From a virus, in IMG/VR virus record IMGVR_UViG_3300045950_000074, positions 1-29,942 of that record: a DNA stretch of 29,942 bases; one strand, given 5' to 3'. Positions 1 through 29,942 of this stretch are shown in pieces. The notes below the pieces were generated by a model. It did not search any database, was not told the DNA's origin, and saw only the letters and a list, made by a program, of their open reading frames with translations. The position numbers were made by a program, and so were the translations under genes. Every line of letters starts with the position of its first letter. Position 1 is the stretch's first letter.

Positions 1-107
1 ACTACCTCGAAGCCACCCTTCGCGCCATCCTCGACGGCCATCCGCAGAGTGGCATCGAAGACCTTATGCCGTGGCGCTTCAGGATGCCGTCAAGCCTCGC
101 CGCGTAG
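1..107 (+). CDS. IS66-family transposase TnpC, C-terminal fragment (runs in from the left edge)
   Basis: Read from base 3, an open frame enters from the left edge and ends at a TAG at 105-107. The 34 residues start YLEATLRAILDGHP and include GIEDLMPWRF. This resembles the C-terminal tail of IS66 TnpC transposases, which typically ends in an ATL..I.xGHP..RIDELLPWNF-like motif. The call is from remembered family consensus on a short fragment. It is supported by an IS66-like terminus 20 bp downstream. The catalytic domain lies outside the window, so whether the transposase is intact cannot be judged. Confidence 0.55.
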   Translation, partial: YLEATLRAILDGHPQSGIEDLMPWRFRMPSSLAA

Positions 108-127
108 GGTCACGCCGTGGCGCTTAC
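1..127 (+). mobile_element. Right end of an IS66-like insertion sequence
   Basis: The presumed TnpC stop at 105-107 is followed by sequence ending CGCTTAC at 121-127. Its reverse complement begins GTAAGCGCCACGG, and GTAAGCGC is the usual terminal start of IS66-family inverted repeats. The element therefore probably ends at 127. The left end and any 8-bp target duplication are outside the window. Bases 128-234, between this end and the helicase stop, hold nothing recognisable. Confidence 0.5.
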
Positions 128-234
128 ACATCAACGCCACATCAACACCACACCAGAAAAACCGCAACAGCACGCACAAGCCTGCAGTCGTAGGCAAACG
201 CGGGTAAGTAATTGGTCGTACGGGCGTGAGTTGA

Positions 235-3084
235 TCATTCCGCCCCGCGGGCTCCGCTGCAGTCATTGTGGCGATCCACGCCTTCAACTCGAGCCGCTTC
301 CCGAAAACTGATTTTCGACACGGAAGCCTTTCCAGTGCAATCAGGGAAGCGAACACAGCTGAAGAAGTCGCCGTAGCGCCCATGCTTCTCTACAAGCCAG
401 CCATCTGAGCACTTCGGGCATTCATGGTGGTTGGCCCCGCAATGTGAGCACTCGAGGATGCCTGACCGCCCCGAAACCGTTGGCATCCCGATCCCGCAAT
501 GACTGCAGGCGGGGATGAAATTGCTGCACATAAGACTGTGCTCGCATCTGTACCATATTCGGCCATCCCTGGCGGGCACGGCAAGCAAGCGCCCACCGCA
601 TTCACTGCATGGCACATGACTGGGCGTCGACCCGGTCGATGTCGCGAGGCCGTACTCAGTATCTGAAACCAATTCGCGCACAAAGCATGAGGGCTCGGCT
701 TCAGACGCCAGCAGCGTGACCGTCGAGCGCGCGCGAGTCATTGCCACATACATGATCCGCCGTTCCTCGGCGTGATGAAATGGCTCTCCTTCCGGTGAGA
801 CCAGGCTCAGGATCGGGTCGTCAGTGATTTCAGAAGGGAAACCATATTTGCCATTATTGCATCCAAGGATGACAACGTGATCGGCTTCCAGGCCCTTCGA
901 ACCGTGGATCGTCTTGAAGCTAAGTGACAGGCTTGGGAACCTTCGCCCGATAGCTATCATGTCGGGCCTCTCGTGACGGTACCTTGCCAAGAGAAGAACG
1001 CTGGTCACCTTCCCGGTGCTGCGATCCTCGGCGCCAAGTTCCGTCAGATTGGCCAAGATTTCCAGGAGTTCATCCTCCGGTTTGATCTTTTTCGTCCAAA
1101 CGACGCGCAGCGCCGGGCCTTTCGCTTCACCAGCCGGAATGATCGTCTTTTCGATCTGAGCAGGGTTTTGCAGAATGAAACGCCGCGCCGCCAGAGCGAT
1201 CTTGTCCACCGATCGGAAGGTGCGGCCAAGGTCTACGACTTGATGGATATCTTTCTCAGAGCCAAACTCGCCGCCGAACTTGGGGCCAAAGCTGCGCATG
1301 ATGTGGATGTCCGCACCCGCGAATCGGTAGATCGACTGCCAGTCATCCCCAACCGCGAAAATCCGGACATCCCCATGCTGCGCCTTTAAGGAGCTGACAA
1401 GACGCGCGCGATCTTGCGAGATGTCCTGGAACTCGTCGACGAGGATATGCCGGAACGGGCTTTGGTAAGCCCCGCTCTCAACATATCCGGCGGCCCGAAG
1501 AACCATGTCCTCGAAGTCGATCCTCGCACCCAGTTCATGCTGATATCGGCGGAGCACTGGCTCAAAAACAGCTAGAAACGCTTTGCCGCGCTCGCCCATG
1601 TTGAGCCTGTTCGCCTTTGATTGACACGCTGCTAGACTATAGCTGCCGCCCTTGAACTGAAGCAGGAACGTGCCAAGCAGCTGCGTAAAGCTATCGATAT
1701 GCCCCATCTCGACGACGCGGTCATAGATGGTCTCAATCGGTCGCGGCCGCAGCGTTATGTACGGACCAAGCTTTTCGGCCAACGCCTCGAGAAGGCGCCC
1801 TTCCTGACGTTCATAGCTGTAGGTTTCAATTAATTGAGTTCCAAAACTGGCATGGACTTTGCGTTTCCATTCCATCGACGCTAGGTATTCTTCACGGTCA
1901 ACGAATGGCGCAGTAACCAGACGATCCGGCAGACCAAAGAGCGATTTCTCCTTCCGGACGCCGAAATGTTCGAAATAGATGCCGCTCTCGGTCAGTCGAA
2001 AATCTGGGGTGTAGCCACGCCGACCCGAGTCTGGAAGCCGGTATTCGTACTGCGGCTCATATTCGTATTCGACGCCGTTTCGATACAACCAGTTGGCGAT
2101 CAGGAATTCTTCGTAGCTCCTGACCTTTTCGCCTTGAAGTGTACGAAGATTGAGGCTTTCGACGTGGGTATACCAAGCGTGCTTGGTCTCATAGTCCCAT
2201 TCGCTGCCGCATTCGATCGGGAACTGCGTGAACCAATCGACAATCACATTCGCGATTTTCTCGTCAGTCGCGACCAGCTGCCGAAGGATCCGGCGGATCA
2301 CGTCACAATACCGCTTCTGGTCCCCGGCATGTGAAGCAAGAGGAGGTTTCGTGCCCTCAACGTCGCCGATTATGTGGTAGGCCAACGCGTGGAATGTCCA
2401 CGCCTTGACCGGCAAGTTACACGCTCGGCCTATTCGCGTCGCCATCTCATTTGCGGCCTCTTTCCCAAAGGCCAAAGGAAGAATTTCGCCAGGCTCACGG
2501 ATACCCGATTTCAGCAGGTACGCGGCTTTGGCTGTGATGACGCTTGTCTTGCCTGACCCCGCACCAGCGAGAACGAGGGTGGCGTCTTCTTCGCTCAGTA
2601 CAGCGCGACGTTGTTCGGCAGTAAGCGGCTGGGACTCGACCCCATCGAGAAAGCGATCCCATCGCGCAAGCTCGCGCTCCAGTTGCGCCGCGATGGCGCC
2701 TTCCCTCGCGAGTTTGGGATCCTTCAAGAAGTCGTTGATCCGTTCGAAAGCCGCCTTGTCATCAATCATGCCTTCTAGGCGGACTAGTTCCTGCTTCAGA
2801 AAGCCTCGATATTTCGCTGCCTCTGAGAGGATCGGTGGCGTCACGCAAGCCGCGGGGTACCGAGAAGGTCTTTCAAGCCAGTCCAACGCCGCCGCCAGCT
2901 CGTGGTACTTTGCGACATCCCACTCAGTCTCCGGCCTCTGGTTCTCGCTTGCCTGAGGGAACAGGCTGAACTTCGAGAGGGTGTTGACGGGCCGATGCGA
3001 CGGATCCGAAGACGGCCGCCGCGATGCGCCGAAGAGTTCTCCGACCAGTCCGAAAACGGCGGCGCCGATCAGCCACTCAATCAT
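235..3084 (-). CDS. UvrD/helicase IV-like superfamily 1 DNA helicase with nuclease-like insertion and C-terminal zinc ribbons
   Basis: 949 aa with all core SF1A helicase motifs: Walker A GAGSGKT (174-180), Walker B DEFQD (550-554), motif III VGDDWQSIYRFAGAD (578-592), RTFRS (621-625), HGSKGLEAD (727-735) and YVAMTRAR (779-786). Between the 1A half and motif II, residues about 323-375 (SYEEFLIANWLYRNGVEYEYEP ... YTPDF ... YFEHFG) match the PD-(D/E)XK-like insertion known from the E. coli helicase IV (HelD) family. Residues 826-916 carry at least four CxxC-type pairs, as in topoisomerase-type zinc ribbons. The N-terminus (5-20) is hydrophobic. E. coli HelD is about 684 aa, so this is a longer, zinc-ribbon-bearing relative. 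Expected role is ATP-driven 3'-5' DNA unwinding in repair, or possibly phage/plasmid defence. The gene lies between the lysis end of the prophage and an IS66 end, so whether it is host or phage cargo is open. Confidence 0.88.
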   Translation of the reverse strand: MIEWLIGAAVFGLVGELFGASRRPSSDPSHRPVNTLSKFSLFPQASENQRPETEWDVAKYHELAAALDWLERPSRYPAACVTPPILSEAAKYRGFLKQELVRLEGMIDDKAAFERINDFLKDPKLAREGAIAAQLERELARWDRFLDGVESQPLTAEQRRAVLSEEDATLVLAGAGSGKTSVITAKAAYLLKSGIREPGEILPLAFGKEAANEMATRIGRACNLPVKAWTFHALAYHIIGDVEGTKPPLASHAGDQKRYCDVIRRILRQLVATDEKIANVIVDWFTQFPIECGSEWDYETKHAWYTHVESLNLRTLQGEKVRSYEEFLIANWLYRNGVEYEYEPQYEYRLPDSGRRGYTPDFRLTESGIYFEHFGVRKEKSLFGLPDRLVTAPFVDREEYLASMEWKRKVHASFGTQLIETYSYERQEGRLLEALAEKLGPYITLRPRPIETIYDRVVEMGHIDSFTQLLGTFLLQFKGGSYSLAACQSKANRLNMGERGKAFLAVFEPVLRRYQHELGARIDFEDMVLRAAGYVESGAYQSPFRHILVDEFQDISQDRARLVSSLKAQHGDVRIFAVGDDWQSIYRFAGADIHIMRSFGPKFGGEFGSEKDIHQVVDLGRTFRSVDKIALAARRFILQNPAQIEKTIIPAGEAKGPALRVVWTKKIKPEDELLEILANLTELGAEDRSTGKVTSVLLLARYRHERPDMIAIGRRFPSLSLSFKTIHGSKGLEADHVVILGCNNGKYGFPSEITDDPILSLVSPEGEPFHHAEERRIMYVAMTRARSTVTLLASEAEPSCFVRELVSDTEYGLATSTGSTPSHVPCSECGGRLLAVPARDGRIWYRCEHSLMCSNFIPACSHCGIGMPTVSGRSGILECSHCGANHHECPKCSDGWLVEKHGRYGDFFSCVRFPDCTGKASVSKISFREAARVEGVDRHNDCSGARGAE

Positions 3085-3120
3085 TACCTACACCGCCTAT
3101 CGTCGCCTGTTGAAGACCAG

Positions 3121-3165
3121 ACTTGGCCCGGCCAAGTGACGTTTGTACGACCGAAAACGTTCGGT
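3121..3165. repeat. Two short palindromes upstream of the helicase gene
   Basis: ACTTGGCCCGGCCAAGT (3121-3137) is a palindrome with 8-bp arms around one base. ACCGAA-AACG-TTCGGT (3150-3165) is a second dyad with 6-bp arms. They sit 36-81 bp upstream of the helicase start. Neither is followed by a T tract on the minus strand, so they look more like protein-binding sites than terminators. Function is unknown. Confidence 0.35.
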
Positions 3166-3241
3166 AATACGACGCCAGATTTTGGAGGTTGCTGGTCTGA
3201 TCGTGCAGGCTATGTCGAACAATCGGCGGTCCGTTGCGCAT

Positions 3242-3976
3242 TCAGATTTCGAAGAAGCGTTTGACGCCTAGAAGCGGCACCGCGCTCTCCCCAAGATAGG
3301 ATTTCTTGATCATATGACCGACAACAGTGCATCGGGCCATCTTTCCAAGTTTGCTGCCCATTCCAGACCGACTGAGAGCCAAGCTGAAGTCATTCAGCCC
3401 ATCGGTGATCTGGTCAGCAGCGGATCCTTCGACAAGACGATTTAGTCCTCCCCTGTAGAAACCTGGGGCTATTCCAGTTCGACGAACAAAAGCTTGAACA
3501 TATCCGTCTTCGCTGGAGCTCGCGGCGTCCAGCTCATAGGCAATGACGTCCATCGTGGCACCGTACTTGATGCTGACTGCGCTCACGAAGCGGCACGCAC
3601 AGACCATCAGAATCGGCGGAAGAAAACCGGTTTCGACAGAGCCCGCAGCCAAAGCAGCAAGGTTGTCCATGCCGAAACCGGCACGATCGGCGCCCTCCAA
3701 CATGTATAGCTGCTGCTCTGCCTTGGGGTGACCTATGGCCGCCGCCTTGTAGAAATTGTCCGCGGCAGCATCTAGGTCGAATGTGGGCAGATAGCCGCCT
3801 CCGTGCAGAAGAAACAGATTGTAATACGCTGAACCGTGCTCACCTTCGGCTGCACGGTTAAAGTGATCATAGGCACCTTGATAGTCTTTGGCGCTCACCG
3901 CCATGACGCCTGATCTGTATGCGTCCTCTGCCCGGGCATTTGAGCTCTTGAAGAATTGCTTTCCGAAAAGCGCCAT
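3242..3976 (-). CDS. Sel1/TPR-like repeat protein, function unknown
   Basis: The frame is open from 4093, but the first 39 residues look non-coding (Pro/Arg/Cys mix). I place the start at the ATG at 3976 (MALFGKQFFKSS), giving 244 aa; an ATG at 3991 is an alternative and neither has a clear Shine-Dalgarno. The N-terminal half holds Sel1/TPR-like helical pairs: AEDAYRSGVMAVSAKDYQGA, then FNRAAEGEHGSAYYNL, then AAADNFYKAAAIGHPKAEQQ. Such repeats bind protein partners. The C-terminal ~130 residues are not recognised. It is transcribed towards the helicase gene 157 bp away. Its GC is lower than that of the phage late genes, so it may be host DNA or cargo. Confidence 0.6.
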   Translation of the reverse strand: MALFGKQFFKSSNARAEDAYRSGVMAVSAKDYQGAYDHFNRAAEGEHGSAYYNLFLLHGGGYLPTFDLDAAADNFYKAAAIGHPKAEQQLYMLEGADRAGFGMDNLAALAAGSVETGFLPPILMVCACRFVSAVSIKYGATMDVIAYELDAASSSEDGYVQAFVRRTGIAPGFYRGGLNRLVEGSAADQITDGLNDFSLALSRSGMGSKLGKMARCTVVGHMIKKSYLGESAVPLLGVKRFFEI

Positions 3977-4157
3977 TTGGATGTGTTCCATCGAAAATGG
4001 GCGAGGATTGACCGCCCCGCGTTGATCTAGATGCGTGGAGCATTGAGAGTCAACGAGCGGGCGGGTCTGAACGCACCATGGCCTTGGCCGCACATCTCAT
4101 CGCCGATCGACGGCGAACCACTGCCACGAACCGAGAGGGCTTCGTCCAGCCCGGCTT

Positions 4158-4379
4158 TCACCGGCAAGCCCGCGCTTGATCGCGCAAGACAGAGTAGTCA
4201 GTGAGCATCCGGACGATGACCGCACCTTCCGGCAATGCCTCGACCTCGTCTGCCGCTCGAGCCTGATCGGCAGCGGTGTAGTCGACCACGGGCGGGCAGG
4301 GTGCTGGGACGTCAGAACCGCCCATCGCGCAACCGGCCAGCCAGAGCATCGCGATCAGGAGGGCGGCGGGCCGCCGCAT
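4158..4379 (-). CDS. Rz1-like outer-membrane spanin lipoprotein
   Basis: 73 aa starting MRRPAALLIAMLWLAGCAMG. It has a positively charged start, a hydrophobic core and a lipobox LAGC with the acylated Cys at residue 17, followed by a Pro-rich stretch (PAPCPPVVDY) and a short helical C-terminus. These are the hallmarks of o-spanins (lambda Rz1). The frame is open upstream to 4454, but only the start at 4379 puts the lipobox in a normal signal-peptide position. It overlaps the 3' end of the Rz gene by 68 nt in another frame, the usual nested or overlapping spanin arrangement. With the inner-membrane partner it would fuse inner and outer membranes in the last step of lysis. Confidence 0.78.
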   Translation of the reverse strand: MRRPAALLIAMLWLAGCAMGGSDVPAPCPPVVDYTAADQARAADEVEALPEGAVIVRMLTDYSVLRDQARACR

Positions 4380-4557
4380 CGAGCATCCGTCGGTGAATGG
4401 CATCGTTTCTCTCTTGGGCATCAAGCCGTTCGGCAGCACGCCCGGCGCGTTCACCGGTACGACGCAAGTTCAGCAGGAACAGCAGGATCGCGGCGGCGGT
4501 GAGCATCAGGCCCAGCGCCTTGCGCGCCGGGCCATGGGTGAGGAGCCAGCCGATCAC
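4312..4557 (-). CDS. Rz-like inner-membrane spanin
   Basis: 81 aa with one N-terminal membrane segment (about residues 15-30, ALGLMLTAAAILLFLLNL), followed by a long charged, likely coiled-coil helix (RRTGERAGRAAERLDAQERNDAIHRR, split here only as a description of residues 31-57). This is the layout of i-spanins: anchored in the inner membrane with a periplasmic coiled coil that meets Rz1. The start codon is a GTG at 4557 that overlaps the TGA of the endolysin gene (GTGA), which implies translational coupling. It is shorter than lambda Rz (153 aa), as is common in alphaproteobacterial phages. Confidence 0.72.
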   Translation of the reverse strand: MIGWLLTHGPARKALGLMLTAAAILLFLLNLRRTGERAGRAAERLDAQERNDAIHRRMLDAAARRPPDRDALAGRLRDGRF

Positions 4558-5228
4558 CGCTGACCCCTGCTCCAGTCGTCGAGCCGCGCGTGGATCGTGA
4601 CGGCGATACCGATCAGAGCGATGGCGATCAGCACCCAGCGCAGGGTGTCCAGATAGGGCACCAGCGGCTGGATGATGGACTGGGTTTCCGTGAGAACGTC
4701 CTGCAGCACCTCCACGCCCGCGGCCCCCACAGTCGCTGCCCCAGCCGCACCGCCACCGCGCAGCGTGCGGCTTTCGGCTAGAACCTCGCGCGCAGGCGGC
4801 AGTTCCGGCGCGAAGGGCACCGGCCGCACTGGGAAAGGATCGCCCCAGGACCGGGCTGGCCCGAGATCGATGTGCATGAAGCCAGAGCGGGGATAATAGC
4901 CGAAGCCGAGGAACCCGACCGCCCGCGCCGCCGCCTCGAAGGCCACCGGATCGTGGTTCGCCATGGCGATGTCAAAGGCGGTCGCCTGCATGTGCTTGGA
5001 CGCCGGGGCCCCGCCGACGGCGCGGTTGTGTTCCGGGCTGCGATAGGCGGATCGGACGATCATCGGCTTGCCCAGCCGGTCACGCAGGGCCTGCAGCTTG
5101 TCCATGGCCTCGGTGTTGATCTTGATCGCGCCGGTGCCGCGGCAGGCGATCTCGGCGGGCGAAAAGCTCGGCCAGCGCCAGGCCCTCTCGGGGACGTTGC
5201 GCCAGGTGGGAAAGGACAGGGTTGGCAT
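4554..5228 (-). CDS. M15A-type peptidase endolysin with C-terminal membrane anchor
   Basis: 224 aa. The N-terminal ~135 residues are a peptidase M15A (D,D-carboxy/endopeptidase-like) domain: YRSPEHNRAVGG (62-73), then the zinc motif SKHMQATAFD with H79 and D86, then FMHIDLG with H119. Such enzymes cut peptide cross-links of peptidoglycan. After a Pro-rich linker (about 135-165), residues ~197-214 (WVLIAIALIGIAVTIHA) form a membrane helix, so this is probably a membrane-tethered endolysin. The start at 5228 is set by a strong Shine-Dalgarno (GGAGG, 7-8 nt upstream). It is the first gene of the lysis cassette and lies just after a hairpin terminator. Confidence 0.85.
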   Translation of the reverse strand: MPTLSFPTWRNVPERAWRWPSFSPAEIACRGTGAIKINTEAMDKLQALRDRLGKPMIVRSAYRSPEHNRAVGGAPASKHMQATAFDIAMANHDPVAFEAAARAVGFLGFGYYPRSGFMHIDLGPARSWGDPFPVRPVPFAPELPPAREVLAESRTLRGGGAAGAATVGAAGVEVLQDVLTETQSIIQPLVPYLDTLRWVLIAIALIGIAVTIHARLDDWSRGQR

Positions 5229-5246
5229 GGGGAATCCTCCAAATGG

Positions 5247-5269
5247 AAAAACCCGCCGAAGGGCGGGTT
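5247..5269 (-). terminator. Rho-independent terminator between the tail genes and the lysis cassette
   Basis: On the minus strand AACCCGCC (5269-5262 side) pairs with GGCGGGTT (5257-5250 side) around a 4-nt loop, and five T residues run through the 3' arm and out of it. It is 37 bp after the stop of the DUF6127-like gene and only about 20 bp before the endolysin start. Late transcription would have to pass it (leaky or antiterminated) to reach the lysis genes unless these have another promoter. Confidence 0.7.
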
Positions 5270-5305
5270 GGATGGTCGTTCAGGGTCGATAATGGTGCAG
5301 CCCCG

Positions 5306-5596
5306 TCAGGGCGCGCTGCCAAAGATCTTCAGCTTCAGCGCTATCCCTGCGAGCAGCGCCAGGATCACGCCGGTGGTGATCAGGTGGACCGCGCTCTGGA
5401 CGGCAGTGCGGCGCACGAAGCGGATGGCATCGAGCAACGCACGGAGATCGCGGATGTCGAGGGCGGCTTCCTTGCCGTCGAGGCCAGCGTCGGCCAGCGC
5501 GCGCCTGGCCCCTTCTTCGGCTGCCCGAGCCAGCAACTCCTCGAATTCGGCATCCGGCATGCGGACATGGCCCTCTCCGGAACGGCGCGGGCTCAT
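5306..5596 (-). CDS. Small membrane protein, DUF6127-like; holin candidate
   Basis: 96 aa. The N-terminal two thirds are charged and helical (MPDAEFEELLARAAEEGARR, then DIRDLRALLDAIRFVRRTA). The C-terminus is a single membrane segment (about 70-90, LITTGVILALLAGIALKLKIF). It resembles DUF6127 proteins of alphaproteobacterial prophages as I remember them. The start at 5596 overlaps the upstream stop (ATGA), which favours it over the internal Met13. Its position just before the endolysin and its membrane helix make a holin role possible, but nothing in the sequence proves it. Confidence 0.68.
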   Translation of the reverse strand: MSPRRSGEGHVRMPDAEFEELLARAAEEGARRALADAGLDGKEAALDIRDLRALLDAIRFVRRTAVQSAVHLITTGVILALLAGIALKLKIFGSAP

Positions 5597-6591
5597 GCGG
5601 AAAGGATCCCGACTTCAGCGGGCAGGGTCACGCTCGTCCAGACGCTGCTGTCGGCCGGGTTCAGAGCCCATGTGGAATAGACCGACCTCGGCGCAAGAGA
5701 CGGCACGGTGACCGGGGCCGCATCATGATTGACCCCACCCATACGCAAGAAACCAGCTACGGCCTGCGGCCCGACCGTTCCGGCCTGCGCGATCTGCTTC
5801 ACATGCACGCCCGCGATGGCCGCGACAGCCGCGGGCCCGGTCGGCCCGGTTAGCGAGAAGGACAACCGCTGCCCGGCCATGTTGCTGGATACTCGGGTGC
5901 CGACGTCCTCGTCCTTCAGCGCATCGATGCTGCCCGCCATCTGACTGAAGGTCGCGATGGCGTTCGGCGTGCGCCGAACGAACCGCCGCCCGATGGTAGA
6001 CACCCCGTCCAGCACCGCGAAATGCGCATAGTACCAGGTGCGCGTTACGCTGGTTCCATGCAGCCCGACATTGGGGAACACGATCTGCACCGGCTTGCCC
6101 TTGCCTTGGGTGTTTGCGGCTGTGGCCGAGCTGTGCAGGACGCCATCGACGTAGAACTCGATGGTGATGCTGGCCCCGACCGCCACGCGGACGTCAATCC
6201 ATTGCGGCTGGCCGTTCGGGGGCGTGTAGCTCGAATTGCCCTGCACGCTTGTGTCGCCGCGTGCGACCGCGTGGTAGCGGTCGGTGCTGGCCACCGGCTG
6301 GATCTGCGCGACGCGGACCTGGTTTGCATCAAAGAACTCGATGAAGCTGGCATTGGCCTCGGTGATGAGGTCGGCGTCCCCGTTGGGCGGCACGTAGCGG
6401 AAGCCGAGCCAGAGATCGCCTGCGGGTGCCGCAAATCCGAAGTTGAAAGACAGGGCGTAGCTGCGGGTGGCGATGTAGCGGATGCAATTGACGTCGAGGT
6501 TGGCATCGAAGCCGAGGGCGGTGGTGCTCATGGCCCCGGAGATGCCCGAGACGTCAGTCGGCTGGTGGCCGAGGTGCAGGATGTAGCTCAT
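5593..6591 (-). CDS. Tail appendage protein with lectin (LamG/ConA)-like fold
   Basis: 332 aa. The central part shows a beta-sandwich pattern typical of concanavalin/LamG-like domains: WLGFRYVPP (61-69), alternating strands, WIDVRVAVGASITIEFYVDG, then TWYYAHFAVLDG. The C-terminal ~100 residues are Ala/Gly/Val-rich with repeated short strands. No enzyme motif is seen. It is the last gene of the tail block, overlaps its neighbours by 4 nt on both sides (6588-6591 and 5593-5596), and follows two other surface-type proteins. A role in receptor or glycan binding at the tail tip is inferred from fold and position. Confidence 0.65.
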   Translation of the reverse strand: MSYILHLGHQPTDVSGISGAMSTTALGFDANLDVNCIRYIATRSYALSFNFGFAAPAGDLWLGFRYVPPNGDADLITEANASFIEFFDANQVRVAQIQPVASTDRYHAVARGDTSVQGNSSYTPPNGQPQWIDVRVAVGASITIEFYVDGVLHSSATAANTQGKGKPVQIVFPNVGLHGTSVTRTWYYAHFAVLDGVSTIGRRFVRRTPNAIATFSQMAGSIDALKDEDVGTRVSSNMAGQRLSFSLTGPTGPAAVAAIAGVHVKQIAQAGTVGPQAVAGFLRMGGVNHDAAPVTVPSLAPRSVYSTWALNPADSSVWTSVTLPAEVGILSA

Positions 6592-7454
6592 GGCAGTTCC
6601 ACTTCGATGTAGAGGTTGGCTTGCGTCCAGGTGGCACCACGACCGCCACCCTGTTCGAGGAAGAGCGCGGTATCGGCGACGGTGAGATGTGCCCCGCCGC
6701 CCCGGCTGATCCAGAGGGAGGCGCCTGCGACGCTGAGGCCGCGATCCCAGCCGATCTCGAGGAAGGCTGCGGCGTCGAAGACGCGGAGGTCGGGATCGAG
6801 GTAACCCAGCGCCGTCGCACCCGGAGGCACGGGGTAGCTGAACTGGGAGGGCAACGAGCGGATCGTGCCGCCGTCGCCGGGATTGCGCCCCTGGACCTGT
6901 GGGTAGAAGCCGGGACTTCCGCCCGCTGTCCAGGTCGCGGCCCCGCTCACAGGATCGTCGCGCCAGATGCCGTTCTTGCCGATCCAGAGGCGGCCGAGGG
7001 CCGGGTCGAGGACGAACATCAGCACATCATTCGCGCCGAAGGTGGGCAGACCGGTCAGGCGTTGTTCGGCAGTTGCGGTGGCCGAGGACCAGAGCGCCCC
7101 GGTGCCACGCCAGCCGATCGAGCCCAGCGTGATGGGGTTGAGGCCTGCATTGAACTCCTCGCGCTGCGCGGCCGCGACGACGCCCATGTAGCCGTCGAAG
7201 GTGGCGGCGCCCGGGGCGCAGAGAACTTCCCAATAGCGCCGCCCGTCTGTCGGCAGGATCGCCTTGGCGGTCGGCACCCAGCTGCGATAATCGCTGCCGC
7301 CCGAGTTGTTGACTGCGGTCTGAATACCGTTCGACAGGGTATAGCCCGCGGGACGGCGGGTGGTGTCCAGCTGCCAGACCGCTCCGATATCGACCGGGGG
7401 CGCAGCATCCCCGCCTTGGGCGAGAATGGCGCCGCGCATCATCAGAAGGCTCAT
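6588..7454 (-). CDS. SPRY-like domain phage tail appendage protein
   Basis: 288 aa. The start at 7454 (MSLLMMRGAILAQ) overlaps the DUF2793 gene stop by 4 nt (ATGA); the same frame is open upstream, but that part is a shadow of DUF2793. Residues ~65-190 resemble a SPRY/B30.2 domain: RRYWEVLCAP, GYMGVVAAA, SIGWRGTGALWS, then DVLMFVLDPALGRLWIGKNGIW. The C-terminal ~80 residues contain three short beta-type repeats (FLEIGWDRGLSVAGASLWIS and relatives). SPRY folds bind proteins or glycans. The position suggests a virion surface or receptor-binding part. Confidence 0.65.
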   Translation of the reverse strand: MSLLMMRGAILAQGGDAAPPVDIGAVWQLDTTRRPAGYTLSNGIQTAVNNSGGSDYRSWVPTAKAILPTDGRRYWEVLCAPGAATFDGYMGVVAAAQREEFNAGLNPITLGSIGWRGTGALWSSATATAEQRLTGLPTFGANDVLMFVLDPALGRLWIGKNGIWRDDPVSGAATWTAGGSPGFYPQVQGRNPGDGGTIRSLPSQFSYPVPPGATALGYLDPDLRVFDAAAFLEIGWDRGLSVAGASLWISRGGGAHLTVADTALFLEQGGGRGATWTQANLYIEVELP

Positions 7455-8128
7455 GCGACGGCTCCCGCCAGCGCGCCCTGGATGATCCAGGCATCCGCCC
7501 CGCGCTTGACGAGGGCGGCCCCCGACCACTGACCGTCGAGGGCGACCGATCCGCCCACAATGCCATTCAGCGAAACTCCGGCCGCAGCCGTCACTGTCGC
7601 GACCCCGGCGCCAACCTGTGTCACGTTGATCAGCGCGCCGATCTCGAAGGGAACGGAGGCCTCCGCCGGGATCGTCACGGTGACGGCCGAGGACCCGGTG
7701 GTCTCGAGGATGCAGCCGAGATCGACGGCTTCCAGCGTGTGGCTGGTCGCGGTCAGGGTCCGGATGCGCACGATGCCTGGACGTGGCACCTCGACCCACG
7801 CCCCGGCGGTGAAACGCACATGCCGCGCCTCATCGACGATCCAGACCTGCCAGCCCTCTTGCGGGGGCAGATAGACCCAAGCCGCGGCGCCGGCTGGCGA
7901 CTGGTCCCAAAGCGCCAGCGCATTGGCGTTGACCCCGGCTGCGGCGGGCACGATCAGCATCTGGCCCGTGCTGCCCGTTGCAGGCAGCGTCGTGGTGCGG
8001 GAGGTCGCGCGCGCTTGCACGACGGCCGAGAGGCGGCGCAGGTCTTCGCTGAGGCTGGTGCCCCAGTTGCGCTGGCCGGGATCGTAGAAGGCGCGCAGCC
8101 CCAATCCCGGCATGATCCGTTCCGGCAT
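7451..8128 (-). CDS. DUF2793 domain-containing phage tail protein
   Basis: 225 aa. N-terminal GLRAFYDPGQRNWGTSLSEDLRRLSAVVQA and the following ALALWDQSPAGAAAWVYLPPQEGWQVWIVDEA match the DUF2793 family of alphaproteobacterial phages and gene transfer agents. Those proteins are virion parts near the tail tip. The C-terminal half is Val/Thr/Gly-rich beta structure. The start at 8128 is 33 nt after the stop of the tail-tip gene. The biochemical role is unknown; adhesin or baseplate function is inferred from context. Confidence 0.75.
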   Translation of the reverse strand: MPERIMPGLGLRAFYDPGQRNWGTSLSEDLRRLSAVVQARATSRTTTLPATGSTGQMLIVPAAAGVNANALALWDQSPAGAAAWVYLPPQEGWQVWIVDEARHVRFTAGAWVEVPRPGIVRIRTLTATSHTLEAVDLGCILETTGSSAVTVTIPAEASVPFEIGALINVTQVGAGVATVTAAAGVSLNGIVGGSVALDGQWSGAALVKRGADAWIIQGALAGAVA

Positions 8129-8161
8129 GCTCGTCCTCGTTCGTTATTGTGAATTCCAGGG

Positions 8162-11100
8162 TCAGGTGCCCCAGAGGAACCCCCAGCCGCGGTCCCATCC
8201 GGCGGCAAACGGTGCCGTCAGCCGAAACCAGCGCGCTTCGCGATCCGTGACCCAGCTGCCCTCGACCAGACGCCGCGAGCGGACGGCCAGTTCGATCTCG
8301 GCCGTGCGATCCGGCGCGCCGAGTTCCGGGATGGCCTCGGGCGCGAGGATCCAGTTTGCAGCGGTCCCTGCATCGATGACGACGCCCGCAGGCAGGATGG
8401 CCGCACCGGTGTCCGGGTCTACCCAGCGCACCTCAACGATGTAGCTGACCCCCGGCTCCGGCCCGATGGAGGCGCCGGTGTGGTCGACGATCACGGGGCT
8501 GGTCTGGGTCAACCGGTCCCGATGCGTCCAGGTCAGGGCGAGAGGGCCCATGACCAGTCCATCGACATTCGGGGCATAACTGCCGTTCCCTTGCACGCGC
8601 CCTGGCGGCAAGGGGCGAATAGCGCGGCGGTCGAGCGTCACGGCATCTTCGGGCGCCAGTGCGAATGCCAGCGTGCCGCGGCCGGTCTCGGGCAGAAGCC
8701 GCGCGGCCAGCGTCTCGCCAGCCGCCCAGCTGTCCTCGGTGATCCGTGCCACGTCGTCGAAGAAGATGACCGGCGTGCCGGAGGTGTGCGCGCGCGGAAC
8801 GGTGTCGAGACAGCCCCGGCCGACGGTGATGCTGGTCGGCGTGATGCCGTCGACGCGGACCAGTTCGCCATCGATGCTGGCGAGAGTGCCGATCTCGACC
8901 TCGCCGATATCGCGCCAGCCGGTGACCGGGATCACGCGCGCCTCCGGGCTGTCGGTCACATCCGCAGCGAGCAGCGCCGTTGGGGCGAAAGCGACGATAC
9001 CTTCCTGCGCGGATCCGGTACCGGGATCGATCCAGAGCTGGGCCGCCAGCGCATCGGCGCTGGGGCGTTCGCCGGTGGCCACGAGCGCGCCCGCGTCCGG
9101 ATCCTCGGCGAGGCGGCGGTCGGCCTCGCTGTGGCCAAGCTCGCGGACGAGAAGCCAATACGGCGCTTCCTCGACCATGCGGCTTGCCAGTGCTCGCGGC
9201 GGGGCGGCGACACCGGCGCCGGTCGGCATCCGCCCGCCCGCGATTGCGGTCGCGCCCAGCGCGAAGACGTCTTCGGCAATCTTGAGCCGGATGCCGTTGT
9301 CGCGTCCGTCACCCTGGCCGATCTCGGAAATCCGCATCACGATGTCATCGAGACCCAGCCGCGTCGAACGCAACCGGATCACATCGCCCGGCCCGAGGTC
9401 AGAGCCCTCGCGATTGACGACGATCTCGCCCGTCAGGAGGGGGGCGGACAAGGCACGCAGGTCGCGCTCGGCCACGCGCACGGCGAGCCCCTGATAGCGG
9501 ATGCCGGGATAGTCGAGCGTGGTGGCCAGAACCTCTCCCATCGCCTGGACGCGGGCGGTGTCTGTCACTGAAACCGCCCCAGTGTCATCCGTCCAGGCAT
9601 CGGTGAACCGCACCGTGACGCTGTTCACCAGATCGGAGGGCGACCTGCGGCCAAGACGCCCCCAGTCCACGACATTGGTCTCATCGAACAGGGGCAGCGT
9701 TGCGGGTGAGTAATCCGCGCGGATCAGCTTCAACTCCCAGAGTCCGGTGCGCCGGTCGATGAACAGCGTGGCATCGATATGGTCGAGGACGCTGGCGATG
9801 AACTCCTCGATGGAGGAGTCCTGCTGCCAGATCAGCGAGAGGCCGAAGCCCTCAGTATAGAGTGTATCCGCCGCCCCCGTGAAGCTCGCGCCGATCTCGA
9901 CCGAGGAGTGTCCCAGACCCCAGTCGCGGTTGGTGAGGCATTCGCGGATGATGTGGGCCGGGTTCATGTCCGGGCCGTTGCCGAAGGCGCCGCGCAGGGA
10001 AGCGATCAGCGCCTGCGGGTTGCCGGGCGGGATCACCGGCACGCCGTCCACAGGCGTGTTGTCGATCTGGGCCGTGTAGGACGTGTTCGCGAGCGAGATG
10101 TTGAAGCCGAAGATGTCAGCAGGCGGCAGGGTGCGGATGATTGCCAGCGCCGCATCGACCGAGGAGACTGGCGATGGCTCACCATCGGTCACGAAGATGA
10201 CGATCCGGCGTTTGGACCCACCACCCGCGAAGAAGGCATTTGCTTCCGCGAAGGCCGCGTTGAAGCTGGTGCCGCCATTGGTGAAGTTCGAGAGCCCCAG
10301 CATCCAGGTCTCGAGCGCGGCATAGTCCGCAGGCCCCATGTTGCGGCGTTCGATGGACCCGGCGACCGCCACGTTCCAGAGGACAATGCGGATGTCGTTC
10401 GGCCGGTCGGGGTCCACGCCCGCCGCGATCTCGCGGATGAGGGCGGCGACGCCTGCCTTCTGTGCCGACATACGTGTGCCCGACATGGAGCCCGAGACGT
10501 CGAGGGCGATGTAGATCGCCGCATCCGAGATATTGGCCTCTGGCACGATGGCCGCCTTCTCGGGATACCATTGCGCTGCGCCTGCCTCGCCGGTCAGCAC
10601 GCGGGTGACCCGCACCGCCCATGGCTTCAGATACGGGTTGATGCCGAGATAGACCTGCCGCAGCACGAGGCTGCAGAGGCCGCGATAGGCGGGAACATCC
10701 CCGCCCATGCGTGCGGCCAGATAGTCGTTCGGCCCCTGGCCCGGCCCGCCCATCAGCACATCGACATCGCCGCGGATGCCACCTTCTCGGCTCTCGCCGC
10801 CGAAGAGGTCGGGTTTGTCGATCCGGATGCGGCCGCCACCCGCGCCGGTATTGCTGGCGCCGGTTGTGGCCTCGAAGACCTCTACCGATTGCGCCGAGAA
10901 GCTCAGCGCCTCGGGCAGGACGGACCAACGTGTAATGTTGGTCGCGGCATCGAAGGTGACGGCTTGCAGGGTGATCGTTTGGCTCGACCCGTTGGCGAGG
11001 GCGAGGCGGTAGTCGCGACCGATGCGGACGCCCGCGCGGGTGCCGGGGAAGCTGAGCGTTGCGCCCGTGTCGCCTGCCAGTGCTGCCGTGGCGGCCATGC

Positions 11101-11296
11101 TTGCGACGGTGCCGATGCGCATCTCGACCGCTGCGCCGCCGCCTCCGGAAGAACCCCCGCCAGTCGTGACGGACCAGGCGGTGCGACGGTCGACGAGAAT
11201 CTCGCGGATGGCGTCGACCGGCCCGTGACAGAGCGCCAGATGCACACCCAGCGAATAGCGGTAGCCGACGGTCTGGGCCTTGCTCCTACCGCCCAT
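8162..11296 (-). CDS. Tail-tip (gpJ-like) attachment protein with an embedded vWA/MIDAS domain
   Basis: 1044 aa from the ATG at 11296, preceded by AAGGGG 6 nt upstream; an upstream GTG in the same frame (11335) is less likely. The N-terminus (MGGRSKAQTVGYRYSLGVHL, then HGPVDAIREILVD) is typical of siphophage tail-tip proteins of this module. Residues ~253-442 form a von Willebrand A domain with an apparently complete metal-ion-dependent adhesion site: DVSGSMS (266-272), Thr in NGGTSF (343) and VTDGEPS with D371. The tail-protein sequence resumes at HIIRECLTNRDWGLGHS and continues through hub-like and beta-rich repeats (VAERDLRALSAPLLTGEIVV, GPGDVIRL) to a C-terminal surface region. The tail-tip role follows from size, family look and position; the vWA domain suggests metal-dependent binding of a receptor or partner. 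Confidence 0.82.
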   Translation of the reverse strand: MGGRSKAQTVGYRYSLGVHLALCHGPVDAIREILVDRRTAWSVTTGGGSSGGGGAAVEMRIGTVASMAATAALAGDTGATLSFPGTRAGVRIGRDYRLALANGSSQTITLQAVTFDAATNITRWSVLPEALSFSAQSVEVFEATTGASNTGAGGGRIRIDKPDLFGGESREGGIRGDVDVLMGGPGQGPNDYLAARMGGDVPAYRGLCSLVLRQVYLGINPYLKPWAVRVTRVLTGEAGAAQWYPEKAAIVPEANISDAAIYIALDVSGSMSGTRMSAQKAGVAALIREIAAGVDPDRPNDIRIVLWNVAVAGSIERRNMGPADYAALETWMLGLSNFTNGGTSFNAAFAEANAFFAGGGSKRRIVIFVTDGEPSPVSSVDAALAIIRTLPPADIFGFNISLANTSYTAQIDNTPVDGVPVIPPGNPQALIASLRGAFGNGPDMNPAHIIRECLTNRDWGLGHSSVEIGASFTGAADTLYTEGFGLSLIWQQDSSIEEFIASVLDHIDATLFIDRRTGLWELKLIRADYSPATLPLFDETNVVDWGRLGRRSPSDLVNSVTVRFTDAWTDDTGAVSVTDTARVQAMGEVLATTLDYPGIRYQGLAVRVAERDLRALSAPLLTGEIVVNREGSDLGPGDVIRLRSTRLGLDDIVMRISEIGQGDGRDNGIRLKIAEDVFALGATAIAGGRMPTGAGVAAPPRALASRMVEEAPYWLLVRELGHSEADRRLAEDPDAGALVATGERPSADALAAQLWIDPGTGSAQEGIVAFAPTALLAADVTDSPEARVIPVTGWRDIGEVEIGTLASIDGELVRVDGITPTSITVGRGCLDTVPRAHTSGTPVIFFDDVARITEDSWAAGETLAARLLPETGRGTLAFALAPEDAVTLDRRAIRPLPPGRVQGNGSYAPNVDGLVMGPLALTWTHRDRLTQTSPVIVDHTGASIGPEPGVSYIVEVRWVDPDTGAAILPAGVVIDAGTAANWILAPEAIPELGAPDRTAEIELAVRSRRLVEGSWVTDREARWFRLTAPFAAGWDRGWGFLWGT

Positions 11297-11516
11297 TGTC
11301 TGCCCCTTCGTTTGCAGCGAGGTTTGTCGCCTCACGCATCTCGGCCTGCAGGATCACCGGTTCCACCAGCGCGTCGCCCGTGGCGCGCAGGGTCTCCGCC
11401 TCGATGCCGCCATCGAGAAACGCCTGCCAGTCAAGCCCATGCCGCCGAAACCATGGCCGCACGCCTGCAAGGCAGTAGCGTGCCGCGCGCAGGTCCTGGA
11501 TCGTCACGCGGGTCAC
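11286..11516 (-). CDS. Small tail-tip assembly factor, function unknown
   Basis: 76 aa (VTIQDLRAARYCLAGVRPWF ... ATGDALVEPVILQAEMREA). Similar small proteins sit just before gpJ-like genes in alphaproteobacterial prophages, as I recall them. A predicted mostly helical soluble protein without catalytic motif. The start is a GTG at 11516 overlapping the upstream TGA by 4 nt, and the 3' end overlaps the tail-tip gene by 11 nt. The packed arrangement and conserved position suggest a tail-tip assembly or chaperone role, which is inference. Confidence 0.62.
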   Translation of the reverse strand: MTRVTIQDLRAARYCLAGVRPWFRRHGLDWQAFLDGGIEAETLRATGDALVEPVILQAEMREATNLAANEGADNGR

Positions 11517-11761
11517 TTCTTGCCGCCTTTCTTCTGGATGGGATCGACCCTGAGGTCCCCGGCCCAGACGACGTTCGGGCCGGTGATCAGAACCGTGCCG
11601 AAAACGACCGGGATCGGTCGGCCTTCTTCAGCCGTGGGCAGCGTGAAATCGTCGAGCCCCGCGGCCTGGGGCTTCTCGACCTTGGGCCGCGGGCTCAGCG
11701 CATAGGAAATCGCCGAAAGCACGAGCCCGAGAACGAGCCGCGCGATGAAGGTCCAGACCAT
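11513..11761 (-). CDS. Small membrane-anchored tail-tip module protein
   Basis: 82 aa with an N-terminal hydrophobic helix (FIARLVLGLVLSAISYAL, 4-21), followed by PTAEEGRPIPVVFGTVLITGPNVVWAGDLR and a Lys-rich end. The motif G(R/K)xIPVxFGTxxIxxPNVVWxGDL is shared with the small proteins that precede GGRSK..VGYRY-type tail-tip genes in other phages. Those are thought to take part in tail-tip assembly; the motif resembles the start of tail-tip proteins themselves. The start at 11761 is preceded by a ~70-bp gap holding a long hairpin. Confidence 0.65.
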   Translation of the reverse strand: MVWTFIARLVLGLVLSAISYALSPRPKVEKPQAAGLDDFTLPTAEEGRPIPVVFGTVLITGPNVVWAGDLRVDPIQKKGGKK

Positions 11762-11782
11762 GGATGGCGTCTTTCAGTGGTC

Positions 11783-11826
11783 GCGCTTGCGAACCGAGAA
11801 AGTCGGGCAACTTTCTCTGCAAGCGC
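11783..11826 (-). other. Intergenic two-part hairpin after the DUF2163 hub gene
   Basis: Outer arms GCGCTTGC (11783-11790) and GCAAGCGC (11819-11826) enclose inner arms GAGAAAGT (11796-11803) and ACTTTCTC (11810-11817) with a 6-nt loop. Both stems are perfect 8-bp pairs. The hairpin fills most of the gap between the hub gene and the 82-aa gene. No T tract follows it on the minus strand, so it is not a standard terminator; it may be an mRNA processing or stability element. Confidence 0.55.
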
Positions 11827-11831
11827 TTCGG

Positions 11832-12692
11832 TCAGACGATGGAACTGCCGCCGAAGGGGTTGCGGCCTGGGATCTCGGGAAAGCCGCCGAAGTTCGCGAG
11901 GTTGCTGAACTTGGCCGCACAGGTGGCCGCGCGCAGGTCGCAACCGGGGGCGATATCGGCTGCCACAGGCAAAGGGCTACCGGTCTCGGGTTCAACCTCG
12001 GGGGCTGTGAGGGCTGCCGCTAACTCGGGCATTGGCCGAGAAAGCGTGAGGATTGTACCGACATGGCCGGTGACGAACCCAAGCTGCGCCCCAAACCTCA
12101 GCACCCCACCCCGAAACCAGCCATCGGGTTGGCCAGCTGCCTCCGGGATGGTCAGGGCGTTGCCAGCGACGGCCGTCACGGTGCCGGTCTGCCAGTGGAA
12201 CGCGATGTCGAGCCTGCAACCACGGCCGTAAAGCGCGTGGCGGCAAAGGCGCTGGTACTTTGCGCGGACACCTGCCCGGCGCAGGGTGCTGAAGACGGAC
12301 TCACAGTTCAGCAAGATCCGGACGCCCTCGACCTCGGCCCCGACCACGCGGCCTTTCCAATGCGCCACCGTCTCGCCCAGAACCTGCTCATGGCCACGGA
12401 AGATGGTCAGCGTGACAGGCGTGTTGCCCAAGGGCGCAAGAAACCGGCGCGCAAAGGAATGCGACAGAGGCCAGGTAAGTTCCAGCCGCCCTCGCTCGAT
12501 CTCGCTCGTCTGCATGACATCACCATGCGCGACTGCCGCCGCTTCCCAGCTGATTGTGTCGCCCTCGCTGGCTGCACTGGTCCAGTCGGTGGCCCGGCTG
12601 GTGAAGCGCCAGACCTGATCGCCCTCGACGAACTGGTAGAGATAGTAGGGGCGGCCCTCGGCGGTCGAGGACTCGATGGTGGTGTAGGTCAT
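11832..12692 (-). CDS. DUF2163/phage BR0599-type tail hub protein
   Basis: 286 aa. The N-terminal part (YYLYQFVEGDQVWRFTS; SEIERGRLELTWPLSH) and the C-terminal signature PGCDLRAATCAAKFSNLANF followed by GGFPEIPGRNPFGG match the DUF2163/BR0599 family. In the Rhodobacter gene transfer agent a family member forms the tail hub, and four cysteines there are reported to hold an iron-sulfur cluster. Four candidates are present here (C150, C159, C251, C258). No Shine-Dalgarno is visible before the ATG at 12692, unlike most genes here. This fits an ancestral coupling to the distal-tail gene that has been broken by the inserted accessory DNA. No NlpC/P60 gene follows, in contrast to many related modules. 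Confidence 0.85.
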   Translation of the reverse strand: MTYTTIESSTAEGRPYYLYQFVEGDQVWRFTSRATDWTSAASEGDTISWEAAAVAHGDVMQTSEIERGRLELTWPLSHSFARRFLAPLGNTPVTLTIFRGHEQVLGETVAHWKGRVVGAEVEGVRILLNCESVFSTLRRAGVRAKYQRLCRHALYGRGCRLDIAFHWQTGTVTAVAGNALTIPEAAGQPDGWFRGGVLRFGAQLGFVTGHVGTILTLSRPMPELAAALTAPEVEPETGSPLPVAADIAPGCDLRAATCAAKFSNLANFGGFPEIPGRNPFGGSSIV

Positions 12693-12878
12693 CAGGGCTA
12701 ATTTGGTGGTTGCAGAGAATTCAGAAGCTTGGTCATTGGGTGGCCATGAAAGGGCACCCTGTGCATGTTGGTGGCCAGTATCACAGGCCTCCGAACCGAC
12801 AGTCAGGATCGATCCAGTCCTGTTAGTGATCGTATTGGCTGGCGAACCAGTAGACGGGCTTTTTGGCGAAACTGTGCG

Positions 12879-13337
12879 CTATGAGCTGCGTCGAGGCATG
12901 CCAAGGCGGTGCCAGCCGTTCAACGCATCCTTCATTTCGAACTGACCACCCGGGGTGTAAAACTTACGGTGAAACCAGAATAGGCGCTCTTCCTCCGGCT
13001 TTTCAGACAGAGTGCCAGGATCACGCATTTTATGCGCGAGGATTTCTTCCAATGAGATCACATAGCAGGCGATCTGTGGTGTACGTGCAAAGACTACAAA
13101 GACCCACCAGGGCGTTACCAGCTTTTCAGGGCTCAGCCCTAGGCGAGTATCCTGTGGTGTGCCGCTGTGAGCTTTGACCTGAATGGGATGGATGGTGCGT
13201 TCGTCCTCTGATGCCGCGAATAGGTCAGCGCCGCGTGCATTCCGGACAGTGGGCATAACGTTCCAGCCGGCAAGTGAAAGCTCGCGGGCCACGTGATAAA
13301 GACCGATATTTCCCGTTATCTGTTGATCGTTGCTCAC
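12879..13337 (-). CDS. Accessory PD-(D/E)XK-like nuclease-fold protein
   Basis: 152 aa from a GTG at 13337 (VSNDQQITGN) with AAGGGG about 6-9 nt upstream. The N-terminal half has the layout of a PD-(D/E)XK nuclease core: a helix GNIGLYHVARELSLAGWNVM, then NARGADLFAAS with D38, then HPIQVKAHSG with Q53 and K55 (D-x14-QxK). The remainder (WWVFVVFARTPQIACYVISLEEIL) fits the final strands and helices. It resembles small predicted endonuclease or Holliday-resolvase-like proteins; the substrate is unknown. It lies in the tail operon between the remnant of a distal-tail gene and the hub gene, in DNA of lower GC, so it is cargo (moron or defence), not a virion part. Function is inferred from motif pattern only. 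Confidence 0.6.
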   Translation of the reverse strand: MSNDQQITGNIGLYHVARELSLAGWNVMPTVRNARGADLFAASEDERTIHPIQVKAHSGTPQDTRLGLSPEKLVTPWWVFVVFARTPQIACYVISLEEILAHKMRDPGTLSEKPEEERLFWFHRKFYTPGGQFEMKDALNGWHRLGMPRRSS

Positions 13338-13357
13338 GTGTTCCCCTTTTCGACTTG

Positions 13358-13386
13358 ATCTGAACGAGCAACCGAAAACGAGTCAA
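13358..13386 (-). promoter_or_regulatory. Possible promoter of the PD-(D/E)XK-like gene
   Basis: On the minus strand TTGACT (13386-13381) is 17 bp from TCAGAT (13363-13358), about 20 bp before the GTG start. The -35 is close to TTGACA; the -10 is poor. It would let the cargo gene be expressed apart from the late operon. Weak evidence. Confidence 0.25.
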
Positions 13387-13488
13387 TCGTGGATCATTCC
13401 GATGTTAGGCCATTCCACAAGGATCAACTCTGGACTTGAGCTCTGCATGCCAAACGGACTCTGCCCGGTCCATGTATCTCTCGGACGT

Positions 13489-13587
13489 TCAGGCCTTTAC
13501 CTCCACGACCGGCAGGGTCACCTCACTCGCCACCGCCCCATGCCGGATCTCGATCCGATCTGCATCCGACCGCACCAGCGCCAGGAA
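13489..13587 (-). pseudogene. Displaced 3' end of the distal-tail gene
   Basis: Bases 13499-13587 align without gaps to 14756-14844, the 3' end of the intact tail gene, with 80 of 89 positions identical by hand count. Read on the minus strand they encode FLALVRSDADRIEIRHGAVA followed by SEVTLPVVEVKA and a TGA at 13491-13489. Within the aligned part nearly all base differences are silent (one Thr-to-Ala change). So the fragment evolved as coding sequence before being cut off. Upstream of 13587 the similarity stops abruptly and the HNH cassette begins. It has no start codon of its own. Confidence 0.88.
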
Positions 13588-13650
13588 CCCTAGGGACGAG
13601 CGCGGCTACACGACCGGTATGGCAGTCGCGGCTTCCGCAGAAGCAAAGTC

Positions 13651-14580
13651 TCAAGGACGGATCGGTGTCTCACGGTCCATGTGCGCATCAGCATCAATGC
13701 CACGTTGGTCAAGCATCTTTCGAGCGCAGCGGACAACGCAGCCTTTCATACCATTGCGGACGGCGTTTTCTCCGTGAACCTTGTCACCGAGCTTGAACCA
13801 GCGCGCCTTTCCGTTGATCGGAGGAATGTTGACATAGCCCTTGCTGATGTAGGCCCCTGGGAAAAAGAACGCCTCAGCATCCAAAGTGATTGTTCCCTCG
13901 GGTCCACAGTGGAGCCTCGGGTTGCCTCTTTCAACTTTCGTGGCGGACTTCACACGAGATGGCGCAGCCTGACGCAGGCGTTCAAGGCCGTCGAAGTTCG
14001 ACGCAATCGGCGGCCGCAAGCGGGGATCTTCGATGTCGAGCTGGCGAAGTGTGAAGCGATCCTTGCCAAAATTGCACAGCGCGCATGTGATCACGACGTT
14101 GTCGACGGAAGATTTCCCTCCATGACTATGCGGCTCCACATGATCAAACTGAAGCCACGTTGCCGCAAAAGCTGCATGCATTTCAGCTGCGACGCGAGGA
14201 TTCCAGGGCACCTCCCCAGGATAAAGCTGTCGCGCGATCTTCCTGATATCAGCGTGAACAACTGGTAGGGAGCAGTAGCGGCAACGGTAACCATCTCTGG
14301 CAAGTACCGCCTGTCTGATCCATGGAGCAATATTGCGATCGGGATCGCGCTCAGCTTTCGGGATTACTCGCGTGTCACCCTCCGGGCTCATGACGACGAC
14401 ATGCTTGATCACTCCGGCCCAGCCCGTGTTCAGCCATTCCGATGTCACCGGGCAATTCGCCTCTTTGAATTTAGCGGCGGCAAGCTCCAGGTCGCCTTCG
14501 AGGTGGGCATCAGCGGCAGCTTCAAGAGCGGCAATGGAAGCGTAGACCTCCGGAAGGGGTTGCCTAATACAGGAACGCAT
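13651..14580 (-). CDS. HNH endonuclease, probable homing-type cassette
   Basis: 309 aa from the ATG at 14580 with AAGGGA 6 nt upstream. The central HNH domain is clear: RDGYRCRYCSLPV with C100 and C103, QFDHVEPHSHGGKSSVDNVV with D146, H147, H151 and N161, then CALCNFGKD with C166 and C169. The CxxC pairs bind structural zinc, and the HNH residues form the nuclease centre. The N-terminus (1-80) and C-terminal ~110 residues (ERGNPRLHCGPEG; GAYISKGYVNIPPINGKARW) are not recognised and may be target-binding parts. The gene sits between two copies of the 3' end of the tail gene, in lower-GC DNA. This is the position expected of a free-standing mobile endonuclease. A defence nuclease is an alternative. 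Confidence 0.85.
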   Translation of the reverse strand: MRSCIRQPLPEVYASIAALEAAADAHLEGDLELAAAKFKEANCPVTSEWLNTGWAGVIKHVVVMSPEGDTRVIPKAERDPDRNIAPWIRQAVLARDGYRCRYCSLPVVHADIRKIARQLYPGEVPWNPRVAAEMHAAFAATWLQFDHVEPHSHGGKSSVDNVVITCALCNFGKDRFTLRQLDIEDPRLRPPIASNFDGLERLRQAAPSRVKSATKVERGNPRLHCGPEGTITLDAEAFFFPGAYISKGYVNIPPINGKARWFKLGDKVHGENAVRNGMKGCVVRCARKMLDQRGIDADAHMDRETPIRP

Positions 14581-14745
14581 TTGTTTCCCTTCTTATTTCC
14601 GCTGTTCTCCCTCAAGTAAGCCAAGTGAAGTCAGCCTTGGCAATGAAGAATGTTTTGCTTGAAGATGGGCGTGGGTCATGAATGGCAAACTCCCATGTTG
14701 TCCGCTACGCTGACATCATCCCTCTAGATTTTGCAGGGCACGGTT

Positions 14746-15906
14746 TCACGCCAGCACCTCCACAACAGGCAGGGTCACCTCACTGGCCACAGCCCCATGC
14801 CGGATCTCGATCCGGTCCGCGTCTGACCGCACCAGCGTCAGGAAATGCACCTTCGTCCCGATGGCCACCGACTCGCCGAGGCTGGAGGATATCGTCAGCC
14901 GATGATCGGCACTGTCAACTACCGCAGCGTTGATTGTCCGGAACCGCAACCCGCTCGGCATCTCGAGCAGGATCGCGCGCCCGACATAACCCGCCAGGTC
15001 CGTGATAGGCGCCACGCGCATCAGCGTGGAACCGGAGGTCATGGCCGCACGCAGTTGCAGTTCGCGACCCCAGGTCGGCAACCAGAAGCTGGCTTGTCGG
15101 CCGCGCAGCGACCACAGCCAGCGGCGTAGTGCCCAACGTTCCGACGCGCCTTGCGCCTTGAGGGTGATCGCCTCGCCCCTCTCGAACAGATCACGCAGCG
15201 GTTCGACCACGACCGGCCCGAAGCCGTTGTCGACGTATTCGACGGCGCGGCGCAGACTGGCGGTGATCGGCGAACGGGTCAGGCTCGGGTCGGTCTGGAC
15301 CGGACGGCCGAGATAGGTCGGCATGACCGTTGCGGACAGATCAGGAGCATCGCGCAGCAGGAAGGTGGCAGTCACCATGCCGTCATTCTGGCGACGACGT
15401 GCGATCTCGACAGAGGCTGACAGAACGCCCGCCCGCACCGGCGCAACGGCGATGCGCGCAGCAGCTACGATTGCTGCAGGCAGCTGCGCACCCAGCGGTT
15501 CCACCAGGATCAGCCGATCCGCCCCGACATCAGCGATCTCCGCGACCGACGCCTCGCGTCCGTCCACCACGACGGCCACGGCGTCCCCTGCCCGGAAATC
15601 CGCCGCCGTGGTGTCGAAGGCAATCTCCGTTGCCCCCTGCGCCACATCCGCCGTCGGCTGCACCGCCATGTGCCAGAGCGGCACCTGCCATTCCGCTGCA
15701 AACCCCGCCCGCGCCAATTCGGCCGCCCGCGCCATGCCCAGCGCGTCGCAGCGATGCTGGAAGGTGACGATCTCCAGCGGACGGGACCGCAGCGCGATGC
15801 GCTGTTCGCCCGCCTGGGACTGCAGCACATCCGTGCGCCATTCCAGAACCTCGGTGATCTCCTGCGCTGCCAGAAAGGGCCAGAGGGACTCAGGCATTGA
15901 TGGCAC
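14746..15906 (-). CDS. Distal tail structural protein
   Basis: 386 aa, N-terminus MPESLWPFLAAQEITEVLEW, with beta-rich segments, a motif GREASVAEIADVGADRLILV and a C-terminal half containing RDLFERGEAITLKAQ and WALRRWLWSLRGRQASFWLPTW. Such proteins of about 380 residues lie between tape measure and DUF2163 hub genes in related siphophage modules and are virion proteins; a distal-tail role is inferred from that position. The start at 15906 overlaps the tape-measure stop by 17 nt. The last 32 codons exist a second time, displaced, at 13489-13587, so the 3' end of this gene was duplicated or replaced when the HNH cassette arrived. Confidence 0.72.
   Translation of the reverse strand: MPSMPESLWPFLAAQEITEVLEWRTDVLQSQAGEQRIALRSRPLEIVTFQHRCDALGMARAAELARAGFAAEWQVPLWHMAVQPTADVAQGATEIAFDTTAADFRAGDAVAVVVDGREASVAEIADVGADRLILVEPLGAQLPAAIVAAARIAVAPVRAGVLSASVEIARRRQNDGMVTATFLLRDAPDLSATVMPTYLGRPVQTDPSLTRSPITASLRRAVEYVDNGFGPVVVEPLRDLFERGEAITLKAQGASERWALRRWLWSLRGRQASFWLPTWGRELQLRAAMTSGSTLMRVAPITDLAGYVGRAILLEMPSGLRFRTINAAVVDSADHRLTISSSLGESVAIGTKVHFLTLVRSDADRIEIRHGAVASEVTLPVVEVLA
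14756..14844 (-). repeat. 89-bp direct repeat, copy within the intact distal-tail gene
   Basis: Partner of 13499-13587, same orientation, offset 1257 bp, about 90% identical. The pair brackets the HNH gene. Recombination between the copies would remove the cassette and leave an intact chimeric 3' end. Confidence 0.88.
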
Positions 15907-18367
15907 CCCGGTTGCGGCGGATCACGTTCAGGATCGCCCGTTCACCTGAGGGCGTGGCAAGATAGTCGCCCACGACGGAGGGGTCGAGCACGTTGATGAT
16001 GCGCGTCGACATGGAGGCGGCCGAGGCTGCGCCATCGCCGTTCATCTCGACGCCAAGCCTGCCCCCCTTGCCGCGGCGTAGGGGCAGGATGGCCTCGGGC
16101 CCAGCCTCACCCATGAGCCCAACGCCCTTGGCGAAGGGAAACACCGTCGGCCGGTTCACGACGCCACCCCGCGCGAAGGCGGTCAGTTCCGCGCCACCGG
16201 CAAAGACCCCACCCTTGGCAAAACCGAAGAGGCTGGCGAGGAACCCGCCGCCGCCCCCGGCACCTCCACCAGTGAAGGCGTTGATCAGCGCGTTCTCGAT
16301 CGGCTTGAAGGCCAGATCGATCAGCCGGGTGGCGAGGTTCTGCGCGATCCGAGAAATCGCCCCGGCGAAAGTCTCCCAGGTGAATTCGCCCGAGGTCAGG
16401 GCTTCCTTGATGGGTCCGGTGATATCCTGCGCGAGGCCTTGGGCGATCTCGCGGGACTTCTCCTGCGCCTTGCGCACAGCATCGGCTGTGGCCTCCCAGG
16501 CATTCTTTGCGGCATCTGCTCCTTCGCGCAGCGCGTTGCCCGCGCCGCGACCGGAACTGCCAGCGGCTTCCGCGGCCTCGCCAGCCCCCTGAAGGGCGGT
16601 GCCGAGTCCGCTCGCGGCCGTGCGTGCGTCCTCGAGCCCAGCTGCAGCCTCGTTGCCGGATGCCGAGACGGCCTCCCGCAGGGCGGCCACGGATTGCAGC
16701 GGCGCGGTGGCGGCTGTAGCGATCTCGCCCATCATGTCGCGCAAACGTGCGGCCTCGCCCCGCGCTGCCTCGGCTGCAGCGGTCAGGCCCAGATCGGGCG
16801 GCGCGATAGGATCGCTGTTGAACGCGGCCTCGAAAGCCGCGCGTGCTTCTGCCCCGGCGTTGGCCGCGGCCCCTTCAAACGGGTTCTCGATCCCGCCAAG
16901 CTCGATGGTGCCGATCAGCGGCACGCGTTTCTCGATGCCCAGCACATCGAGACCGGCATTGATCCCTTCGAGGAATCCGTCGATCCGTGCCGCTACGCCG
17001 TTCAGCATGGCCTCGACCCCGCCGATCAGCGCATTGGCCGCACCGTAGGCGAACTCGCCAATGGTGGCAGGCAGGGCCGACCAGAGCACCTTCACTGCCT
17101 CCATCGCTCCCTGAAACGTGTTCAGCGTTGCGTTCCCGAAGCCCACCACCGCTTCGAGCCCGGTCTGCAAGGCGGCGGTGATGCCCGCGCTGATCTCGGC
17201 CCAGCCCGCCATGATCGAGAGACCCAGCGCGACCATGCCGAGCTTCATCCGGTCCCAGACCTCACGGGCGACGTCGCCCAGATGGCCCAGCGCGGCGCCA
17301 ACGCTGCCGGTCCCTTGCACCAACCGCCCGAACTGGAAGATGAGCTCTCCCGCGCCGACGATAAGCGCCCAGATGCCCGTGCGGATCAGTGCGCCGCGCA
17401 GGACGACAAGCGCAGTCGCGAGACCCCGGACCGAAAGTGCCGCCGCGGCTAGCCCCGCGACCCAGCGGCCCGCCATGACGCCCACAACGGCCGCGGCATA
17501 GGACGCCATGCGCTCCAGGTTCTCGCCCAGCGCATCGAGTGCCGTCCGAAGCGCGCCGCCTTCGGACGCCAGCGCCACGAAGGCTTGGGCGAGCCAGGTG
17601 ACGGCAGGCGCCACGGCGACAGCGATCTGGTTGCGGATCCCGTCAAAGACCATGCCGAGACTGCCCAGCGCGATCTGGGTCTGGCGCAGCGAGGACAGTG
17701 CCTCGCCGTCGAGGATCGCACCGACGGAACGCGCCTGATCGCCGAAGCGGGTCATCTCAGCCCCGCCATCGCGCAAAAGCGGCAGAAGGCGCGTGGCGTC
17801 CGAGGCCATGGCCTCCAGGTAGAAGGTCATCTCCTGCTGGCTGAGCCCGGCCTTCTCGAGCGAGGTCACGTAGAGCTGCAGGGCTTCCGGCCCCGAGAGA
17901 CGCGCGAACTCTTCGGCCGTGACGCCCACACGCGGGGCGATCTGTTCGAAGAAATCCTTCATCGGCCCGCCGCCGGTCTGCAGGAAATCTCCGACCCGGT
18001 CGTTCACGTCCTTCAGGATATCGGCAAGCTTCTCCTGCTCGACCCCGACCGTGCGGGCCCCGGCCGCCCAGCGCTGGAAGCTCTCGGGTGTGGCATTGGC
18101 GACTTGCGCGAACTGCCGGATCTGGTCGGCGCTCTGTGCCGCGTTGCGCACGATGATGCCAAGCCCTGCAGTCGCGGCAGAGGCCGCCGCAGCCATGGCG
18201 ATCCCGGCACGGCGCGCGAAGGCGGCAAGCCGGGTGTTCGCGGCCTCCATCTCGCGCGACAGGCGCCCGAAGCCGCGCGTCCCTGCCTCGCCGATGCCTT
18301 CCAGTTCTGCGCGGACCTGGCGGCCGCCCACGGCCGCGAGGCGGACAGAGACCCGTTTCTCAGCCAT
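15890..18367 (-). CDS. Tail tape measure protein
   Basis: 825 aa, sets tail length and is threaded through the tube. The N-terminus (KRVSVRLAAVGGRQVRAELE, then GTRGFGRLSREME) and the early hydrophobic segment (~55-73) are typical. Long Ala-rich helical stretches follow, with further hydrophobic helices at about 285-350 (AAVVGVMAGRWVAGLAAAAL and GIWALIVGAGELIFQFG). The C-terminal Gly-rich part has FAKGGVFAGGAELTAFARGG and MGEAGPEAILPLRRG (about 752-765), a hallmark of tape-measure proteins. It overlaps the T reading frame by 8 nt and the distal-tail gene by 17 nt. It is the longest helical gene of the tail operon and lies directly after the chaperone pair, as in lambda G/T-H. Confidence 0.93.
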   Translation of the reverse strand: MAEKRVSVRLAAVGGRQVRAELEGIGEAGTRGFGRLSREMEAANTRLAAFARRAGIAMAAAASAATAGLGIIVRNAAQSADQIRQFAQVANATPESFQRWAAGARTVGVEQEKLADILKDVNDRVGDFLQTGGGPMKDFFEQIAPRVGVTAEEFARLSGPEALQLYVTSLEKAGLSQQEMTFYLEAMASDATRLLPLLRDGGAEMTRFGDQARSVGAILDGEALSSLRQTQIALGSLGMVFDGIRNQIAVAVAPAVTWLAQAFVALASEGGALRTALDALGENLERMASYAAAVVGVMAGRWVAGLAAAALSVRGLATALVVLRGALIRTGIWALIVGAGELIFQFGRLVQGTGSVGAALGHLGDVAREVWDRMKLGMVALGLSIMAGWAEISAGITAALQTGLEAVVGFGNATLNTFQGAMEAVKVLWSALPATIGEFAYGAANALIGGVEAMLNGVAARIDGFLEGINAGLDVLGIEKRVPLIGTIELGGIENPFEGAAANAGAEARAAFEAAFNSDPIAPPDLGLTAAAEAARGEAARLRDMMGEIATAATAPLQSVAALREAVSASGNEAAAGLEDARTAASGLGTALQGAGEAAEAAGSSGRGAGNALREGADAAKNAWEATADAVRKAQEKSREIAQGLAQDITGPIKEALTSGEFTWETFAGAISRIAQNLATRLIDLAFKPIENALINAFTGGGAGGGGGFLASLFGFAKGGVFAGGAELTAFARGGVVNRPTVFPFAKGVGLMGEAGPEAILPLRRGKGGRLGVEMNGDGAASAASMSTRIINVLDPSVVGDYLATPSGERAILNVIRRNRGAINA

Positions 18368-19027
18368 CGCGGCGACCTTCTCTCTCTTCGTTCAGCTTGC
18401 GAACCATCGCGGCCTCGATCACTGGCAACAGTTCGACGACGGCGCGCGGGGAAATGCCCATGGCCGAGGCCATGGCCAGCGCCGCTGTCATGTCCCAGCC
18501 GAGGACAGCGCCTGGGATGGCGCGGATCTGCCCACCCATGCGCTGCACCAGATCCCAGACCTGCCAGCCCTCATGGCTCAGGGGCGCGTTCAGGATTTGC
18601 GGGCAGTCCGGGCAGCGCCCTTCACAGGCCTGGCAGTAGCCGTCGCCCCCACCGAAGACCCAGTCGGCGAGGGCGGTGAGACGTTTTTTTCTGCCTCGAG
18701 CTCCAGACCCTTGGCGACATAGGCGGTCTGGAACTTCTCGAAGATCGGCCAGAGATCGAGGAGCGCGTCGATGGCGTCAGAGCTGACCGGGATCGGGGTG
18801 CCATCGGCGTCGCCCACACCGTCCCAATCGACAATGGCGCGCGCGGCGATGGCCTTGGCGAAGATCACCGCGATGCTGTCGTCGGGGGTGCCGGGGGCGA
18901 TGGCGCGCACGGCCGGGTCGGTGCGGGCGGCGACCATGATCGCGGTGGTCAGGGGTTCGACCTTCACGCGCACGCCCAGCGCAAGGTCGAGCCATTCAGC
19001 TTCACGGGCGAGGTTCAGGCGCAGCAT
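18360..19027 (-). CDS. Tail assembly chaperone GT fusion made by -1 frameshift
   Basis: Reading from 19027, codons pass through A AAA AAC at 18689-18683. A -1 slip there (base 18683 read twice) continues in an open frame to 18360, giving about 222 aa: 115 from the G frame and 107 from the T frame. The T part reads RLTALADWVFGGGDGYCQAC, a second cysteine pair (CPDC), ILNAPLSHEGWQVWDLVQRM and an Ala-rich helical end. No good independent start for the T frame is seen (a GTG at 18548 is possible but has no clear ribosome site). The place between tail tube and tape measure is exactly that of lambda gpG/gpGT, which coats the tape measure during assembly. Confidence 0.82.
18590..19027 (-). CDS. Tail assembly chaperone G (zero-frame product)
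   Basis: 145 aa, MLRLNLAREAEWLDLALGVR followed by a helical domain (TTAIMVAARTDPAVRAIAPG ... AIDALLDLWPIFEKFQTAYV) and a low-complexity basic tail (SPPSPTGSSVGATATARPVK). The tail is translated only when the ribosome does not slip at the A7 run; its Pro/Ser/Ala/Arg bias suggests this end is not strongly selected in the zero frame. The start at 19027 is 2 nt after the tail-tube stop. By analogy with lambda, G is made in excess over GT. Confidence 0.8.
   Translation of the reverse strand: MLRLNLAREAEWLDLALGVRVKVEPLTTAIMVAARTDPAVRAIAPGTPDDSIAVIFAKAIAARAIVDWDGVGDADGTPIPVSSDAIDALLDLWPIFEKFQTAYVAKGLELEAEKNVSPPSPTGSSVGATATARPVKGAARTARKS
18645..18689 (-). promoter_or_regulatory. -1 programmed ribosomal frameshift signal: slippery heptamer plus hairpin
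   Basis: The heptamer A AAA AAC (18689-18683) is in the correct phase of the G frame (GAA AAA AAC) and is a textbook -1 slip sequence. An 8-nt spacer follows. Then GCCCTCGCC (18674-18666) can pair with GGTGGGGGC (18653-18645) in a 9-bp stem with two G-U pairs and a 12-nt loop, a plausible stimulatory structure. Confidence 0.82.
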
Positions 19028-19029
19028 GA

Positions 19030-19974
19030 TCAGTATTCCTCGAGGTCGTTGACGAGCGTGGCGGTGCACATCCGGCCCAGCGTGGCATCGCGCGCGGCCT
19101 GCCACTCGAAACTGGCCTGGATGCCCTGCGGCCCCGGGATCTCGATCCGCGGTCGTGGCAGATAGACGGCATGCGCCGTGAAGGTGAAACTCTCCCCCGA
19201 GGGCAGGACATAGGCGAATGTGAGGGCGCAAGGATCGCCCGCGATGGCCTGGTTCACCAGCACCTGATCGGCGAAGCGCACCTCGATCTTGCCGGTCAGC
19301 GCCGCGATGGACGGATCGGCCCCATCGATCCTGCCATCCGAGCGGATGGTCTCCACCCGGTCGAGGTTGTTGGCATAAATGATCTCCGCCGAGATGATGT
19401 TGCCAAGCGGCTGGCCGTTGCGCGTGATCGCCCCGTTGAAATGGCCGAAGCGCTGGGGGTCGAGGTCGGCCAGAGTGCCTGCGGCCGACATGCTGGCGAT
19501 GGCCTCGCCCTGCGCCACGAGGCTGACCGTCGCGGTCAGCAGCCCGGAGCGCTGCATCTGCCAGCTGAGGCTGTCGAGGACGCAGCCCGAATACATCGCA
19601 TACCGCGGCACCTCCGGCATGCCGGTCTCGATGGACATTGACGGCAAGGACCACGCGCCGGAGTGGAACTCGTGCGTGAACGGCCCCGGTGCAGCGCCGG
19701 TCGTGACCGGCGCCCCGAAGGCGGCCTTCAGCCAGAACCCGAATGCTGCAGCATCGATCGGCACGACGACATTGCCGTCCGCCGTGACCGCATCCTTGAT
19801 CGGCGCAAGAGGGTCGCGGCCGTAACCGAGCAGTTCGCTGTTCAGGAGTGGCTGTTCCGACCCCAGCGTGGTGCTGGCGAACGGCATCTTCGTGAAGCCG
19901 CCCGCGGGTGGGGTTCCATAGGTGGTCTCGAACGCAAGCGCCATCTGCGCCCGCGCGCCTTGCGCACGTGCCAT
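19030..19974 (-). CDS. Major tail tube protein
   Basis: 314 aa. The N-terminus RAQMALAFETTYGTPPAGGF and the later VVVPIDAAAFGFWLKAAFGA and VYLPRPRIEIPGPQGIQASF are typical of the phage tail tube family (Phage_tube_2 type) as remembered. Long alternating strands fit the tube fold. It lies between the tail terminator and the chaperone pair, the conserved place of the tube gene. The start at 19974 has AAGGAGAC about 7 nt upstream, a strong ribosome site fitting an abundant protein. Confidence 0.85.
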   Translation of the reverse strand: MARAQGARAQMALAFETTYGTPPAGGFTKMPFASTTLGSEQPLLNSELLGYGRDPLAPIKDAVTADGNVVVPIDAAAFGFWLKAAFGAPVTTGAAPGPFTHEFHSGAWSLPSMSIETGMPEVPRYAMYSGCVLDSLSWQMQRSGLLTATVSLVAQGEAIASMSAAGTLADLDPQRFGHFNGAITRNGQPLGNIISAEIIYANNLDRVETIRSDGRIDGADPSIAALTGKIEVRFADQVLVNQAIAGDPCALTFAYVLPSGESFTFTAHAVYLPRPRIEIPGPQGIQASFEWQAARDATLGRMCTATLVNDLEEY

Positions 19975-19998
19975 GGGGGTCTCCTTGGATGTGGGGTG

Positions 19999-20421
19999 TC
20001 AGGCCAGGGGGCTGGTGGTGGTGTAGTGCAGGACGACGGTGATCACCGCCGCCTTCAGCGCTGCGGCACCTTCGACGGGCAGATCGACCGAGGTCGGGGC
20101 CTCCGGTTCGACCCAGTCGCAGACGCCTCCGAGTGTGCGGTCGGCTTCCAGCGCCGCGTCTATAGCGGCGATCAAGTCGTCGAAGGCGCTGGCCCGTCCG
20201 GTACCCGCCTGGACGACGACCTCCAGCTCAGCCCGGTGGAGGTAGTGGTACCGCAGGGGCGACAGGGTTACCTCCGGCTCGCCCGGCTGGCCATCGCGCA
20301 GGATGATCAGCCCGGCCGCCGGGATCCGCTCGGGCAGCACCTCGTCGCGCAATATGAGGGCGGCAAGCGGCTGCAGCCTCGCGTGCAGCGCAGAGAGGAC
20401 GGTTTCGCGGGTGGTGGGCAT
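19999..20421 (-). CDS. Tail terminator-like minor tail protein
   Basis: 140 aa: TRETVLSALHARLQPLAALI, then LIILRDGQPGEPEVTLSPLR, then RAELEVVVQAGTGRASAFDD and a C-terminal strand set ending VITVVLHYTTT. This is the pattern of gpU-type tail terminators in this module (database entries for relatives are often mislabelled acyl-CoA transferase). It would stop tube growth and contact the neck. No strong Shine-Dalgarno precedes the ATG at 20421, and the gene is cut off from the upstream DUF6441 gene by an inserted opposite-strand gene. Confidence 0.72.
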   Translation of the reverse strand: MPTTRETVLSALHARLQPLAALILRDEVLPERIPAAGLIILRDGQPGEPEVTLSPLRYHYLHRAELEVVVQAGTGRASAFDDLIAAIDAALEADRTLGGVCDWVEPEAPTSVDLPVEGAAALKAAVITVVLHYTTTSPLA

Positions 20422-20489
20422 CGACAGGTCTTGATCTCAGATCGCATGTGAATTCAGGGTGGCGCGACATCAAGTCAGCAGGAGCGTCA

Positions 20490-20888
20490 ATGACAGAAAC
20501 AATTGCTCTGACCGTTAGAGAAGCGAAGTTTGAGGACGTGTTTGAAGACCTCGTGCGCGTACACCATTGCCATCGCCAATTTTCGAACGCGGGCGAGGTT
20601 ATCATCGTCGCAGTCAACGGACGCGAGGTCCCCTTGGTTGCAAGAGGTGCTCACGGGCAGGATCGCAGTTCAATCTGGTTAGATCTGAAATCGAGACAAA
20701 AACTCGGGATCAAGCCAAACCAGCAGTACGAATTTACATTCAAAAAGGCTTCTTTGGCAAAACAGCTGAATTGGGCATGGCATACGTCAAGCCCGACCCC
20801 GCGCATCGCTGCACGACTAGGACTTATCTCTGTTCTCTTGGGCCTAATAGGACTTTTTCTGGGGATAGTAAGCCTCTTTCGCCCGTGA
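20490..20888 (+). CDS. Opposite-strand moron: small protein with C-terminal membrane anchor
   Basis: 132 aa from the ATG at 20490, which has AGGAG 6 nt upstream; the frame is open earlier but without a ribosome site. The N-terminal ~100 residues are soluble, with strands and charged helices (TIALTVREAKFEDVFEDLVR; GEVIIVAVNGREVPLVARGA). Residues ~108-130 (LGLISVLLGLIGLFLGIVSLF) form a tail anchor. The family is not recognised. It is the only plus-strand gene inside the 25-kb late block, has clearly lower GC than its neighbours and lies between the neck and tail-terminator genes. Such genes are usually expressed from the prophage and alter the host (for example superinfection exclusion); this is inference. 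No convincing promoter or terminator was found. Confidence 0.72.
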   Translation: MTETIALTVREAKFEDVFEDLVRVHHCHRQFSNAGEVIIVAVNGREVPLVARGAHGQDRSSIWLDLKSRQKLGIKPNQQYEFTFKKASLAKQLNWAWHTSSPTPRIAARLGLISVLLGLIGLFLGIVSLFRP

Positions 20889-20901
20889 AGGCAGCGGTTC
20901 G

Positions 20902-21525
20902 CTATCTCGACACCCACGTTTCCACGATCCGCCCCGGCACGGCGTCGATGGCTCGCTCGGCATCCCGCGCCAGATCGAGCCGCTTGCGCAGCTTGACCTG
21001 CGGCACCAGCAGGAAGATCGGCACCGTGGTCAGCCCGCGTCTGGTCTTCGATCTTGACGCCACTGCGCGTCCCTTGCTGTTGAGCCGCCCCTCGGCCACC
21101 AGCAGGCTAGGGCCCCGGCGCCGGTAGATGAACCGCAGGCGTAGGCCGGTGCGGCGCTCCCATTCGCCTGGGGTGATCCGGCCGCCGCGGGTGGATTTGC
21201 CTGCGGCCGGGTTGGGGATGGCCAGCCAGAACCCATCGCGCGACCGGATCAGCGGCCCAGTATCATGCGCGCCGACGATCACAGGGGCGTTTGACCAGAC
21301 CAGCGCTGCTGCGTTCAGGCTCTCGCTGCCCTTGGGATAGGTGGCCAGCCGGATCGAGTTTCCAAGCCGGGTGCCAAGCCCCGCGCCGGTGATTTGGCCC
21401 CGCCAGGCGGACTTCAGTCCCGCGCCCGCCTCGCGCATGGCGATGGTGACGGCCCTTTCGCCCGCGGCGATTTCCGCCTGCATGAGGGCGGCGAGGTCGG
21501 GGCTGATTTCCAGCTTCAGTTTCAT
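20902..21525 (-). CDS. DUF6441-like neck/head-completion protein
   Basis: 207 aa: MKLKLEISPDLAALMQAEIA, AMREAGAGLKSAWRGQITGA, RLGNSIRLATYPKG, then a basic middle (GEWERRTGLRLRFIYRRRGP) and VPIFLLVPQVKLRKRLDLAR near the C-terminus. This matches DUF6441 phage proteins from memory, which have the outline of HK97 gp10-type tail-completion or neck proteins. The start at 21525 overlaps the gpFII-like stop by 4 nt. Role in joining head and tail is inferred from position between joiner and tail terminator. Confidence 0.7.
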   Translation of the reverse strand: MKLKLEISPDLAALMQAEIAAGERAVTIAMREAGAGLKSAWRGQITGAGLGTRLGNSIRLATYPKGSESLNAAALVWSNAPVIVGAHDTGPLIRSRDGFWLAIPNPAAGKSTRGGRITPGEWERRTGLRLRFIYRRRGPSLLVAEGRLNSKGRAVASRSKTRRGLTTVPIFLLVPQVKLRKRLDLARDAERAIDAVPGRIVETWVSR

Positions 21526-21836
21526 GCAAGCCTCAGGTCCAGCGTCCAGATCAGCCGTTCGCGGTCGCGCAGCGGCTCTCCCTGGATGACATGGCTTTCC
21601 GCGCCGATGACGATGACGTCGCCCGGGCGCGGGGCGGGGAGGTCGGCCACACGCACATCCACCACCGACGTGTCGCTGACGAAGCGCCCCGCGCCGAAGT
21701 CGGTGACGCGGTCGGGCGCACGGCGGATGATGCGGATCGGGCGTTCCTCCGACGTTGTGGCCGAGATCCAGAGGGCCGGGGCCGCCATGGACGCATGGGT
21801 GAAGATGCGGTCCATGGCAGCGGCAAAGACGGACAT
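21522..21836 (-). CDS. gpFII-like head-tail joining protein
   Basis: 104 aa: FAAAMDRIFTHASMAAPALW, then RPIRIIRRAPDRVTDFGAGR and a beta-rich C-terminal half with VDVRVADLPAPRPGDVIVIG and HVIQGEPLRDRERLIWTLDL. Size, strand pattern and position right after the gpE-like capsid gene agree with lambda gpFII (117 aa), which forms the head-side tail attachment ring. The start is 11 bp after the capsid gene stop. Confidence 0.65.
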   Translation of the reverse strand: MSVFAAAMDRIFTHASMAAPALWISATTSEERPIRIIRRAPDRVTDFGAGRFVSDTSVVDVRVADLPAPRPGDVIVIGAESHVIQGEPLRDRERLIWTLDLRLA

Positions 21837-21847
21837 GGGTGCGTCCG

Positions 21848-22873
21848 TCAGTTCGACGTGTGCAGGCGGATCGCCAGACGCGGCCGCTTGTTCACCGGCA
21901 GGATCGAAGCCTCGGTCATCACGTCGATCCAGCGGCCCTTTTCGTCGAGATGCTGGCGGGCGTAGAGCGGCAGGCCGATGGTGTTGGCGGTCTCCAGCAG
22001 GTTTGCGGGGCCGCCGTAGGTGGTGAAGGTGTCCATCGTGCCGAGCGGGAAGGCGATCCCCTCGTTCGCGGGGACCAGCCGTTCGGTGGCCTTGGTCGAG
22101 AGGGTGACGGTGCCGGAATATTCCTCGAACAGGATGCCGCCGAAGGGGAAGTTCCGCCGCACATCCTCGCGCAGGGGCTGGGCGCCGGTCGAGGCGTAGA
22201 ACTTGTAGGCCTCTTCCGTCTTGGGGTGCGCGATCAGCTTGTCGAAGAATTCCCGGCTGACCAGTGCGTGGACCGACGTCATCGCCTCGCCGAGGAGATT
22301 GTCCTCGATGGCGCGCAGCACCTCGCGGACCTTGCCCTGCACGTTCGTGCCTGCGGTGCCCAGCACGAAGTCCACCGAGATTTGAGCCAGGCCGAATTCC
22401 GTGAAGTAATTGTAGAGCGTCGTGCCCGCGCCGTCCTTCACGATGCCACGCAGTGCGTTCATCTCCATGTATTCGCGGGTCTGGGCATGCTTGCGCCGCA
22501 TCAGCAGGAGCTTCCGGTTCATCACCTCGACGAGGGGATCAGCCGCGTCGAACGCGCCGCCCAGCGCTGGTTGCCCCTGGATGTCGGCGGGCAGGACCAC
22601 GTCGTCATGCGGGATCCACGGCAGCGCGAAGGACCGCATGGACCGGCCTTCGCGGGTGCCAACGGTGGCCGGGCCGCCGAGGGGGACGGAGGGCAGAAGG
22701 CTCAGGACGCCTTCGTATTGCTCGATGATCACCGAGCGCTGGCTGACCCCTTCGAAGCGGAAGAGGCCGATCTGGGCGAGGCGGGTGTAGAGGTTGGGCA
22801 GGATGTTGATGGCCTGCGTCATCTCGGCCAGCGAATAGCCGCCAGCGTCGAAGGGATTGCGGACGAGGGTCAT
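21848..22873 (-). CDS. Major capsid protein, lambda gpE family
   Basis: 341 aa, the same length as lambda gpE. Features of the family are MTLVRNPFDAGGYSLAEMTQ, NILPNLYTRLAQIGLFRFEG, HDDVVLPADIQG, the central helix with KLLLMRRKHAQTREYMEMNA and a C-terminal PFGGILFEEYSGTV segment followed by IAFPLGTMDTFTTYGGPANL. It builds the icosahedral shell with the decoration protein encoded just upstream. No sign of truncation or inserted domains. Confidence 0.93.
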   Translation of the reverse strand: MTLVRNPFDAGGYSLAEMTQAINILPNLYTRLAQIGLFRFEGVSQRSVIIEQYEGVLSLLPSVPLGGPATVGTREGRSMRSFALPWIPHDDVVLPADIQGQPALGGAFDAADPLVEVMNRKLLLMRRKHAQTREYMEMNALRGIVKDGAGTTLYNYFTEFGLAQISVDFVLGTAGTNVQGKVREVLRAIEDNLLGEAMTSVHALVSREFFDKLIAHPKTEEAYKFYASTGAQPLREDVRRNFPFGGILFEEYSGTVTLSTKATERLVPANEGIAFPLGTMDTFTTYGGPANLLETANTIGLPLYARQHLDEKGRWIDVMTEASILPVNKRPRLAIRLHTSN

Positions 22874-22921
22874 GGTGGGGCTCCGGGGGATGAAGGGATG
22901 GGCGCGGCCGGGAGGGCAGCG

Positions 22922-23302
22922 TCAGGCGCCGTCGCGGGCGACGATGCCGACCGCGGCCAGCTGGCCGATCTTGGCGGCGATCTTGGTGCCGTCATCGACC
23001 GTCGCGCCGTAGGCGAGGGCCGCGCGCGACACGATCGAGGGGCCGCGCACGAGGACGATACCCACGGCATCGGCCAGCGTCGCATCGACGGCATAGAGCA
23101 GGACTGCCGTTGCGACCTGCGATCCGTCGGCTCCGGTCGCGGGCGACAGCGTGTACTTGCCGCTGGCCGTGATCTTCCCCAGCACCGAGCCGACGGGATA
23201 GGGCATGCCCGCGAGCAGGGTGATCACCTCGCGGGTGTAGTTCGGGTTGACCTCATATTTGAGGACGTCGCCCATGCTGGGCGGTTCCGTCAGGACGGGC
23301 AT
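22922..23302 (-). CDS. Head decoration protein, lambda gpD family
   Basis: 126 aa: VLTEPPSMGDVLKYEVNPNY followed by REVITLLAGMPYPVGSVLGK and a small beta fold ending KIGQLAAVGIVARDGA. The opening and the pattern of G-x-V-L-x-K strands are those of gpD-type trimers that bind and stabilise the expanded capsid. Lambda gpD is 110 aa. It lies between the protease/scaffold gene and the major capsid gene, the canonical C-Nu3-D-E order. Confidence 0.85.
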   Translation of the reverse strand: MPVLTEPPSMGDVLKYEVNPNYTREVITLLAGMPYPVGSVLGKITASGKYTLSPATGADGSQVATAVLLYAVDATLADAVGIVLVRGPSIVSRAALAYGATVDDGTKIAAKIGQLAAVGIVARDGA

Positions 23303-23357
23303 GGTTCAGACTCCAGGATGTTGGGGGTTGGGGGGCGGCCTGTATGGGCGGTGCGCG

Positions 23358-23732
23358 TCAGCGCGAAGCTGCGGCCGATTTCTTCGCAGCCGCCACGATG
23401 GGGCTTTCCTTCGCGCCAGTCGCCGGGGCGGTAGCGATGATGCCTGCGGCATCGCTGCGGGCGGCAAGATCGACCAGGACCTTGGCGCGTAACGCTTCCG
23501 GCTTCACGCCCTTGGCGACGGCATCCGCGGCATCGATCTGGATGCCGAGGCGCGCAGCTTGCGCGCAGACCTGTGCGACCTCGGCCGCCTCGGCGCGGAT
23601 CGCTTCAGGCGACACGGCCGTGGCTTCCGACTGCGGCGGCGCGACTGCCGCGGGCGCGGTCGATTCCGGCGGGGGGCTGGCAGCAGGCGCGGCTGCAGGT
23701 TGCGCATGGTCGTCGGGGGCGGTGGTCATCAT
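23358..23732 (-). CDS. Nested in-frame scaffold protein (Nu3-like) within the protease gene
   Basis: Inside the protease frame, paired ATG codons at 23732 and 23729 (MMTTAPDDHAQPA) are preceded by AGAGGAAAGG about 6-15 nt upstream, a strong ribosome site that has no other use inside a coding region. The product of about 124 aa is Pro/Ala-rich, then helical and charged (EAIRAEAAEVAQVCAQAARL), close in size to lambda Nu3 (about 132 aa), which is made from the same kind of in-frame internal start in gene C. It would direct capsid assembly. Confidence 0.72.
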   Translation of the reverse strand: MMTTAPDDHAQPAAAPAASPPPESTAPAAVAPPQSEATAVSPEAIRAEAAEVAQVCAQAARLGIQIDAADAVAKGVKPEALRAKVLVDLAARSDAAGIIATAPATGAKESPIVAAAKKSAAASR

Positions 23733-24671
23733 TGGGCCCTTTCCTCTGGGGGTGGTTGTGCCGCGGGGTGCGGCGGCGAAAGCGCGGAAGGCGGTGACCG
23801 GATCGGCCACTTCGTCGGCGAGACCGGCAAAGACCGCCGCCTCACCGCGGAACACGGCGGCTTCGGTGCCCAGCGCCCGAAGGGTGCCGAGGCGGCGACC
23901 ACGACCTTCGGCGACGGTCTCGGCAAAGAGCTGACGCAAATCCTCAAGCTCGCCTGCGATCCGGGCGCGGACGGCCTCGGGCAGGGGCTGATAGGGATTG
24001 GCATCAACCTTGCGCGCGCCTGCGTGGATCAGCGTCACGGCGATGCCTTTCTGATTGAGCGCTCCGCTCATGTCGCTGTGCATGGCCACGACGCCGATGC
24101 TACCGACTGCGCCGGTGCGGGGCAGGACGATGCGGTCGGCCTGGGAGGCCAGCGCATAGGCGGCCGAGAGGGCGTGATCGGCAACGAAGGCATGGACGGG
24201 TTTGACCTGTCGAGCCACCCGAATGCGATCGGCGAGGTCAAAGGCCCCGGCCACCTCGCCGCCGAAGCTGTCGATATCGAGAGCGATGCCGCGAATGGCG
24301 GTGTCGGCCAGCGCAGCCTGCAATTGTGCTGCGATGCCTTCATAGGAGGTCAGCCCGGAGGACTGCCCAATCCACGCCCCGCGATGCACCAGCGTGCCCG
24401 CGATTTCGATCACCGCAATCCCGTCGACGACAGCGAAGGGCCGGCCGCCATCCCGCCCCTGGGGATTGGTCAGGTCATCGCCAAAGAGAGAGGCCCGGGC
24501 GGGCAAGGCGGCTGCATCTCGATCTTCGACCGTGATTTCCAGTCCCTCGACACTGATCTCCCGACCGGCGATCCGTGGGCCAAGCCCCGTCAGGAAGACC
24601 AGCGCCTTGGCTGGATCGACCATCAGGGGCGTGTTGAAGACGCGCTGGGCGATCTGGGTGTGATGCATCAT
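23358..24671 (-). CDS. S49 family capsid maturation protease, lambda gpC-like
   Basis: 437 aa. The protease domain spans about 80-300 with the S49 (SppA-type) signature: IEIAGTLVHRGAW, ALDIDSFGGEVAGAFDLADR, then ADHALSAAYALASQADRIVL with the likely nucleophile S169, and LIHAGARKVDANPYQPLPEA with the likely general base K221. Residues 314-437 are a Pro/Ala-rich linker and a helical tail that works as scaffold and is probably also made separately. The start overlaps the portal stop by 4 nt (24668-24671). In lambda the protease cleaves scaffold and portal during prohead maturation. Confidence 0.9.
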   Translation of the reverse strand: MMHHTQIAQRVFNTPLMVDPAKALVFLTGLGPRIAGREISVEGLEITVEDRDAAALPARASLFGDDLTNPQGRDGGRPFAVVDGIAVIEIAGTLVHRGAWIGQSSGLTSYEGIAAQLQAALADTAIRGIALDIDSFGGEVAGAFDLADRIRVARQVKPVHAFVADHALSAAYALASQADRIVLPRTGAVGSIGVVAMHSDMSGALNQKGIAVTLIHAGARKVDANPYQPLPEAVRARIAGELEDLRQLFAETVAEGRGRRLGTLRALGTEAAVFRGEAAVFAGLADEVADPVTAFRAFAAAPRGTTTPRGKGPMMTTAPDDHAQPAAAPAASPPPESTAPAAVAPPQSEATAVSPEAIRAEAAEVAQVCAQAARLGIQIDAADAVAKGVKPEALRAKVLVDLAARSDAAGIIATAPATGAKESPIVAAAKKSAAASR

Positions 24672-26179
24672 CCTTCCTCCGCGGGCCGGGTGTCCCGTTC
24701 CTCGCCCTTGTCATTCGCTCGCTGGTCTTCTTCATCAGGGTCCGTTTCGCCGCCCTGATCCTCGCTGCTGCCACCGGCTGCCTGCGCCGGGGATCCCGGT
24801 CGCCTGAAGTCCAAGCCCAACTCCGCCTCGCGTTTCCGTTCTGCCGCGATTTCCCGGTCGACCTGCTCGGCGTCGTAACCGCGTTCGGCGATGGCCTGCG
24901 TGCGGGATTTCAGGCCCGCCTCGATCTGCAGGATCTCGGCCGAGGCGTCTTTGGCGGGGTCGATCCAGTCCCATTTCGTGGGGAGCCAGTCGCAAGCGAG
25001 GTATTGCCGCCGCTCCGTTGCATAGCCGGGCAGGTCGATGGCGCCCGCCAGCACCGCCATGTCCATCCAGCGGGTCCAGACCGCGCGGCAGAGCTGGTAG
25101 ACCATGACTGAATGCTGGAAGGCCGAGATGCGGCGGCGGAAGTCGACCAGCGCGATCCGGGTGTTCGAGAAGTTGCCTTTGGCGGTGTCACCCGTGAGAT
25201 AGCCATAGGGCACGCCCAGCGCCGCGCCGATCTGCAGGAGCGTCCGGTACTGGAACGGCTCATAAGTGGACCCGGAATCCGGCGTCGATGGCGTGGTGAC
25301 ATCTTCGCCCGGATCAAGGCGCACAACCTGGCCGGGTTCGACCTCGAGATCATCCTCGGCCGGATCGAGGGCCGTTTCCGGCGCGGGCGATGTGATGAAC
25401 ATCGCGAACATAGCCGCAGTCTTCTTCCGCTCCAGTTCCGCATCGTCGTAGAGGTCGAGCGTGAAGAGCTTCACGACGGCCGCTGCAAACCGTGACACGC
25501 CGCGCAGCTGCCCCGCCTCGACCGGGTCCAGAATGTGGATCACCTCCGAGGCGGGCACGCGCACCGTCTCTCCCGCCAGCCCCGGATCGGTCATGTCGCC
25601 CGGATGGCGGCGCAGGAAGTGGTAGGCCACGCGGCGGCCGATCCCGTCGAATTCGATCCCCTGCCGGATCGATCCCGCGCCGGGCAGGACGCGGGTCATG
25701 TCCTGGGGCAGCATTTCCGAGGGCAGCATCTGCAGCTGCATCGGCACAGTGAGACCATCTTCGGGACGCCGCGTCCGGATGCGCAGGAAGACCTCGCCTG
25801 CAAGAAACACCTCCCGCGCGGCCCGGCGCTGCAGGCCGAAGAAGTCGGTCAGCCCCTCGGCATCGGCCTCGTCGGTCCACGCAAGCCACAGTTTCTGCAG
25901 TTCCTCCTTCTTTGTCGCGTCCGCGATCTTCGACGAGGGCTTGATCCCGTCGCCGACAACATGGTTCGCGAAGGCATCGACGGCATTCGCGGCGTAGCCA
26001 TTGTTCCTGACCAGCCAACGCGCCCGTGCGGTGATGGTCTCGCCCGAGGCGGCGATCAGCGTGTTCACATGCGCCCGGGTGGCCCGGAACCCGCGCATGC
26101 GCCGGTGGGACTGCGCAGCGTCAAACCCGCCGATCATGGACCCAAGGCGCGCGCGGAAGGCGTCGAGCACCATGGTCAC
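24668..26179 (-). CDS. Portal protein, lambda gpB family
   Basis: 503 aa. Conserved segments: ARWLVRNNGYAANAVDAFAN (53-72) then HVVGDGIKPS, VRVPASEVIHILDPVEAGQL, YGYLTGDTAKGNFSNTRIAL and FRRRISAFQHSVMVYQLCRA. The C-terminal ~45 residues are strongly acidic and polar. This is the lambda-type portal (Phage_portal_2), which forms the dodecameric DNA channel and docks the terminase. It overlaps the gpW-like gene and the protease gene by 4 nt each, so the packaging and prohead genes are coupled. Confidence 0.93.
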   Translation of the reverse strand: MTMVLDAFRARLGSMIGGFDAAQSHRRMRGFRATRAHVNTLIAASGETITARARWLVRNNGYAANAVDAFANHVVGDGIKPSSKIADATKKEELQKLWLAWTDEADAEGLTDFFGLQRRAAREVFLAGEVFLRIRTRRPEDGLTVPMQLQMLPSEMLPQDMTRVLPGAGSIRQGIEFDGIGRRVAYHFLRRHPGDMTDPGLAGETVRVPASEVIHILDPVEAGQLRGVSRFAAAVVKLFTLDLYDDAELERKKTAAMFAMFITSPAPETALDPAEDDLEVEPGQVVRLDPGEDVTTPSTPDSGSTYEPFQYRTLLQIGAALGVPYGYLTGDTAKGNFSNTRIALVDFRRRISAFQHSVMVYQLCRAVWTRWMDMAVLAGAIDLPGYATERRQYLACDWLPTKWDWIDPAKDASAEILQIEAGLKSRTQAIAERGYDAEQVDREIAAERKREAELGLDFRRPGSPAQAAGGSSEDQGGETDPDEEDQRANDKGEERDTRPAEEG

Positions 26180-26388
26180 AGACCCTTCGTGGCCACGGTG
26201 CCCCAGCGGCGTCGCCGGGGCGTAGCCGAGGCTGCTGCAATCCGCCCTTCCAGATCCCTGATCGCCGTGGCCAGTTCCGCGTCCGAGCCATAGGTCACGG
26301 TCTTGCCGTCATAGCTGACGCTGCGGAGCCCGGCAAAGCGAGCTTCCTGCAGTGCCGTGAGCAGGGCCTGCATGCGTTCCAGGTCCAT
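26176..26388 (-). CDS. gpW-like head-tail joining protein
   Basis: 70 aa from the ATG at 26388, which shares one base with the terminase stop (TGATG); the same frame is open upstream only as a shadow of the terminase gene. The sequence MDLERMQALLTALQEARFAG then LRSVSYDGKTVTYGSDAELA and TAIRDLEGRIAA matches the short two-helix plus hairpin gpW layout (lambda gpW 68 aa). It plugs the portal after packaging. Position between terminase and portal is the conserved lambda order. Confidence 0.85.
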   Translation of the reverse strand: MDLERMQALLTALQEARFAGLRSVSYDGKTVTYGSDAELATAIRDLEGRIAAASATPRRRRWGTVATKGL

Positions 26389-28439
26389 CAGTCCCTCATG
26401 AAGTTCGGGGTGTAGGCCCGCCGTTTCCGGCGAGGCGTGGTCAGGGTTCCGGCCTTCGGTGCGGCCGATGCTGCCATTTCCGTTGCCGCGGGCACGGCGG
26501 CGGGCATGCGCGTTTCCACGCCCGCCTGCGCCTCGAGCCGCCGCCAGGTGGCTTCGTCCCACCGGTCGGCGCCGAGGATCCACGCAGCGGCACGGGCGTA
26601 GACCCGGCAGTCCAGCGCCTCGTTCCGCTCGCGCATCTTCTGCCATTCCTGACGGGCATAGCCGCGCTTGTTGCGGATCGTGACCAGCTGCTCGGCCACC
26701 AGCTGCTTCAGCCATTCGGTGTCGGCCCAGCCGGGGATGTGCACGGTGCCCGGCGCATCGAGGGCGCCCTGCGCACGGTCCTCGTCCGAGGGCCGCTCGA
26801 TCCGCAGGAACCGATAGGTCTCCGCCTTGAAGGTCGCGGTCGCCACCGACCAGAGACGGGCGCCACGGCGCAGCCGTTTGCCGCCAATGGTGGCGTCGAC
26901 AAAGGTCGGGCCTGAGACCGGCGCGGCGCGATTGAAGCCCTCAAGCCCCTTCAGGGGTGTCACCTGTTCGAACCCGACCTTGCGCGACCAGGCATAGACC
27001 GCCGCGGCCTCGTAACCAGTGTCGATGCCAAGCCGCGCCACGGTCATGAAGGCGCCGCTGGCATGTTGCCAAGACCGGCCGAGCAGGGCCGTCAGCTTGT
27101 CCCAGGCGCCCGCATCGTCAGGCCCGCCCGGAATGACGATGTGATCGACGAGCCAGGACTCGAGGCCGCGGCCCCAGGCCCAGATGTCGACCTCGATCCG
27201 GTCCCTCTGGACGTCAGCGCCCGCGGTCAGGAACAGAGCGGCCATCGGCACGGTGCCCGGCTTCCAGGATTCACGCCGATCCGCAAGCCGTTGCCATTCC
27301 GGTGCGTCGCCGCTTTCGACCCATGTCTCGCCCAAAAGCGTGTTGCGCGCTGCGCGCAGCGTCTCGTCCGAGCCTTGGGCCGCCAGCCATTCCCGCGCGA
27401 CGTCGGACCAGCTTTTCCACCCGAGTGGCGAATAGAGTGCCGACAGGTGGAACCCGATGGCCTTCGGATCCTTGGAAACAGCTGTTGCCCGCCATTCGCC
27501 GCGGGCCAGCATCTCGGTCTTGTGGTGCTCGGCGATAGGACGCTCGCACCCCTCGCAATTGTAGGCCGCCGTTTCCGGCTTCCCCTTCGCCCAGCGCAGC
27601 CGCTCGAACTGCAGCCACTGCATCGCCCCGCAATGCGGGCAGGGTACGAAGTAGCGCCGCTGGTCGGACGCCTCGAATTCCCGCTCGATCCGGCTCAGCC
27701 CTCGTATCGTAGGCGTCGAGACCATGAAGACCTTGCGCCGGTGCGAGAAGGTGGTGGTCCGCGCCTCGGCCAGCGTGACCGGATCGCCTTCCTCATCGGC
27801 CGAGGCCGGATAAGCATCCACCTCGTCCAGAAACACATAGCGCGCAGGCATCGACCGCAGGCCGGTGGCCGAGTTCGCCCCTGTCAGCACCAGGATGCCG
27901 CCGGGGAATTCCTTCGACAGCATCGAATTGCCCGCATCGCGCGACCGGGCCGGGTTGACCCGTTCGCGCAGCGCCGGGCTATCCGCGATCAGGAGATCAA
28001 GGCGGCCCCGCGAGGTGCGCTTCGCCAATTCCAGGCTCGGCAGTACCGCCAGCATCGGCCCCGGGGCGTGATGGATGACGAAGCCGATCCAGTTGTTGCC
28101 CGCTTCCGTGGCCCCGACCTGCGCCGCCTTCATGAAGGTGATGCGCTGGGCCGGGTGGCTGGGCGACAGCGCATCCATGATCTCGCGCAGGTAAGGGGCC
28201 CGGGCGGTGCGATAGCGTCCCGGCTCAGCCGCGCCGCGCGATGACAGCCAGCGATGCTGATCCGCCCATTCCGACACCGTCAGGTTCGGGTCGGGACGCA
28301 TCCCCTGACGCCAGACCCGTAGCAGGTCTTCGGCGCCGTCGAAGCCGAGGTCGAGGTCGGCCGCTAGGTCGTTGTGATCTTCCTCATCATGCAAGAGAGA
28401 CCCTGAGGTCGGCGAGGGCGTCGAGCTGTTCGCGGACAT
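26388..28439 (-). CDS. Terminase large subunit, GpA family
   Basis: 683 aa. ATPase: Walker A-like KAAQVGATEAG (104-114), Walker B YVFLDEVDAY (201-210) and the motif III region KVFMVSTPT (236-244). Two CxxC pairs (CPHC 267-270, CEGC 295-298) form a zinc site typical of GpA proteins. The nuclease half has candidate metal-binding acids D409 (GADVQRDRIEVD) and D473 (LGIDTGYEA). It cuts concatemeric DNA, usually at cos sites, and drives packaging. It overlaps the small-subunit gene by 53 nt. Confidence 0.95.
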   Translation of the reverse strand: MSANSSTPSPTSGSLLHDEEDHNDLAADLDLGFDGAEDLLRVWRQGMRPDPNLTVSEWADQHRWLSSRGAAEPGRYRTARAPYLREIMDALSPSHPAQRITFMKAAQVGATEAGNNWIGFVIHHAPGPMLAVLPSLELAKRTSRGRLDLLIADSPALRERVNPARSRDAGNSMLSKEFPGGILVLTGANSATGLRSMPARYVFLDEVDAYPASADEEGDPVTLAEARTTTFSHRRKVFMVSTPTIRGLSRIEREFEASDQRRYFVPCPHCGAMQWLQFERLRWAKGKPETAAYNCEGCERPIAEHHKTEMLARGEWRATAVSKDPKAIGFHLSALYSPLGWKSWSDVAREWLAAQGSDETLRAARNTLLGETWVESGDAPEWQRLADRRESWKPGTVPMAALFLTAGADVQRDRIEVDIWAWGRGLESWLVDHIVIPGGPDDAGAWDKLTALLGRSWQHASGAFMTVARLGIDTGYEAAAVYAWSRKVGFEQVTPLKGLEGFNRAAPVSGPTFVDATIGGKRLRRGARLWSVATATFKAETYRFLRIERPSDEDRAQGALDAPGTVHIPGWADTEWLKQLVAEQLVTIRNKRGYARQEWQKMRERNEALDCRVYARAAAWILGADRWDEATWRRLEAQAGVETRMPAAVPAATEMAASAAPKAGTLTTPRRKRRAYTPNFMRD

Positions 28440-28923
28440 GGGCTTCCAGCACCCTCTGCATGATCGCGGTCTCGATCGTCACCGATGCCCCGGATTGCCG
28501 TTCCACCTCCGCCATGATCTGCGCCGCCATAAGTGCTGCCACCCGTCCGGGCCAGGTCACCCAGACATCCCGTTCCTGCCGCGCCAGCCGGAAGACGAGG
28601 GTCTCCGCCCGCGCGCGGTCGACCAGCGCGCCCTTCTTCTTCTGCACCGCCAGTTGGCGTTCCTGGGCCGCATAGACCGTGAGTGCCGTGCGCGCCTTGA
28701 TATAGGATGTCGTCTCGCCCGGGCTGCTGGACAGCCCGTCGCCACCCAGCGACCGGCGCTGCTGGTCCGGGTCCGTCATCTCCGCCCGCCGCACGTCCGA
28801 GGCCGCGGCGTTGATCGACCCGTCGTCATGGACCACCAGCCGCCCGTTCTTCCGCGCCTTCTGGACCCCGCCGCGCGACAGGCCGGAATGGGCCGCATAC
28901 TCGCGTTCGCTCATGCCCTTCAT
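28387..28923 (-). CDS. Terminase small subunit, Nu1-like
   Basis: 178 aa, close to lambda Nu1 (181 aa). The N-terminus (MSEREYAAHSGLSRGGVQKA then RKNGRLVVHDDGSIN) is a helix-turn-helix of the Nu1/MerR-like kind that binds cosB DNA. The middle (KARTALTVYAAQERQLAVQK, then KKGALVDRARAETLVFRLAR) is the charged helix that dimerises and contacts the large subunit. Start at 28923 or, equally possible, at Met4 (28914); neither has a strong Shine-Dalgarno. It is the first gene of the late operon and lies next to an IHF-type site. Confidence 0.85.
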   Translation of the reverse strand: MKGMSEREYAAHSGLSRGGVQKARKNGRLVVHDDGSINAAASDVRRAEMTDPDQQRRSLGGDGLSSSPGETTSYIKARTALTVYAAQERQLAVQKKKGALVDRARAETLVFRLARQERDVWVTWPGRVAALMAAQIMAEVERQSGASVTIETAIMQRVLEAHVREQLDALADLRVSLA

Positions 28924-28961
28924 GGCGCAGACAATCCGAGTAAGATGATGATATCGCTATA

Positions 28962-28974
28962 TAATCAGTTGATT
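28962..28974 (-). promoter_or_regulatory. IHF-type binding site in the AT-rich gap upstream of the terminase genes
   Basis: On the minus strand AATCAACTGATTA matches the IHF consensus WATCAANNNNTTR at every fixed position. The site is part of a 14-bp dyad TAATCA-GT-TGATTA (28962-28975). It lies in the only AT-rich patch (28940-28975) between the divergent terminase and plus-strand genes, 39-52 bp before the terminase small-subunit start. In lambda an IHF site lies inside cosB next to Nu1. No clear -35/-10 pair was found in the gap. Confidence 0.5.
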
Positions 28975-29040
28975 AGAGGGCGCGACAGAGCGAGTCTGAT
29001 CCCAAGGGAACGATGCAACTCACCGAAGGATGCCACCGCC

Positions 29041-29268
29041 ATGACCACCCGTCGCGCCGCCGACAATTCCAAAGCCCTCGACGCCTTCATCGCCGCCAAA
29101 GCCGAGATCGACACCATGCTTGAGCGCCTGAAGTCCCTCAGCGACGACCAGTTCGAGACCCACCCTGACGAGATTCATTGGGGGCATGTCGGCACCCTGA
29201 AGCACTACGCGGGCCTGCTGCGCCAGATCACCGACAGCGCCTTCAAGGAAGGCGAACACGCCGCCTGA
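29041..29268 (+). CDS. Conserved 75-aa phage-associated protein, function unknown
   Basis: 75 aa: MTTRRAADNSKALDAFIAAK, EIDTMLERLKSLSDDQFETH, then EIHWGHVGTLKHYAGLLRQI and a short acidic end. Predicted all-helical and soluble. Similar proteins occur next to DUF3489 genes in alphaproteobacterial prophages and islands, as I recall. The start at 29041 has AAGGA ten nt upstream. It is divergent from the terminase genes and likely co-transcribed with the DUF3489 gene 95 bp downstream. No function can be assigned. Confidence 0.75.
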   Translation: MTTRRAADNSKALDAFIAAKAEIDTMLERLKSLSDDQFETHPDEIHWGHVGTLKHYAGLLRQITDSAFKEGEHAA

Positions 29269-29292
29269 CGCGCCCACGTGGCACGACGGCCG

Positions 29293-29359
29293 CCCCGTCT
29301 GGTGACGGGGCTTGCCTCCGTAGAAGGCGCGCATGCCGCGCGCCACAGCGCCCGGAGGC
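29293..29359 (+). promoter_or_regulatory. Structured mRNA leader that can mask the ribosome site of the DUF3489 gene
   Basis: Three perfect stems can form in the 95-nt gap. CCCCGTC (29293-29299) pairs with GACGGGG (29304-29310) around TGGT. GCCTCCG (29314-29320) pairs with CGGAGGC (29353-29359). Inside the latter, GGCGCGC (29326-29332) pairs with GCGCGCC (29338-29344). The 3' arm of the middle stem contains GGAGG, the Shine-Dalgarno 5 nt before the ATG at 29364. An alternative pairing of GGGG (29307-29310) with the CCCC after GGAGG is possible. This looks like a translational control element. Confidence 0.6.
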
Positions 29360-29363
29360 CCCG

Positions 29364-29852
29364 ATGACCACCCCATCCGACACCCAGTCCCTGATCTTGT
29401 CCCGCGCCGCAACCCGGCCCGGCAATCTTGCCGTGCCGCTGCCCGAGGGGCTGGTGGGCGCCGCTGCCAAGATGGTCGTCGGCAAGATGATCGCCCGCGG
29501 CTGGCTGGAGGAGGTTGAGGCCAATCTGCGCCGCGGCGAGCCGATGTGGCGCGAGACCGGCGACGGTCACGGCATTACGCTGATCGCGACCGAGGCCGGG
29601 CTGGAGGCCATTGGGATCGAGCCGCTGGCGGCCAGCGCTGTCGCCAGCGCGCGGAAGGCCAAGCCGAAGCCGGACCCGACACAGATACCCGACGACACCG
29701 ACACCGCGAAACCCGTCGCCATCCGCGCTGGCACCAAGCAGGCCCAGATCATCGCCATGCTCCAGCGCCCCGAGGGGGCGACAGTCGCCGAGATAGTCGA
29801 GGCCACCGGATGGCTGGCACATTATGCCGATGCCCGGATTATGCCGATGTAA
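29364..29852 (+). CDS. DUF3489-family protein with a replaced C-terminus
   Basis: 162 aa. The N-terminal part (QSLILSRAATRPGNLAVPLP, then KMVVGKMIARGWLEEVEANL) and the winged-helix-like C-terminal domain RAGTKQAQIIAMLQRPEGAT followed by AEIVEATGW (121-150) match DUF3489. Family members normally continue about GWQ.HTVRG...GALKKKLGL with 30 or more further residues. Here the sequence departs after W150 and ends LAHYADARIMPM, encoded by a repeated motif. So the helix-turn-helix lacks its last part, and the protein is probably damaged. The break is near base 29820. DUF3489 proteins are presumed DNA-binding; their role is unknown. Confidence 0.72.
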   Translation: MTTPSDTQSLILSRAATRPGNLAVPLPEGLVGAAAKMVVGKMIARGWLEEVEANLRRGEPMWRETGDGHGITLIATEAGLEAIGIEPLAASAVASARKAKPKPDPTQIPDDTDTAKPVAIRAGTKQAQIIAMLQRPEGATVAEIVEATGWLAHYADARIMPM

Positions 29853-29906
29853 CTGTGTAAACATTGGAATACCTTCAGTTCTGCTGCATCGGGTTCGGCA
29901 TAATCC
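29821..29906. repeat. Direct and inverted 12-bp motifs at the DUF3489 break, likely mobile-element edge
   Basis: ATTATGCCGATG occurs twice in tandem (29821-29832 and 29838-29849, 17-bp period). GGATTATGCCGA (29836-29847) has a perfect inverted copy TCGGCATAATCC (29895-29906). The first repeat starts exactly where the DUF3489 sequence stops matching its family. Spaced direct/inverted motifs of this kind are typical of recombinase binding sites at the end of an element. Bases 29853-29942 hold no gene that I can support. Confidence 0.55.
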
Positions 29907-29942
29907 TCGGGGCTGCAGGCTGGTAACGTCTCCTTTTTCACG

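Follow-up and report, generated by a model that had tools for sequence, protein, structure and literature searches.

A displaced tail-gene end beside an HNH gene at a cargo-insertion hotspot of a Rhodobacterales phage

The window analysed here, a 29,942-nt stretch of viral DNA from a Rhodobacterales phage (IMG/VR record IMGVR_UViG_3300045950_000074), carries between its tail gene and its baseplate hub gene a second, displaced copy of the tail gene's 3' end, located behind an HNH nuclease gene. In this phage group the tail-hub junction acts as a hotspot for the insertion of cargo. Most likely, the displaced end is a scar left by insertions stacked there, and not proof of a self-moving nuclease. 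We consider it probable, although well short of assured, that two insertions were stacked at the hotspot and that the newer one replaced the end of the tail gene by one-sided recombination.

The displaced end and its intact counterpart

All of the features in this region lie on the minus strand, in the order tape measure, tail gene (P0002), HNH gene (P0001), displaced tail end, second cargo gene (P0003) and hub gene (P0004). The tail gene (14746..15906) is intact and encodes 386 aa with the terminus ...VEVLA-stop; it matches phrog_1082 ('tail assembly protein'/distal tail) at 6e-91. Its stop is separated from the start of the HNH gene (13651..14580; 309 aa; PF01844) by a spacer of 165 bp (14581..14745) without a match in any tail-hub relative, and G+C falls to 47% in a block of 150 bp at the boundary between the tail and HNH genes, as against 61-71% in the tail gene. 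A second spacer of 63 bp (13588..13650) leads from the HNH stop to the displaced tail-gene 3' end (13489..13587), which comprises 33 codons including the stop, lacks a start and terminates in ...VEVKA-stop. P0003 (12879..13337; 152 aa), which was absent from the first-pass annotation of this DNA, follows the displaced end and precedes the hub gene. The hub gene itself (11832..12692; phrog_778 and PF09356, with TIGR02218 just under cutoff) forms the far flank of the insertion site. Cargo has a G+C content of 52-61% and the tail and hub genes one of 61-71%, and both cargo genes of the window are lower in G+C than the tail genes; no sigma-70 promoter or terminator was found above chance in the region. 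Elsewhere on the same strand (8162..11335), a 1057-aa tail protein contains a von Willebrand factor A domain (PF13519, residues 275-386).

The displaced and intact ends form a long direct repeat (13488-13587 and 14745-14844) of 100 nt with 87% identity and a spacing of 1257. The first-pass annotation had described 89 bp of this repeat, and it is real: over that length the copies agree at 80/89 positions (~90%), they are offset by 1257 bp, and the HNH gene lies between them. The displaced copy is, however, about 10 bp longer than had been stated and includes its own in-frame TGA. Taken in register with the final 33 codons of the tail gene, stop included (14746..14844), which served as the reference copy, it is identical at 86/99 positions over 99 nt. 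Local alignment of the tail 3' end with the insert gave a score of 73, and the best of 20 shuffles scored 15, which excludes a chance origin. The translated ends read FLALVRSDADRIEIRHGAVASEVTLPVVEVKA (displaced) and FLTLVRSDADRIEIRHGAVASEVTLPVVEVLA (intact), each followed by the stop.

The divergence between the two ends is allele-like. Their 13 nucleotide changes comprise 10 synonymous and 3 non-synonymous ones, where about 33% synonymous changes would be expected under neutrality (P=0.0015), so that the differences are mostly silent, as had been noted at first pass. Over 87 nt, the displaced end shares 97.7% identity with the tail-gene end of a cassette-free relative, L001 (Tabrizicola sp. 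TH137), the relative that also matches the whole tail gene best. For the intact end the identity to L001 is 89.7%, and the two ends of the window are ~90% identical to each other over 87 nt. Because the changes are mostly silent and the displaced end is closer to L001 than the intact end is, the two ends look like diverged alleles that were brought together, each functional while diverging, and a recent duplication is disfavoured. In a tree of the 3' ends, which had 96 columns only, the two window ends stood apart, yet a sister relation was not rejected by the AU test (p=0.16); their non-sister status is favoured by these comparisons, not proven. The first-pass annotation had argued against a simple recent duplication and had expected the displaced end to be nearest to the local lineage. 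Both views agree with the affinity to L001, and the former also with the silent changes, but both are tempered by an AU test that allows the sister relation. A recombination breakpoint was sought within the tail gene, where the pattern was mosaic with no clear breakpoint.

The tail-hub junction in relatives

Relatives gathered from genome and viral collections provided 92 distinct tail-hub junctions. The junction is empty in 58 of the 92, and in 54 of these the stop and start of the two genes overlap by 4 nt (ATGA). The remaining 34 are filled; their inserts measure 585-5219 bp and form 18 clusters, or about 18 types. The two genes thus abut in relatives and receive unrelated inserts at the same point, as expected of a hotspot. 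A search of relatives for cassette-free junctions had been proposed at first pass, and the 58 empty junctions are its outcome. Cultured Pamexvirus/Bosavirus relatives (PaMx74, DLP4) likewise have a tight tail-hub junction.

The cargo includes enzymes (alpha/beta hydrolases, methyltransferases, an acyltransferase, an arginase, GNAT and a tRNA synthetase) as well as an SBF transporter, CNNM, DUF305, DnaJ, and LysR and HTH regulators. The majority is host-like, and the nuclease-like minority consists of GmrSD, HNH_2 and the window. The inserts of L166/L198, L165/L171, L153/L164 and L022/L183 share their terminal flanks, 30-118 bp just after the tail stop (left) and 100-200 bp just ahead of the hub start (right), and have cores without a tblastx match to each other. 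Common flanks around unrelated cores point to a platform-like exchange of cassettes by homologous recombination. Flanks common to other inserts were sought in the window and were absent from it. L155 was considered as a stack of two left flanks, a reading that was rejected because the flank of L166 aligns with L155 along its entire length.

Several loci differ in other ways. Where the junction holds an insert (for example in L020, L022, L165 and L175), the hub gene lacks ATGA coupling and its start often lies behind a C-rich run (...CCCCCATGACC). The first 300 tail codons of L228/L231 (G313:C1, ~4300-5500) are inverted in the operon relative to the last 80; the ends of the inversion lack inverted repeats, and it is probably the mark of a decaying prophage or of an assembly fault. 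L110 (Pseudorhodobacter turbinis plasmid NZ_CP039965.1, locus 2500-5500) is a prophage remnant in which the hub gene is missing and a deletion has joined tail codons 322-386 to a gene like that at 22922-23302 of the window; behind them, DUF305-like cargo lies between left and right flanks of the L166 insert type. Close relatives of these tail genes are also found in MAGs labelled Peregrinibacteria and Burkholderiaceae (L014, L025), probably as a result of binning contamination.

The cargo genes and a second displaced end

The HNH protein P0001 matches PF01844 (8e-07) and HNH_5, and its CxxC/CxxC and DH...N...N motif is intact. D146, H147, N161 and N170, together with four zinc-type cysteines, are invariant across seven of its relatives. 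An AlphaFold model of the protein alone reached a pLDDT of 35 and was set aside. With an intact nuclease motif, a position next to a conserved gene and absence from close relatives, P0001 has features of a free-standing homing endonuclease. Recurrence of its family at the same target in different lineages was not seen in the sampled collections, where P0001 was found in 0 of the other 33 inserts and at 0 loci retrieved by tail or hub gene. Relatives of P0001 (E <1e-20) are present in 8/395 genomes of the family, with 36-71% identity over the matched part, and they are solitary, at unrelated chromosomal positions; the nearest, at 71% identity, lies in a host chromosome. No gene-end repeats were found near the gene around these chromosomal relatives, although the contig of the nearest one stops just downstream of it. 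A search of viral contigs found no relatives of P0001 or P0003, and neither cargo protein had a match in a defence-system library.

The relatives of P0003 keep D38 and Q53-x-K55, the PD-(D/E)XK core pattern, and a weak Mrr_cat_2 match (E 0.03) was obtained for one of them only; these features fit the prediction of P0003 as a PD-(D/E)XK nuclease-like protein. A relative of the HNH protein and a relative of P0003 occur ~2 kb apart in one host island (L131; G348:C8, locus 7353-10714). An exonuclease-like gene is clustered with them there, and the island is possibly a nuclease or defence island.

A second scar is found in L106 (IMGVR_UViG_3300037604_000088), where the order of tail gene, new cargo, displaced tail end, old cargo and hub gene reproduces the anatomy of the window. 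The tail gene of L106 has an altered end, and its new cargo of ~750 bp contains an HTH_3 regulator and no recognised nuclease. The displaced tail 3' end (219 bp, 91% identical, with one 1-bp insertion) keeps the native ...TTACAATGA terminus, and the old cargo ahead of the hub gene is 3.6 kb long and includes a histidine kinase. The breakpoint lies at about codon 312, as against about codon 355 in the window. In the tree the two tail ends of L106 are sisters (99/96), and duplication is possible there. When displaced tail ends or displaced hub 5' ends were sought in all inserts at the nucleotide and protein level, they were found in the window and L106 only (2/34). An HNH_2 insert at the same junction (L055/L164) has no displaced tail end, so that the presence of a scar does not follow that of an endonuclease. 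Since the scar of L106 accompanies HTH cargo and has another breakpoint, the scar is, judged from the sequences of the sampled loci, independent of the HNH gene and of a single cut site. The first-pass annotation had named relatives with both 3' copies and no HNH gene as evidence against its own reading; L106 is such a relative as far as the role of the nuclease is concerned, though it represents a different event.

Origin of the scar and comparison with known systems

Under stacked insertion, an ancestor would have had the P0003 cargo (12879-13337) already in place between a tail gene ending in ...VEVKA-stop and the hub gene. The incoming DNA would have consisted of the tail 3' end of a related phage and the HNH gene. 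One side would have been joined by homologous recombination inside the tail gene, and the other would have met the resident tail gene at about codon 354/355, without homology. With the donor's end the tail gene would have stayed complete, and the final 33 resident codons would have been stranded behind the HNH gene, ahead of the older cargo. Selection for a working tail could have permitted the survival only of those inserts that brought a complete gene end. What we infer here is the sequence of the two insertions, the one-sidedness of the recombination and the role of the HNH gene as a passenger; no relative was found in which the junction holds the P0003 cargo alone or the HNH gene alone, and the two insertion steps are therefore not seen separately. 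A displaced end of this kind is a readable scar, which records the order of insertion and lets donor and recipient alleles be compared directly. It also shows how cargo can enter between two structural genes that are tightly coupled (ATGA overlap) and leave the upstream gene unbroken.

The same anatomy could have been produced by intronless homing, in which the HNH protein would cut a cassette-free tail gene near codons 354/355, repair would copy the donor 3' end together with the HNH gene, and the far side would be sealed with no homology, so that the recipient's own end would persist. The conserved catalytic residues of the HNH protein, the closeness of the displaced end to a cassette-free relative and the likeness to fungal mitochondrial endonuclease elements, which have a foreign C-terminus and the native one ~1 kb downstream (PMC3630166), are all consistent with homing, and T4-type phages are known to harbour free-standing homing genes of the HNH kind (PMC2988022). 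We nevertheless regard homing as unlikely, considering that this HNH gene is in none of the other inserts or retrieved loci, that its relatives occupy unrelated chromosomal sites without repeats, that L106 has the same scar at a different breakpoint and no recognised nuclease, and that the HNH_2 insert has no displaced end. The first-pass annotation had proposed a cassette that carried its own gene end and displaced the resident one. Replacement of one allele by another is supported by the silent changes and the affinity to L001, but its attribution to HNH-driven homing does not hold up against the scar of L106, the roughly 18 mostly non-nuclease insert types and the solitary occurrence of the HNH family in chromosomes. 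The evidence points to a general recombination hotspot rather than to HNH-driven movement.

Tandem duplication of the tail-hub junction in one genome, with later divergence, would account for two copies in the same orientation on either side of one insert; it is compatible with the AU test (p=0.16), and the two ends of L106 are sisters. However, a start-less fragment would not be expected to show 10/13 silent changes (P=0.0015), nor would a displaced end be expected to resemble L001 (97.7%) so much more closely than the intact end of its own genome (~90%) over 87 nt, and we judge such a duplication highly improbable. An assembly chimera, with two metagenome phages joined at a shared tail 3' end, is conceivable in that the DNA comes from a virus record and related phages occurring together would have this sequence in common. 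Yet no homology that could drive a mis-join is present where the HNH spacer meets the displaced copy, both copies persist with unique flanks, and the same architecture is seen independently in L106, all of which makes a chimera barely credible.

Mobile endonuclease ORFs with a foreign C-terminus are described in fungal mtDNA at Allomyces atp6 and at Glomus atp6, atp9, cox2 and nad3, where the native 3' end lies ~1 kb downstream, is closest to the local lineage and differs mostly by silent changes (PMC3630166). The window has in common with these elements an intact gene that has received an incoming 3' end and is followed first by an endonuclease ORF and then by the displaced native end. The fungal elements, however, are of the mitochondrial LAGLIDADG/GIY-YIG types and are found at conserved genes repeatedly with the endonuclease (PMC3630166), whereas the HNH gene of the window is an isolated case, and its site receives cargoes of many unrelated kinds and has, in L106, a second scar without a recognised nuclease. 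It is decidedly doubtful that a phage HNH element which cuts the 3' end of a structural gene and swaps in its own end is at work here as a prokaryotic counterpart of the fungal elements. If the HNH protein were the driver, a mechanism of fungal mitochondria would carry over to phages.

Free-standing homing endonucleases of T-even phages, such as segF, segG and mobE, move by intronless homing, and as in the window an HNH or GIY-YIG gene lies between conserved phage genes and is patchy among relatives; several of these enzymes were shown to be active and site-specific, and the excerpted account notes no displaced gene end (excerpt of PMC2988022). Unlike them, the HNH gene of the window has no recurrent site, and its endonuclease role is predicted.

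Phage morons and prophage cargo hotspots consist of foreign genes of differing composition, on either strand, between structural genes that abut in relatives. The window resembles them in having genes of foreign composition between two such structural genes. Unlike morons, an insert at this junction can bring a new end for the structural gene next to it, the former end persisting as a scar, and some of the inserts have common terminal flanks around exchanged cores.
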